Source: an uncultured Pseudothermotoga sp. (GTDB lineage: Bacteria; Thermotogota; Thermotogae; Thermotogales; DSM-5069). Taken from it: a DNA stretch of 64,000 bases. Made by a program: the position numbers and the translations under genes. The notes below the pieces were generated by a model. It had not been told where the DNA came from and ran no database searches. It saw only the letters and a list, made by a program, of their open reading frames with translations. Positions 1-64,000 of this stretch are shown in pieces (positions within the stretch are counted from its first letter, which is position 1; each line of letters starts with the position of its first letter). The DNA lies in NCBI GenBank assembly GCA_937995655.1, contig CALKJI010000002.1, positions 62,001 through 126,000 of the forward strand. Direction: 5' to 3'.

Positions 1-184
1 CATCTTTCTTGATGCGGCTTTCCTCTATAATAACTTAATTATAAGCCACGTAGAAGTTACTGATAATTGTCACTGTGCAATGTCATTCGTTACTCACCCA
101 TCTTCGCGGTAAGCATTGCACGCGTAACTATAAATAATCATCATTCTTATAACAATCCTTACAGTTGGATGAAAGGGGACCTTC

Positions 185-1165
185 GTGAAGCTTAAGAAGA
201 TATTGCTTCTTAGTAGAGACCCTGACATAATTCGGATTTTTAAAGCTTTTCACAACGAAGGACACACAGTCACTGTTATCAAAAATATCTCAAGCGCCTG
301 CAAGGCTCTTGATAAATTCCTGGATTCTATTGATCTTGTCTTCATACATCAGAACAACTCAAAAGAAGATTATTCCCCGTTAATTCAAATGATCAATAAG
401 AGATCAATATCTTTCATAAATCCACATATAGTTGTAGTAGACAACAGAAAAGACAACTTTGCACTGAAAATTGGTGCTGACATTGTTTGTCATCGGTTCC
501 CAGATGAAAAAGATATCGATTTAATCATTCACGACGATCGGTCCTCACTGAACCTGAATGCCATCATAAATCATGCGGCAAGCATGATACGGATCAAAGA
601 TACTCAAACCGCCGAGCATTGCAGAAATACAGCCAAGATTTCTTCGGCACTTGCGTCGTTATATATGCAATATTTTGAAGGGAAGAGTTTACTATGGCAT
701 CAAAACTTGAAGACGGCGGCATTGTTACACGACATAGGTAAGGTACTCATTTCAGAGTCAGTCTTGCGGAAATCATCAAGACTAACCGATGATGAGTTTA
801 GGATTATGAAGAGTCACACAAAACTTGGTGGCGAGTTGTTTAAAAATATGATGAATGCGTATCCAGGATTTGAGTTGCTTTCCCTGTGTGCTGAGGTATG
901 TTTTTATCATCACGAAAGGTTTGATGGTACAGGCTATCCAGATGGTCTCAAAGGGGACGGGATACCCTTGGAAGCCAGAATCGTAGCAATAGCCGACGTC
1001 TTCGATGCACTTACGTCAGATAGATATTACAGAAATGCTCGTACATTTGACGAAGCATTACAGATCATGAGATATGAGGAAGAAGGACACTTTGATCCCA
1101 AATTATTTGACTTATTTGTGAATAATTCAGATATATTCATCCAGATAAAATTGCAGATGAAGTAA
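185..1165 (+). CDS. HD-GYP domain protein with N-terminal degenerate receiver-like domain (putative c-di-GMP phosphodiesterase)
   Basis: ORF 326 aa; LLHDIGK and HHERFDGTGYP motifs; N-terminal REC-like fold lacks the usual phosphoacceptor Asp (DLVFIHQ). Confidence 0.88.
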   Translation: MKLKKILLLSRDPDIIRIFKAFHNEGHTVTVIKNISSACKALDKFLDSIDLVFIHQNNSKEDYSPLIQMINKRSISFINPHIVVVDNRKDNFALKIGADIVCHRFPDEKDIDLIIHDDRSSLNLNAIINHAASMIRIKDTQTAEHCRNTAKISSALASLYMQYFEGKSLLWHQNLKTAALLHDIGKVLISESVLRKSSRLTDDEFRIMKSHTKLGGELFKNMMNAYPGFELLSLCAEVCFYHHERFDGTGYPDGLKGDGIPLEARIVAIADVFDALTSDRYYRNARTFDEALQIMRYEEEGHFDPKLFDLFVNNSDIFIQIKLQMK

Positions 1166-1417
1166 CATTAAGACCTATAACAAACCTTGTTAATGTCTTG
1201 CATAAGCAGGGGACACCTTTGAAGAGTACTTAATTTTATCCAGCATTCCGTCGCTTGTTGGTGATGTTACTATTTTTGTGATAAGAGTCTCACGATTAGT
1301 CAACATCGCTCCAGTGTGATGAAAAATCCATTCAAAATCGATTGGCCTTTTTGGAAACGATCAGCTACAAAAGTTCAGACACACTCAAATCAAGTGTTTC
1401 GGATAATCATTCCATAC

Positions 1418-1945
1418 CTAAAGCCCTTCAAATGACATTCTTTCAAAACAAAACTCACGGTGACCAACTCTGATCTTTTTTTCGGAAATCTTTTTAAATG
1501 CCATTTTATAATATAAAGCCTTTGCTGGTTCATTTCCCTTTTCAACATCGAGTACTACCCTTTTGCAATTTTGTTGTCTTGCAAGTTCAAAGACATATTC
1601 GACGAGTTTTTTACCAAAACCCATTGATCTGAACTTTGGATATATGGCTATATTACTCAGATAGAATTCATCCTTTGAATGTTTACCCAAAGCACTTTCG
1701 ACTTTGACCAAATTCATGAATCTGAAAAGCCCTATCTCTTTCAATATCATTATTCCTGTATTTAGCCTGTTCTTTTTCACATAATCATAGGAATAACCAA
1801 CTATTAACCCTACAATTTGGGCTTCAAGTAGGCCGAACCAGGTGCATTCATGACTGAAAAGATTTCTTTCCTGAATATAAAGATTTCGCAACATCCTTTC
1901 GACTCGTCTACCAAAACAGCCCTCAAAGAAATTCCTGCCAGTCAT
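1418..1945 (-). CDS. GNAT family N-acetyltransferase
   Basis: YLSNIAIYPKFRSMGFGKKLVEYVFELARQQNCKRVVLDVEKGNEPAKALYYKMAFKK: acetyl-CoA binding motif. Confidence 0.85.
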   Translation of the reverse strand: MTGRNFFEGCFGRRVERMLRNLYIQERNLFSHECTWFGLLEAQIVGLIVGYSYDYVKKNRLNTGIMILKEIGLFRFMNLVKVESALGKHSKDEFYLSNIAIYPKFRSMGFGKKLVEYVFELARQQNCKRVVLDVEKGNEPAKALYYKMAFKKISEKKIRVGHREFCFERMSFEGL

Positions 1946-2136
1946 TAAGACCAGATCTACAAAATCACAGGCATGTGATTTTTGTGCCTTTATCAGTTCT
2001 AAAATTATTAATCCCCCGCGAGGAATTATATCATCAACTATAAACGCACTATATTCATTAATTCACTATTCGTTAATTTGTAGATAAAATCGGTCTATTA
2101 TTATACAAGTGAAAGAGATTCAGGAGGTGGTATGAC

Positions 2137-3225
2137 ATGAAGTCATTTCTAATCATATCCATTATTTTCTTGATTTTCTATTTTGTGCCTTTTGACACAC
2201 CGATGATCAGCGAGAGCATTTTAAATGGCTTTAGGATGCTCAATGAATATGCCAGAGAACATGTTCTATTGTGCCTTGTTCCCGCCTTTTTCATCGCTGG
2301 TACGATATCTGTCATGCTCAAAAAAGATGCCATCTTGAAACTTCTTGGACCAAATGCAAAAAAAATCGTCTCCTATCCTGTTTCAGCTGTAAGTGGTGCC
2401 ATCTTGGCAGTATGTTCATGCACTATTCTTCCGCTCTTTGGGGGAATTTATAAAAAGGGAGCCGGCATTGGACCAGCAACGACATTTTTATTCGCAGGTC
2501 CAGCGATAAACGTGGCGGCAATTTTTTTAACAGCTCGTGTTCTTGGTTGGAATCTTGGTATTGCGAGGATGATCGCTACAATAACAGCGGCGATTCTTGT
2601 TGGATTAATCATGGAATTGATATACCAAGAAAAGGGCATAGGAGGTCTTGCAGTCTCCGAAGAAACCAAAAGTGAAGCTAAACCATTTTTGTTTTTCTTA
2701 GTTCAGTTGACATTCCTTGTTATAAGTGGTTTGAAACTCAACTCGACCGTGAAATATTCGGGTATGACGATTTTGGCATCTTCTGCACTTTTAATGGCAC
2801 TGATTGGTTTTCCAAAAGATCAAACAAAGCAATGGCTTGTAGAAACCTGGGACTTTGCTAAAAAGATCCTTCCTTACCTTTTCGTAGGCGTTTTCCTCGC
2901 TGGACTCATCACAAAATTACTACCACAGAGCGTTGTAGTAGCACTTTTGGGAAGAAATGATTTAATATCAACCTTCTTTGCCTCGGTTATCGGTGCGTTG
3001 ATGTATTTTGCAACTTTGACCGAAGTACCAATAATTCAAGCGTTGAAAGAACTTGGAATGGCAAAGGGTCCTACTCTATCACTGCTCATGGCAGGAAACA
3101 CTCTGAGTCTGCCCAGCATGATAGTCATTACAAGATTGCTCGGTAAAAAGAAGGCCTTCACTTATTTTGCTCTTGTGGTAAGTTTTTCAATGATCTTCGG
3201 TTTCATATATGGATTAATAAAATAA
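2137..3225 (+). CDS. DUF318/UPF0718 family permease (ArsP-like)
   Basis: Polytopic; AVCSCTILPLFGGIYKKGAGIGPATTFLFAGPAIN motif; followed by small thioredoxin-like gene. Confidence 0.85.
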   Translation: MKSFLIISIIFLIFYFVPFDTPMISESILNGFRMLNEYAREHVLLCLVPAFFIAGTISVMLKKDAILKLLGPNAKKIVSYPVSAVSGAILAVCSCTILPLFGGIYKKGAGIGPATTFLFAGPAINVAAIFLTARVLGWNLGIARMIATITAAILVGLIMELIYQEKGIGGLAVSEETKSEAKPFLFFLVQLTFLVISGLKLNSTVKYSGMTILASSALLMALIGFPKDQTKQWLVETWDFAKKILPYLFVGVFLAGLITKLLPQSVVVALLGRNDLISTFFASVIGALMYFATLTEVPIIQALKELGMAKGPTLSLLMAGNTLSLPSMIVITRLLGKKKAFTYFALVVSFSMIFGFIYGLIK

Positions 3226-3247
3226 CAAAAGAATGGGAGGTATAAAA

Positions 3248-3490
3248 ATGGCAAAGAAAATTGAAATCCTCGGTGCGGGATGTCCGAGATGTAAGCAAAC
3301 GGCAAAGGTAATGGAAATTGCTGCTAAGGAACTTGGGATCGACGCAGTCATAGAGAAGGTTGAAGACATTGAAGAAATAATCAAAAGAGGTGTCATAGCA
3401 ACTCCGGCTGTCGCGATAAACGGAAAGATAGTACTGAGTGGAAAAATACCAAATATTGCAGAGGCAAAGAAAATTCTATCTCAAAACTGA
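3248..3490 (+). CDS. small thioredoxin-family protein (redox-active disulfide)
   Basis: KIEILGAGCPRCKQTAK, CPRC active site; start moved to 3248 after GGGAGG RBS. Confidence 0.88.
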   Translation: MAKKIEILGAGCPRCKQTAKVMEIAAKELGIDAVIEKVEDIEEIIKRGVIATPAVAINGKIVLSGKIPNIAEAKKILSQN

Positions 3491-3535
3491 GTTGTGTTGT
3501 AAAATTAAGTAACGAAAAAGCCGGGGGTGGTTCAA

Positions 3536-4021
3536 GTGAATCTAGAAGTTGTACAAGTTGACATTCCGCAGGGAGCCAATGTCATAGTAGGGCATTCTCA
3601 TTTCATCAAGACCGTTGAAGATCTTTATGAGGTGATAGTGACAACAAACCCGAATATGAAATTTGGCCTTGCCTTCAACGAAGCGAGCGGCCCCTGCTTG
3701 ATAAGACATGAAGGAAACGATCAAAATTTGATCGATGTAGCAATTGAAAATGCAAAAAAGATTGGAGCAGGACATCTATTTGTTTTAGTGATCAAAGACG
3801 GATATCCCATCAATGTACTCAATCAAATTAAAAACACCCAAGAAGTCTGTAGGATCTTTGCTGCAACGGCAAATCCACTTCAGGTTATCGTTGCACAAAC
3901 AGATCAAGGTAGAGCAGTGCTTGGCGTCGTAGACGGTTTTTCAGTAAAAGGTGTGGAATCTCAAAAGGATAAAGAATGGAGACATAACTTCCTAAGACAG
4001 ATTACAAAATACAAAAAATAG
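3536..4021 (+). CDS. adenosine-specific kinase (DUF355) family protein
   Basis: [20 protein letters not shown]...[19 protein letters not shown]...; GTG start after GGGGGTGG. Confidence 0.82.
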
Positions 4022-4041
4022 CTGGCTGGTGCCAGCTATTA
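4016..4041. terminator. convergent hairpin between 3536-4021(+) and 4039-5289(-)
   Basis: AATAGCTGGC-TGGT-GCCAGCTATT perfect 10-bp stem. Confidence 0.6.
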
Positions 4042-5289
4042 TCTTACTTTGACAAGCAAGATGTCTCCTCCACCGTGTGATCTTGCCATGAGTCCTGCAA
4101 CGTAAGAGTATGAAACACCTGCAACAAGATAACCATCGTCAAGAACCTGAAGGGCATAGGCGACCTCGTCCATGTCGTCACCAAAACATTTCTGCCAGAC
4201 AAGGTTTCCTTCTTTGTCGGTCTTGATAAGCCAGTAATCACTTCCACGGTGTTTTTGTGTTATGTCACCATCGTCAGACCATGTTGTACCGACTAAGGCA
4301 TATCCATCTTTAGTCTCAACCACTTTCTGTGCAATATCATCAGAACTTCCACCATATGTTTTCAAAAATTCTTGATTTGCCTTTGCATCAAACTTTATCA
4401 GAACAAAATCACCAGAACGCGATTTACCAACTATTTCATCAGACCAACTGACTCCACACAGTGCAAAGCCTCCATCTTTAGTTGGAATGACATTGGTTGC
4501 TTGATCCCAACCTGTTCCACCAAAGGTTTTTCCCCAAACAAGATCACCTGTCCGTGAGATCTTTATAACCCACATGTCAGATGAACCGTTATTAAAATCG
4601 ATATCTCCATCAGAAGATCTTGTCATACCGACAACAACATAATCATCTTGAACCTTTGCCAGACTGAAAGCAGTGTCCCAATCACTTCCGCCAAAGGTTT
4701 TGCTCCACAAGGCATTTCCTTGATAATCTGTTTTGACAACCCAGAAGTCTTCAGAGCCATTGGTGGTTGTATAACCCGCAAAGACAAAACCATTGTCTTC
4801 GATCACATCAAAGGCAGTATCATAACCCTCCGTTCCATAGCATCTTTTCCATTCAAGATTGGCCCTACTGTCATATTTCAAAAGCCATGTGTCCTGCTCA
4901 CCAAATTGTGAAGGAAAATCACCATCCTTGGAATCACTGATAATTGTGACGATAAAGCCTCCATCCTTTGTTGTTTTGACACAGATGGCACCGTCAGTAC
5001 CACTACCACCGAGCTCTTTTTGCCACAAGAATTTTCCATCCTTTGACAATTTGACAATCAGTGCATTTTGATCGCTATGTTCTTTTGTTGCGCCAGTCCA
5101 CCCGACAATAATGATTCCATCATCAGTCAAACTCATGTTGTAAGCTATGTCTCTTGAAATCTTTCCTATGAAGGTGAGCCACTGAACATTGTTTCTGCGA
5201 GTAGACCTTTCATATGGGATGGCAAAGACCATTAAGATCAAGAATATTCCTATGATTATCGCACTCCAAAAGGGAGAAACTTTTCCCAT
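4039..5289 (-). CDS. membrane-anchored/secreted repeat protein, beta-propeller-like
   Basis: N-terminal TM; repeated units such as DGGFALCGVSWSDE...GDFVLIKFDAKANQEFLKTYGGSSDDIA. Confidence 0.75.
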   Translation of the reverse strand: MGKVSPFWSAIIIGIFLILMVFAIPYERSTRRNNVQWLTFIGKISRDIAYNMSLTDDGIIIVGWTGATKEHSDQNALIVKLSKDGKFLWQKELGGSGTDGAICVKTTKDGGFIVTIISDSKDGDFPSQFGEQDTWLLKYDSRANLEWKRCYGTEGYDTAFDVIEDNGFVFAGYTTTNGSEDFWVVKTDYQGNALWSKTFGGSDWDTAFSLAKVQDDYVVVGMTRSSDGDIDFNNGSSDMWVIKISRTGDLVWGKTFGGTGWDQATNVIPTKDGGFALCGVSWSDEIVGKSRSGDFVLIKFDAKANQEFLKTYGGSSDDIAQKVVETKDGYALVGTTWSDDGDITQKHRGSDYWLIKTDKEGNLVWQKCFGDDMDEVAYALQVLDDGYLVAGVSYSYVAGLMARSHGGGDILLVKVR

Positions 5290-5434
5290 AAAATCACCCC
5301 TCCATTATTATACCCTCAAATCAATTTTTTTGCCTCGACGCACATTTTTCTGAAAATATAATTTCATATTTATTGATATACAGCAAAATATAATTTGATA
5401 TATGATGCTTTTCTTCAAAATAATCAAATAATAC

Positions 5435-5463
5435 TTGACATTTTTTGAGTACTATGATAAAAT
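5435..5463 (+). promoter_or_regulatory. sigma-A-type promoter
   Basis: TTGACA - 17 bp - TAAAAT upstream of AAGGAGGTGG RBS and ATG at 5484. Confidence 0.75.
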
Positions 5464-5483
5464 TTTTCAAGGAGGTGGAAGTT

Positions 5484-5651
5484 ATGTTGGAATATCTCAT
5501 AGCAAAGGCAAGAATTGATGAATTATTGAGAGAAGCTGAGGCTGAAAGAATGCTAAAACAAGCAAAAAAGCAGATTAAGGTGATCAAAGGTTCAAACGTA
5601 GATGGTAAAAAAGTCGATGGGCAAACGAAGCGTTTAAGGATTCATGTTTAG
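5484..5651 (+). CDS. small (55 aa) charged alpha-helical protein of unknown function
   Basis: Strong promoter, RBS AAGGAGGTGG; MLEYLIAKARIDELLREAEAERMLKQAKKQIKVIKG. Confidence 0.65.
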   Translation: MLEYLIAKARIDELLREAEAERMLKQAKKQIKVIKGSNVDGKKVDGQTKRLRIHV

Positions 5652-5662
5652 GTCTTTAATTC

Positions 5663-6121
5663 TTACGCAAACTTTCTTATCTTTTCAGGTTTGATACCAA
5701 GCTCTGGCTTGGCACTTTCTTCAATTTTTCTAAGTATCAATCTGAAAAAGAAATTCATTTTCTCATAATTCAGTTCACCTCCAAAGAAGTCTTTAACTCT
5801 GGATGTGTTTAAGAATTCTTTGTCAAAATTGTAATGAATATATTTCTCAAAGTTTTCTTTCTGACTCGACACACACAGGTAAACTCCTACTTTCTTGTTT
5901 TTGAGCAACTCAAGATTTTTTTCTGTGAACCTCTTAATCTTTTTACTTATATGATCGGCATGTACATAACTGCCTATGACTATGCAATCATAATCTTTAA
6001 GATCAGGCAGCTTTTGCTTTGAAATATTCATTAGATCGGTATTACCAAGCTCCTTGGCAAGTATTTCTGCACACTTTTCAACCGTTTCCGCGTACGAATC
6101 ATAAACAATGAGATTTTTCAT
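5663..6121 (-). CDS. flavodoxin-domain protein (protoporphyrinogen oxidase HemG-like)
   Basis: KNLIVYDSYAETVEKCAEILAKELG...YDCIVIGSYVHADHISKKIKRF. Confidence 0.8.
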   Translation of the reverse strand: MKNLIVYDSYAETVEKCAEILAKELGNTDLMNISKQKLPDLKDYDCIVIGSYVHADHISKKIKRFTEKNLELLKNKKVGVYLCVSSQKENFEKYIHYNFDKEFLNTSRVKDFFGGELNYEKMNFFFRLILRKIEESAKPELGIKPEKIRKFA

Positions 6122-6208
6122 ATCGTCTCCTCCATTACAATTTTACTCTTTTGTACTGGTAATGTTATAATCTCTTACGATTCTGCACTGTATGAAGAGG
6201 GGTTATTG

Positions 6209-7324
6209 ATGTTTCTTAGTTCTTGTGCTTTAGAAGCCTTAGTGTATTCAGTCTTGGCTTGTTCCACTCTTATGAGCCAGTATTTTGCTTTTTCGGGGTT
6301 CTCGCCTTTCCAACTTGGTCTGATCATGGCCTTACCTCCGTTGACTTCCATATATGCCAATTACATATACTTTGGTGCTGCGATCAGATTTTCTACTAAG
6401 AAGGTTGTGAGACTCTTCGCTCTGGGTAGTCTTGTATCACTGTGGTTTGTGTTCCTGTTGAAAGGCTTTGCAATGAAATTCTTGTTTATGACAATTTTCG
6501 CTTTTTTTCAAGGTGCGTTTCTTCCCTTGATAGAGTCTGCAATGATCGATTATTCTCACAGATCGGCACTTTCATATAGCAAGATAAGGATCTGGGGCAC
6601 CATTGGTTATGTCATTACAGCCTTCGCCACAGGCAGAATTGTTAGATTTGGTTTTGTGTGGCTTTTTGTGATCTTCTCGGGTATTTTCTTCATGATGAAT
6701 ATTCTTTCCAAAAAGCTCTATCAAGGTACTAGTCAACGTCAGAAGATACAATTGAAAGGCATAAATAGAAATTTTCTGATACTCTTTGCGGTTGTCACAA
6801 TAGCTGTGGGGTTTAACCTTTTCAACAGTATTTTTTTGCCAGTCGTAGTCAAGGAAAGATCCTATGACCTTTCATTGGTGGGTACAATGTTCTCTTTGAT
6901 GGCACTCAGTGAATTGCCCTTTCTTTTGAAGGCAGAGAAAATCCAAAGAAAACTATCGAGCAGCGTGCTTTTTTTGTCAGGTCTTTTCGTGGTCGGTATA
7001 AGATTAGTTCTAGTGCCATTGAGTAGGTCTCAAAGGAGCCTTATATTAGTACAAATGCTTCACGGTTGGACTTTTATTGTTATTTACTATTCGACCGTTC
7101 ATCTGATGAAAGAAAATCTCAAAGATCAATCCCTTTTATCGACACAAACAATATTTTGGATAGCCCTTCAAGGCATAGGACCACTCATGGGTTCGACCAT
7201 TGGCGGGATTTTTGTCGAAAAAATTGGAACAAACAATGCTTATTTATTTTTCGGAATGATCTGCCTTGGCGTAACAATCTATGCGATTTATCTCTTCAAA
7301 AAGCATTTTCATAGTGTCAGATGA
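6209..7324 (+). CDS. MFS transporter (MFS_1-like / nucleoside-symporter-like)
   Basis: ~12 TM helices; SYSKIRIWGTIGYVITAFATGRIV. Confidence 0.8.
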   Translation: MFLSSCALEALVYSVLACSTLMSQYFAFSGFSPFQLGLIMALPPLTSIYANYIYFGAAIRFSTKKVVRLFALGSLVSLWFVFLLKGFAMKFLFMTIFAFFQGAFLPLIESAMIDYSHRSALSYSKIRIWGTIGYVITAFATGRIVRFGFVWLFVIFSGIFFMMNILSKKLYQGTSQRQKIQLKGINRNFLILFAVVTIAVGFNLFNSIFLPVVVKERSYDLSLVGTMFSLMALSELPFLLKAEKIQRKLSSSVLFLSGLFVVGIRLVLVPLSRSQRSLILVQMLHGWTFIVIYYSTVHLMKENLKDQSLLSTQTIFWIALQGIGPLMGSTIGGIFVEKIGTNNAYLFFGMICLGVTIYAIYLFKKHFHSVR

Positions 7325-7376
7325 TATTTCTCTTCAAATCCTCTTGAAAAGAATTCTATGAGTCATCATTTGCCAA

Positions 7377-8258
7377 TTATCTACAATTCATGAGAACCTC
7401 ACACAAAATGTTTTCTTCCTTGTTTACATCTATACAAGTGAGGTCAAGTTCTTTTCTTAGTGCTTGGACTGCCTGTGTTATGTCTATCTTCGATAACTGG
7501 TATCCTTCAACCCGTCGTTGCGGATAACAAGGATTGACTGTTACACACAACAGTTTAGGTTTTCTCTTTACAGCGATATTCATTCTTTCCAACAACCCTT
7601 CAAGTTTCTTGTAATCATCTGCCAAAATCAAATGTATCGGTGACTCAATCAACAAAGGCTTGTCAACGTAAAGCTTTAATTTTTCGATACTGACGACACC
7701 TGACAAAGTCATCCTCTCTTCGCCATCTACTCTTGGTAAAAGAAAGGCTTTGACCATCAATCTTGCTTCCGATACAAGTTCATCAAGATTTGTAGTTCTT
7801 GCAGCTCCCGTCGCTATGATGACATAATCTACATGCTGAAAGGGCACCATTCTGTTAATAGCTCCGTCAACGATCAAAAACTCCAGTTCATTGTCTTCAA
7901 GTTTCTTTATGACCTGTAAAAGATCATCGCTGGAATTTGGACCAATGAGTACAACCGTACCAAGTTCTTTGACTCTGTACAAAGATATCCTTCCCATGGG
8001 AGTTTCTAGGGGTAAATTTTCTAACAATTCCAGCTTTGCTGTCGAATGATTTGCGGCTTCTTGGCTGGTCACAACCAGTGTACCTTCATCGACAATAACT
8101 TTCGGCTTTGGCAAACCTGTTACATGATCGAGGTCTTCACCATCAAAACCGATACTTGTTATTGCAATTCTTTTATCACTCAAACACTTAAGAACAGAAT
8201 TTAATACTGTTGTTTTTCCTGTATTCTTAGCCGTTCCGAGAATCCCTATAGTCAACAT
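7377..8258 (-). CDS. P-loop protein associated with the adjacent aminomutase genes
   Basis: Walker A-like GILGTAKNTGKTT; overlaps start of the E-component gene by 7 nt. Confidence 0.65.
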   Translation of the reverse strand: MLTIGILGTAKNTGKTTVLNSVLKCLSDKRIAITSIGFDGEDLDHVTGLPKPKVIVDEGTLVVTSQEAANHSTAKLELLENLPLETPMGRISLYRVKELGTVVLIGPNSSDDLLQVIKKLEDNELEFLIVDGAINRMVPFQHVDYVIIATGAARTTNLDELVSEARLMVKAFLLPRVDGEERMTLSGVVSIEKLKLYVDKPLLIESPIHLILADDYKKLEGLLERMNIAVKRKPKLLCVTVNPCYPQRRVEGYQLSKIDITQAVQALRKELDLTCIDVNKEENILCEVLMNCR

Positions 8259-10030
8259 TTTCTCACCGTTCCTCTACCTGCTCTACCTGGATTTGCACCT
8301 TCTTCTTTCGTACCGAATAAACCATCATACAGTGAAGCTACAAAATCACCGCGCTCAGCAACCTTTTTGAGTGTCTTGAAGATACCATCTTTTATCATCT
8401 TTGCATATTCAAAAGCTTTCTTAGTTGGCTCTATCTTAGCGTCACCAAAGAACCTGTATGTATCAGCAATTGCCCTCAAACTATCTATTCTCGCAGAGGT
8501 TGTTATTGCTCCTCTTGCATAGGCTTCGTCCGTTGAAGACACAGTTATGGCATCGAGTTCGAGTGATTTTCCCAAAGCCGCATGAAGAGCCGTTGTCATG
8601 GCTGACTGTACCCTATCTTCTGTGTGCGTCATGAAACCTATAGGTTCACCTGGCCATATCGGCGCATCGATGATATCTCTCAAAGCTAATATCTTACCAA
8701 CATTGTAGTCTATGTAGTTATCCTCCATATACTTATTTATGATGGCATCTGGAGAGTAACAGAACAACGGTTTCAAAATTGGTTTTGCACCCAGTTTTAC
8801 ACTAAGATATGCCACAACCATCATTCCCGCGAATGCCTTTGGTGCAGGAACACCGCCTAATTCTTCGTTGGTTGGCAAGTCAAAGGGCATGTTGAACTTT
8901 GCCGCAAGTCTTATAGAGTAAACACCATCTACCGTTAATCTTTCCGGATCGGAACCGCCGTTCAATGAGCCATAGACGATGTTGATCTTTGTCAGATCAG
9001 CACCGGCTTCGTGGGCAAGTAAAACTATTTCAGGAGTGTTCACTCCTCTGTGAGCACGAACACACCACAGGGTTGAATCATTCAAAGCAGATTTTATGAG
9101 CTTGAGATTTTCAAGCGTAATGATAGAGCCATCCTCTTCGTGGGCCAGGAGTCCTTCAAGCAATCCTTCACATCTTGCTCCCCAAGAAGGGTCAAAGTGT
9201 AGAACACCATCGGCACCCCAGGCTTCACTTATTCTTATGTGCATCGCATCCATGAAAGGACAACCTGTACCGTATTGGACAAAAATCAAAGGCTTTTGAC
9301 CGGTGTGTCTGAGAACCTTTGGTGCATAGGACGTCCTTTGAAGTAGTTCGCTCAGTTTCTTAATTTCTTGCTCAGTTATGACTCGAACATGTTTTGGAAG
9401 AGCTTTTTCCCTATAGTAAGATCTCACAAGATCATCACACAGTTTTAGATACTCATCCCAAAGATCTTCTCCCTTTAGGATCCTTTCTTTGATCTTTGCC
9501 CTTTCGATTCCAGGGCTTGTTTTGTCTTCAACCCACTCGACTATTTGATCAGATATCTTTTCGAGCAGGTCAGAGAATGCACTGTCTTTAACTTTGTATG
9601 TATAACCTTCGGTTATATCTTTTTTCACCTTTCTCACCTTCTGCATATCTGTGAGAACTTCTTTGCCCTCAACATATGCAACGACCTCTTCCCACCGTGT
9701 CTTTTCACCAAAACCAGCGTCATAGCCAAGTTCTGTTGCTATCTCTTTGGTGATAGCCTTGCCACCAACAACTACCTTGCATTTCTTTCTCAAACCCACA
9801 GCATCGAGAAGATCGATGAACCTCCCCAAGATCTCTGCCGCGTTGTAGCCAAGGGTTCTACTAACCATTATGTAATCAGGCATTTCTTTTTGACAAATCT
9901 CTATTATCTCCTCCATCTTCATATCTGGAGGCAACAAAATGGTCTGATGACCCCTTTGAGAAAATTCCCTGTTGAGCATCTTAACAGCAACATCATGGAC
10001 AGGATCGAGCGGTACTAAAAGTATTTTCAT
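8252..10030 (-). CDS. adenosylcobalamin/PLP-dependent D-ornithine/lysine aminomutase-like large subunit (OraE/KamDE-like)
   Basis: N-terminal B12-like Rossmann domain (VVGGKAITKEIATELGYDAGFGEKT) plus KamD-like TIM barrel (YGTGCPFMDAMHIRISEAWGADGVLHFDPSWGARCEG). Confidence 0.78.
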   Translation of the reverse strand: MKILLVPLDPVHDVAVKMLNREFSQRGHQTILLPPDMKMEEIIEICQKEMPDYIMVSRTLGYNAAEILGRFIDLLDAVGLRKKCKVVVGGKAITKEIATELGYDAGFGEKTRWEEVVAYVEGKEVLTDMQKVRKVKKDITEGYTYKVKDSAFSDLLEKISDQIVEWVEDKTSPGIERAKIKERILKGEDLWDEYLKLCDDLVRSYYREKALPKHVRVITEQEIKKLSELLQRTSYAPKVLRHTGQKPLIFVQYGTGCPFMDAMHIRISEAWGADGVLHFDPSWGARCEGLLEGLLAHEEDGSIITLENLKLIKSALNDSTLWCVRAHRGVNTPEIVLLAHEAGADLTKINIVYGSLNGGSDPERLTVDGVYSIRLAAKFNMPFDLPTNEELGGVPAPKAFAGMMVVAYLSVKLGAKPILKPLFCYSPDAIINKYMEDNYIDYNVGKILALRDIIDAPIWPGEPIGFMTHTEDRVQSAMTTALHAALGKSLELDAITVSSTDEAYARGAITTSARIDSLRAIADTYRFFGDAKIEPTKKAFEYAKMIKDGIFKTLKKVAERGDFVASLYDGLFGTKEEGANPGRAGRGTVRKC

Positions 10031-10257
10031 TTCCCATCGCTCCCATCAACCCAGTCATACTGATCACCAGGTCTGTATATATATGCTCGCAATCTTATTC
10101 TTGCGGCAAAACCGTTGTGTTCAACAAACACTACATCAACATCCTTGAAACCAAATGATCTCATCATCTGAATGCCAAGGTCTCTTGCTTCTTGCTCACT
10201 CTGCGCAAGCAAGGTTGTTTCAACATCAAGGGCATCTATGACATGTTTTTCTATCAT
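10027..10257 (-). CDS. putative aminomutase small subunit (OraS-like position)
   Basis: 76 aa, overlaps the large-subunit gene by 4 nt; assignment largely contextual. Confidence 0.55.
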   Translation of the reverse strand: MIEKHVIDALDVETTLLAQSEQEARDLGIQMMRSFGFKDVDVVFVEHNGFAARIRLRAYIYRPGDQYDWVDGSDGK

Positions 10258-10266
10258 CCCATCACC

Positions 10267-11103
10267 TCACTCTTTCAACGCATCTTCCAAAATGTACCCA
10301 CGTGCAACAACCCGTGCATCTCCTTGAAGATAAACATTTTTAACTGTTTTGCCGGAAATATTGAAACCAACTTCCAAAAGTCCACCTCTCACTTTCACTT
10401 TGACCGGCTGATTGACACCCACGAGTAAAGAAGAAATCACAGAAGAAGCAATTGAACCTGTACCACAAGCCAGAGTTTCGTCTTCCACACCACGTTCGTA
10501 AGTTCTGACGATTATCTTATCTTCACCGGAAACTTTCACAAAATTCACATTCGTACCCTTTGGAAAAACATCCAAGGCATATCGAATCTTTCTTCCAAAA
10601 TCCTTGAGCAAATCATCGTTCATAAGTTCAATATCATTTCTATAGATAACTGCATGTGGGACTCCCACAGTCGCAAAATGATATTCTATATTACCGAAGC
10701 CAAAATCGTGTTTTTGGTTGAGCTTGAAGGTATTTAGATCTAGTTCTGGAAACATAACTCTAACCTCGTCACCTAAAACCAATGCCTCATGCATACCTGA
10801 CATGGTCTCAAATTTCATCCTTCCGTTTGCCGCACCTAAAAGATATGCGAACTTTGCAATACATCGTGCACCGTTCCCACACATTTCACCTTCACTACCA
10901 TCTGAGTTGAAGTACCTCATTCTGAAATCTGCCTTAATGGAATTTTCAAGGGTCATTAAACCATCTGCGCCTACGGATTTTCTTCTACGGCAGACGGACT
11001 TCACAAAATTTTTTATGTCGAAACTGTCTAAGATACCATCTCTGTTATCGATTACAATAAAATCATTCCCTGCACCATTCATCTTGTAAAAGGGTATTTT
11101 CAC
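10267..11103 (-). CDS. diaminopimelate epimerase-family (DapF-like) amino-acid epimerase/racemase
   Basis: KMNGAGNDFIVIDNR; both catalytic Cys motifs MCGNGARC and ETLACGTG present. Confidence 0.9.
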   Translation of the reverse strand: MKIPFYKMNGAGNDFIVIDNRDGILDSFDIKNFVKSVCRRRKSVGADGLMTLENSIKADFRMRYFNSDGSEGEMCGNGARCIAKFAYLLGAANGRMKFETMSGMHEALVLGDEVRVMFPELDLNTFKLNQKHDFGFGNIEYHFATVGVPHAVIYRNDIELMNDDLLKDFGRKIRYALDVFPKGTNVNFVKVSGEDKIIVRTYERGVEDETLACGTGSIASSVISSLLVGVNQPVKVKVRGGLLEVGFNISGKTVKNVYLQGDARVVARGYILEDALKE

Positions 11104-11124
11104 ATCAACACACCTTCCTAGAAG

Positions 11125-11145
11125 GGCGAGGTCGATGACCTCGCC
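11125..11145 (-). promoter_or_regulatory. intercistronic hairpin
   Basis: GGCGAGGTC-GAT-GACCTCGCC, 9-bp perfect stem, no U-tract. Confidence 0.6.
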
Positions 11146-11150
11146 AAACT

Positions 11151-12405
11151 TTATACTTCAGATTCGGTCAGTTTTTTCTTCATCCAGTCCTTTCCTTCAA
11201 GCAACCTTGTTACCATCATAGCAGCGACGGTATCACCAGTCGCATTCACCATCGTGGCTGGTGGGTCAACCAGATAACCTATCATGGCAATTATTGGAAA
11301 GGCCTCTGGAGGAAATCCGTATAGGCTGACAATCAACATTTCTCCTATCAGCCCACCACCTGGAACACCTGACATCACCACGCCACTCAGCACCGCAACA
11401 AAGAAAGCTGTTATAAAGGTTCCCAACCCACTGAATTGCATTCCAAATATTCCAAAGAGGAAAGATATTTTCAAAATGGCACTTATACAAGAACCGTCCA
11501 TATGCATCGTTGCACCAACTGGCAATACAATTTCTCTCACATCTTTTGGAATGCCCAAACTCCTGGCTGCTTTCAAATTAACAGGCAAGGTGGCAAGACT
11601 GCTCTGTGTTGCCAAAGAAGTTATGGCAGGTTCGAAGATAGCCTTGAAATATCGCTTTGGTCCTTCCTTACCTGCAGCAAAATAAGCATAGAACAAAAAA
11701 GGCTATGAAAAAGTAAAGGATGGAGAGTGGGTAATAAACAAGCATGGCTCTACCATAGGCTCCAAGCAACTGTGGCCCAAAATCACCGACCAGGGCTGCA
11801 AAATATGCACCGAGCCCTATGGGGGCATAATACATAATTATGGAAATCATTTTGACCATTGCTTCAGATAAAATGTTGAGTATCTTTATGAGAGGCTCGG
11901 CTTTTTCTTTCAAAAGGCTGATACTCAATCCCAGTAGAATAGAGAAAATTATCAATGGTAACATGCTTCTTCTTGAGAGCAAAGCTTGAAAATCGTTGAC
12001 GGTAAAAGCTTTCACTATTTGATCGGCAGTCTTCAATGGTTGAATCTGCTCAGCCTGTGATAGATCAAGTTTAACGCCTTTCGCCGGTGGATAGATTACA
12101 ACGACTATTGTAGTGATTATTGCAGCTATCAAACCAGTGATGATGAAAACGGCAAGCATCGTGCCAAGAATCTTTCCAAGTCTTCTTAGATTAGCTATAC
12201 TTGCAACTGCGCTTGTAACGGTTACCAAAACAAGTGGTACGACGATGGTGAACATTAGATTTAAAAACACATCGCCAAATGGTTGAAGTACAGTAGCCTT
12301 CTTTCCTAAAGCTAATCCTATCAGACTACCAACAATTATGGAGAGTAACAGAATAACTGGGAACCTGTAAGACTTCCAAATACTTTGAGGCCTTACTTCA
12401 GCCAT
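11151..12405 (-). pseudogene. DAACS dicarboxylate/amino-acid:cation symporter split by a frameshift (ORFs 11668-12405 and 11151-11696)
   Basis: The two ORFs encode the N- and C-terminal parts of one GltP-like protein; removing one T of the T6 run (11695-11700 on +, A6) restores ...FFIAFLFYAYFAAGKEGPKRYFK... Confidence 0.8.
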
Positions 12406-12435
12406 TTACATCCCTCCCTGCCTGAAAACTTGAAT

Positions 12436-13344
12436 CTATAATAATCTGCAGATTAAATCCTCTTTATTGCCTTGCAACAAGTCAATAATAGGAATTTCCA
12501 ATAGCGTATAACAACCCGGTTTTTGTTTCGCAGTAGCCCTTGCTGCGGCAACCATTACTTGCGCCGTCGCGGCGGGGTTATTCACCCACATATGAAACTC
12601 CATCCTTTGATTACAAGCTCTACCAGATGTACCTTTCCGTTCAATCTTCACACAGTGGCCCATATCTATCAGTTTACCCACATCATCAACCTGATTTATG
12701 TACAACTCATCGTGTGAAAAATAGGGATCTTCCGCTATTTTCTTAGCAACATCTGCAAAATCATATCCTTCTTTCAGTTGAATGTAAACCAGTCTTGAAT
12801 GCATCCCCATACCCTTAGGACAGGTTATGGATATGGCATCTTTCACACCTTCGATACGTTTCACTGCCACAGTATGACCCATACTCATACCTGGTCCAAA
12901 GTTTGTCCAAGTGATACCTACTGGCGCGATCATCTCGAGAATTGCCCTTATCATGGAATCGGATCCAGGATCCCAACCAGCTGATATTATGGAGACTGAA
13001 CCATTCTCTTTCGCAACTTTATCAAGGTCTTTTTTCAAACGCAGTGCTCCCTCAGCACCATGTATGTCGTAAGCATCAACGGTGTTTATACCCCTCTTGA
13101 GATACTCTGGTGCAACCTTTGGAACGACTCTGCTGTCAAGTGACAATATAGCAACATCTGGTTTTTCAAGTTCATCGACATCAGAAACAACAGGAAGATT
13201 CTTGAACTCTTCCTTGAGCCTTTCTACTCTCTCAGGAATATCAACAACACCAACAATCTCCATGTCTTCACTTTGAGCTAGAGCATCATAAACACTGTGT
13301 CCTACATTTCCCATGCCGACAATAACAACTTTCAGCTTTCCCAC
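12436..13344 (-). CDS. diaminopimelate dehydrogenase-family oxidoreductase (candidate diamino-acid dehydrogenase)
   Basis: GMGNVGHSVYDAL; INTVDAYDIHG; ISAGWDPGSDSMIRAI; FGPGMSMGHTVAVKRIEGVKDA. Confidence 0.82.
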   Translation of the reverse strand: MGKLKVVIVGMGNVGHSVYDALAQSEDMEIVGVVDIPERVERLKEEFKNLPVVSDVDELEKPDVAILSLDSRVVPKVAPEYLKRGINTVDAYDIHGAEGALRLKKDLDKVAKENGSVSIISAGWDPGSDSMIRAILEMIAPVGITWTNFGPGMSMGHTVAVKRIEGVKDAISITCPKGMGMHSRLVYIQLKEGYDFADVAKKIAEDPYFSHDELYINQVDDVGKLIDMGHCVKIERKGTSGRACNQRMEFHMWVNNPAATAQVMVAAARATAKQKPGCYTLLEIPIIDLLQGNKEDLICRLL

Positions 13345-13403
13345 AGTACGATCACCTTCCTTGGCCTAAACTTTTAGTTGATGGGGGGCTCATGTGCTCC
13401 TTT

Positions 13404-14780
13404 TTACATAAGAATCATTGCCAAAATGGTTGCACCAACAAAACCAAGTATCACAGGAACAAAGTTCTTTCTTGCTATCTCTTCTGGTTTGGTTTTACAC
13501 ACTGCTGCAACTGCAATCAAAGCCCATGGAACGATTGTCCCACCGCCAGTGTTAACGGCAGTGAGTTGTCCCAGAGCAGCAAGAACTGAGGATTTCACAT
13601 TAGCTGCCCTGCCAAGACCAGCTGCAAGGGTGCCCATCAAGGGCAAACCAGAAAATCCCGAGCCATCAAGACCAGTTATTGCGCCAACGACGGCCTGCAT
13701 TGGTGCAACAGCAAATCTGTTCAAAGGTACCTTTGCTGCAAGTGCGTTGCTTAAATCAAACAGCAAAGGTTTACCTGCACTTCCAAATATCTGTGTAGCT
13801 GCACCTCCACCCATATAGAACAAGGCAGCTATGATGAAGACGGGTGTGAAGATCTTCACTCCGAACATGAAACCTTCTCTGAGAAAATCAACACCAACTT
13901 CAAGACCTTCTGACTTGTACTGCATTAATGTGAATACCAGCAAAAGTAGAGCTGCTGTACCACCAAGCAATGCCGTTGCGTCTCCGCCACGGAGCTTCAA
14001 TGCAAGCATGAGTATTATGTTTACTATGAATGCCAAAGATACTATTGCAGCCTGAGCCTTTGCAAAACTACTGTGTTCTGTGCTCTTGCTTTTCACAACA
14101 CTTTCACCAAAAAGTTCGATGTCTTTCTTGGGATCATACCCTTTATTTGCTTTCATCGTGAAATAATAGGTCAGAGGTATCGCGATAACTGCCCAGACAA
14201 TGATCAGCGGTACCATCGAACTCATAACTGTTCCAACTGGCAATCCTGCAGATTTTGCTGTGAGCGTTGGTGCTCCTTGAATTACAAAATCTGTAGTCAA
14301 AGACACACCATACGCAAAGATCGCTATAGCAACTCCAGCACCTATGGGAGACAATCCCGCACTCACTGCAACAGGTACCAGTAAACTCCCTATCAAAGCA
14401 ACAGCCGGTGTAGGCCATATGAACAATGCCAGTATTGCCGTTATGATACCAACAAACCAGAATGCCGAGTTTGGCCCCTTGATAGGTTTACCCAAGGTCC
14501 TTATGAGAACAGCTGCAGCCCCGCTTCTTTCCATCTGTTTGGAGAGAGCAACCATCAAGGAAATGACTACTACGATACCGATCAGTTCAACTGCCGCAAC
14601 GACTATAGCGTTAAAGACAGATTGGATCGCACCTAAGAAAGAGCCCGTCACTGCCCATCCCACACACAAGGCACCAATGATACATATGAGCGGTGTATCC
14701 TTTCTGAGAAACATGGTAACGACGACTGCGATCATGAAAAACAGGTACAACCAGTGAGCCAATCCAAGTTCAACGGCCAT
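13404..14780 (-). CDS. polytopic permease of the ion-transporter type
   Basis: ~12 hydrophobic segments; IWPTPAVALIGSLLVPVAVSAGLSPIGAGVAIAIFAYG. Confidence 0.65.
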   Translation of the reverse strand: MAVELGLAHWLYLFFMIAVVVTMFLRKDTPLICIIGALCVGWAVTGSFLGAIQSVFNAIVVAAVELIGIVVVISLMVALSKQMERSGAAAVLIRTLGKPIKGPNSAFWFVGIITAILALFIWPTPAVALIGSLLVPVAVSAGLSPIGAGVAIAIFAYGVSLTTDFVIQGAPTLTAKSAGLPVGTVMSSMVPLIIVWAVIAIPLTYYFTMKANKGYDPKKDIELFGESVVKSKSTEHSSFAKAQAAIVSLAFIVNIILMLALKLRGGDATALLGGTAALLLLVFTLMQYKSEGLEVGVDFLREGFMFGVKIFTPVFIIAALFYMGGGAATQIFGSAGKPLLFDLSNALAAKVPLNRFAVAPMQAVVGAITGLDGSGFSGLPLMGTLAAGLGRAANVKSSVLAALGQLTAVNTGGGTIVPWALIAVAAVCKTKPEEIARKNFVPVILGFVGATILAMILM

Positions 14781-14792
14781 GCCTTACACCCC

Positions 14793-16085
14793 CTAAACAA
14801 CTTTTGTGTTGAAAATCGACTGTAAGCCAACCTTTTGAACTCTTTCTTTTATCAGTTTGATATCTGTAGTATAGAGATTCCTTTCTTGCATTCTCTTGAA
14901 ATAGATGGACCCAGAGAAGGTGTATTTATACTGCCTCCCCTCTTCTTTTTTCATCTGGGTTATTACGTGGTTGACAAAATCTCCCACTGCAAGTTCATCT
15001 GGTAGTTTAAGGAGTCTTTCACCCAAGACTTGTCTTACGGCATTATGACCCGCCAAGGTCCCAGAAACGATCGCTTCGGTGTGTCCTACCATCGCACCGG
15101 CCTTTTCACCTGCACAGAAAAGGTTATCTACAGAACCAATCGCTTGAAGTTCTGGCGTACAATTGGCGAAACCAAAGTATCTCATGGAATTACCTTTACC
15201 ACCGGCGATTGGATCCTCGTACCTTGCCCTTTCCATACCTGGAACCTTTCTAAGTCTTTCAAGAGGAAAGAAAGGCGTCATCAATTTGACAGGACCGGTA
15301 TCAAGCAAAACAAGGTTCTCAATGAATTCTTCAAGTGCATACTGTTGGCACGCTTTCATACTGAGAAGCTTTTCCTCTTCACGAACTTCAAGTGGTACAG
15401 GAACCAACGCAGAACCTTTTTCCTCAAGCTCTTTGACTATCTCTGGAGAGACCGAGTCTTTGCATAACTTGCAAGAACCACTCATAGCCCCAATACTGCT
15501 TCCATCGGGTTTTTTGCCAATCCATTCTTCGATCCCCACTTTGGCCGTTATACTTACTCTGGGTCCAAAACTGTGGCACCTGAGAATACACATGGCACAA
15601 CCATTTCCGTATTTGGTACAGTTTGCAGGTACCGCCGATGTCCCAGTGGCGTCTACAAAGGCATCTGCTTGAACAGGGGCAAGACCTTCGGCAACAACAC
15701 AAGAGATCTTTTTTCCCTCTTTTGCTACATCTATAACCCTCGCTTGAGTGAAAATCTGTACACCCAGTTTGACCAAATAATCCTTGACCGCTGGCTCAAT
15801 TTTGTAGACGTTATACAAACTTGCATGCTTATGACCTGGAAACTCAACATTTGTATGAGTTACACAACTATCCATCACAGAGAAGATATCTGCTCCCATT
15901 TCAAGCATTTCTTCAGCCGCGGTGAATCTTCCATTGTTTCTGAAGATTCCTCCAACCAAGCCTGTTCCTAAAAGCATATCTGTTCTTTCAAGCAATATCA
16001 CTTCGGCGCCAGCTTTTCGTGCAGCCGCTGCAGCGGCACAACCACCCCAACCTCCTCCAACTACAACAATTTTTGGCTTTCTCAT
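14793..16085 (-). CDS. FAD-dependent oxidoreductase
   Basis: KIVVVGGGWGGCAAAAAARKAGAEVILLERTDMLLGTG Rossmann; several Cys pairs. Confidence 0.8.
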   Translation of the reverse strand: MRKPKIVVVGGGWGGCAAAAAARKAGAEVILLERTDMLLGTGLVGGIFRNNGRFTAAEEMLEMGADIFSVMDSCVTHTNVEFPGHKHASLYNVYKIEPAVKDYLVKLGVQIFTQARVIDVAKEGKKISCVVAEGLAPVQADAFVDATGTSAVPANCTKYGNGCAMCILRCHSFGPRVSITAKVGIEEWIGKKPDGSSIGAMSGSCKLCKDSVSPEIVKELEEKGSALVPVPLEVREEEKLLSMKACQQYALEEFIENLVLLDTGPVKLMTPFFPLERLRKVPGMERARYEDPIAGGKGNSMRYFGFANCTPELQAIGSVDNLFCAGEKAGAMVGHTEAIVSGTLAGHNAVRQVLGERLLKLPDELAVGDFVNHVITQMKKEEGRQYKYTFSGSIYFKRMQERNLYTTDIKLIKERVQKVGLQSIFNTKVV

Positions 16086-16120
16086 ATGTACCACCTCTCT
16101 CTTTCTTTGTAAGATTTTTG

Positions 16121-16390
16121 TCAGACTCCATTGTTTTTAACAAGACCCATTGGTACAGGCTTTGAAGGTGGTCTGAACTTTGCAGGGTAGAGCTTTTCAA
16201 TCGGTACTCTTGTTTGCTTTGCAATCTCTCGAAGAATGATTTCCCTGCATCCACGACCTTGACAAGGTCCCATGCCTACACGCAATAACCTTCTCAACTC
16301 ACTGAGGGTCGTGTGACCAGATCTTATGGCATCCCTAATTTCACGCAAAGTTACCTCTTCACAACGACAAACAAAAATCTCTTCATCCAT
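16121..16390 (-). CDS. [2Fe-2S] BFD-like protein (opine/D-amino-acid oxidase subunit type)
   Basis: FVCRCEEVTLREIRDAIRSG...LRVGMGPCQGRGCREII. Confidence 0.85.
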   Translation of the reverse strand: MDEEIFVCRCEEVTLREIRDAIRSGHTTLSELRRLLRVGMGPCQGRGCREIILREIAKQTRVPIEKLYPAKFRPPSKPVPMGLVKNNGV

Positions 16391-18044
16391 TTTTGATCAC
16401 CCTTATTGCCCTGATCTGGTTAACTAGTTTTCTGGGTACAACTACATGAACCACAAGTGTTCTATCCTTTTTCGGTTCTTGTACTCTGATCACCTTTCCC
16501 GTTGCTATAGCATTACCTTCTCTATCAAGGCAAAGTACTTCTTGGTTGACTTCCGGTCTTGGAAGCATTTCGTATGGCAGTTTTAGAATGGCTTTTTCTC
16601 CTTCATGATACGTAAGATCGACTACAAAACAGGCAAGCCCAGGACAAGAGGCAACACACAAAGCACATCCAGTGCATTTTGAATAGTCAATCTTTGGTAG
16701 ATCATTTATGTTGTCAAAGGGCAAAATCGCTCCGGTTGGACAGTTCGTATGGCATGGATCACACGGAATAGTTTGAGGGCATTCAACTATTACAAGACCA
16801 CCTTTCTTGTTTTTCCACAATGCCTCAGGCGGTAGAACAGATTCAACCATTTGATTATTTAGCACTCCGCTAAGAAATTTCTCATCGTATTGTATTATTT
16901 GTGATTCTGATCTTGCTTGGGCATAACGTTGAATGTCTAAACAATTATCTCTATCATCCTTCTTTAAAAGCACCTTTTCAACACCTATTTTTATCTTCTG
17001 AGAGGTTTCACCACCACGTAGTAAGTTCAGCTTTTCCCAGAACTCAGCTAACCTTTCCTTGAAAAAAAATTCTTCGACCCTTCCCAGCGAATATGCCACA
17101 GAAAGTCCTGCTATTTTACCTTCTATCATGGCACTTGAGGCTTCTTCTATACCAGAGGCATCCCCTGCAACCCAGATATCAGGGTGTGTTGTTCTCATCG
17201 TCTCATCCCTTTTTGGAACATAACCTGAGAGTTCTGAAACATATTCCATCTCACATCCTGCCTGCCATAAAAGCTCGCAGGTTGGGCTCAAACCGACTGC
17301 TAAGCATATGACGTCGCATTCTATCTTTTTCTCTTCTCCTTTCCAATCTCCTTTTTCATCGATAGCCTGTATTATTGCACCTTCTACCCATTTTTCTCCG
17401 AGAGCTCTTTTGACAGTATGTCTGAGATAGATAGGAATGCCAAGTCTGCGTACCTTTGCAGCGTGAACCCAGTATCCGCCAATCTTGGGCGCAAATTCTA
17501 CTATTCCAGCAAGTTCGACGCCGGCTTGAAGTAACTGATAACTCACAATCAAGCCGATGTTACCAGCACCAACCATGAGTACTCTTTTCCCCGGAACGAC
17601 TCCGTAAACATTCATAAGTGTTTGGACCGCGCCGGCACCGTAAACACCCGGTAGATCATTACCGGGAAAGGGTACTATTTTTTCAAAGGCACCGGTTGCA
17701 ACAACGAGCTTTTCTGGCTTTATTGTGAAAAATTTTTGTTCAGCGGTCATACATGAGACGAGTTTCTCATCAGGATAATAACCAACAGCCGAGGTGTTGA
17801 GAAAGACTTCTATGCGATCCCTCCTATTGTTTACCTCTTCATTCAATCTTTTAGCAATCTCTATTCCCCTTATACCTGCAAACTCATCGCTCGAGCCAAA
17901 AAATTTGTGTGTTTGTTTTATCAGTTGTCCCCCAAGCGCCAAAGATTCATCGACTAAGGTTACTTTACATCCAAAGGAGGCTGCCTCTATAGCGGCACAC
18001 AAGCCCGCCGGTCCACCACCGATTACTAGTACATCAGTCTTCAT
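16383..18044 (-). CDS. FAD-dependent oxidoreductase alpha subunit with C-terminal ferredoxin domain (HcnB/OoxA-like)
   Basis: VLVIGGGPAGLCAAIEAASFGCKVTLVDE; CPQTIPCDPCHTNCPTGAI and CTGCALCVASCP. Confidence 0.85.
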   Translation of the reverse strand: MKTDVLVIGGGPAGLCAAIEAASFGCKVTLVDESLALGGQLIKQTHKFFGSSDEFAGIRGIEIAKRLNEEVNNRRDRIEVFLNTSAVGYYPDEKLVSCMTAEQKFFTIKPEKLVVATGAFEKIVPFPGNDLPGVYGAGAVQTLMNVYGVVPGKRVLMVGAGNIGLIVSYQLLQAGVELAGIVEFAPKIGGYWVHAAKVRRLGIPIYLRHTVKRALGEKWVEGAIIQAIDEKGDWKGEEKKIECDVICLAVGLSPTCELLWQAGCEMEYVSELSGYVPKRDETMRTTHPDIWVAGDASGIEEASSAMIEGKIAGLSVAYSLGRVEEFFFKERLAEFWEKLNLLRGGETSQKIKIGVEKVLLKKDDRDNCLDIQRYAQARSESQIIQYDEKFLSGVLNNQMVESVLPPEALWKNKKGGLVIVECPQTIPCDPCHTNCPTGAILPFDNINDLPKIDYSKCTGCALCVASCPGLACFVVDLTYHEGEKAILKLPYEMLPRPEVNQEVLCLDREGNAIATGKVIRVQEPKKDRTLVVHVVVPRKLVNQIRAIRVIKNG

Positions 18045-18366
18045 CCTTTTGCACCTCCTGGGAAAATTTTCCTCTCCCATACTGGGTTTGGATCGCCATT
18101 CCTTCTTTTAAGGGAGTAATACAGGAACGAACGTTAGGTACACCGTCAACAATTACAAAACACGAGGAACATTTTCCTATGGCGCAGAAAAAACCTCTTG
18201 GCCTTTTATATTTTTCGGTATAGCTCAAAATCTTGATCCCATTGGCATGCAATGCAGCCGCTATTGGTTCCCCTTCAAAACCCTCCATTTCTTTGCCATC
18301 AAAGGTGAACTTCACTTTTTTACCATGTTCAAACTGCAGTATAGGATGTTTTTCAATAAGATTCAT
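18034..18366 (-). CDS. [2Fe-2S] ferredoxin-like subunit (HcnA-like)
   Basis: FTFDGKEMEGFEGEPIAAALHANGI...RGFFCAIGKCSSCFVIVDGVPNVRSC. Confidence 0.85.
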   Translation of the reverse strand: MNLIEKHPILQFEHGKKVKFTFDGKEMEGFEGEPIAAALHANGIKILSYTEKYKRPRGFFCAIGKCSSCFVIVDGVPNVRSCITPLKEGMAIQTQYGRGKFSQEVQKDED

Positions 18367-19114
18367 CGAACCACCTCGTTTTGTTTGATCGGTTCGGGTC
18401 AGTGCAAAGAATCACAAAATTTATCAAGTTCACGATGTCAAAAACAGGTAGATTCGTTGCCAACTTGATATCTCTTGAAAAAGGAGGCATGTTTGTACAT
18501 TCAAGGACGATTGCACCGATATAGGCGTCTATCGAAATCAATTCCTTTGCTTTTTCAATCATCTCTTTTCGTGCAACTTCTATATCGATTTCCCATCTGT
18601 CGTAGAGCAAAGTTTTTCCAAATTCTGTATCTTCAATCCCCACTTTAACAACCGGTACGTCTTGTGCACCGATCGCCTGAAAGTGTAACGGACTCAGAGC
18701 CTGACCGTTGGCGGTGATGATTCCAACTCTCTTTTTGCCAATCATCTTGTGTACCATGGGTATCAAGATCAATGCAGAACTTATAAAAGGAACATTCAGT
18801 TCTTGGGCGATCTGGTCTTGAAAGATCGACAAAAATCCACAGGAAGTCGTTATTACCTTCACTCCTTGCCTTTCAAGGTCTTTAGCAGTATCAACGAATT
18901 CCTGCAAAAAAGGCGTAGGGTCCTTTTCTACGATTTCTTTGACTCCCACATTTTTCATCGTTCTATACAAGACAGGGAAGTCCCAGGTTGAGGCGTTGCC
19001 TATGTCACCAGGCAATCTGGGAAAATGTGTTTCAAGCATTATTACACCAAGCCTAAAACCATATATGTTTTTCCCACCTTTAACAATCGCCATCTGAGAC
19101 CCCCTGTCACTCAC
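18353..19114 (-). CDS. Asp/Glu/hydantoin racemase-superfamily protein
   Basis: GVKVITTSCGFLSIFQDQIAQELNVPFISSA; GAIVLECTNMPPFS, paired Cys. Confidence 0.72.
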   Translation of the reverse strand: MSDRGSQMAIVKGGKNIYGFRLGVIMLETHFPRLPGDIGNASTWDFPVLYRTMKNVGVKEIVEKDPTPFLQEFVDTAKDLERQGVKVITTSCGFLSIFQDQIAQELNVPFISSALILIPMVHKMIGKKRVGIITANGQALSPLHFQAIGAQDVPVVKVGIEDTEFGKTLLYDRWEIDIEVARKEMIEKAKELISIDAYIGAIVLECTNMPPFSRDIKLATNLPVFDIVNLINFVILCTDPNRSNKTRWFDESY

Positions 19115-20997
19115 GCCGCCTTTTTACTAAGTACCACCCTGTTGAGAACTATATAAACAGCCCAAATGGCAACGACGATTATGGCAAGTATTTCTTTGGG
19201 GAACCTGGGTGAAGCCGTAGCCCATACTCCTAAAGCGAGCATGAAAAAAGTTATGCCCCTTTCGTAGATGTTCAACTTCCTTCTGAAATATCCAGAGACC
19301 CCTACAGCCAGTAAATAACTAATCAGGCTCATCAGAACAACGATCGTCAAGATTTGCCAGATTGAGCCCCTCATCAGCAGAGCATCGTTGTAAATAAAAA
19401 TATAGCCAACTAAGTAACCCGTTAATCCTAGTTTCCAGCTTTCAAATCCCACTTTCATGGGATCAGCCTTGGCAATGGATGCACCACAGTAAGATGCGAC
19501 ACACACAGGTGGAGTTACCTCAGACAATTTCGCAAAATACAAAGCAAACAAATGTGCTTTTAGAACATCAACACCCATCTTCAGTAACGCAGGCGCCGCA
19601 ATCGTTACAGCGATGATATACGCCGGTGTTGTGGGCAATCCCATTCCCAGTATCAGACATGTCACCATCACCAGAATCAAAGCGGGCAACAATTTTCCAC
19701 CTGCCAGACTTGTTATGACTGAGGCCAATCCTAGTCCAAGACCCGTGTAAGTCAGCACACTTATGACAATGCCTGCACCAGCACATGCCAGGGCTACGAT
19801 GATCATGTTTTTGCCACTGGTTTCCAAGGCTGAAAGGATTCTTTTAGGCGTCATCATTGTCTGTTTCTTAAAAAAGCTGACCCCAATCGAAATCCAAATT
19901 GAGTAATAAGCAGCCATGAAAGGTGAGTAACCTTTAACTAAGAAATACACTAAACCAACAGCCGGAACGAGCAAGTAAGAATCTCTGAGAATATTTTTCC
20001 AAGATGGCAGTTCTTCTTTTGGCAAACCTTTCAGCCCGTCTTTCAACGCGACAAGGTGCACGGTGATTCCTAAAGCAACATAGTAAAAGACTGCACCAAG
20101 TAATGCAGCCCAACAGATCTTCACGTACGGAACATTTGTTAATTCTGCCATTATAAAGGCAGCAGCGCCCATAACAGGTGGCATGAATATTCCGCCGGTC
20201 GACGCAACAGCTTCAACGGCACCAGCAAATTCGGGTTTGTAGCCCATCCTTTTCATCATGGGTATTGTGAAACTTCCAGTTGCATAGACATTACTTGCAG
20301 CAATACCACTTATCGAACCAAACAGTCCGCTACCTATAACGGCTATCTTTGCAGGTCCACCGGGACCTTTTCCAGCAATTCGTGCCGCAACCATGGTCAG
20401 ATAGTTACCTACACCCGTCGATTCCAAGAAGGCACCAAAGATAACAAACATAGCAACCACAGTTGCCGATATTCCAGTAATACTACCATAGATACCACTA
20501 TCTGTTATCAGATAAAACATCTCGACGAATCTGCCAAGTTTCATTGGTTTGTTGTAGAAAATTCCAGGTAAATAGGGAGCAATGTAGACATATGCCATCA
20601 TAGCAATCAGCAAAATCGCCATGGCAGGGACAACGGCACGTCTTATGGCTTCCAAAAGTAAAACTATGACAATGATTCCAAGAATTATCTGAGTCGTTGT
20701 CAAGGGATCTACACGCTCAAATCTCATATTCAGAGAATTGTTGTATATCATTAGATACAATGAAGGCAAAACTGATAGGGCAGCCAAAATTACATCGAGA
20801 AGGGTAAATTTATCCTTTGGTGATTTTTTCGTTGCAGGGTAAAGAAGAAATGCCATAGGAAGCAACAAAAGCAAATGTGCACCTCGTTGTAGTCGTGGTT
20901 GTAATATTCCTACAGTTGCAGTGTACAGATGAAACAGGGCGGTGGCAACAAGCCACACACCCACAAACCATCTCTGCCAGCCTCTGAGTTCTCTCAT
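19111..20997 (-). CDS. TAXI-type TRAP transporter fused permease (4TM/12TM)
   Basis: VAARIAGKGPGGPAKIAVIGSGLFGSISGIAASNVYATGSFTIPMMKRMGY. Confidence 0.92.
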   Translation of the reverse strand: MRELRGWQRWFVGVWLVATALFHLYTATVGILQPRLQRGAHLLLLLPMAFLLYPATKKSPKDKFTLLDVILAALSVLPSLYLMIYNNSLNMRFERVDPLTTTQIILGIIVIVLLLEAIRRAVVPAMAILLIAMMAYVYIAPYLPGIFYNKPMKLGRFVEMFYLITDSGIYGSITGISATVVAMFVIFGAFLESTGVGNYLTMVAARIAGKGPGGPAKIAVIGSGLFGSISGIAASNVYATGSFTIPMMKRMGYKPEFAGAVEAVASTGGIFMPPVMGAAAFIMAELTNVPYVKICWAALLGAVFYYVALGITVHLVALKDGLKGLPKEELPSWKNILRDSYLLVPAVGLVYFLVKGYSPFMAAYYSIWISIGVSFFKKQTMMTPKRILSALETSGKNMIIVALACAGAGIVISVLTYTGLGLGLASVITSLAGGKLLPALILVMVTCLILGMGLPTTPAYIIAVTIAAPALLKMGVDVLKAHLFALYFAKLSEVTPPVCVASYCGASIAKADPMKVGFESWKLGLTGYLVGYIFIYNDALLMRGSIWQILTIVVLMSLISYLLAVGVSGYFRRKLNIYERGITFFMLALGVWATASPRFPKEILAIIVVAIWAVYIVLNRVVLSKKAA

Positions 20998-21016
20998 CTA
21001 CATGCCAGCTCCCTTA

Positions 21017-22024
21017 TCATTTCAGATATCCAGCTTCTCTGTAGTATCTCTCTGCTCCAGGATGAAGTGGTACTGCAACATTCTTTGGACCATTTTCTGG
21101 CACAAAGGTCTTGTTGGCAGGATGGACATTCCACAACTCTTGTAGATTCTCGCACAATATTTTCGTAATCGTGTAGGCGACGATCTCAGGTACGTCTGCA
21201 TTGATCAACAACTCACCAGCCGTCACAACAGCAGCAACAGCATTGTCCTGACCTTGATATGTACCAGCTGGAATCACACAAAGACCAGATGAGCGAGGAA
21301 CGGTACCCAATTCCTTACTTATCGCATCGATACATTCATCTGATACAGAAAGCAGTACAGATTTTCTGGAAATGAACATTTCTGTAACAGCCGCCGCTGG
21401 TAACGAAAGATGGGTACATACAAAATCTACATGGCGGTCTTTGTACAAGCTGATCATATCTGCATAAGTTGCATGGAAGTACTCACCACCAGCCTTTTTT
21501 ATACTGTCTAACGTTACGCCGTAGAACTTAAAGATGCGTTCGATAATTGGCAGATCAGATGTTCCCTTCATGGGTATCGCTATTCTGACTGGTTTACCAG
21601 ATTTTATTATGTTGGCTAGTTCTTCAACGGTGGTTATACCTCTATCTGCACTTGCCACAAAATGGATATGATAGTATCCAAAGTAACCACCAATTGACCT
21701 AACCTTTGGATTTGGTTTTTCATACAGTGGTGGTACTCCCAAAAGAGCCATCTTATCAACAAAGGTTATTCCCCAGCCAAGATCTGCATCACCAGAAGAA
21801 ACTTGAACAGGATTCACTACTCCTCCACCAGGCACAACCTTTATCGATATCTTGGGCTCTTTTTGATTGATGAGTGAAGCAATTGCACCAGCCTGTGCAT
21901 ACCACCCACCACCAACACCACCGGCGACCCACGTCAAGGTTACTGGCTTCAGCTCCTGAGCAATTGCAGATACAGCCAAGAGAATGCTTAGAACAAAGAT
22001 CAAAATGAAATTAACCCTTTTCAT
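21017..22024 (-). CDS. TAXI family TRAP solute-binding protein
   Basis: MKRVNFILIFVLSILLAVSAIAQ signal peptide; VTLTWVAGGVGGGWYAQAGAIASLINQKEP; start set at 22024 (ORF track start 22153 overlaps upstream gene). Confidence 0.9.
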   Translation of the reverse strand: MKRVNFILIFVLSILLAVSAIAQELKPVTLTWVAGGVGGGWYAQAGAIASLINQKEPKISIKVVPGGGVVNPVQVSSGDADLGWGITFVDKMALLGVPPLYEKPNPKVRSIGGYFGYYHIHFVASADRGITTVEELANIIKSGKPVRIAIPMKGTSDLPIIERIFKFYGVTLDSIKKAGGEYFHATYADMISLYKDRHVDFVCTHLSLPAAAVTEMFISRKSVLLSVSDECIDAISKELGTVPRSSGLCVIPAGTYQGQDNAVAAVVTAGELLINADVPEIVAYTITKILCENLQELWNVHPANKTFVPENGPKNVAVPLHPGAERYYREAGYLK

Positions 22025-22067
22025 CAAAAATCCCTCCCTTAGGTTGCTGACCATAAAATGATGTTCT

Positions 22068-23258
22068 TCACCTTTTTGAGGTTTCTGAAACCCTTTCACG
22101 ACGAAAACGAGCAGGACTGATTTCATCAATGTCAAATGTCGGGCTTTTGCCACAAATCAAATCTGAAATCAGTTTCCCTGTTATGGGGGCAAGGGCTATT
22201 CCATCTCCCTCATGACCTGTTGCAATGAAAAAACCAGGATTAGAAGGATCTTCCCCTATGATATACTTTCCATCATCACACGCCGGCCTCAAACCAGCAA
22301 ATGATCTAATAATACGCACTTTGCTGAAAATTGGGAACAATTCCACAGCCCTCTTCGTTATAGCTTGAAAGGCTTCATAAGTTGTGTTTCTGTTGAATCC
22401 GACATATTCCCGCGTACTACCAATTAGGTAATTCCCGCTGTGAGTCCTTGACATAGCAAAGCCAAGACCCAATTTTTTGGACAATTCATCGCGCTCCAGA
22501 TGGGAGATGTGCTTTGAAATTATGTAGTTTGCGTCCCAAGCATCTGTTTCACCTATCTCATCAATAGACTCAGTGACGATAATCTGACCTCTTTTGGGCC
22601 TTATAGGAAGGTTTACATCAACAAGTTGAGCAATTTCACTTGACCAAACACCAGCGGCAATGACGATCGTTTGCGAGAAGAAACTTTCACCCGAACGTAT
22701 TCTCACCTCCCAATGTTCAGATTTTCTTTTCAATTCAACGACTTCTGCATTTCTTACAACCTCAACTCCCAGTCTTGCCCCTGCTTTAACCAATGCAAAG
22801 AGGACTCTGAATGGGTTGACTTGTGAATCATCGGGAGAATAAGTTGAAGCAATCACTCGATCACTGATCCAAGGTTGTCTCTTCTTCAGCTCTTTTTTAT
22901 CAACTATTTCCACATTTAGGCCTATAGATTTTTGTCTTGAAACAAAATCCTCCATAATAGACAAATGTTCCAGTTTGTCAATTAATATCATTCCACCACG
23001 GGTTGCGAATTCTATGTCTTGGTCTAACTCGTTCTGCCATTCACGATACATTTCAAGGCTGGACATGGCAAGTTTTAAAGGGAGCCCAGGTGCTTTAGAC
23101 TGTAAAAGTATCATATGGTCACATGCGCCAGAGGTACCACTGCCTATGTCGCCACGCTCGAGCACCAAGACTTTTTTTCTAGCCTTCGCAACCTGGTATG
23201 CACAAGAAAGACCTATTATACCCCCACCGATCACAATACAATCGTAACCAGTATGCAC
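22068..23258 (-). CDS. FAD-dependent amino-acid oxidoreductase (DadA/HcnC-like)
   Basis: YDCIVIGGGIIGLSCAYQVAKARKKVLVLERGDIGSGTSG; C-terminal GHEGDGIALAPITGKLISDLI. Confidence 0.88.
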   Translation of the reverse strand: MHTGYDCIVIGGGIIGLSCAYQVAKARKKVLVLERGDIGSGTSGACDHMILLQSKAPGLPLKLAMSSLEMYREWQNELDQDIEFATRGGMILIDKLEHLSIMEDFVSRQKSIGLNVEIVDKKELKKRQPWISDRVIASTYSPDDSQVNPFRVLFALVKAGARLGVEVVRNAEVVELKRKSEHWEVRIRSGESFFSQTIVIAAGVWSSEIAQLVDVNLPIRPKRGQIIVTESIDEIGETDAWDANYIISKHISHLERDELSKKLGLGFAMSRTHSGNYLIGSTREYVGFNRNTTYEAFQAITKRAVELFPIFSKVRIIRSFAGLRPACDDGKYIIGEDPSNPGFFIATGHEGDGIALAPITGKLISDLICGKSPTFDIDEISPARFRRERVSETSKR

Positions 23259-23276
23259 CTGGGTTCCCCTCCTTGT

Positions 23277-24731
23277 TTAAATCAATCCAGAGTACTTAGC
23301 AACAATTTCTATAAGTTTCACTAAACCTCTGACTGCAAGCCTGGCTTTGTCCTCAATGATATCACCGTTTTCATCTGTTGTACCCAGTCCGAGTGAGATG
23401 AATATGTTCGCGTCGTATGCCACCGTCTGTATAATTCCCATTACGTCGGTCCCAGACTGTAGTATGTTCGTTCCGGCGTACATATCTTCAATCGAGAAGA
23501 TGGGGAATTGTATTCCCTTTTCCCAACAATCGTCGTAGTTAACTTCCACTGCACCAGAGTTGTAACTCTTTGATATCTTGAAGATATGTCTTATTTTACT
23601 GTCAAGTTTAGCAAATTCTTCAACGGTTATTTCGTAAAGTCTATCAATTCCTGCTTTATATTTATCTGCTTTCTGTCTCAATGCCTTTAAGGCCGCGATG
23701 GCACCAGCGAGTGATTCCTTACCTGGATCGAAGGTTACATAAGCTGCTTTACCGTAGGAAGACCAAGTTCCACTTCTCTCACCGTGTGTTCCCATAGCCC
23801 TCCTTATAGGAACCATCACATCTTCGCGACCGATTATCAACCCGCAGGTAGGTGCTCCTGCTGCTTTGTCCATGCTGTATGTCATAACCCACGCACCAGT
23901 CTTCCTTGGGTCTGTGCCTATGAATGGTACACCCCAGGCATTGTCGACTATGTAGGGTACGTTATAATAATTGGCAAGTTCGCCTATCTTTTTCTGAAGT
24001 ATAGGAGTTCCATCTTTGTCTTTCTCACCATAACCGTATCCAACTGTGTCATAACCGAGTGATGAAAAACCAGCCAAAGTCTCTGCGTATCTTTCAGCAT
24101 ATTCTTTCAATCTGTCAGCCGTACCTTGTGCATCGACACCACTGAGCAAAATAACCGGATGATACTTGATCCCATGTACTGGGTATCTTCCTCCAACCAT
24201 TGGAACGATGACTACATCGACATTTTCAAGCCTCTTCCCATAAAAACCCAGCTCACCTGCTGTACAACCCCTATCGGCAAAAATGTCTTTGTAGTGAGCT
24301 GGTACAGGTCTCCCATAGCCGCCATGGTGATGGAGGTGTCTTTCGTAAGGTATGATGTATCTACTTCTGTACTTTTCACCTCTTCCTGTGAATGGTGGCG
24401 AGACAAGGACATCGAAACTCAGCCAGAGCGCCGCCTCACAAGTGCTCACAAGTAAAGCATCATAATCATCTCCGTAATAATCTTTGACAATGTCTCTGAT
24501 TTCATCGGCAAAGACTTTGTTCGGTATGACTTCTCTTGCAACTTTACTAATTGCTTCATCGACTTCTTTTGTAATCAATCCATGACAACCAGATATGGCA
24601 CCAGTCAAGCCGAATTTTCCACGCCATTCCTGTGGTATACCTATTTCGTCTGCAGCCTTTTTGGCTTCTTCAAAGATCTTCGGCATAGATTGCTTTAGGT
24701 GTCTGTAAAGATGGTACTTGCTCTTAAACAT
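23277..24731 (-). CDS. fold-type-I PLP-dependent enzyme, specific function unknown
   Basis: NVPYIVDNAWGVPFIG...GAWVMTYSMDKAAGAPTCGLIIG: candidate Schiff-base Lys. Confidence 0.7.
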   Translation of the reverse strand: MFKSKYHLYRHLKQSMPKIFEEAKKAADEIGIPQEWRGKFGLTGAISGCHGLITKEVDEAISKVAREVIPNKVFADEIRDIVKDYYGDDYDALLVSTCEAALWLSFDVLVSPPFTGRGEKYRSRYIIPYERHLHHHGGYGRPVPAHYKDIFADRGCTAGELGFYGKRLENVDVVIVPMVGGRYPVHGIKYHPVILLSGVDAQGTADRLKEYAERYAETLAGFSSLGYDTVGYGYGEKDKDGTPILQKKIGELANYYNVPYIVDNAWGVPFIGTDPRKTGAWVMTYSMDKAAGAPTCGLIIGREDVMVPIRRAMGTHGERSGTWSSYGKAAYVTFDPGKESLAGAIAALKALRQKADKYKAGIDRLYEITVEEFAKLDSKIRHIFKISKSYNSGAVEVNYDDCWEKGIQFPIFSIEDMYAGTNILQSGTDVMGIIQTVAYDANIFISLGLGTTDENGDIIEDKARLAVRGLVKLIEIVAKYSGLI

Positions 24732-24747
24732 TCCAAATCCCTCCCTT

Positions 24748-25182
24748 TCAGTCTCGTGTAAAATAAATTAGATCATTAATATTTAGATTCATTTCTTCGC
24801 CTGTCATGAGTTGATCTGTTATGATCACAATATTTTGATGATTAGGCATATGAGTTTCATCAAAACCTGCTAAGGTACCAATACATTTTCCACTTGAGAG
24901 CTTCACTTTGTCTTTGAAAACAATCACACCAGCATTTATGATCTCTACAAAGGCAAGATATGCTATCTTGTTCACGTTTTTTCCAGGTGACGCGTCCTGT
25001 TCATCTGTAAGAATGAGTTCATGAATTTCACCATTTTTCAATGCCCTTGACCAAGGAGTTATCAGAGAAAGATTTCTGTTATTCATTTTTCCGCGAAGTA
25101 CAGCAATAACTCTCCCGACAACGGTGGTTTTCTTGGCGTATGGATCACTTTTGACCATTCCAGATGCATAGGGATCTACCAT
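24748..25182 (-). CDS. conserved-looking protein of unknown function (144 aa)
   Basis: Tight spacing with the PLP enzyme and RidA genes. Confidence 0.65.
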   Translation of the reverse strand: MVDPYASGMVKSDPYAKKTTVVGRVIAVLRGKMNNRNLSLITPWSRALKNGEIHELILTDEQDASPGKNVNKIAYLAFVEIINAGVIVFKDKVKLSSGKCIGTLAGFDETHMPNHQNIVIITDQLMTGEEMNLNINDLIYFTRD

Positions 25183-25188
25183 CTTTGT

Positions 25189-25566
25189 TCACCCCTTAAA
25201 GGCTATGACTTCAATCTCAACCTGTGCACCCTTTGGCAATGCCGATACCTGTACAAAGGATCTCGCTGGCTTGTTCTCTTGAAAATATTGGCTGTAAATT
25301 TCATTGATTATGGCAAAATTAGATAAGTCTGTCACAAAAACAGTCGCTTTCACCACATTCTTGAGATCGCAGCCACTTGCCTTGAGAATTGCTCTAATGT
25401 TTTCGAAAACTCTTGTTACTTGTTTTCTAATATCACCATTCACAAGTTCACCTGTTGTGGGATCGAGTGGAATCTGTCCAGAAACATAAACAAATCCGTT
25501 CACCTCAATCCCCTGAGAATATGGTCCTATAGCTCTTGGTGCTTGATCCGTGCTAACCGTCTTCAC
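25189..25566 (-). CDS. RidA/YjgF family reactive-imine deaminase
   Basis: [60 protein letters not shown] start after GAGGAGG. Confidence 0.93.
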
Positions 25567-25579
25567 AGATATTCCTCCT

Positions 25580-26251
25580 CTACACAATTTTGGCATTTGA
25601 CTTATTCCTTGCTTCACGAAGATATGCATAAACAGTGAATTTGGAGTTTCCCATTTCCCTTGCAAGCATGTCAACGGCACCTTTTAGTAAGAAAAAGCCT
25701 TTTTCATCGAGTTTTCTCAGAACATTTAGTTTCTCTTCTTTTGTTGCGTATCTCAACGGTTTGCCCGTTAATGACTTGATCTCTTGAATAGCCTCGCTCA
25801 GGAGTTCTTCGACCCTGCTTGCGAATTTCTCATGGTTTGCACCGGCTAGGTCTTCCAGTTTCTGAAAAGACAAATGTTGATCAACAAGTTGTTTGATCAT
25901 AGAAACTTTGGTTGTATCAAAGTTGATGCACAAAAATCCTATTATTTTTTCGTTCTCATCTCTTATAAAAATCGTTGTTGAACGAAGTACCCTTCCATCC
26001 GAAGTCGTGGTCATGTAATTTGGTACGACGTCAACATCTTTGAATTTCTCAGATCTAAGTATGTATAATCCAAGGTCTGTAAGAGGCGCACCAATCTTTC
26101 TACCTGTAACATGGCCATTTTCAATTGCAATGACAGAGTGTTCAGGGTCTGTTATGTCGTGTAGAACGATTTCATAATCAGGACCTAACATGCAGGCAAG
26201 TCCTTTGGCGACAGGTATAAATGCCTTTAAAATAGGATGGACCCTCTTCAT
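25580..26251 (-). CDS. YheO/DauR-type PAS-HTH transcriptional regulator
   Basis: N-terminal PAS-like [34 protein letters not shown]-terminal [36 protein letters not shown]. Confidence 0.85.
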
Positions 26252-26476
26252 ACTATCAACCCTCCTCTATGATACAAAAAGTTTTATTATCATACAATAT
26301 TTTTTTGAGAGAGATACAAGAATTTGTATTGAGAAATTCAAAGAATACGAGTCTATTTTTTGCCTTAACGAACCTTTTCTGTGAATTTCATCAGAAAATC
26401 ACCAATTTTGGTACAAAGTTAACAACAACTGTTCGCTACTCAAATTTTACTCTTATGAGATAATAAAGTTGAAGAG

Positions 26477-27118
26477 GTGATGTTGGTGAGAGAAGAACTG
26501 TACAAGTTCAAATACAAATCTTTGTGTGAAAGGCTTAAACCAATCCTTGAGAAAAAGGCTTATGAAGTTCACACAGTTGAAGATGCTCAACAAGCAAAGG
26601 AATTAGTTGAAAAACTGATACCAGACGGGGCTATAGTGAGTTCGGGAGGCTCTCTCACCTTGAGTGATTCCAAGATATTGGATCTTTTAAGAAGTGGTAA
26701 ATACAAATTCTTAGATCGATATAGTTCATCTGACAGAAGAAAGATAGAGCTTGAAGCCTTTAACTGTGATTATTATCTTTGCAGCGCGAACGCGATCACG
26801 ATGAATGGTGAACTTGTTTTTATGGATGGCTTTGGTAACAGAGTGGCTGCAATAACCTATGGACCCAGAAATGTTCTTTTGATTGTGAGTGCAAATAAGA
26901 TCGTAAAAGATCTTGAAGCAGCAAGAGAAAGAATAAGATACATAACACCGATGAATGCAAAAAGACTCTCTCTTTCAACACCATGTGCAACTACAGGCAT
27001 ATGCCACGATTGTGATTCACCTCAAAGAATATGCAGACATTTTCATGTGGTGTACGATTCACGTAACTCACCAGGCAGGATAAAGATCATCCTCGTACTT
27101 GAAGAGCTTGGATTGTGA
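26477..27118 (+). CDS. LUD-domain (LutC/YkgG-type) protein
   Basis: DGAIVSSGGSLTLSDSKILDLLRSG...DYYLCSANAITMNGELVFMDGFGNRVAAITYGPRNVLLI. Confidence 0.85.
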   Translation: MMLVREELYKFKYKSLCERLKPILEKKAYEVHTVEDAQQAKELVEKLIPDGAIVSSGGSLTLSDSKILDLLRSGKYKFLDRYSSSDRRKIELEAFNCDYYLCSANAITMNGELVFMDGFGNRVAAITYGPRNVLLIVSANKIVKDLEAARERIRYITPMNAKRLSLSTPCATTGICHDCDSPQRICRHFHVVYDSRNSPGRIKIILVLEELGL

Positions 27119-27127
27119 GGGAAGAGT

Positions 27128-28207
27128 ATGGAAGAAAGATGGCTGAAACTGTATGAAAGACTTGTAAATACAGACACAGGATTTGATATCGATTTTCATA
27201 CAAAACTTGAAAGAACTTCTTTCATAGCTGACAAACTTAAAGAGCTTGGCTTTGAAGTCTTCCAAGAACAGGCGGCACATGTAGCAATTCATGGTGAAAA
27301 GCCATATATCACTCTGATAGGTCATCTTGATACTGTCTTCAAAGAAGGGGAATCAGCGAAAAGACCATTTCAAATAAGAGATGGCATAGTCTATGGACCT
27401 GGTGCAGCAGACATGAAAGGCGGAATAGTAACCTTGCTTGCAACAGTTGAACTTGCAATGAAAGAAGGTATTAGAAACATCTGTGTCATACTGAATGTCG
27501 ATGAAGAACTTGGTTCGAAAACAAGCCGACAAACCTTTGAGAAATATGCCCCCCAGAGTCTGTGCTGTCTTTCTTTCGAACCTGGTGGTGTCAATGGCGA
27601 GATTGTGACAAGTAGAAAAGGTATAGCATCGATGAATCTTGTAGTTCATGGAAAAAAGGGCCATGCTTCGAGACTACAAGAAGGTGCAAATGCTTTGATT
27701 GAAGCCTGCAGAAAGGTAGATGAAATATACTCCTTAAACGGTGTTTTTAACGACCTAACATTGAATCCAACGATAATCAACGCAGGAGAAAAGTCTAATA
27801 TAACGCCCGATCTTTGTAACGTCTATTTTGACGTGAGATTTTCATCTAAAAAGGATCTTGAAGATTGCAAGGAAAAGATCCAACAGATCTGTTCGGTCAA
27901 CTCGATAAACGGAACAAACTGTGAATTTTCCCTAGAAGAAAGAAGACCGGCGATGGAGTTTCATCCCCAGATGAAAATAGCTTTGCAAAAGGCTTTTGAA
28001 AAGCTTGGTGAGAGTTTTGAGTATCAACATTCCAGCGGAGGTGCAGATAGTGCATTTTTCTATGAATTTGGTGTCCCTGCCGTCGATGGACTGGGTTTAA
28101 CAGGTGGAAGGTTTCATTCGGAGGAAGAGTATGCTATATTGAATAGCTTTGATTCAAGGGTTTTACTATCTTTGGAAATCATAAAATACTTCAATCAAAA
28201 GAGGTGA
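27128..28207 (+). CDS. M20 family metallopeptidase/deacylase
   Basis: ITLIGHLDTVF; VYGPGAADMKGGIVTLLA; DEELGS. Confidence 0.88.
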   Translation: MEERWLKLYERLVNTDTGFDIDFHTKLERTSFIADKLKELGFEVFQEQAAHVAIHGEKPYITLIGHLDTVFKEGESAKRPFQIRDGIVYGPGAADMKGGIVTLLATVELAMKEGIRNICVILNVDEELGSKTSRQTFEKYAPQSLCCLSFEPGGVNGEIVTSRKGIASMNLVVHGKKGHASRLQEGANALIEACRKVDEIYSLNGVFNDLTLNPTIINAGEKSNITPDLCNVYFDVRFSSKKDLEDCKEKIQQICSVNSINGTNCEFSLEERRPAMEFHPQMKIALQKAFEKLGESFEYQHSSGGADSAFFYEFGVPAVDGLGLTGGRFHSEEEYAILNSFDSRVLLSLEIIKYFNQKR

Positions 28208-28211
28208 TGAA

Positions 28212-29594
28212 ATGAAATTCGTAGATACAACTTTGAGAGATGGTCATCAATCACTCATAGCCACAAGAATGTCCACAAAGGACATGTTACCAGCTCTGGA
28301 AGCTATGGACAGAGTAGGTTTTTATTCGATGGAAATGTGGGGTGGAGCTACCTTCGATGTGGCTGTGAGATTTTTGAATGAGGACCCCTGGGAAAGACTG
28401 AGAAAGATCAGGGAAAAAATCAAAAACACAAAGCTCCAGATGCTTCTACGTGGTCAAAATCTTGTAGGTTACAGGCACTACGCAGACGATACCGTTAGAT
28501 TGTTCGTCAAAAAAATGGTCGAAAACGGCATCGATATAATAAGAATCTTTGATGCCTTGAATGACCAGAGAAATCTTATAGTTGCCATCGACGAAGCCAA
28601 GAAAATGAATGCACATGTTCAGGGTGCCATTTCCTATACGGTGAGTCCTGTACACACTTTGGAATACTATCTTGACTACGCAAAAAAGTTGGTTGCTCTC
28701 GGTGTTGACTCCATATGTATAAAGGATATGGCAGGACTGTTAACACCAAAAGAAACATACGACCTTGTCAGTTCTTTAAAAAAACAATTCTCTTTACCAG
28801 TAGACGTACATTCCCACTGTACTTGTGGCCTTGCAATTGCAAGTTATCAAGCTGCAATCGATGCCGGAGCAGATATTATGGATACTGCTTTATCCCCCTT
28901 TGCTCTTGGTACTTCCCAACCTCCTTTTGAACCATTTTACTATTCTTTGAGTAAAAAGGGGATAGTACCACCTCCAGACTGGGAAACACTGAATTTCCTG
29001 ATAGAATACTTCACAAAGGTGAGAGAAGAATATTCTTCTTTTGACGTAAAGATGACAACGATTGATCCTAAGATACTCTATGCACAGGTTCCAGGTGGTA
29101 TGTACTCAAATATGGTAAAACAACTTCAAGAACAGAAGATGTCTCACAAAATGAAGGAGGTACTTGAGGAAATTCCAAGGGTTCAAAAAGATCTTGGTTA
29201 TCCACCACTTGTAACACCTACAAGTCAAATAGTTGGTGTTCAAGCAGTTTTGAATGTCATGACGGGTGAAAGGTATGCTAAAGTGACAAAGGAAGTCAAA
29301 GAATACGTAAAGGGCTTTTATGGTCGACCTCCAGCACCAATTGACCCGGAGCTGATAAGAAAGATCCTTGGTGACGAAAAACCCATCGATGTGAGACCTG
29401 GGGAAATCATTCCACCGGAACTGGAAAAAGCAAGAAGAGAATTGGGCTTACTTGCTAAAACCGATGAAGATCTCTTGATATATGTCATACTTGGTGAAGT
29501 GGGAAAGAAATATTTGCAAAAACGTTATATCGATCAACTGAAGGTTGATTTTGATCTTGTTAAAGAATTTGAGGCGCCGGTCTATCCTGTATGA
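28212..29594 (+). CDS. oxaloacetate decarboxylase alpha / pyruvate carboxylase B-type carboxyltransferase lacking a biotin domain
   Basis: FVDTTLRDGHQSLIATRM; DSICIKDMAGLLTP; DVHSHCTCGLA; no EAMKM at C-terminus. Confidence 0.9.
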   Translation: MKFVDTTLRDGHQSLIATRMSTKDMLPALEAMDRVGFYSMEMWGGATFDVAVRFLNEDPWERLRKIREKIKNTKLQMLLRGQNLVGYRHYADDTVRLFVKKMVENGIDIIRIFDALNDQRNLIVAIDEAKKMNAHVQGAISYTVSPVHTLEYYLDYAKKLVALGVDSICIKDMAGLLTPKETYDLVSSLKKQFSLPVDVHSHCTCGLAIASYQAAIDAGADIMDTALSPFALGTSQPPFEPFYYSLSKKGIVPPPDWETLNFLIEYFTKVREEYSSFDVKMTTIDPKILYAQVPGGMYSNMVKQLQEQKMSHKMKEVLEEIPRVQKDLGYPPLVTPTSQIVGVQAVLNVMTGERYAKVTKEVKEYVKGFYGRPPAPIDPELIRKILGDEKPIDVRPGEIIPPELEKARRELGLLAKTDEDLLIYVILGEVGKKYLQKRYIDQLKVDFDLVKEFEAPVYPV

Positions 29595-30397
29595 TCATCG
29601 GTACGGGTGTCGATACTGTAAGAATTGACAGAATAAAGGAAGGTATCAGTGAAAGAATACTTGGCCCAAGGGAGCTCAAGGAATTTGAAAAAGTCAAAGA
29701 CAAAAAAACTTACCTTGCCAGCCACTTCGCAGCAAAAGAGGCTTTCTTCAAAGCTATAGGTACGGGTGTCAGAAACAGTTGTTTTAAAGATATAGAAGTT
29801 ATCCACGATAGATTGGGAAAACCCTTGTTCGTATTTCATAAAGACTACGAGTTTAATTGCGTTCACTTAAGTATCGCACATGATTATGTGGCTCTTGCAC
29901 AAGTTATTCTTGAAAGATGCTATGGAAAGATTTACCTGGGTCTTGGTTCCAACATTGGCAACAGACTTAAGAACATTCAAAGGGCTTGTGATTTACTCCA
30001 GATTTTGGGTATCAATGTTGTTAGGAAATCATCGATCTATGAGACGAAACCATATGGTGTGACAGATCAACCAGAGTTTTTCAACTGTGTCATAGAAATA
30101 GATACACAATTGACACCTGGCAACTTGCTCAAATTACTTTTGCATACAGAACAAATCATGGGAAGAGTCAGGGAAAGACGCTGGGGCCCAAGAATAATAG
30201 ATTTAGATATACTTTTATTTGGCAACACGGTCTATGAATTAAAAGAGTTGTCAATACCACACTACGATATGCTCAATAGACAATTCACCATTGTTCCACT
30301 TGTTGAAATAGGTGCGAATAATCATCCATTGGAAGGCAATCTGACAAAATTTCTGAAAGAAGGTGAAAAATGCAGATTGATCACGAGCAACTGGTAG
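29591..30397 (+). CDS. fusion protein: holo-ACP synthase (AcpS) + HPPK (FolK)
   Basis: N-term MIIGTGVDTVRIDRIKE...LASHFAAKEAFFKAIGTGV; C-term IYLGLGSNIGNRLKNIQ...FNCVIEIDT...RERRWGPRIIDLDILLFG. Confidence 0.9.
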   Translation: MIIGTGVDTVRIDRIKEGISERILGPRELKEFEKVKDKKTYLASHFAAKEAFFKAIGTGVRNSCFKDIEVIHDRLGKPLFVFHKDYEFNCVHLSIAHDYVALAQVILERCYGKIYLGLGSNIGNRLKNIQRACDLLQILGINVVRKSSIYETKPYGVTDQPEFFNCVIEIDTQLTPGNLLKLLLHTEQIMGRVRERRWGPRIIDLDILLFGNTVYELKELSIPHYDMLNRQFTIVPLVEIGANNHPLEGNLTKFLKEGEKCRLITSNW

Positions 30398-30690
30398 AGC
30401 AAATAGTTTCAATAGAACAGCAGATAGATGAATCGATAGAGAACCAAGAATATGAAAAGTTGCTGCCACTGCTTGAAAAACGTGAACAATTAATCAGATC
30501 TTTAGAAGAGATTGATCAGCAACTTGCACAATCCATATTGGAAAACGATAAAAGAAGAATCGAAAAGATAAAATCACAGATGGAAGAAGTTGCCAACAAT
30601 GCCATACAGATGAAAAGATCTCAGACGGCTATCAAAAGCTATAAAGATTTCACTCAAGCACAAGGCACACGACTGGATCAAAAAAAGTGA
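30370..30690 (+). CDS. small coiled-coil protein (flagellar-chaperone-like size/composition)
   Basis: 106 aa Glu/Gln/Lys-rich helical; overlaps upstream gene. Confidence 0.6.
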   Translation: MQIDHEQLVEQIVSIEQQIDESIENQEYEKLLPLLEKREQLIRSLEEIDQQLAQSILENDKRRIEKIKSQMEEVANNAIQMKRSQTAIKSYKDFTQAQGTRLDQKK

Positions 30691-30716
30691 AAAGGGCGCC
30701 TTCGCGCCCTTTTTTC
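30688..30716. terminator. bidirectional rho-independent terminator
   Basis: AAAAGGGCGC-CTTC-GCGCCCTTTTTT between convergent genes. Confidence 0.9.
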
Positions 30717-31965
30717 ATGGGTAGATTCCTCTCAGTTTCACTGCCTGAGCCACCCTGTCGATTGCTACTATGTAAGCAGCTGTCCTGAAATCGACGTTGT
30801 ACTTTTCCTTCGCTTTTGCTACCTCGTTAAAGGCAGCCTTCATCATTTTTGTGAGTTTTGATCTTATGTCATCAAGATCCCAGAAGAAAGATTGCAGATC
30901 TTGAACCCACTCAAAATAAGAGACTGTTACTCCACCAGCGTTGGCAAGGATATCTGGGATGATAGTGACACCATTTGACAAAAGTATCTTATCGGCTTCA
31001 GGTGTAACAGGCCCGTTTGCTCCTTCAACAATGAGTTTTGCTTTAATTCTGTCGGCATTTTTCTCTGTGATAGCATTTTCCAGTGCTGCTGGAACTAATA
31101 TATCTACATCAAGTTCCAGAAGTTCTTCATGACCAATTTTCTTTCCCTTTGGGTATCCATCGATGAATCCCTTATGGCTGTCTCTGTAAGCGATCAAATC
31201 ATCGATATCCAAACCATTTGGATCATAATAAGCGGCAGATACATCGCTTACCGCAACTATCTTTGCTTTGTAATCTTCATGCAGAACCTTTGCAGAGAAA
31301 GATCCTACATTTCCAAAACCTTGTACCGCCACAGTTGCTTTCGAGATATCTTTACCCAAGATCTTGCATGCTTCTGCAGCCGTTACAGCAACTCCTCGCC
31401 CAGTAGCCTCATTTCTTCCAACGGATCCACCAATTTCCACTGGTTTACCAGTCACAACTCCAAGTGCAGGATAACCTGCATGCATTGTGTAAGTGTCGAC
31501 ATACCAAGCCATAACTTGCGCGTTTGTGTTCACATCCGGAGCCGGGATGTCTTTCTTCTCACCTATGAAATTGGCTATTTCGTAAAAGAATCTTCTGGAC
31601 AGCCTTTCCAGTTCATGCTTTGAAAGTTTGCTTGGATCTACCTTGACTCCACCCTTTCCACCACCGTACGGAAGGTTCAAGAGTGAACATTTCCAGGTCA
31701 TCCAAAATGCCAGGGTCTGTACTTCATCGAGAGTAACATCAGGATGATACCTTATACCACCTTTTGCTGGCCCTCGAGCTGTGTTATGCTGGCAGCGATA
31801 TCCTGTGAACATTTCAACCCTGCCATCGTCCATTACAACTGGAAACTCAACGATCAAAGTGCGCTGAGGTCTTTCAAGAAATTTTCTAATATTTGGATCT
31901 AGGTTCATAACATCTGCAGCATAACCAAAGACCTCAAGTGCCTGTTCGTATAATGATTTTGCCAT
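30715..31965 (-). CDS. gdhA: glutamate dehydrogenase
   Basis: YRCQHNTARGPAKGGIRYHPDVTLDEVQTLAFWMTWKCSLLNLPYGGGKGGV; VQGFGNVGSFSA; start after AAGGAGG. Confidence 0.96.
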   Translation of the reverse strand: MAKSLYEQALEVFGYAADVMNLDPNIRKFLERPQRTLIVEFPVVMDDGRVEMFTGYRCQHNTARGPAKGGIRYHPDVTLDEVQTLAFWMTWKCSLLNLPYGGGKGGVKVDPSKLSKHELERLSRRFFYEIANFIGEKKDIPAPDVNTNAQVMAWYVDTYTMHAGYPALGVVTGKPVEIGGSVGRNEATGRGVAVTAAEACKILGKDISKATVAVQGFGNVGSFSAKVLHEDYKAKIVAVSDVSAAYYDPNGLDIDDLIAYRDSHKGFIDGYPKGKKIGHEELLELDVDILVPAALENAITEKNADRIKAKLIVEGANGPVTPEADKILLSNGVTIIPDILANAGGVTVSYFEWVQDLQSFFWDLDDIRSKLTKMMKAAFNEVAKAKEKYNVDFRTAAYIVAIDRVAQAVKLRGIYP

Positions 31966-32177
31966 GAAAAAGCCTCCTTTCACGTAGGTTAGAAAAAATT
32001 CTGAACGAGTCGACAATTAGTGAACTACTTCACATTTTTTATTTTAACATTCATTGCTTGCGCAAGAAACTCCCATAAATGCAAGTTTTTTTGGCTTAAA
32101 GGCCAGTTAATTCTGAAAATACATGTTTTGCTTCATTATGCGCACGAAATCACAACTATGCATATTTATGCATACCA

Positions 32178-32207
32178 AAAAACAGCCCACCTTTATTGGT
32201 GGGCTTT
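32178..32207 (-). terminator. terminator of the minus-strand GH operon
   Basis: minus strand GCCCACC-AATAAA-GGTGGGC-TGTTTTTTGG. Confidence 0.85.
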
Positions 32208-32298
32208 AGAAGTCATTTGAAATTCACGCTGAAAACTATTTTTCTGTATGTGTTTCCTGGACACCTCTACTCCTTTTGCCACTCAAGTTATGTCCTTA

Positions 32299-34173
32299 CT
32301 ACTGATCAGTAACCTTCAACCAAACTACCATAGGTCCCTGTTCTCTGTTCGCCCAAAGATGATAGGGAACAAGTACCATCTTGCCAGAGTTGAGAATTCT
32401 ATTTTTAGAGTAAGGTTCATAAAGAAGAGAACCTTTGGCTCCTTGCAACCCCTTTGCCCTTATGAACAATGTTTCTCCTAAAGTAGGATCAACGGCAGTA
32501 TAGGTATCAAAGTGTTGATCAGGATCAATCTCAAATGCTAAGACATCGACGTTCGGATTATCCACCTGCTCCGCACAGAACAAAATTGGACCTCTGAGAA
32601 CTACAACTTTGCCAAGATTCTCCCGCACGTATGCATGACTCTGTACAACTCTCACACCAAATGGTATGAAGAGTGAAACGGTTTCAGTACCATTCCACAG
32701 ACGCGTTATCTTTGCATAACCCTTCTTTACATCGAAACTCTCTGCTTTTCCATTTAATTCAATTTGCCATTCATTTGCCCACCCTGGTATCCTCAACATG
32801 AGATCAAATTCAACTGGTTCATCGCACTTCATCGTGATTTCTACACGACCGTTAAAAGGATAATCTGTTTGTTGAGAGATCTGTACGGATTTTCCTTTCA
32901 AAGAAAGATCACAGACACTCTGTTCATAAAGATGAACCCACACAGAACTGTCAGAGTAAGTATAAATGTATGCCGGAAGACTTGGCAAAAAACGTGCCAT
33001 GTTTGTTGGACAGCAAGCACACTGGAACCATTCTTTCCTTCTGTGTTTACCAAGATCTTCTAATGGGTTGACATAGAAGTAATGTTTCCCGTCCACTGAT
33101 ATACCTGAAAGTAATCCATTGTACAAAACTTGTTCCATAGCATCGGCAAACTTTGAATCAGCAGTCGCAAGAAGCATTCTCCAATTCCACATGAAGTTGG
33201 CTATGGAAGCGCAACTTTCGGCGTAAGCCCTCCTGTTGGGTAGTTCATATTCTTCGCCAAAGGCTTCGCCTTCGTAACGCGATCCAGCTCCACCGGTTAT
33301 GTAAATCTTTGTTGTCATAAAATCTTCCCAGAGATTGGTCAGCCTTCTATAGAAATCTTTATTTGCCGTTTCAAGGTAGAAATCAGTAGCTCCGCAACAA
33401 AGATAAAGCATTCTGACGGCATGACCCGTCATGTTTATGAGTTCTAAAAACGGTTTGTGGTCTATGGTGTATTCTTTGCCTCCAGCAAATCCATGTCCTC
33501 TTTCAACAATGAAATAATGAGCCAAGTTGAGAAATTTTGAATTGCCGGTTTCCCTGTAAAGTTCTACCAACGCCATTTCTATTTCAGGATGACCGCAGGT
33601 ACCATGTCTTTTACCGGGACCAAAGACATCGTCTATGTGTTTTGCCAATCTGAGTGCCACATCTAAAAATTTTCTTTCCCCAGTCACCCTGTGATGGGCA
33701 ATAGCAGCTTGTATCAAATGTCCTGCGCAGTAGAGTTCATGCATATTTGCAAGATCGGACCATCTGTCCTTTTTTCGTTCAAAGGTGAAATAAGTGTTAA
33801 GATAACCATCTTCATCCTGTGCCGCTACGATTTCGTCAACCGTATTGTCTAACATATTCTTGAGTTTTTCTCTCTCTTCTGGTTCTGCGTAAAGTAAAGC
33901 ATAAGAACAGCCTTCCAACCATTTATAGACGTCTGAGTCGTTGAAGAAATAACCTTGAAAATCCTTCTTAATCTTCCCACTGGCTCTTCGAAAATTATCT
34001 ATGCGGCCTGTGTTCTCCAATAGCTCATACTGACTTGGGATGGTGACCTTCACAGACCTTTCCACATACTTTCCCAAGTAACCTCCAACTCGAACCTGTG
34101 TCAATGAAAGCGGCTTGAAAACGGCGGCAGGACTCTTTTCACACTTTGTAAGGTATGTTTGCCCCTTATTCAT
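32299..34173 (-). CDS. GH127-family (DUF1680) glycosidase, beta-L-arabinofuranosidase-like
   Basis: SRYEGEAFGEEYELPNRRAYAESCASIANFMWNWRML; EWFQCACCPTNMARFLPSLPAYIY. Confidence 0.9.
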   Translation of the reverse strand: MNKGQTYLTKCEKSPAAVFKPLSLTQVRVGGYLGKYVERSVKVTIPSQYELLENTGRIDNFRRASGKIKKDFQGYFFNDSDVYKWLEGCSYALLYAEPEEREKLKNMLDNTVDEIVAAQDEDGYLNTYFTFERKKDRWSDLANMHELYCAGHLIQAAIAHHRVTGERKFLDVALRLAKHIDDVFGPGKRHGTCGHPEIEMALVELYRETGNSKFLNLAHYFIVERGHGFAGGKEYTIDHKPFLELINMTGHAVRMLYLCCGATDFYLETANKDFYRRLTNLWEDFMTTKIYITGGAGSRYEGEAFGEEYELPNRRAYAESCASIANFMWNWRMLLATADSKFADAMEQVLYNGLLSGISVDGKHYFYVNPLEDLGKHRRKEWFQCACCPTNMARFLPSLPAYIYTYSDSSVWVHLYEQSVCDLSLKGKSVQISQQTDYPFNGRVEITMKCDEPVEFDLMLRIPGWANEWQIELNGKAESFDVKKGYAKITRLWNGTETVSLFIPFGVRVVQSHAYVRENLGKVVVLRGPILFCAEQVDNPNVDVLAFEIDPDQHFDTYTAVDPTLGETLFIRAKGLQGAKGSLLYEPYSKNRILNSGKMVLVPYHLWANREQGPMVVWLKVTDQ

Positions 34174-36142
34174 GACTGAAACCTCCCTCTTTCACATAAG
34201 GAAATTCCGTGATTCTGAGAGCCGTGCAACCGTACGGGACCAGTTCTACTGTATCAATTGTGGCGAACTTAATTCGATCTTCCCTTACAAGCGGGGGATC
34301 ATCGGCTGAACCGTTTCGCATGGTCCATTCTGGGACTTTGAAAGCCTTGAGTTGGACCTTTATGGGAACGGCCTGTGAATAGAAAGGAACCTCATCACAG
34401 GGCGCTGTCATTTTGACCACTCTTATTCCGTCTGAAGGTATCAAAGCGTAGTTCCAATCACTTTTTGGATATACCTCGAAATCTCCAAATTGCCCAATTG
34501 TACGTATTTTTTTCCATTCTTCATCTATTCTTAGACTGTACACCAATGGCCCTCGCTGTAAGTAAATCGTGTGATCAGACCACGGAACCGTTTCAAGATC
34601 GAAATTGAAGCGAAGATTCACCTTGCTCTTACCCTTTGGTATTTCCAACAAGACGAAGCTCTCACCGGAGACTTCTCGCCTCTGTGCGTTGAAAGCAACC
34701 AGAGTTGACTTAGACCACGACGGTATTCTGATCATTATACGAATATCCTTCGTCGTGAAAATTGAAAGGATAACCTCATCGTCAAAGGGATAATCAGTCT
34801 CTTCAACAATTTGACATTGATTTCCGTCTTGCCAGCTGTAATTCAAGACGCATGGGGCGTAAGCCACCGTGACAAAAGTATCACTTTGAGCCATCATGAA
34901 GAGATTCTTCACTAACTTTGGCCATCCTTGATGCATGTTGGCAGTACAGCAACCAAAGTTCGGTTCCAAACCGAAGATGTTCGAGTCGTCGTTGTTGTTG
35001 TACCAATCTCTTTTTTGTACATTACATAAAACCTGGTTGACCTGCTGATCGTATTGATGCGCGCAGAATTTAGGTCTAATAGTTGCTGGCAACGCATTGT
35101 AGGCAACTTTCTCTAAATGATCTGCAAACTTCCTTTCACCGAACACTCTAAAGAGATTTTCCAAACTATACATCATCTCAACAACAGCACAGAGTTCTGT
35201 TCCCTGCGTGGTCACTCTGCCATTTAGGTGTTCATCGCCGCTGAACATTCCATTGGGTTGCCCGTGGTATCTCATGAGATCATCTATAGCCTTGAGTGCA
35301 ATTTCACGATAATTGTCTTCGTGCTCAATTTGGTATCTCATGGCTGGTTCTTTCAGAGCCATAGCAACGTTAACAACGTGTGTTGTATGATAAATGAAAA
35401 ATAGTTCTTCAACTTCTTGTTTTGTGAGACAAAGCTCTTGAGGGTTAGAGAGAACCTTTGACCATCCACTGTAGCATTTCACCTTAGCCATGAAATCTTT
35501 TGGAAGGTACTCTTCAGTTTTTTCATGGTAAGGAAATTTTTTGAACAATTCCGACCAGTTGATGGATTGGCTGAGAATTACTTGGGCAAGGTCAATCAAA
35601 AATGGCTCTTTCACCCTATCGTAAAGCCAAAAAACAGAGATCAAGTTTTCAAAACCTCTTGCCCATGCCCAATTTTCTAAAGGTTTACTCTGCAATCTTG
35701 AAAGCTCATATCTAAAGTAATTTAACATGAACTTGATAACTCTGTAATCCTTGGTTGGTTCGTAATAGCTCATCAAAGCCTTCAGCATAACCATCCTTGG
35801 CCACCAGTCAGAATTGCTTTTTGGACCGAAAAAGCCCTCAGAGTTCTGACTGAGCAGCACCGAGTTGACCCACTTCTCAGCCTTGTTGACCAGCCAGTCT
35901 TCACCAAGAATATAAGCAAGAGGAACAAGTCCATCACAGTAATAGGGACCCCTTTCCCAGTCTTCACCATCGCCCCCCAGCCAAGCACTGTTTGCAGCCA
36001 CACTGTGCCAGACCTCGTCCAAATGGCCCGTGAGCCCTTCCATTTGCAACTCCAACTGTTTTTTGAGCCAACCAAGAGGTTTTATGTGACCAAGATCAAT
36101 CTGCCGAAATCTTGATTTGAGAGCTTTATCCAAAAGACTCAC
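34166..36142 (-). CDS. second DUF1680/GH127-like protein
   Basis: GRVTTQGTELCAVVEMMYSLENLFRV; PNFGCCTANMHQGWPKLVKNLFM. Confidence 0.82.
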   Translation of the reverse strand: MSLLDKALKSRFRQIDLGHIKPLGWLKKQLELQMEGLTGHLDEVWHSVAANSAWLGGDGEDWERGPYYCDGLVPLAYILGEDWLVNKAEKWVNSVLLSQNSEGFFGPKSNSDWWPRMVMLKALMSYYEPTKDYRVIKFMLNYFRYELSRLQSKPLENWAWARGFENLISVFWLYDRVKEPFLIDLAQVILSQSINWSELFKKFPYHEKTEEYLPKDFMAKVKCYSGWSKVLSNPQELCLTKQEVEELFFIYHTTHVVNVAMALKEPAMRYQIEHEDNYREIALKAIDDLMRYHGQPNGMFSGDEHLNGRVTTQGTELCAVVEMMYSLENLFRVFGERKFADHLEKVAYNALPATIRPKFCAHQYDQQVNQVLCNVQKRDWYNNNDDSNIFGLEPNFGCCTANMHQGWPKLVKNLFMMAQSDTFVTVAYAPCVLNYSWQDGNQCQIVEETDYPFDDEVILSIFTTKDIRIMIRIPSWSKSTLVAFNAQRREVSGESFVLLEIPKGKSKVNLRFNFDLETVPWSDHTIYLQRGPLVYSLRIDEEWKKIRTIGQFGDFEVYPKSDWNYALIPSDGIRVVKMTAPCDEVPFYSQAVPIKVQLKAFKVPEWTMRNGSADDPPLVREDRIKFATIDTVELVPYGCTALRITEFPYVKEGGFSHE

Positions 36143-36145
36143 CTC

Positions 36146-39100
36146 TCAAGATTGTCTTGTTTTTATAGAAAAGATTATATGCTCACGTTTATCGATTTCA
36201 TCGATCCTCAAGATCACTTTTTCATCAGATATTTTGAGAACATCTGGTAAATTTTTCATTATTTCATCGGTGTTTGAAGCCTCAGCGATGATTTCATACC
36301 CGTTGTCTATTCGATTAAGCGCTATTAATCTGAAACTCCCTGAATTAGCGAAAGGCACTGGCTCTCTTTCAATCGCACAAAGTTCGAATGGAAGTTTATA
36401 GGTCACTGTAACGGTCAATTCATCGCACTCAAACTTAGAAAGAGCAAGCTTCGTTGTAAAGATTCCTTCTTGGGTACTGAAAGTCACCTTTGAATCATGT
36501 GCAGTGACTTCAATTTTTTCAGCTTGCTTTGGGACCCACGGAGAAAAGCAAATCTTCAATGGTTTTGTACATTTCACATGATATATTTCCTTCCACAACC
36601 CATATGACAACTCGCGACGCTCAAATTCCAAACTTAGTAAAGTATCCCCGATTTTCAAATTCTTGGCAGTGAACCTATTAATATTCCACGGAAATTGAGG
36701 CGATAGGCCTACCAAAGAACGCGGCGCATCTGGAACAAAGCCAATCATCCCATCTATCACAGGCTGGATTGCCATACTCTCTGACCAAGCTTGATGTGGA
36801 CATATTCCCGACGGTTTGTAAACCTCACCATGATAGACCTCACTAATATAACCTTTCGCAAAATTCTTAGAATTCAGAAGGTTTGAAAGCAGATGGCTGA
36901 AGGCACTGAGGGTGGCACCGACTTTGAACTCTGCAAGACTCACCCAACCAGTGAAGAGGGGCCAGACTGTTCCTTCATGATACCCATTTGGGTTGTATAT
37001 CCCTGAGTTTTTTCCTATGATCCTAACGCCCCAATCAGTGGAAAAATCTCCACTAGCATAGGGAATCACTTGACATTTCGATCTTTCGAAATCTATCGAA
37101 TCAAGATAAATGGCAACAGCAGTCATCACAGTCAGATAGTTTAACTTTTCACCGTTGTCACGTATCCCAAGGACATAAAAACCAGTGTTTTCATTGTAAA
37201 ACTTTTTCATAGCTGATTCAATTTTTATTAGTTCATGCTCTGCCTTCTTTGTTGTGTTGTGGTCCTGTACTGTTCTTGCCATATCTATAATTCCTCTAAC
37301 CGCAGAGAGCCATATGGCGTTCAGATACAGCTCGGCGTGGGAGCCATATAGCTTGCCTCCCTCTATCCAACCATGTCCTTCAATTGTGTTTTCGATCAAG
37401 CCATCCAGATCTCGATCAGTTGAAAGACAGAATTCGAAAGCCTTCAAAACGTTGGACCAGATTTTCCTTACAAACTCTAAATCATTCGTATGTTTCCAAT
37501 ATCTGTAAAGTGCCAATAAAAACAGCGGAGTTGCATCGGCCGCATCATAGTGAACTACGCCGCTACTCGTCAATTCGTGGAATATCTTTCCATCAATACG
37601 TTGATATCTCACCAACAGCTCCAAATTCTTCTTTACCGTTACATGGTCACCGATACCAAGCAGCGCAAAACTAACCCATTCGCTGTCACGACCGAAGTAC
37701 CAAGCATAACCAGGTCTGGCCGAGAACCACCCAGGCTTGCTATTGGCATAACCAGCCATCAAACCTTCACCCAATGCAGGAACAGTGCTAAGAAATTTCA
37801 CTGTTCCCAACTTGGCATACTGGAACATTTTGTCAAAGGTTATATGATTCGTTTCTATCTGAACAGTTTTCTGTAGATATTCATTCACAAAAGAACTGTA
37901 CTTCCTCAACTCCTCCGTGAAGTCCACTTCTTCCGGCAACTTCTCTTGGTCCAGGAAACCGCCAAGGCAAACTGACATAACTTTACAGACACGCACCACT
38001 AACTGTAACCTTAAACTTTGGTCTGAGGTGCTCCAAACTATTTTCATCGGACAATCTAATTTGATGAAACCAAGGAACATACCATCCTTCGTCTGAAGGA
38101 TCACAAGACCTTCTTGTTCGTCGTAATTAAAGGATCTACCGCAGTTGTAAGTCTCATCGAAAGGCCACATGATGCGCGTGTCCGACTCCAGATCGATTTT
38201 GACTGTATGTTCTAAGTCATCTTTGAACTTCAGATGAAACATTGCTATAGGTTTGTCCAAGCTCGCAAAAGACGTTAACTGAAACGATTCGTTTTCATGT
38301 ACAACTCTATCTGCATAGATTTTGTGATGAAGTCCCAAATTGTCAGTCACAGAACCATCTATAGAGAGATTGAAACTTTTGAGAAACCTGAAAGGGTGTA
38401 CCCAGAACTCATCGAAAACTCCATTTTCTCTTAGGTTCACAAGAATCCTTTTACCACATAGATTGGTATAATCTGTCCCAACACCTTTATGTATCAATAG
38501 AGTGGTATCAATAGTATCTTCCCTCAATGGTCTTATCTTCAATCTGAGCAGTGGTAACTTAGGATCTAAAAATGTTTGGTTCTCACAAACTGGCCAATAG
38601 TGGACTTTTAAGTCTCCTTTTGCCATATAATTTAACACGTTTATTACGAACTTTTTTGTTTCAGCCAGGCAATATTTTATGTTTGGATTTTTGAAATTTA
38701 GATAACCACCAATGCACAAAATCTTTTTGCCACTATGTTCATATTCCCAAATGATTGGTTTCTCCCTCACAACGGATATGTATTTTTTCTCAACGGCCAC
38801 GATCTTAGCCTTGGAACCCGTATAGTAGAAGACAGGCTCATCATCCTTAACAGATACAAAATAACTGTAAAAGCCCCCATTAAGATCTTCAAAGAGTGGG
38901 TGCTGCTTGTAAGCTTGAAAACCACGTTTATCCCAAGGGTCATTGGATTTTGTAACTTGACAGTCTTCCGTTACACCCGCCCTCTCAATTAACTCGCTCA
39001 CAATTTCGGCAGCGCGACCATAAAAAACCATGGGAATCTTACCCAAACTACTTTGAACCAGTTCGACGTTAAAAGCGCCATGGAACCACAACAGGTCAGC

Positions 39101-39178
39101 CGATTCAGGGCCGTTCACAAGGTTTGCTTCGTCGATTATTACATCTTGATCTTCACTTTTTATCAGAAAGATCTTCAT
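36146..39178 (-). CDS. (alpha/alpha)6 six-hairpin glycosidase (amylo-1,6-glucosidase-like) with extra N-terminal GATase-like domain
   Basis: RPGYAWYFGRDSEWVSFALLGIGD; WIEGG; NPNGYHEGTVWPLFTGW; start reset to 39178. Confidence 0.78.
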   Translation of the reverse strand: MKIFLIKSEDQDVIIDEANLVNGPESADLLWFHGAFNVELVQSSLGKIPMVFYGRAAEIVSELIERAGVTEDCQVTKSNDPWDKRGFQAYKQHPLFEDLNGGFYSYFVSVKDDEPVFYYTGSKAKIVAVEKKYISVVREKPIIWEYEHSGKKILCIGGYLNFKNPNIKYCLAETKKFVINVLNYMAKGDLKVHYWPVCENQTFLDPKLPLLRLKIRPLREDTIDTTLLIHKGVGTDYTNLCGKRILVNLRENGVFDEFWVHPFRFLKSFNLSIDGSVTDNLGLHHKIYADRVVHENESFQLTSFASLDKPIAMFHLKFKDDLEHTVKIDLESDTRIMWPFDETYNCGRSFNYDEQEGLVILQTKDGMFLGFIKLDCPMKIVWSTSDQSLRLQLVVRVCKVMSVCLGGFLDQEKLPEEVDFTEELRKYSSFVNEYLQKTVQIETNHITFDKMFQYAKLGTVKFLSTVPALGEGLMAGYANSKPGWFSARPGYAWYFGRDSEWVSFALLGIGDHVTVKKNLELLVRYQRIDGKIFHELTSSGVVHYDAADATPLFLLALYRYWKHTNDLEFVRKIWSNVLKAFEFCLSTDRDLDGLIENTIEGHGWIEGGKLYGSHAELYLNAIWLSAVRGIIDMARTVQDHNTTKKAEHELIKIESAMKKFYNENTGFYVLGIRDNGEKLNYLTVMTAVAIYLDSIDFERSKCQVIPYASGDFSTDWGVRIIGKNSGIYNPNGYHEGTVWPLFTGWVSLAEFKVGATLSAFSHLLSNLLNSKNFAKGYISEVYHGEVYKPSGICPHQAWSESMAIQPVIDGMIGFVPDAPRSLVGLSPQFPWNINRFTAKNLKIGDTLLSLEFERRELSYGLWKEIYHVKCTKPLKICFSPWVPKQAEKIEVTAHDSKVTFSTQEGIFTTKLALSKFECDELTVTVTYKLPFELCAIEREPVPFANSGSFRLIALNRIDNGYEIIAEASNTDEIMKNLPDVLKISDEKVILRIDEIDKREHIIFSIKTRQS

Positions 39179-41489
39179 TAGGGATCCACCCCTTTTTCTG
39201 ATACTCAGACCAAACATATCTGAATTTGTCGAGATTTTCTTCAGCACGGCTTACCGGCGTGTACTTCAAAGTTGTTATCTCAAAAGGTTTGAGCTCAAGT
39301 TCTCCACTTAAAGGTTCTATTTCTTCTCCCAGAAGATTGGTCTTTCTTGCTTCCTTACACTGGAATTTGGGCAGAATTTGAATCTTTTGATTTTCTTCCT
39401 TAGGGTTCCAAAGTCTCAAAATTACAGAACCGTCTTCAATGTAAAGAGCGCTCATCTGTACGTCTCCGATAATCTTGAAAGCTTGAAGACAATCGAAGCC
39501 TTGTTCTTCGCCAACCACAGTTTTGCCAATCATAGGTCTGTTGAATTCCTGTGCCATCTTCAGAGGATCCTTCTTCTGGTCAAAACTAAAGCCATACTTT
39601 GTACCGACCTTTTTTGCAAAGTTTTCTTCGTCCCAGGGATCGTACAGGTAAAGCACACAGTAGAGTTTCGATCCATCACGTATGAAACCGTGGTTACCTT
39701 TGTGGAGAAAGGAAAATTTTGCTCCTTCGGTTAAAATTTGGACAAATCTGAAGCTTGCAAAATGGTTCACGATTTTTTCAAAGAATTTTTCCGAGGTCAT
39801 CCAGCTACCTTTGGGATAATAACGATAATGCTCGACGGAGGGCAAACCCTCTTCCACACCGAAAGGGTAGTCATAGCGTAGATTCCTTATTTGGTCATTA
39901 CCCTGAATTTCAACCATCAATCCACCGGCATAGCCAGGTTTAGGCCTTTCAAGTAGTTCAATCTGGACTTCGATCTCTATCCAATCATTAAGCTCTCCAA
40001 AGTAGATCCTTTGATCACAAGAGTAGGGACCTATCTTTGTGAGTGCGCGCACCTCCACCAGATCGGGTAGAATTCTTTTGAAGCCCAAAGGACTAACGCG
40101 CTCGACCTTATGGTCCGCACAGAACAATCTATTGAATTCATAATCCTTACCATTCAGTTCAGTTCTTATGATGCCACTGGGAAAAACTTTGTATTTTGCA
40201 TCGTGCCAATATATTTCTATACAGTCTTCGCTCACCTCTACAGGAATCTCCTCGTAGTGAGACGCATTTATACCGCAAATGCTCAAAGCAGGCATTCTAT
40301 CAATAGCTACGATCTCTTCCGCTTCCTGCAGTTTAGCGTAACCCTTTCTTTCCCACGGCAAAGGATTGAAAACACAGATTTCGAATCTTTTATTGGCCAT
40401 CTTTGAAAACATATCCATGTATCTCTTGATGACAGGGTCAATGATTTCTTGAGCAGTTTTTAAGTATGTTTTACCTATATCTCCACAGAAACCCTCACAT
40501 TCGTCTATATCGTGAGCTTGAGAGATCATCAAGAATCTCTGTGCTTCTTCGATCTCCCAGCTTGGATACTCTGACCATTGTGGTGATAGGTTGTTCACAT
40601 AGGCTGTAGCAGCTAAAGCCTGCGCATCAAGCAGTTTGTTTTCAATCTTCCTTCTTTCTACTTGTAAAGTATTCCCATTTTTGCCAATTGACAAACCGTG
40701 ATAAAGTTCAAAGGACTTGAAATAGATCCGCTTTTGTGGCTTCCGAATGGCTAAAATTTCACTAGGTCTAATAGGTTCGAATTCAAAGAGCTCTTGCAAT
40801 TTCTTCATTTCCTTTTCAATCAATTCTGCTCTGCACATCCATTTTGGCGAGTTCAGCAGTTCTAACCACTGAATGACCACCGGTTCTGATTCATCTTTCA
40901 GAGAAGTATCTATCGACTTTTTCAAATGTTCTGGCCACTGGTGTACACACAGATCTGTAAAAGCAAGGGCGGCTATCTCTGATCCATCCTTCCCCTGCCA
41001 TATGAAGGTTGGTTCGTAAAACTTTGGAACGTACGGGGTATGCCAAGTTTCCTGAAAAAAGAAACTGTATACGTCATAGCCGGATTGTAATAATATCTGG
41101 GGAAGCTGTGGAAAAAAATAAAATTCTTCCTCCCAAAAGAGTTTTGGCCGAACTCCAAAGAGCCTTTCACAGGTCTTGATCCCAACGACGATTTGCTGGA
41201 TATTACTTTCTTCACCTATGAAAAGCGGATAAGGTTGTGTGTACGTTCCCGCAGCTATTTCAATCTTCCCATCTTCGATAGCCTTCTTGAGTCGCTTAAA
41301 AGTCTCTGGGTACTTCCAGGCCAAGTACTCGTATCCTATGGCGTCGAAATTGATCGCACCATTTAGATTGTTCTTTTCAACTAAATCGAGCATTTCTTTT
41401 GTTGAATTCTCAAGTGTACCTGGGCCCCACATCCACTCCATATCTATCCAATGCATATGATTCCCAAAGGTATAAAAGACCTTTTTCAC
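39153..41489 (-). CDS. diverged GH38-like (alpha-mannosidase-superfamily) protein
   Basis: HMHWIDMEWMW N-terminal motif, PQLPQILLQSGYD, C-terminal all-beta region. Confidence 0.7.
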   Translation of the reverse strand: MKKVFYTFGNHMHWIDMEWMWGPGTLENSTKEMLDLVEKNNLNGAINFDAIGYEYLAWKYPETFKRLKKAIEDGKIEIAAGTYTQPYPLFIGEESNIQQIVVGIKTCERLFGVRPKLFWEEEFYFFPQLPQILLQSGYDVYSFFFQETWHTPYVPKFYEPTFIWQGKDGSEIAALAFTDLCVHQWPEHLKKSIDTSLKDESEPVVIQWLELLNSPKWMCRAELIEKEMKKLQELFEFEPIRPSEILAIRKPQKRIYFKSFELYHGLSIGKNGNTLQVERRKIENKLLDAQALAATAYVNNLSPQWSEYPSWEIEEAQRFLMISQAHDIDECEGFCGDIGKTYLKTAQEIIDPVIKRYMDMFSKMANKRFEICVFNPLPWERKGYAKLQEAEEIVAIDRMPALSICGINASHYEEIPVEVSEDCIEIYWHDAKYKVFPSGIIRTELNGKDYEFNRLFCADHKVERVSPLGFKRILPDLVEVRALTKIGPYSCDQRIYFGELNDWIEIEVQIELLERPKPGYAGGLMVEIQGNDQIRNLRYDYPFGVEEGLPSVEHYRYYPKGSWMTSEKFFEKIVNHFASFRFVQILTEGAKFSFLHKGNHGFIRDGSKLYCVLYLYDPWDEENFAKKVGTKYGFSFDQKKDPLKMAQEFNRPMIGKTVVGEEQGFDCLQAFKIIGDVQMSALYIEDGSVILRLWNPKEENQKIQILPKFQCKEARKTNLLGEEIEPLSGELELKPFEITTLKYTPVSRAEENLDKFRYVWSEYQKKGWIPNEDLSDKK

Positions 41490-41499
41490 AGGACACCCC

Positions 41500-43899
41500 T
41501 CACTTTAGAATGAATGTCAATATCATTTCATCAACCTTGTCTATCTGTATCTGGAAAAGATCCTTTTCCACCTCCAAGACTGGTAAATCTGGCTCCACAT
41601 TCAATGAATAGATGGATGGACAAAATACATGAACAATGGAATCTGAAACTTTACTGAATCTTACTCTCGAATGATCCTGTTTCAGAAACTCCACTTGTGC
41701 CGGCTCCCAAGAGCAAGACCCAAAGCTCAGATTCTTATACTCAATACTGTATTCAATACCGTTAAAGATGTAGTCAACTGTCTTGCTATCTTCAAGAACA
41801 AACTGGAAAACTAAGCTGTTTTCAGCTTCTAAATATTTTTCGTTGGTCAGAATGGTACCAAAGAGTGGCTTTTTCAACTCAAAGATGATTTTGACTGGTT
41901 CTCTGGAAAGGTTTTTGAACAAATATGAACATTTATTATCTTGTCTTTGAAAGTCGATTCCTACTTTAGTCTCTCCTATTTTTACATCGTCGATGTGATA
42001 TTCCTTCCAATGCACCGGTACTTTCGGGCTAAACTTCAAAATGTTTTCTTGAGCGTCTATTTCCATGCCAAAGAGTCCTTCAGCAATCGACCACAAGATT
42101 GGTCCAACAGAAAACAATTGATGTGGGACAGCTGTCGTTACTGGAACAAAGATATCACCGGAAAAGAGCTCGGACAGATGTGTTGAACCTTCTTCTGTAA
42201 AAGCTTTGATGGCACTCTTAATTATCTGCCATCCAAAGTGATCGTAACCGGTTTTGTAACAACTTTGGGCTACGAATCCATTTATGAAATGCCAGACGCT
42301 TCCCAAGTTGTAGTTGATTGGATCATAGTGCTGGCACATCTCTATAGATCGAGAACCCCACCTTGTCATGGTAGTACTGTTGCACAATATTTTTACAAAG
42401 GCCTTTGATCTATCTTTATCGAGTACTGAAAGAGATATTCCAAAAGATGGCCATGGTGTCAAATAATCGAAAAGTTTTCCATCGGTATTTACTGACATAT
42501 AGTAAGACTTTTTTTCTTCGCTCCAAAAGATCTTTTCAATCGATTGCTTAACCCTTCTAACCCTTTCATCAAGTCTTTCGCGGATCGTGCCATCTCCTAT
42601 TTTGGCAAAAACCTGCTTTAACTTTTCGAGCGCTGCAAGGTAGATGGCATTAGTATACAAATCGTACTTGGGCCTTCGAAATTCACTTATTTCCAGCGCT
42701 CCAAGTCCTGCCTTGAGGTTTTCTATCAAACCTGTTTCATCACACATCGTGTCGTAAAAGTCTAGAGATTTCAATATTTTTTCTTTCATGAGCATAAAGA
42801 AATCTGTATCATTAGTTCGAATGATGTAATGTGCGCAAGCTAACAAAAACCACGCAGTTGTATCAGCATGGAGAAAGGCAAATCCTTTGTAATTACTGAA
42901 CCAGTCTATCAATCCGTGAGATTGAGAAATCTCATGAGGTATTCGGCCTTCAGAACTTTGATAGGAAGCGTAAAATTCAAGGCTCTTTTTCACCGTTTCC
43001 CTATCTCCATAATCGCACATGGCCAGAGAGTTTATAGAAGCATCTCCCGCAAAAAACCATGCAAACCCAGGCCTTGTAGACTTACCAGACGGTCCTATAC
43101 CTGCGACAAGAGCTTCCCCCAACTTTGGATTTTTGGTTAGGCCTTTCACCAGCGACAGTTTACCCCAAGTGAAGAACTCGTTCAGTTCTTGGTCTGGTGT
43201 CTTTAGTTTTGTGGTTTGCTCCAAGTAGGTACGATAGTAATCCCTCGCCACTTCTATTTCTTCTTGAACCTTTTCTTCAACTCCAAGAAGATCTTGACAA
43301 GCCTTCTTACCCATGACACCGCCGATTATGCTCACAACAAATTCTTTCTTTCCTGCCTTGACTGGGACCTTAAAACTGTAAAAAGTCTCGGCGAAGGCGT
43401 GGTCGCCCTCTTTGGAGAATTTCTCAGCTTCAGGTGTGCGAATCAAAGATGAAAATGAATCAGTTGGTTCTGATATTACAAAACCTTTTATTTGATCTGA
43501 CCAATAGCAATATTGACCACCTATCGCGCCAGGCCACATTAAATTGAGCTCGGGTTTAAAGTGAAAAATTAGTTCCAAGTCAACTGAGGAAACAATTTTA
43601 TATAAAAGAAAACACCCCGGAAAATCAATTGGGGAAAAGATAGTCTCATCCATACTAAACAGAGGATGTCCATATCGAACAGTTGTTGATGCGGGTTCAG
43701 TGACAACACCGCTGACGAGTGTTTCTAAATCAACCATTTCGAGTGTTTTTGACAGCCAAGCACTCGTTTTGTAGTTACTCAATAACTTCAGGGGCCAGCT
43801 CCAAAATTCCAAACCCCGGCCAAACCATCCCATGGCGCAAGATCTTTTTCCAACACTCTCTATATAAAGTCTTGGTCTAACCCTTACCGTTCTCTCCAC
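41500..43899 (-). CDS. six-hairpin glycosidase
   Basis: TRPGFAWFFAGDASINSLAMCDYGDRETVKKSLEFYASYQSSEGRIPHEIS; paralogous in style to 36146-39178. Confidence 0.75.
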   Translation of the reverse strand: MERTVRVRPRLYIESVGKRSCAMGWFGRGLEFWSWPLKLLSNYKTSAWLSKTLEMVDLETLVSGVVTEPASTTVRYGHPLFSMDETIFSPIDFPGCFLLYKIVSSVDLELIFHFKPELNLMWPGAIGGQYCYWSDQIKGFVISEPTDSFSSLIRTPEAEKFSKEGDHAFAETFYSFKVPVKAGKKEFVVSIIGGVMGKKACQDLLGVEEKVQEEIEVARDYYRTYLEQTTKLKTPDQELNEFFTWGKLSLVKGLTKNPKLGEALVAGIGPSGKSTRPGFAWFFAGDASINSLAMCDYGDRETVKKSLEFYASYQSSEGRIPHEISQSHGLIDWFSNYKGFAFLHADTTAWFLLACAHYIIRTNDTDFFMLMKEKILKSLDFYDTMCDETGLIENLKAGLGALEISEFRRPKYDLYTNAIYLAALEKLKQVFAKIGDGTIRERLDERVRRVKQSIEKIFWSEEKKSYYMSVNTDGKLFDYLTPWPSFGISLSVLDKDRSKAFVKILCNSTTMTRWGSRSIEMCQHYDPINYNLGSVWHFINGFVAQSCYKTGYDHFGWQIIKSAIKAFTEEGSTHLSELFSGDIFVPVTTAVPHQLFSVGPILWSIAEGLFGMEIDAQENILKFSPKVPVHWKEYHIDDVKIGETKVGIDFQRQDNKCSYLFKNLSREPVKIIFELKKPLFGTILTNEKYLEAENSLVFQFVLEDSKTVDYIFNGIEYSIEYKNLSFGSCSWEPAQVEFLKQDHSRVRFSKVSDSIVHVFCPSIYSLNVEPDLPVLEVEKDLFQIQIDKVDEMILTFILK

Positions 43900-44608
43900 A
43901 CTCTCTCACTCCTTGATTTTCGACATAGTTTTTTACATCTTCGATATCCAAGTCTATGATTCTCTCATAAACTTCCAACGCACTTTTCAGATCCCTCCTC
44001 ACTATGTTTTCGCACAGTTCTTTGTGATAGGGTAAACCGCGATCCCCAAAATCTTTCAAACCAAGAGGTGAACGCCAAAGTATACCAAGCAGTGAAAAGA
44101 GATTCTCAAAGACCATTTGGAGAATCTTATTGTTGGCTATCTCAAAGATCTTCCTATGAAACTTCTCGTCTACTTCGCCCAGTTTTTCGTGGCTCTCAAT
44201 GGATTTTTCTAACTCTAAAAAAGCTACTTTTAATTCATTGAGCTGTTCTTCGCTAGCATTTTGTATCGCAAGCTTTATAGCTCCTTTTTCTAAGCACCTT
44301 CGAACCTCGAGTAACTCCAAAATGTCCTTTGGCTCATCGGAACATACTTTGAGTGGTATGTTCAGTGAGATGACTAAACCGTTTTTTCTCACCACATAAG
44401 TGCCACTGCCATGAATAGTCTTTGTGATTCCTTCCAGTTCTAAGATCCTTAGGGCCTCCCTCACAATGGTTCGACTTACCTGGAACATATCTGCCAGTTG
44501 GTGTTCGCCCGGCAATTTATCTAAATCTTGTTCCAGTATGAACTTTTTGATGGCTTCAGCAACAAGAATGGACTTTCTTTCCTTGGTCGTGATTTCTATA
44601 CCTATCAC
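43877..44608 (-). CDS. GntR-family (FadR-type) transcriptional regulator
   Basis: LPGEHQLADMFQVSRTIVREALRILELEGI; FCD-like helical C-terminus. Confidence 0.92.
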   Translation of the reverse strand: MIGIEITTKERKSILVAEAIKKFILEQDLDKLPGEHQLADMFQVSRTIVREALRILELEGITKTIHGSGTYVVRKNGLVISLNIPLKVCSDEPKDILELLEVRRCLEKGAIKLAIQNASEEQLNELKVAFLELEKSIESHEKLGEVDEKFHRKIFEIANNKILQMVFENLFSLLGILWRSPLGLKDFGDRGLPYHKELCENIVRRDLKSALEVYERIIDLDIEDVKNYVENQGVRECGENGKG

Positions 44609-44614
44609 CCCTTT

Positions 44615-45451
44615 TTATTCTTTCATGCCTGTTAATGCTATACCCTCAACGAAATACTTTTGGGCTATTAAGAACATTATAATCACCGGTAACATCACAA
44701 CAACTGCCGCTGCCATTTGGTACGGCCAGTTAACCTCAAACATTGTTTTGAAATAGGCAATGCCAACTTCTACCGTACGCATCTTTTCTGTTCGGGTCAC
44801 CAAAAGTGGCCACATGAAAGCCTTCCATGCACCCATGAAGGCAAAGATCCCCAGAGTCGCAAGTGCCGGTTTAGAGAGAGGCAAAACGATCCTCCAAAAT
44901 ATCATGAATTCGCTGGCACCATCTATTCTAGCAGCATCTTCTAAATTCTTGGGAAGTGTGAGAAAGAATTGTCGCAACAAAAACGTACCCCAAACGCTGA
45001 AGAATGACGGTACCGTCAAAGCCCAGTAGGTATCGATCCAATTCAGTGATTTTACGATGAGGAACGATGGAATCAAGGTTACGATACCTGGTACCATCAT
45101 CGTAGAAAGAAACATCCAGAAGACAAAGTCGCGTCCCGGAAAGTTCATCCGTGCAAAGGCATAGGCTACCATGGAACAGAAGAACAACTGTACAGGTACA
45201 ATTACGACAACCATGATTGTAGAATTCAAGAAATATCTTCCAAAAGGCACCAGTGTCATCGCATTCTTATAGTTCGACCACTTCGGTTCATCTGGTATGA
45301 ACTTAGGCGGAAACTGGAAAACTTCCATTTTATCCATCAAAGATGTTGAAACCATCCACAGGAAAGGTATCAACATCGTTAAAGCCACAAACAAAAGGAC
45401 AGCATAAGTTAAAATATTGCCCACCAATTTTGTCACTTTGTTTTTCTTCAT
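44615..45451 (-). CDS. carbohydrate ABC transporter permease, MalG type
   Basis: EDAARIDGASEFMIFWRIVLPLSKPALATLGIFAFMGAWKAFMWPL (EAA loop). Confidence 0.95.
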   Translation of the reverse strand: MKKNKVTKLVGNILTYAVLLFVALTMLIPFLWMVSTSLMDKMEVFQFPPKFIPDEPKWSNYKNAMTLVPFGRYFLNSTIMVVVIVPVQLFFCSMVAYAFARMNFPGRDFVFWMFLSTMMVPGIVTLIPSFLIVKSLNWIDTYWALTVPSFFSVWGTFLLRQFFLTLPKNLEDAARIDGASEFMIFWRIVLPLSKPALATLGIFAFMGAWKAFMWPLLVTRTEKMRTVEVGIAYFKTMFEVNWPYQMAAAVVVMLPVIIMFLIAQKYFVEGIALTGMKE

Positions 45452-45458
45452 GATTCAC

Positions 45459-47588
45459 TCACTCCTCATAGAATGTCTTTCCCATCAATTTGAACTGAAT
45501 AAATGAGGCTGTGAAAATCAGCAGAAAGAGAAACCAGGACTGTGCACTGGCATATCCCATACTGAAACTCTTCCAAGCAGTATTGTATATGTGATAGACA
45601 AAAACATTCGTGGTACCAGCAGGACCTCCTTGAGTCATAACATAAACTGGTGTAAATACTTGAAATGAGCCTATGATAGATGTTATCAGCAGAAAAACAT
45701 TGGTAGGTTGAAGCATGGGCAAAGTTATGTGCAGGAACTTGTTCCAGCTGTTCGCTCCATCGAGATCTGCTACTTCGTACAGATAACTTGGTATGCCCTT
45801 CAAACCTGCCAAGTATATAACCATTTGATACCCTAGATTCATCCATATAGTCATAATCATTATCGACATCATAGCGGTCTTTGGATCTGACAACCACCTT
45901 TGAGGTGGTACTTTGAAGAATCCAAGCAAATAGTTGAGCAGACCAAATTCGGGGTTGTAAATCCACTGCCAAACTATCGATATGGCTACAAAGGAAGATA
46001 TGGATGGCAAAAAGTAAAGTAACCTAAGAACATTTATGCCCTTTATCTTTTTATTCATCAAGAGTGCAACTCCCAAAGATAGAGCCATGCCTATAGGCAC
46101 ATTCAGTGTATAGACGGCCGTGTTTTTCAAAGAGCGCATGATATCTTTGTCTTTGAAAACATTGACAAAGTTTCCAAAGCCAACGAATGGTTTCAATGGA
46201 TCGACCATTGACCATTCATGAAAGCTAAGATAGAGTGAGAAGACTATGGGAATCAAGAGCCACATCATGAACATAAAGACTCCTGGTAGTAGAAAGGCGT
46301 AACCCTTCATCGTATTTCTGAGTATCAATCTGTTTCGAATATTCCTTACTATAAAATCTAAAGCAAAGAGTGCAAAAGCAAGGCTACTCAGGACAACAAA
46401 AAAGATGAGAACCAAATTCTTACCCTGTGTATTGACTCTCAAAGGTAGATAGCCTATCTTTGTCTCTCCAACCTGAAAAACAAAGATCTTCAGACCGCGT
46501 ATAGTGTGGAAGGTCCTGCTAGGAACAAGCTTTGCAAGAGTGCCAATTTCTTTCTTCAAATTGGCTGTGATCACCGTTGAGGAGGATATGAGCTTTCCTG
46601 TTTGATCGAATGCAACCAGGTTAAAGACTCTTGTTAGATCGGACAAATTCTTAGAACTCTTAGCATATTGATCCACGTATTTATGTAAGGATGTACTGAA
46701 ATCATGAACAGTTTCTTTACAAAATTTGTCATAACTGTTTTTCAAAAAGAATGTGATAAATACAAAAGAAATCAGGACCAATATAGAATATAACCTTGAC
46801 GAGAGCAAAGGAACTTTTGATGACAAGACGAGTAACAAACAAACGACTAGTAAAGTTGCAACAATAACTATCATCAAATACAGGGAATTCATTACCTGAG
46901 CTTTAAAATCCGCCACATTTAACCCGACAACGATGATACCTTCGGTATGCCAACCTATATTATCAAGAAAAGGTGTTGCAACGACTAGGTACTGTTTTTT
47001 GTCGAATTTGGCTGCAGTAGAAACTGGGTTCCAAGATGCCTGCGCGGCTTTCAGTAAGTTATCAGAGATTGGTAAATCTATGTTATTTCCGACGTTGGCC
47101 ATTTCTTTCGTAACGTTGGAAAGGAAAGTAAAGGCATACTTGATTTGGTCAGTGACATCTTCTTCGTAAACGAGGAAAGTATCGAATACGAAGTCCTTTG
47201 CTTTAATAACACGAACGAATAATCTAGAATTCTGAGCTATTATTATCGGGACAGGATCTCCTGTCAACAAACTGAACATCAGATCTTCCGTCATATCTAT
47301 AGTTTTACCATCTTGAGTCAGCGGCTTGCCGGACTCATTGACCAAGTAAATATGACCACTCTTTTTATTCACACCAAAATCAACAGTTTCTGCTTGGAAA
47401 AAACTTTCAGTATCTTTTGACACTCTATCTCTGATTTCCTGCAGTGTAACACGCACAATTTTTGATATCTCCTCAAGGTTCTCAGTTTTAACAACTTGAA
47501 CGTTTTTGAGAAAGAGAAATCCAAGGACAATTGAACATATGATAATCAAAGCACATAAATAGATAAGCAAAAAAGTTCTCACATTCAT
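45459..47588 (-). CDS. MalF-type ABC permease with ~425-aa N-terminal duplicated TM/extracytoplasmic sensor-like extension
   Basis: EAA loop YEVADLDGANSWNKFLHITLPML; two TM-ectodomain-TM units before the permease; ATG 47588 after AGGAGGAG. Confidence 0.88.
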   Translation of the reverse strand: MNVRTFLLIYLCALIIICSIVLGFLFLKNVQVVKTENLEEISKIVRVTLQEIRDRVSKDTESFFQAETVDFGVNKKSGHIYLVNESGKPLTQDGKTIDMTEDLMFSLLTGDPVPIIIAQNSRLFVRVIKAKDFVFDTFLVYEEDVTDQIKYAFTFLSNVTKEMANVGNNIDLPISDNLLKAAQASWNPVSTAAKFDKKQYLVVATPFLDNIGWHTEGIIVVGLNVADFKAQVMNSLYLMIVIVATLLVVCLLLVLSSKVPLLSSRLYSILVLISFVFITFFLKNSYDKFCKETVHDFSTSLHKYVDQYAKSSKNLSDLTRVFNLVAFDQTGKLISSSTVITANLKKEIGTLAKLVPSRTFHTIRGLKIFVFQVGETKIGYLPLRVNTQGKNLVLIFFVVLSSLAFALFALDFIVRNIRNRLILRNTMKGYAFLLPGVFMFMMWLLIPIVFSLYLSFHEWSMVDPLKPFVGFGNFVNVFKDKDIMRSLKNTAVYTLNVPIGMALSLGVALLMNKKIKGINVLRLLYFLPSISSFVAISIVWQWIYNPEFGLLNYLLGFFKVPPQRWLSDPKTAMMSIMIMTIWMNLGYQMVIYLAGLKGIPSYLYEVADLDGANSWNKFLHITLPMLQPTNVFLLITSIIGSFQVFTPVYVMTQGGPAGTTNVFVYHIYNTAWKSFSMGYASAQSWFLFLLIFTASFIQFKLMGKTFYEE

Positions 47589-47621
47589 CTCATTTCTCCT
47601 CCTAAAAATGAGCTCCTTCAT

Positions 47622-47653
47622 AAAAGGTGGTGGCAAAAGCCACCACCCTTTTA
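47622..47653 (-). promoter_or_regulatory. intercistronic hairpin/attenuator between SBP and permease genes
   Basis: minus strand GGTGGTGGC-TTTT-GCCACCACC-TTTTATG. Confidence 0.75.
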
Positions 47654-47660
47654 GCTTTTA

Positions 47661-48932
47661 TCAGCGGCCGAAAACCTTGGTTTCAATCTCTTTAACAGCC
47701 CAGTCTAAAGCCTCTTTGACTGGAGTATTCAAAGCTATGATCTTGTCCATGGCTTCTGCAAAAATATCCTCAGCCTTGTACCAATCAAAAACTCTTGATC
47801 CAATTGGTATTCTAGCTGTTGGTATTATTTCGACGAACTTCTTTTCAACACCCCATTTGTCTTGTGCAACGAGCAACTCGTTTGTGGGAATGTGGCCAGA
47901 TAGCTCGATTCTTGCTTCGAGCACTTCGCGTTTTTGTCCCTCTGCTCCTGCCAGCCATGCAACGAACTGCAGAGCCTCTCTTGGGTTTTTCGTCCCAGCT
48001 ATGACACTCCATGCTGTGGCGTATATCACGGTTTGGCTGGACTTCGCATATGGTCCTCTTGGCAACCTTACAACACCAATCTCAAGTGTACCTTCCTCTA
48101 TGTACTTTCTCATACCAAAGAGCGACCAATGACCACTTATGTAGAACCCTATCCTATTTGTGTAGAGCATGTTTCCAAGACCACCTAAGGCGGAAACGGT
48201 ATCCGGTTCTGGCGCTACTTTGTACTTCTTCATCAAATCAACGAAGAACTGAACTGCCTCGATTGTCTGTGGGCTATTGAGGTACCCTGCAACGGTCTTG
48301 TAGTCGGGCGAAATGATCTCTCCACCATAAGACCATATCTTTGGACACATCTGGTAGAAAAATTTCCCAACATAGGCACCGTATTGATCAATCTTGCCAT
48401 CGCCATCGAGATCTTTTGTCATTGCCTGTGCCATTTTTAGAAAATCGTTCCATGTCCAGTCATCGTTCGGTTCTGACAACCCGGCTTGCTTTAAAAGCTT
48501 CTTGTTGTAGTACACAACCATGGGGGTGAAACCTTTTGGAAGACCAAAGAGTTTTCCATCGGGTGATGTGAATACTTCGAGCACGTTTGGGTAGTACTCT
48601 TCAATGTTAACTCCTAAAACTCTCAAGTATGGCTTGATATTCAATGGTACTCCTCGTTCGGTAAATGTTGGCATGTAAGGTGCATCAAGAAGGAAAACAT
48701 CTGGGGGGTTACCAGCGGCAATAGACGCCAGTAAAGCCTGCGTGTAGTTATCTGGGTAGATTTCCGGCACGAGCTTTATGTTTGGAAACTTTGCTTGGAA
48801 AGCCGCGATCTTTGCATTTGCATGTTTGATATCCTCTTCGCCGCCCCCAAAACCAGTCCACCTGAGCTCAACGACTTGTGCCATCATTAGGACTGCAACT
48901 AACAGTAGAGCAACCATGAAGAACCTGCGCAT
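47661..48932 (-). CDS. carbohydrate ABC transporter substrate-binding protein
   Basis: MRRFFMVALLLVAVLMMAQ signal peptide; FPNIKLVPEIYPDNYTQALLASIAAGNPPDVFLLD. Confidence 0.94.
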   Translation of the reverse strand: MRRFFMVALLLVAVLMMAQVVELRWTGFGGGEEDIKHANAKIAAFQAKFPNIKLVPEIYPDNYTQALLASIAAGNPPDVFLLDAPYMPTFTERGVPLNIKPYLRVLGVNIEEYYPNVLEVFTSPDGKLFGLPKGFTPMVVYYNKKLLKQAGLSEPNDDWTWNDFLKMAQAMTKDLDGDGKIDQYGAYVGKFFYQMCPKIWSYGGEIISPDYKTVAGYLNSPQTIEAVQFFVDLMKKYKVAPEPDTVSALGGLGNMLYTNRIGFYISGHWSLFGMRKYIEEGTLEIGVVRLPRGPYAKSSQTVIYATAWSVIAGTKNPREALQFVAWLAGAEGQKREVLEARIELSGHIPTNELLVAQDKWGVEKKFVEIIPTARIPIGSRVFDWYKAEDIFAEAMDKIIALNTPVKEALDWAVKEIETKVFGR

Positions 48933-48955
48933 AAAAACACCTCCCGGCTTTTTGA

Positions 48956-48988
48956 TGCATACTTGTCTACTCAATAGACAAATATGCA
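48956..48988. promoter_or_regulatory. candidate operator, long inverted repeat
   Basis: TGCATA-C-TTGTCTA-CTCAA-TAGACAA-A-TATGCA upstream of SBP gene. Confidence 0.75.
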
Positions 48989-49062
48989 ATCCCTACCTGT
49001 ATTTTATCTAACAAAAATAATTGACTAATGTAACATTAAAGTTAACTTTCCAAAGTTTTGCA

Positions 49063-50097
49063 TCATCTGGGCCATCTTTTTTCGATGCTTAGAAATGCAG
49101 GGAAGGGTGCATGAGGTTCTATTTGATACCAGTAAGCAACTGAAGCAATATCATCTGTCAACGGTTGAAAGGTGCCATCGGGCCACCAGCCAAGGGTTTG
49201 TATTGTAACCTTTAGGCTCTCTTTGAAGAATATTGGATCTGGTATATGCCACCTGTACATTACGTGTTTTGGAATCTGTCCTTCCTGTTTGACACAGAAC
49301 GGATATCCCAGAAACGCTGTGGAGTAGGTTTTTCCAAAGCCCCAAGCTCCACCAAAGTAGTCTTCAGTGCCTGTATAACAAATGCTCGGATTTTCTTCAC
49401 CGTCTATAAAGAACTTAACCTCACCCTCCCCCCACCAACCGTTTGAAAGCTGTTCCCAAGCTATGACAGTCCCAACATATTTTCCCGTACCCTTGACGTC
49501 AGCCAAGATTATATGTTCTGGATTCTCCCTGCTCGTCATGCTTCTACGCCATTGTGAATGAAAATAGGCTATGTTACCTTCGAATTTCTGCCTGATAAAG
49601 GTTATCTGATAGAAGAAATAGGGTATCTCATTCTCGCTTTGATTTTCAACTGTCACTTTTGCCCTTTTCTTGAAAGGCATGGGCCAATATGAGTTGAAAC
49701 CACCCGAGGGATTCACAGCTATCGGCAGAGAATTGACCTCAAATCTCAATCCAAAACAATTCACGAAAAAATCCCCCAGTGGTACTTCAACAGATGGTGT
49801 GGGTTCATCATCCCAGTAGATCCTCAGAACACAGTTTCTATAAGCCTTCTGATCTACCGTCATCCACATGAAAGTTATGACACCAGGGCCTTCAACATCA
49901 GCCAGTAAAGTCTCCTGCTTTGCTTTCAAATTGATACAGGGCCTAACCTTCCAACCCTTTCCAAGTCTTCTTGCAGGATTCTCAGGACTTGGAATCTCAA
50001 GAGCACCTTTGTTCCTCTCTCCTGTTGGGTTTTCAGCAGATATGGAGTACGTCTCTAAATCAGTGATCTTATAGAACTCTTCAAGCACAAATATCAC
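49063..50097 (-). CDS. DUF2961/GH172-family protein
   Basis: GPGVITFMWMTVD...LRIYWDDEPTPSVEVPLGDFFVNCFG...NPSGGFNSYWPMPFKKRAKVTVEN; GTEDYFGGAW. Confidence 0.88.
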   Translation of the reverse strand: MIFVLEEFYKITDLETYSISAENPTGERNKGALEIPSPENPARRLGKGWKVRPCINLKAKQETLLADVEGPGVITFMWMTVDQKAYRNCVLRIYWDDEPTPSVEVPLGDFFVNCFGLRFEVNSLPIAVNPSGGFNSYWPMPFKKRAKVTVENQSENEIPYFFYQITFIRQKFEGNIAYFHSQWRRSMTSRENPEHIILADVKGTGKYVGTVIAWEQLSNGWWGEGEVKFFIDGEENPSICYTGTEDYFGGAWGFGKTYSTAFLGYPFCVKQEGQIPKHVMYRWHIPDPIFFKESLKVTIQTLGWWPDGTFQPLTDDIASVAYWYQIEPHAPFPAFLSIEKRWPR

Positions 50098-50936
50098 CTC
50101 TCATAACCAGAGGAAAGTTTTATGCCTTGGAGCAGCCACTTCTGTGCGAAGAAGTAAATCAATATAAGAGGTATAGATGAAAGAGTAGCCGCCGCAAGTT
50201 GAACTGGGTAGTCAATAGTATATTGGCTACTGAACATGGCTATACCAACTTCTATCATTCTCATTTGTCTACTCCTAGTGACAACGAGAGGCCAAAGAAA
50301 AGACTTCCATGTCCCCAAGAATGTGAAGGTCGCAACCGTTGCAAGCACAGGCTTGCATAATGGAAGAACTATTTTCCAGAATATGGTGAACTCTGATGCG
50401 CCATCTATTCTTGCAGCGTCTTCCAAGCTGTTTGGGAGGGTAAGCATATACTGCCTCATCAAAAACATACCCCATATATTACCAAGCGATGGAATTATCA
50501 AAGCCATATATGTGTCTATCCAGCCAAGACTGCGAAGAATTATGAATCCCGGTATGAGGGTGACTACCCCTGGCAACATCATGAAGGCTAAGAATATTTT
50601 GAAGAAAAGATCTCTTCCGGGAAAATAAAGTCTAGAGAGCGCGTAGCCTCCCATGGACACTATCACAAGTTGTCCCAAGACGACCGTAACAGCAACGAAA
50701 ACCGTGTTGAAAATGTACCTACCCCATGGCTGGGACTTCCACATCTGCAGGTAATTTTCAACTCTAGGGGTAGAAGGAAAAAGTCTTGGTGGAAAACTGT
50801 ATATTTCGAACTGAGCCATGAATGAGGAAGAAACCATAACTATGTATGGTACAAGCGTTGAAACTGCCAAAACTGCCAAGACGAATATGACAAAGAGCTT
50901 CAACACAATTTTTAAAATCTTTTTTCTCTCTTTCAC
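50094..50936 (-). CDS. carbohydrate ABC transporter permease, MalG type
   Basis: EDAARIDGASEFTIFWKIVLPLCKPVLATVATFTFLGTWKSFLWPL. Confidence 0.95.
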   Translation of the reverse strand: MKERKKILKIVLKLFVIFVLAVLAVSTLVPYIVMVSSSFMAQFEIYSFPPRLFPSTPRVENYLQMWKSQPWGRYIFNTVFVAVTVVLGQLVIVSMGGYALSRLYFPGRDLFFKIFLAFMMLPGVVTLIPGFIILRSLGWIDTYMALIIPSLGNIWGMFLMRQYMLTLPNSLEDAARIDGASEFTIFWKIVLPLCKPVLATVATFTFLGTWKSFLWPLVVTRSRQMRMIEVGIAMFSSQYTIDYPVQLAAATLSSIPLILIYFFAQKWLLQGIKLSSGYER

Positions 50937-50961
50937 ATCTCATCATCCTCACACAGTAAAA

Positions 50962-53184
50962 TCAGAAGTACTGTTTCCAGCTTTCTTTTCCAGAAAGTTT
51001 GAACTGTATGTAAGTCAAAACAACTAAAACCAAGAATAACATCCACGATTGAGCTGCTGCATAGCCCATCCTAAGCTCTACCCAAGCGGACTCCCATATG
51101 TGATAAAAAACAACATCCGTACTTCTCAGAGGACCACCTTGAGTCAAAACATAGATGGGCGTAAATACCTGGAAGGAGCCTATTACACTGGTAACGAGCA
51201 CAAAAACAGTAGTTGGTTTTAAAAGTGGAATAGTTACGAAACGAAATTTGTGGAAAGAATTAGCCCCATCTATGCTGGCAGCCTCATAGAAAGTTTGAGG
51301 TATGCTTTGAAGACCCGCTAAGAAAATTATCATCTGACTACCCAGAGACTGCCAGATACTCATCAACATTATGGCGATCAAAGCTGTGTTTGGTGAAGTC
51401 AGCCACGGAATTTTTGGAATACCCAAAAATCCCAGTACATAGTTGAGTATGCCAAAATCCCTATTCAGTATCCATCTCCAGACTATCGTTGTAGAGACAC
51501 CTGCAGTCACAGCTGGTAAATAGTAAATTGTGCGCAAGAGTGCCATCCTCTTAGTCTGGCGGTTGACCGCAATCGCCACGAGCAGCGAGAAGAACATACC
51601 GATAGGAACCTGGAGCGAAAATAAGACTGTATTCTTCATGGCATTCCAGAAAAGTTTGTCTTGAAATAGTTCTTTAAAGTTATCAAATCCCACGAAGGGC
51701 TTGGCCGGATCTATTACGTTCCATCTGTGGAAGGCTAAGTAAAATGAAAAAACCACGGGGCCAGCCGCCCACCACAAAAGATGAATTAAAGCTGGCGCTA
51801 AGAAGATGTATCCTATAAGTGTGGCTCTAAGAAATCGTGGTCGGTCTGCGTTCTTTATTGCAAAACCAAGTATCACAACAAAGAGAATAGATACTATGGA
51901 TAAAATCAACCCCATGAACCTAATACCTGTCAAATCATTTACAAGTGGCGTTTTTTCTTTCAAAAGATAAAGACGCTGGTTATCTTTTTGTAAAACCAAA
52001 TAAGTGTGACGAACCCTGTTGACATCAAGCTCTCCCATTTCAACTGTATTGAAACTTGCTATCGGTGACCATTTTGCCAACGTATCGAGTATATTCTTCC
52101 TCAGCGTAGCAAAAATCACATTTTTGTTTTCCATCAAAAGAACTTGAACGCCCAGTATTCTTTTTATTTCTTCAAGTTCCTCCATTTTTAACCAAGTCTG
52201 TCCAAATCTTTCCAGAGTCTTGGCAGTCATTTTCATGTGTTCTTCATACTCAGCTCCCAAAACTTTGGTCATTTGAAAAAGGAAAACTGAAATAATTGAA
52301 AGAAACAACGGGACAGAAAACAGGAAAAGAACAAAAATAGCTTTTAATCTTTTGTTCAGAGCCCTCAAAATTCCAAAGATCAGAATCAAAGAAGAGATTA
52401 TAAACAAGATGGCGTTGATAAACTGAAGTTCTAAAAGTTTACTCTGCGCTTGCTTAATATCTATAGAGTTAACAAGAAATCCTTTCATTCCCCATTGTTC
52501 AAAATCCAAAAAAGGCATAACACTTATCATTCTTCCATCTTTTGTAACCTCTGTTTCGACTCTCTGGCTGGCTTTAACCCTTTTGAGAAGATCATCGCTC
52601 ACGGGGAAGCCTTCCCCAAAAACCCTGCCATCTTTTGATACAAAAAACACCTTTCTGCCAAAGAACTGACCAATTCTAAAGAAGTAATCTGCAGGAAGTG
52701 TTTTACCTACAAGAACAATGAGTTCATCACTCTGATCAGATTCAACTATCATTGCGGTTCTAATCTGTAAAGCTTCGTCCAAAGAATATATGTCGGACAT
52801 AAAGGTGTTGTTTTCCCCATAGAACACGGATTGAACTAAAGGATCAAGGTATAAATCTTCGTCTGGTAGAGTACCAAATTCAGCTATAATGTTTCCATCT
52901 ATATCCATCCAGACTAAAAACGAACATTTTTCACATATGATACGACTTATATCTTCAAGCTTAGAGATAGAAATATCCTCATTCTTCAAAAGATCAAAGA
53001 TCGTTTTTCCGAAATCATAAAGTTCACTTTTTACATAGAAAAGGCTCGCCCTTGCAATCTCACTTTCTACACCTTTTTTGTATTGAAAGAATCTCGATCT
53101 TAAGTAAGACAGTGAAGAAAAAAAGATTATTCCCACAAAAGAAATGGTGAACAAGATCAGGTAAAGCTTTGTCCTTGTGCTCAA
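50962..53184 (-). CDS. MalF-type ABC permease with ~455-aa N-terminal duplicated sensor-like extension (paralogue of 45459-47588)
   Basis: EAA loop YEAASIDGANSFHKFRFVTIPLL; TM-ectodomain-TM twice at N-terminus; TTG 53184 preferred after GGAGGG (ORF track start 53199). Confidence 0.86.
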   Translation of the reverse strand: MSTRTKLYLILFTISFVGIIFFSSLSYLRSRFFQYKKGVESEIARASLFYVKSELYDFGKTIFDLLKNEDISISKLEDISRIICEKCSFLVWMDIDGNIIAEFGTLPDEDLYLDPLVQSVFYGENNTFMSDIYSLDEALQIRTAMIVESDQSDELIVLVGKTLPADYFFRIGQFFGRKVFFVSKDGRVFGEGFPVSDDLLKRVKASQRVETEVTKDGRMISVMPFLDFEQWGMKGFLVNSIDIKQAQSKLLELQFINAILFIISSLILIFGILRALNKRLKAIFVLFLFSVPLFLSIISVFLFQMTKVLGAEYEEHMKMTAKTLERFGQTWLKMEELEEIKRILGVQVLLMENKNVIFATLRKNILDTLAKWSPIASFNTVEMGELDVNRVRHTYLVLQKDNQRLYLLKEKTPLVNDLTGIRFMGLILSIVSILFVVILGFAIKNADRPRFLRATLIGYIFLAPALIHLLWWAAGPVVFSFYLAFHRWNVIDPAKPFVGFDNFKELFQDKLFWNAMKNTVLFSLQVPIGMFFSLLVAIAVNRQTKRMALLRTIYYLPAVTAGVSTTIVWRWILNRDFGILNYVLGFLGIPKIPWLTSPNTALIAIMLMSIWQSLGSQMIIFLAGLQSIPQTFYEAASIDGANSFHKFRFVTIPLLKPTTVFVLVTSVIGSFQVFTPIYVLTQGGPLRSTDVVFYHIWESAWVELRMGYAAAQSWMLFLVLVVLTYIQFKLSGKESWKQYF

Positions 53185-53208
53185 CTTTAAACCCTCCATT
53201 TTTTAGGA

Positions 53209-53230
53209 AAGGAGGGGAATTCCCCTCCTT
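53209..53230. promoter_or_regulatory. 22-bp perfect palindrome between SBP and permease genes
   Basis: AAGGAGGGGAATTCCCCTCCTT. Confidence 0.75.
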
Positions 53231-54519
53231 CACTGCCACTCGCCTTTCTGAATAGCTTTGTCTATTGTGTCAGCTGCCCAGTCCAAGCTCTCTTTCACAG
53301 ACATTCCTTTGATTAAGATTCGATCAGCAGCTTCAGCCCATGTTCTCTCAAACAAAGGTCTGTAGTACTTGGTCTGTGACCCTACAGGAACTCTTGCAAA
53401 ACTGAGCATCTCTATAAAAGCAGCATCCACTTTGTTCAAAGCTCCTTGTTGCTCCGCAATCTTCTTGTTTGCCGATATGGCAAGACCACCTTCCAAACAC
53501 CTTTGCCTTTGGGCATACTCACTTGACAACCATGCTGCAAGTTCTGTAGCTAATCTTTTATCTGCAACGTTGGCTGGTACAGCCCATCCAGATGCATATG
53601 TGACAGTGACATTCTTCAATCCCGGAGCATGCGGGATCGGTGCGACTCCTACGTCGATTGGTGCTCCTTGTTCAATTTGTCTCTTTGCAGTCAACCAGAA
53701 CCATCTTCCCGTGATCACCATCCCTATTCGACCTGTAAAGAAGAGGGAGGCTGCCCCACCTAATGCAGCTGCTTCATCTGGTGTGGGAGCATATCCTTTC
53801 TTGAAAAGATCTACGAAGAAACTATATGTTTTGACGTTAGTTTCACTGTTAAGGTATCCTGTGGTTTTAGTAAAATCAGGCGAGAACACCTCGCCACCAC
53901 CAGCCCAAAGAAGGGGTACAGCAACACCAACCCAGCTTGGAAAAGAAAAAGCCCAAACATCTGTCTTTCCATCGCCATCAGTATCCTTAGTTAGACTGGC
54001 AGAAACTTTCTCAAACTCTTGCCAAGTCCATCCACTCTGTGAAGGATAAGGTACTCCAAATTTGTCGAAAAGTTTCTTGTTGTAGAACACACCCACCGGG
54101 CTTGTATCCTTTGGAAGGGCATATATAGCTCTTCCAGATCTGAATATATTCACCAGGACTTCAAAATATTCGTTCAAGCTTGTGCCAGCAACACCTTCCT
54201 CAGCAAGCCTTGATAGATAAGGAGCAAGGTTCAACAAGAGTTTTTCCTCAGCATATCTTGGAACCATTTCGGCATCCAAAAGAAAGACATCGGGGGGAGT
54301 CCCAGCCGCTATATCGGTCAAGATCTTTTGATAGTAATTCTGAGGTATTGGCTCATAAATTACTTCTACATCGGGATTTCTTCTCATGAATTCTGCCAAG
54401 ATCTTTTCGTCGAGTTCTGCTTCCAGTGCGCCCGCCCAGCTACTGACTCTGAGCTTCGTTTTACCAAAACTCAAGCTTACAACCAAGAGTACAAGAAGGA
54501 CTATCAAAAACTTTTTCAT
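53230..54519 (-). CDS. carbohydrate ABC transporter substrate-binding protein
   Basis: MKKFLIVLLVLLVVSLSFG signal; NPDVEVIYEPIPQNYYQKILTDIAAGTPPDVFLLDA. Confidence 0.94.
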   Translation of the reverse strand: MKKFLIVLLVLLVVSLSFGKTKLRVSSWAGALEAELDEKILAEFMRRNPDVEVIYEPIPQNYYQKILTDIAAGTPPDVFLLDAEMVPRYAEEKLLLNLAPYLSRLAEEGVAGTSLNEYFEVLVNIFRSGRAIYALPKDTSPVGVFYNKKLFDKFGVPYPSQSGWTWQEFEKVSASLTKDTDGDGKTDVWAFSFPSWVGVAVPLLWAGGGEVFSPDFTKTTGYLNSETNVKTYSFFVDLFKKGYAPTPDEAAALGGAASLFFTGRIGMVITGRWFWLTAKRQIEQGAPIDVGVAPIPHAPGLKNVTVTYASGWAVPANVADKRLATELAAWLSSEYAQRQRCLEGGLAISANKKIAEQQGALNKVDAAFIEMLSFARVPVGSQTKYYRPLFERTWAEAADRILIKGMSVKESLDWAADTIDKAIQKGEWQ

Positions 54520-54660
54520 ACCTGCACCTCCCTAATTTTGATGTATTACCCCATTTCGGGGATTCTTTAAAAAGGTATTTGTTCTTTCACCATGGTCAAA
54601 TTAACAAAAAGCTCAGAAAATAATCGTTGAAAAGATTTGTAAATGAATCATGCTGGCTTG

Positions 54661-54686
54661 TTGTCTGATTATTATACAAGTATGCA
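54661..54686. promoter_or_regulatory. second candidate operator (degenerate copy of 48956-48988 motif)
   Basis: TTGTCTGATTATTATACAA-G-TATGCA: same TTGT-N11-ACAA-N-TATGCA spacing; minus strand reads TATAAT within it. Confidence 0.55.
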
Positions 54687-54818
54687 ACTGCCCAATTTAT
54701 TTTACATTACATACATCTTGTGCAACCAGGTGAAAGTAACATTTCTGTAAAATTTTCTAAGAAATTTCCAAAGTGAGAACGTCAATTTGTCTGCGACACC
54801 CTCTGGGCACACACGATC

Positions 54819-54848
54819 AAAATAGCCCACCTTTGATGGTGGGCTTTG
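54819..54848 (-). terminator. terminator of minus-strand operon ending at 54864
   Basis: minus strand GCCCACC-ATCAAA-GGTGGGC-TATTTTG; near copy of 32178-32207. Confidence 0.8.
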
Positions 54849-54863
54849 AGAGTCCTTGGAGGT

Positions 54864-56117
54864 TCATCCTAAAACTATTTTGACTATTTTGTCTAATTCT
54901 TCCTCGTCTAGATAGTTCTTCATTACTATGCTTTGCTTCTTTACCCTCATGAGTATTTCTTCTACTTGCGCATCGCTTGCTTTCAAACCTTTCTTTTGTA
55001 AATACAATTTTATGAAGGCCCTTCCGCTTTTTTTACCACCAACATATTTGAGTTTTCTATTCAAAGATTCTGGATTGTATGGGAACATGGAATACTCTAT
55101 GCCTGAGCCTTTGCTCATTTTTTCATTTGCATCGATAACTATTCCAGATTCGCTATGGAATATCCTTTCCCCAACGATTGGTTTATTGGGTGCAACACGA
55201 ACCTTGGATATCTCTTCTATGTGCTTGGAGACCGTGTAGAGTTGTGAACAGTCGATTTGAGTATCTATCCCAAGTATCATTTCAAGTCCCATCACAACTT
55301 CTTCGGTAGAAGCATTACCAGTCCTCTCACCCAAACAGTTAAAAGATGTTTCAACTGCTTCGGCGCCAGATGCTACTGCCATGAGCGCCGTTGCCGTTGC
55401 CAAACCATAGTCGTTGTGTACATGTAAAGCAAGAGGAACACTTGGGAACCATTCTTTCATCTTCCTAACTAAGAAATTAACTGTGAAAGGATGTGCCTGA
55501 CCAAAGGTGTCAGATATACCTATCTGATCGACCTCGACGTTCTTCAAAAGCTCTGTGTAAACGGTCTTTATCCATTCCAGATTGTTGATTCTAAAAGTGT
55601 CCCAACCGCAAAATTCTACAAACAAACCAAGTTCCTTTGCAAGTTTTGCACCCTTGATTATTCTGTTGATGAATTCTTTCGAATCAAGCCCCAACACGTG
55701 TTTAACAAAGTATGGATTGATTCCCGTCTCATAAAACAATCCATCTGCACCACATTCCGCAGCCAATTTGACATCTTCTTCAATTATCCTTGCTAAGGCT
55801 ATCTTTTTTGCTCTCAAGTTCATCTTTGATAGCCTCTTGAAAGCCCTTTGATCCTCTTCAGAAACAGCGGGTGTCCCGATCTCTATCATTTGAATACCTA
55901 TTTTGTCAAGTTCCTGAGCTATGAATACTTTTTCATCCTCTGTGAAGACAACGCCCGCCATTTGTTCACCGTCTCTCAAAGTTACATCGTGAATTAAGAC
56001 CTTCTTTGGTAAATTCATCTTAGAGCGAACTTCTGGATGAAAATTCAAAGGCGAAACCCAACTGTTTTTTAGAATGAACGGCTTACAACCTTCAAGTTCT
56101 TGAAAGTCCATGTACAT
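54864..56117 (-). CDS. HMGL-like / 2-isopropylmalate-homocitrate synthase family enzyme
   Basis: VLIHDVTLRDGEQMAGVVFTEDEK; LALHVHNDYGLATATALMAVASGAEAVETSFNCLGERTGNAS. Confidence 0.88.
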   Translation of the reverse strand: MYMDFQELEGCKPFILKNSWVSPLNFHPEVRSKMNLPKKVLIHDVTLRDGEQMAGVVFTEDEKVFIAQELDKIGIQMIEIGTPAVSEEDQRAFKRLSKMNLRAKKIALARIIEEDVKLAAECGADGLFYETGINPYFVKHVLGLDSKEFINRIIKGAKLAKELGLFVEFCGWDTFRINNLEWIKTVYTELLKNVEVDQIGISDTFGQAHPFTVNFLVRKMKEWFPSVPLALHVHNDYGLATATALMAVASGAEAVETSFNCLGERTGNASTEEVVMGLEMILGIDTQIDCSQLYTVSKHIEEISKVRVAPNKPIVGERIFHSESGIVIDANEKMSKGSGIEYSMFPYNPESLNRKLKYVGGKKSGRAFIKLYLQKKGLKASDAQVEEILMRVKKQSIVMKNYLDEEELDKIVKIVLG

Positions 56118-58057
56118 TACTCCTTTCTGTAACTTGTAATCAACTCATTACCTTTCTGAGTTATAGAAACTGTTCTTCTCCAGATACCTCCTTCCCTCAA
56201 ATAACCTCTTCTGACGAGTGAGTTAATTATGGTAGCCAATGCCATCGAGTTTAGACCCGTTTCTTTGGATAATTCATCTGCTAAGATCATAGATTTACCA
56301 CGGACATGTTCAAGAATCTTAATGCCTGTTTCATCAACACCTTCAAGGATTTCCTTTTCTTTGATCTTTGTTGGTAATGTTTTACCAAAGTCCGTTACCC
56401 TAAACATATAGAAACCCGACCCACCGTTGGAAAATCTTTCTATTGCACCCGCCTTTTCAAGTGACAGGACCAATTCACTGCTTTTTGCTGAATCCATATC
56501 TAACAGATCAGTTATCTCAGACATCGTGTTATAACCCTTTTTTATGATATCCAAGACCTTAATTTCTTCATCTGTGAGCTTTGATCTTTTTTGGATTTCA
56601 AAGTCGTACTTGGATCTTCCAAAGAAATTCGCAATTATGGCGGCTGCAACAGAAACAACGACACCAGGGATCACCATGTGTCCAAATTTGCTGGTCAACG
56701 GGTAAATCTTTGTTAAATCCAACAGAGTCCAAACAGACATGAATACAAGACCGACCAGTCCACCCACAAACGCACCAGTGGTGGAGAATTTTTTCGTGTA
56801 AAGGCCAAGAATCACAACTACTGCTGTTGGTGCAAGCCATGCCGTCGCAAAGGCGAATAGATAGACTGGGCCACCAGGGAAAAAGCACAAAAGGAGAGCT
56901 GCCAAGCCAAATAAAGCGTTCACAATCATTGAAGGTTTCACAAGTTGTTCTGATTTTGCATTCGGTTTAAAAAATCTTTGATAGATGTCCCTTATTATGA
57001 CTGAACTTCCTGCCATATAATAGGTTGTTGCAGTTGAGACAGAAGCAGCCAGAGTGGTTAAGAGAAAATAGGCGGCAAGAACAGGCGGAGTATCTCTCAG
57101 GAATATACCAAATGCGGCCGCAGGTGCAGCAGTTCCTCGGGGTGCAAACATTTCTGGATGAGCTGCACCGACGTATGCACCCAGCAAGGGGTACATAAAT
57201 CCGTTGGCAAGGAAAAGTATCACAGCAGCCCACAAATAAGAAAGCTTTGCAACCCTCTCACTCCTGACCGAACTGACCCTTATCCAGTAACTGTTCGATC
57301 CCCAAACAAGTGCCATACCATAGAGGAAGAATGCAACCAATACACTAGGGTAGAACATGGAAAACCATGGGAAGGTTTTACCAGCTATACCAGTCGTCCA
57401 AAAGTTTCCACTGGGCCAATTATTTGAAAGGAAACTCATACCACCGTATTTGACAAGTAGAAAGATCAGAAGCGTTGGTATCGCAAAGGTACAAAGTACA
57501 CCCTGTATGAAATCTGTTAACGTCACTGCCCACATTCCTCCAAGAACGGTGAAGAACAAGAAGATCAGAAAAGTTATAAAAATTGTAGAAGGTATCGACC
57601 ATTTTGTAAAACCTGTGATGATTGTAGCCATCGAAAGAATATTGTTTGCAGTTATACCAAGCATCGCTACGATCGTGACAAGTGTTATTACAAATCTAAC
57701 CTTTCTGTCATATCTTATCTCCAACCATTCAGGTAAGGTATGTGCTCCTGTCCTTCGTGCAACTGGAGCTATGAGAAAGGCATAGGATATGATACCTGTG
57801 AGTGAGTATGCAACACCCAACATGAAGATGCTCTTTGTCAAACCACCCATCAAAGTGAAAGCTGGTGCAAGTGTCAAAGTGGTTCCTGCATAACCAATCG
57901 CAGCAACCCCCAGTATGTTAACCAAAAGATTGATTTGTCTTCCCGCAACAAGATAATCTGTACTACGTCCTATCCATTTTCTTGTTATCCACCCAACCAA
58001 GACCATGACGAAACCAAAAATAGCAAAGAAAACTGTGAAAATAGCTACAGTACTCAT
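56117..58057 (-). CDS. sodium:solute symporter (SSS) with C-terminal tandem winged-helix domains
   Basis: SSS core GIAVGYAGTTLTLAPAFTLMGG-type N-terminus (AAIGYAGTTLTLAPAF) and last ~153 aa LTDEEIKVLDIIKKGYNTMSEITDLLDMDS...ILADELSKETGLNSMALATIINSLVRRGYLREGG. Confidence 0.86.
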   Translation of the reverse strand: MSTVAIFTVFFAIFGFVMVLVGWITRKWIGRSTDYLVAGRQINLLVNILGVAAIGYAGTTLTLAPAFTLMGGLTKSIFMLGVAYSLTGIISYAFLIAPVARRTGAHTLPEWLEIRYDRKVRFVITLVTIVAMLGITANNILSMATIITGFTKWSIPSTIFITFLIFLFFTVLGGMWAVTLTDFIQGVLCTFAIPTLLIFLLVKYGGMSFLSNNWPSGNFWTTGIAGKTFPWFSMFYPSVLVAFFLYGMALVWGSNSYWIRVSSVRSERVAKLSYLWAAVILFLANGFMYPLLGAYVGAAHPEMFAPRGTAAPAAAFGIFLRDTPPVLAAYFLLTTLAASVSTATTYYMAGSSVIIRDIYQRFFKPNAKSEQLVKPSMIVNALFGLAALLLCFFPGGPVYLFAFATAWLAPTAVVVILGLYTKKFSTTGAFVGGLVGLVFMSVWTLLDLTKIYPLTSKFGHMVIPGVVVSVAAAIIANFFGRSKYDFEIQKRSKLTDEEIKVLDIIKKGYNTMSEITDLLDMDSAKSSELVLSLEKAGAIERFSNGGSGFYMFRVTDFGKTLPTKIKEKEILEGVDETGIKILEHVRGKSMILADELSKETGLNSMALATIINSLVRRGYLREGGIWRRTVSITQKGNELITSYRKE

Positions 58058-58070
58058 TCTCCACCCTCCT

Positions 58071-58856
58071 TCACTCTTCAACTATTGCCACAGCGCGCAC
58101 CCAACCGGCGCTGGCTTTGAATATCTTTATTGGGAAAACCGATACCTTGAAGCCGAAAGGTTTGGGTATTTTGTCAAGATTGGCAAGTTTTTCAATATGA
58201 CAGTACTCTTTTTCAATTGCGGCAAAGTGCGCGGGCCATATATAAGAACCATTCTTGGACTCCTGGTAGTCCTTAGACATGTTCGAAAATGGTCTGTCCC
58301 AGGTGTATGCATCTATACCTGTTATCTTGACTCCTTGTTCAATCAGCCACAATGTTGCTTCGCGGCTCATTCCGGGTTGTAAAAAGTATTCCTTTGTTCC
58401 CATCCTCTTGTCTGCACCCGTCATTATCAGAACTATGTCAAATGGTTTAATTTTGTAATTTATCCTTTCAAGTTCATTCTTAAGATCTTCAACTGTTATG
58501 AATTCACCAAATTTCTTGTGTCTCATGTCGAGAACAACACCATCAGAGTAACACCACTCTAACGGGACCTCATCGATCGTTTTAGCAATCTTCCCTTCAA
58601 CGATTGGGTGAAAATGCCATGGAGCATCCAGATGCGTCCCTGTATGAGTCATTGCATCAACAAATTCGTAGGACCATCCTAAACCATGCGAATATAGAAG
58701 ATCTTTCGGATCAACACCAAAGCGTTCCCTCATTTCTTGGGAACCTGCTCTGTGGTCAAGGTAGGTTATCTTGGCTGGCCAAGGCTCGGAAGGAGAGTTT
58801 GGAACAATGGTCTCGCTTAAGTCGATCAATTTGACACCCACGGGAATCACCCCCAT
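58071..58856 (-). CDS. cyclase family protein (kynurenine-formamidase-like)
   Basis: DAMTHTGTHLDAPWHFHP; ITGIDAYTWDRPF; start may be the GTG after GGGGGTG. Confidence 0.87.
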   Translation of the reverse strand: MGVIPVGVKLIDLSETIVPNSPSEPWPAKITYLDHRAGSQEMRERFGVDPKDLLYSHGLGWSYEFVDAMTHTGTHLDAPWHFHPIVEGKIAKTIDEVPLEWCYSDGVVLDMRHKKFGEFITVEDLKNELERINYKIKPFDIVLIMTGADKRMGTKEYFLQPGMSREATLWLIEQGVKITGIDAYTWDRPFSNMSKDYQESKNGSYIWPAHFAAIEKEYCHIEKLANLDKIPKPFGFKVSVFPIKIFKASAGWVRAVAIVEE

Positions 58857-58863
58857 ATTCTCG

Positions 58864-58875
58864 ATTATCGATAAT
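58864..58875. promoter_or_regulatory. candidate operator palindrome upstream of cyclase-SSS-HMGL operon
   Basis: ATTATCGATAAT. Confidence 0.45.
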
Positions 58876-58970
58876 ACATAAAGTTCATCGAAGAAAAAAG
58901 TACCAAATCTTTTAAATAAAGAGGGAAAAACAACAAGAAGCTTGAAAAAAACTCACAATAAGCCAAATTT

Positions 58971-59669
58971 CTACTCAGTTTCGCTTTTCCTCAGTTTTGC
59001 TTTGAATTTCGATACCATCTCTTTATAATACCGCTGAATAACCTCACCACTGAATCTAATATACTCTGCTATCAAATCTGCAGCTTTCTTCGAATCTCTC
59101 TTTTCTATAGCATAAACCACTTCCATGAAATATTGAGAGGAAACTCTTAAATTGTCACCGTACTCCAAACTCAAATACCTATACCTTTTTGCTTGATCTT
59201 CTGTTGATTCGAGCAAAGAAACCAATTTTTTGGATCGGCATCCTTCTAAAATAACATCAGTGAACTGAAAGTTTGCTTCAAAGGCTTTGTCAATATCGTG
59301 TTCTATATAGGCATCTCTGAATTTTTTCACGAAGATTTTAACTTTTTGAATCTGTTCTTCACTGGCTCTTTCTGCAAACCAAGCAAATGCCAGTGCCCAA
59401 AGTTTCTCTTTTATCTTCCAAATATCCAACAATTCTTGAAGATCAAGTTCAGTTACAACATAACCTTTGTGCGGGAACTCTGTAATGAGATCAGATTTTT
59501 GTAGAATCTTCAATGCTTCCCTTATTGACGTTTGGCTGGCACCAAATCTTTTAGCAAGTTCCATGATTTTGAGGCGTTCCCCTGGTTTGTAGACACCCTT
59601 TATTATCTCTTGCTTGAGTTGTTGAGCTATGCTATCGGAAATCTTCAATGGCCTTTGATAGACTTCCAT
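58971..59669 (-). CDS. GntR-family (FadR-type) transcriptional regulator
   Basis: KPGERLKIMELAKRFGASQTSIREALKILQKSDLI; start reset to 59669. Confidence 0.9.
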   Translation of the reverse strand: MEVYQRPLKISDSIAQQLKQEIIKGVYKPGERLKIMELAKRFGASQTSIREALKILQKSDLITEFPHKGYVVTELDLQELLDIWKIKEKLWALAFAWFAERASEEQIQKVKIFVKKFRDAYIEHDIDKAFEANFQFTDVILEGCRSKKLVSLLESTEDQAKRYRYLSLEYGDNLRVSSQYFMEVVYAIEKRDSKKAADLIAEYIRFSGEVIQRYYKEMVSKFKAKLRKSETE

Positions 59670-59936
59670 TTGGCTACTCCATCCTCCCAAAATAATTTTA
59701 TCTTCTACGATGATGCTCCTATTAATTATAAACACGATTTTGTGTAAATAGTCGCTGTGCATTTTATCAATCACCTTTAAAATGAATATCCTTTTCATTG
59801 AATATATGACCTTGAACTTGAAATATGAGTAATCTTCATTATGCCTCTGTGCCTTTTCAAATATAGTAAAGGTTTCTTGTAACTCTTCAGACTAACCCCA
59901 GAACTGTGGTAAACTTATGTTTATGGTGAAGACTAT

Positions 59937-60551
59937 ATGGCAAATATTCTTGTAATTGATGATGAAAGAAACGTAAGAACCTTGATAAAAAGAATTCTTG
60001 AGGAGAGAGGTCATTTGGTTGTTGCCGTTGCAACAGCCGAAGAAGCTCTTGTAGAACTTCGTCGGCAGTTGTTTGATCTTGTAATACTGGACTTGAAATT
60101 ACCAGGCATATCGGGTATAGAATTGCTTAAAAAAATGAAACAGGAAGGATATGAAATGCCCGCTTTAATTGTATCGGCAATAACCAACGCAATACCCGTT
60201 GTAGAAGCAATGAAAAACGGTGCAAGTGACTACGTTTCTAAGCCATTCCCCACTCAAGATCTTGTAAAAAAAGTAGAAGAACTTTTGAATAAGGAAGAGA
60301 TAAGCTTCGAGAAACTTGAAAGAAGAATCGAAGAGAAGGTCTCCCAAGGAAAACTAGATATAGCAGAACGTATGGCAAGGGAGTTGTTCTCAATTCATCC
60401 TTCTGCCGAGGCACATTTCGTCTACGCATTGGTCATGGAGAGATTGGGGAACAGTGAAATCGCATACAGACACTTAAAAGCAGCTTTGGCTTTAGATCCG
60501 GAGCACAAGAAGGCAAACAGGGAGATTCTAAGATATGAAAAGAAAAACTGA
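59937..60551 (+). CDS. response regulator: receiver + TPR-like C-terminal region
   Basis: ILVIDDERNVRTLI; DLVILDLKLPGISG; SKPF; HFVYALVMERLGNSEIAYRHLKAALALDPEHKKANRE. Confidence 0.9.
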   Translation: MANILVIDDERNVRTLIKRILEERGHLVVAVATAEEALVELRRQLFDLVILDLKLPGISGIELLKKMKQEGYEMPALIVSAITNAIPVVEAMKNGASDYVSKPFPTQDLVKKVEELLNKEEISFEKLERRIEEKVSQGKLDIAERMARELFSIHPSAEAHFVYALVMERLGNSEIAYRHLKAALALDPEHKKANREILRYEKKN

Positions 60552-60966
60552 AGGTCTGTACATAATCATCGTGGGCTGTGGAAAGATAGGTTCAATAGTT
60601 GCATCGCAAATGTCTGCTTCCGGTAACAACGTAGTTGTTATAGACAACAGAGAGGAAGCCTTTGATAATCTTTCCGAAGAATTCACGGGTTTTAAGATAC
60701 TTGGAGATGCTACAGAGATAGTGCACCTGAAAGAGACAAAGATCGAAAGGGCAAACGTTGTACTGGCTCTCACGGGTGATGATAACACCAATTTCATGGT
60801 TTCAACGGTGGCAAAACAGTATTTTGGTGTCAAAGAAGTAATTGCCCGAGTAAATGATCCAGATAACGAGAAAATATTTGAAGAATTCGATATAGAAGTG
60901 ATCTCGCCAACGGCGCTCGTAGCAGAAAAAATTATACAGAGGGTAGATACGGAGGGACAAGGTTGA
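60535..60966 (+). CDS. TrkA-N/RCK domain potassium-uptake regulator
   Basis: IIIVGCGKIGSIVASQMSASGNNVVVIDN. Confidence 0.9.
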   Translation: MKRKTEGLYIIIVGCGKIGSIVASQMSASGNNVVVIDNREEAFDNLSEEFTGFKILGDATEIVHLKETKIERANVVLALTGDDNTNFMVSTVAKQYFGVKEVIARVNDPDNEKIFEEFDIEVISPTALVAEKIIQRVDTEGQG

Positions 60967-61622
60967 AGATTGTCATAATAGGTGGGTATCGTATTGCCTA
61001 TCATTTAGCACGATCTATGATCTCCAAAGGGTATCACGTTTACATTGTTAACAAAGATCCACAGGTGTGTCAAGAGTTGGCCAAGAAACTCTCTGCAGTC
61101 ATAATCAACGGAGATGGTAGTAAGAAGAATATCCTCGACCAAATAGAATTTTCGCAAGATGATATAGTCGTTATATTGACAAACACCGACAGAGACAGTT
61201 TAATAATTTCTCAAATGATAAAGAAGTACTACGGTGTGGAAAGAATAGTCACTTTGGTAAACGATCCAGAGAATATAGAAATCTTCAACAGACTTGGTGT
61301 TAAGGCTGCCATCAGCCCTACATCGTTGTTAAGTCAAACCATACAAGGTCTTCTGCTTGTCGAAGAGATAGAAGAATTTTTTCCAGTGGAAGAAGGCAAA
61401 CTAGTTTTCTTAAGGCTTGAGATACCAGACAGTTCTCCTTCTGCCGGCAAGAAACTGAAAGATATAAATCTCCCAAATGAGTCTATCATAGGCGGAATTT
61501 TGCGACAAAATAATGTCGTGATACCCAGGGGCGAAACGGAACTGTTACCTGGTGACCGTATTTTCATAATATGTGAACCCAGGGTTCAGACACAGGTAAT
61601 AAGAAATCTGGTAGGTGAATAA
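60963..61622 (+). CDS. TrkA family (RCK N + C) potassium-uptake regulator
   Basis: KIVIIGGYRIAYHLARSMISKGYHVYIVNKDP...VINGDGSKKNIL; C-terminal RCK_C. Confidence 0.9.
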   Translation: MKIVIIGGYRIAYHLARSMISKGYHVYIVNKDPQVCQELAKKLSAVIINGDGSKKNILDQIEFSQDDIVVILTNTDRDSLIISQMIKKYYGVERIVTLVNDPENIEIFNRLGVKAAISPTSLLSQTIQGLLLVEEIEEFFPVEEGKLVFLRLEIPDSSPSAGKKLKDINLPNESIIGGILRQNNVVIPRGETELLPGDRIFIICEPRVQTQVIRNLVGE

Positions 61623-63114
61623 AATGCCCTCATATCTGCGGGCAAGTTATGTTGTCATCCTAAATGTTTTAAGCAGTATCCTGATGTTCTTTTCTTTGAT
61701 CTTGTTGCTTCCTTTGATTTTTTCCATTTTTTGTCAAGAGATCTCATTAATACCTGCTTTCCTAATCACTGCAGGCTTTTCATTGATTCTAGGTTTTATT
61801 TTCCGCATCAAACGTCGTTCGGCAAGAATGGATGTTATAACCTCTAAGGAAGGTGCCGTGATAGTATTTTTCGCTTGGATGCTCGTTATTTTTCTTTCGT
61901 CTTTACCCTATGCCTTTGCAGGAATTTTAACTCTCTCGCGTGCTATTTTTGAGGCGACGAGTGGTTGGACAACTACTGGACTTACAGTCATCTCCAACTT
62001 AGAGATAATGCCAAAATCGATTCTTTTCTGGCGAAGCCTCACTCAATTCCTGGGTGGAGCAGGATTTGCAATTATCGTTATGGGAGCAATAATTGGACCG
62101 ACAGGACTTGGGTTGTACCAAGCAGAGGGAAGAATAGACAATATAGTACCCAACATTAGGTACTCGGCGAGAGTCATTATGCTTGTTTATATGGCTTATG
62201 CTGGCGCTGGAACAATTGCTTTGAAGATCACTGGTATGACTCTTTTTGATGCCTTGAACCATTCTTTAACTGCACTCGCCACTGGTGGTTTCTCAACAAA
62301 AAACAGTAGCATTGCCTTCTTCAACAACGTGGGTATAGAAATCGTGACAATGATGTTGATGTGGCTTGGAGCTACAGGATTCGGTATCCACTATGCGTTC
62401 TGGCAAAGAAATTGGCAGGCTTTGAGGAAGAACCCTGAACCAAAACAAATGATTTTACTAACTGTTGTTTCAACTATAATAATCCTCACCGGTGGTTTTG
62501 GAAAGCTCTTTTCCAATGTCAATGAAGGTATTAGGCATTCATTGTTTCAAGTTGTTTCAGCACTCACCGGTACAGGCTTTTCGACTGTGAGTCTTAGAGA
62601 TTGGCTTTCTTTTCCTGCTGCAATACTGGTTTTGAGTATTCTCATGTTACTAGGTGGTTGCATGGACTCGACCTCCGGCGGTATAAAACAATACAGGGTT
62701 GCTGTCCTGCTGAAAACATTTACTCTTTCAGTTAAAAGGTTCATGCTTCCAAGGAGTGCGGTAGTACAGGTTGAAATATGGAAGGGTAACAATAAAAGAT
62801 ATCTTGATGATTCTCTCATCAGGGAAGCCTTTCTCGTGTCAAGTCTCTACGTTATTTCTTTCGTGATTGGTACAGTGATTTTGACTTTGTGTGGTTATCG
62901 AATCTCTGAGTCCATTTTTGAGTTTGCTTCAGCACTTGCTGGCGTGGGACTTTCGGTTGGAATCACAAATTATTCAATGCCAAACTGTGCCTTGTGGACT
63001 CTAATAAGCGGTATGTTCCTCGGAAGACTAGAATTTCTTGTGATCATATACGCTTTAAGCAAAATAATGAGAGATATTTCATCAATAGTTCAGAGAGAAA
63101 AGACCACTGTGTGA
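61615..63114 (+). CDS. TrkH family potassium uptake protein
   Basis: EATSGWTTTGLTVI; HSLTALATGGFSTKN; SALTGTGFSTV; MLLGGCMDSTSGGIKQYR filter/pore motifs. Confidence 0.94.
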   Translation: MNKMPSYLRASYVVILNVLSSILMFFSLILLLPLIFSIFCQEISLIPAFLITAGFSLILGFIFRIKRRSARMDVITSKEGAVIVFFAWMLVIFLSSLPYAFAGILTLSRAIFEATSGWTTTGLTVISNLEIMPKSILFWRSLTQFLGGAGFAIIVMGAIIGPTGLGLYQAEGRIDNIVPNIRYSARVIMLVYMAYAGAGTIALKITGMTLFDALNHSLTALATGGFSTKNSSIAFFNNVGIEIVTMMLMWLGATGFGIHYAFWQRNWQALRKNPEPKQMILLTVVSTIIILTGGFGKLFSNVNEGIRHSLFQVVSALTGTGFSTVSLRDWLSFPAAILVLSILMLLGGCMDSTSGGIKQYRVAVLLKTFTLSVKRFMLPRSAVVQVEIWKGNNKRYLDDSLIREAFLVSSLYVISFVIGTVILTLCGYRISESIFEFASALAGVGLSVGITNYSMPNCALWTLISGMFLGRLEFLVIIYALSKIMRDISSIVQREKTTV

Positions 63115-63996
63115 CTGATCCTTCAAATACATAGCCCATCCTGGTGCTGGTCTATCATCGATGAAATAGGTAATCAACCGATCATTGGATATAATATAAA
63201 TCATTCCATTCTCTGACATCGTAGGGTGAGCTGTCGGTGGGTAGGCAAGGGACTGACTGGTAATTTTGTTAGAGTTCTGGTCGAGTAATAGGATCTGTGT
63301 TTTGGTGAAGACCAATATGTGACTTTCAGTGAGAATAAGGCTGCAAAGTTCATCGAATTTCATCGTCCAGTTAACCTTCCCTGAGAGATCCAATGAATAC
63401 AACGTTCCCGTTTCATCGTAGCAAAATACCGATTTGTCATTAGAGACAATGTAACTGACAAGCGGCTTATCGGGTGAAAATGTCCACAATATTTTTCCTG
63501 AAGATATGTCTATGGCATATAATTTGCCATTGTTAACAACGAAGGCGTTTCTCATAGATAGGATAACCATGCCTTGTTTGCTGAACTCAAGATAGATTGC
63601 CCAGGTCAAATTACCAGAAAAGTCTGTCAATCTTAATATACCTAACCAATCGAGTGTGATGATTCCAAATCTCTCATGAACTACAGGGGGACATACAAAC
63701 CAATTTCCCGCGTTGAATCGCCACAACTCGTTTCCACTGAAATCAAAGTGTAAAAGCAAGCCATCGTCATCGGAGATCAAAAATCCCTGAGGAGTAATTG
63801 CAGCTGGAAGACTTATGTTTGCACTGGTCTTGAGTCTTGTGATCTTATCTCTAATGAGATAAGCACTTTTATCCCAGGAACCCATTATCACTGTCCCATC
63901 CTTCATCACAACCGGATCACTTGTAGTTATAAAAGAAACTTTTAAAGAAGAGGTCTTCTTGCTGTCTAAATTCAAACTGATCAGTTCACCAGTCAT
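63082..63996 (-). CDS. PQQ-like beta-propeller repeat protein (5' end beyond window)
   Basis: LYAIDISSGKILWTFSPDKP; SLDLSGKVNWTMKF; ORF runs to window edge. Confidence 0.78.
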   Translation of the reverse strand: MTGELISLNLDSKKTSSLKVSFITTSDPVVMKDGTVIMGSWDKSAYLIRDKITRLKTSANISLPAAITPQGFLISDDDGLLLHFDFSGNELWRFNAGNWFVCPPVVHERFGIITLDWLGILRLTDFSGNLTWAIYLEFSKQGMVILSMRNAFVVNNGKLYAIDISSGKILWTFSPDKPLVSYIVSNDKSVFCYDETGTLYSLDLSGKVNWTMKFDELCSLILTESHILVFTKTQILLLDQNSNKITSQSLAYPPTAHPTMSENGMIYIISNDRLITYFIDDRPAPGWAMYLKDQSHSGLFSLNY

Positions 63997-64000
63997 GGTC

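Follow-up and report, generated by a model that had tools for sequence, protein, structure and literature searches.

Introduction

MalF/UgpA-type permeases of CUT1 ABC importers (PF00528; E. coli MalF) have a core with an EAA loop, and adjoin a MalG-type partner and a binding protein. In MalF, the P2 loop is located inside the permease core. OpuA and GlnPQ are binding protein-permease fusions, in which an extracytoplasmic domain is covalently joined to an importer subunit. The arabino-oligosaccharide importer of Geobacillus uses the binding protein AbnE and is accompanied by a separate sensor system. On the sensory side, dCache_1 proteins (PF02743; Tlp3, PctA, KinD, WalK) share a first transmembrane segment (TM1), a long stalk helix, two PAS-like modules and TM2. 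The survey that defined the Cache superfamily lists signal-transduction outputs only, apart from members of the SMP_2 family; it never mentions transporters or permeases, and the proteins behind its models had signalling outputs (PMC4822843).

Here we describe a MalF-type permease, P1, that carries a dCache-type extension at its N-terminus. It lies in a window of 64,000 nucleotides from a Thermotogota bacterium, the whole stretch of DNA that was analysed. Both parts of the protein are known; a description of a Cache-permease fusion, or of such an architecture, was not found in the open-licence literature searched. A Cache domain on an importer subunit would widen the range of outputs known for the largest superfamily of extracellular sensors. 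In addition, the extended permease would offer a tractable system in which to ask if built-in sensors let importers be regulated from outside.

Architecture of the extended permease

P1 is encoded on the minus strand (45459-47588) by a frame that runs uninterrupted over all 709 residues; AGGAGG precedes its ATG (at 47588) by 9 nt. The C-terminal part (residues 425-709; 45459-46316) is a MalF/UgpA-type permease core. It matches BPD_transp_1 above the curated cut-off (53.2 vs 26.4 bits, residues 502-697), the UgpA/GlcT/MalF models match residues 420-703, and the EAA loop occupies residues 603-628 (45705-45782). The core is therefore complete, as proposed in an earlier note made from the sequence alone.

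Compared with other MalF/UgpA-type permeases, P1 has four extra TMs and two ectodomains ahead of the core. TM1 (residues about 7-28; 47505-47570, boundaries approximate and from predicted secondary structure) runs on into a stalk helix. It is followed by a dCache-like ectodomain 1 (residues 29-224; 46917-47504), in which D209-x3-W213-x3-G217 is invariant or near-invariant. Secondary structure prediction then places TM2, a short cytoplasmic turn and TM3 (residues 225-284; 46737-46916), before ectodomain 2, a single PAS-like unit (residues 285-387; 46428-46736). TM4 (residues 388-415; 46344-46427, also predicted) leads to a basic cytoplasmic linker. For P1 itself, the predicted order of TM1 and long helix, mixed beta ectodomain, TM2, TM3, smaller ectodomain, TM4 and core is of low confidence. 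The extension stops upstream of the first core TM and is not inserted within the core, unlike the MalF P2 loop. Hence, the ectodomains are positioned outside the permease core, in the different arrangement that the earlier note had put forward.

The same window encodes a paralog, hereafter paralog P2 (50962-53199, minus strand, 745 residues), with the architecture of P1: a stalk helix and double Cache ectodomain (residues 35-248; 52456-53097) and a PAS-like ectodomain 2 (residues 311-417; 51949-52269). The two extensions are homologous (hhalign E=3e-9 over 359 columns) and, by profile comparison, three extension clades are homologous to one another. The TM1-ectodomain-TM2-TM3-ectodomain-TM4 plan recognized at first reading is thus predicted in P1 and present in a high-confidence model of paralog P2. 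In addition, an extension model gave strong matches in 15 of 103 Thermotogota genomes, always within a permease frame. Because it recurs in this way, the plan is neither chance nor an assembly artefact. Two genes wrongly read as one would also mimic a fusion. This explanation is refuted by the single uninterrupted frame of P1, of paralog P2 and of all relatives that do not end at a contig edge, and we give it practically no credit.

P1 contains no kinase, HAMP or other cytoplasmic output domain, and the permease core alone follows the extension. This agrees with the initial proposal that no separate kinase is involved. With no such output domain in P1, any signal would have to travel via the permease itself.

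Fold of the extension

Single-sequence searches of the extension against Pfam and NCBIfam, and a sequence-profile search of the PDB, returned nothing useful. The Pfam dCache_1 model (PF02743) does not recognize the extension. Since the family is invisible to Pfam, it is probably annotated merely as "sugar permease". The AlphaFold model of P1 was poor (pLDDT 44, ten-sequence alignment) and was discarded as a fold-search query. In the model of paralog P2, residues 10-450 reach about 80-90 pLDDT, whereas the permease core stays below 50. The modelled order is stalk helix, two PAS-like modules, TM2, TM3, a further PAS-like unit and TM4. Ectodomain 1 is thus modelled as double and dCache-like: a long stalk helix bears two PAS-like modules, and a TM lies on either side.

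Foldseek comparison of the paralog P2 model with the PDB gave 77 matches at E<=1e-3, and the best 50 of these were nearly all dCache ligand-binding domains (WalK, McpB, Tlp3, KinD, PctA). For single-domain targets, TM-scores by target were about 0.4-0.56 and rmsd values mostly 5-10 A, so the modelled agreement is at the level of the fold and not close. Profile-profile alignment also points to the dCache family. A family profile of TM1-ectodomain 1-TM2 aligned end to end and colinearly with that of 28 Thermotogota dCache_1 proteins (272 columns, E=1.6e-7, score 58.5), whereas 30 column-shuffled versions scored at most 32.6. Overall, the confidently folded model and the profile alignment bear out the suggestion that the ectodomain is Cache-type, and ectodomain 1 is predicted to have a Cache-type (dCache-like) fold. 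We infer the same fold for P1 from paralog P2, as the homology of the two extensions allows the prediction to be transferred. P1 nevertheless differs from dCache_1 sensors in escaping the Pfam model and in having a permease as output instead of a signalling domain (MCP, kinase, cyclase).

Ectodomain 2 is a single PAS-like unit, ordered helix-b-b-a-b-b-b-b in the paralog P2 model. It shows a weak profile relation to the proximal half of dCache (E=2e-4), in the paralog P2 clade only. A tandem duplication of ectodomain 1 was considered and rejected, as profile comparison revealed no sequence relation between the ectodomains. The module had been called duplicated; the description is apt for the repeated TM-ectodomain-TM plan and fails for the sequence, since the ectodomains are not copies.

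Gene neighbourhood and likely substrate

Both P1 and paralog P2 are flanked by their own binding-protein gene and MalG-type gene, all on the minus strand. For P1, these are the solute-binding protein at 47661-48989 and a MalG-type partner without extension at 44615-45451; for paralog P2, they are found at 53230-54519 and 50094-50936, respectively. Between the binding-protein gene and P1, a 13-bp stem-loop (47617-47651, minus strand) with a T-rich 3' side (z=-4.1) may determine how strongly the two are expressed relative to each other. An ATPase gene was not noticed among the open reading frames of the 28-64 kb part of the window. CUT1 importers commonly share an ATPase encoded elsewhere, and such a gene is not strictly required in the operon.

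The P1 binding protein is closest, among solved structures, to 6rjy, an arabino-oligosaccharide-binding protein (AbnE-like). A GH172 (DUF2961) gene (49063-50097, minus strand) has as closest solved relative 8ic8, an exo-alpha-D-arabinofuranosidase, and the locus further holds two GH127-type genes as well as GH38-like and MGH1-like hydrolases. From sequence relationships, the GH172, the GH127 genes and the AbnE-like binding protein point to arabinofuranosides. For GH172 members, the reported substrates are alpha-D-arabinofuranosides or difructose anhydride (PMC10115798, PMC8605356). Hence, the imported substrate is probably a furanoside oligosaccharide, the exact nature of which is deduced from these relatives. 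The locus resembles that of the Geobacillus AbnE importer in its binding protein and its arabinofuranoside context. It differs in that the sensor is a separate protein in Geobacillus and is fused to the permease in P1.

The neighbourhood also bears on whether the module might signal laterally to a separate membrane kinase or chemoreceptor, with the permease as a mere anchor. dCache domains are otherwise part of kinases and chemoreceptors (PMC4822843), and several dCache receptors are encoded in this genome. However, neither the window nor the compared loci showed a kinase or chemoreceptor gene near the permease, and the regulator present is a GntR/FCD protein (43877-44608, minus strand). We consider lateral signalling very improbable.

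Distribution and relatives

A contig scan using the P1 extension by itself returned no relatives, whereas an alignment-based scan did find them. Extended MalF genes preceded by a binding-protein gene and followed by MalG, mostly with GH172 as well, are also found in Kosmotogaceae and in further Thermotogota families. In a search with the paralog P2 core, all matches of at least 52% identity, contig-end cut-offs excluded, lie in frames of at least 609 residues. The next matches (at most 45% identity) are mostly plain permeases in frames of about 290-340 residues. An orthologous core without the extension was not found in this search. Of three weak matches to the extension model (L166-L168), one was at a LysR regulator, one at a dCache kinase and one at an ABC-2 protein; the kinase match was accordingly given no weight.

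In the core tree, the extended Thermotogota permeases form one group (SH-aLRT 82). They belong to a wider set of 47 rows (SH-aLRT 98) that also takes in long permeases from Gemmatimonadota, plain ones from a third phylum and a single WS1 sequence. The Gemmatimonadota MalF homologs (L090-L108, L140-L143) have four extra N-terminal TMs at the same location; in one subgroup of these long homologs, ectodomain 2 is almost lost. Extensions of the two phyla agree in position, TM count and a D-x3-W motif, but their profile comparison was not significant. A common origin was therefore set aside, despite this agreement and the well-supported core set. A WS1 fragment (L041), at first taken for a carrier of the extension, was rejected, its upstream stretch resembling the end of a binding protein.

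In genomes of the phylum of a WS1 bacterium, MalF-type permeases (L131-L138, e.g. L132:2015-4324 and L136:1470-3863; about 770-810 residues in all) carry a fused SBP_bac_1 binding protein at the N-terminus, joined through a TM. As in these fusions and in OpuA and GlnPQ, P1 joins an extracytoplasmic domain covalently to an importer subunit. P1 differs in that a Cache-type domain is fused, and the binding protein is retained as a separate protein.

Conservation and possible function

By computation, we show the fusion, its topology and its Cache-type fold; it is also conserved within the phylum and linked to genes for binding proteins, MalG and furanosidases. A Cache-like module on an importer subunit suggests that a sensor can be built into an importer, the function of the module being putative. 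We propose that P1 belongs, as the MalF-type subunit, to a CUT1 ABC importer that takes up arabinofuranoside-type oligosaccharides, with a TM1-dCache-TM2 unit and a TM3-PAS-like-TM4 unit added at its N-terminus. The module would sit outside the membrane, beside the permease mouth, and serve as an input or contact domain. There, it would modulate the transport cycle by binding either a small ligand outside the cytoplasm or the binding protein in its loaded state. We assign a probability of about 0.45 to this reading, in which an extracytoplasmic module for input or contact acts on the importer; both its ligand and its coupling are putative.

Within the paralog P2 clade, Y117, Q123, Y127, D136 and R147 are invariant and all belong to the distal PAS module; R147 is likewise an Arg in the P1 clade. 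dCache domains bind ligands in this distal module (PMC6321045), so that these invariant residues argue for an input module. On the other hand, the extension residues conserved in all clades are mostly structural (G102, G109, D232, W236, G240 and G389, paralog P2 numbering), which counts against it.

Comparison with the nearest conserved operon (L144) showed 91% identity for the core, 87-89% for the binding proteins, 86-89% for MalG, 82% for GH172 and 55-56% for the extensions. Within the extension, the ectodomains are better kept (51-63% between near orthologs) and TM2-TM3 is the least conserved portion (38-47%). The extension has a dN of 0.29-0.30, against 0.045 for the core and 0.045-0.08 across core, binding protein and MalG, and is the fastest-evolving part measured in the operon. 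Its dN/dS is about 0.18, a rough value with dS near saturation. On these estimates, the extension appears to be under purifying selection, retained with loose sequence demands, as its dN is several-fold above those of the core, the binding protein and MalG. This loose requirement also weighs against an input module.

A stronger form of the proposal is a sensor-permease, a single polypeptide in which the importer is the direct output of the Cache domain and an extracytoplasmic ligand would gate sugar uptake with no need of a kinase or of transcription. We hold it to be doubtful. Divergence of the extension is much faster than that of the binding protein encoded with it. Moreover, TM2-TM3 would be the natural signal path, and its poor conservation counts against a finely tuned one.

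The main rival is that the ectodomains merely keep the binding protein in place above the permease, or orient it there, in the manner of MalF P2, the Cache fold being reused as a protein-protein module. The ectodomains are indeed extracytoplasmic and beside the permease, and complete loci encode their own binding protein next door. In addition, related permeases of another phylum carry a binding protein fused at the same N-terminal site, so the position suits contact with the permease mouth. Contact of the MalF P2 loop with MalE is reported, going by titles cited in PMC3328499. A specific docking surface should, however, be better kept than the ectodomains are when set beside the binding proteins of the same near orthologs, and docking as the sole role seems somewhat unlikely.

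Loose constraint, mostly structural conservation and weakly conserved TM2-TM3 would also fit a non-sensing role, in which the extra TMs and PAS-like units stabilize the heterodimer or fix it in the cell envelope. Against this, the genome's other permeases manage without an extension, and the double Cache fold is retained across families, which makes a role limited to assembly or stability improbable. We therefore retain the input or contact module as the preferred reading.

Other unusual arrangements were observed. In the same genome, a MalG-type permease of 825 residues (L172:984-3461) has an additional stretch of about 550 residues, apparently coiled coil, that separates its first TM from the core. 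A 415-residue permease (L173:1323-2570) has about 115 extra, mostly hydrophobic residues after its first core TM. In the window, a sodium:solute symporter (SSF; 56117-58081, minus strand) has a C-terminal tail of two winged-helix-like DNA-binding modules, and a phosphopantetheinyl transferase (ACPS) is fused to HPPK (29591-30397, plus strand).
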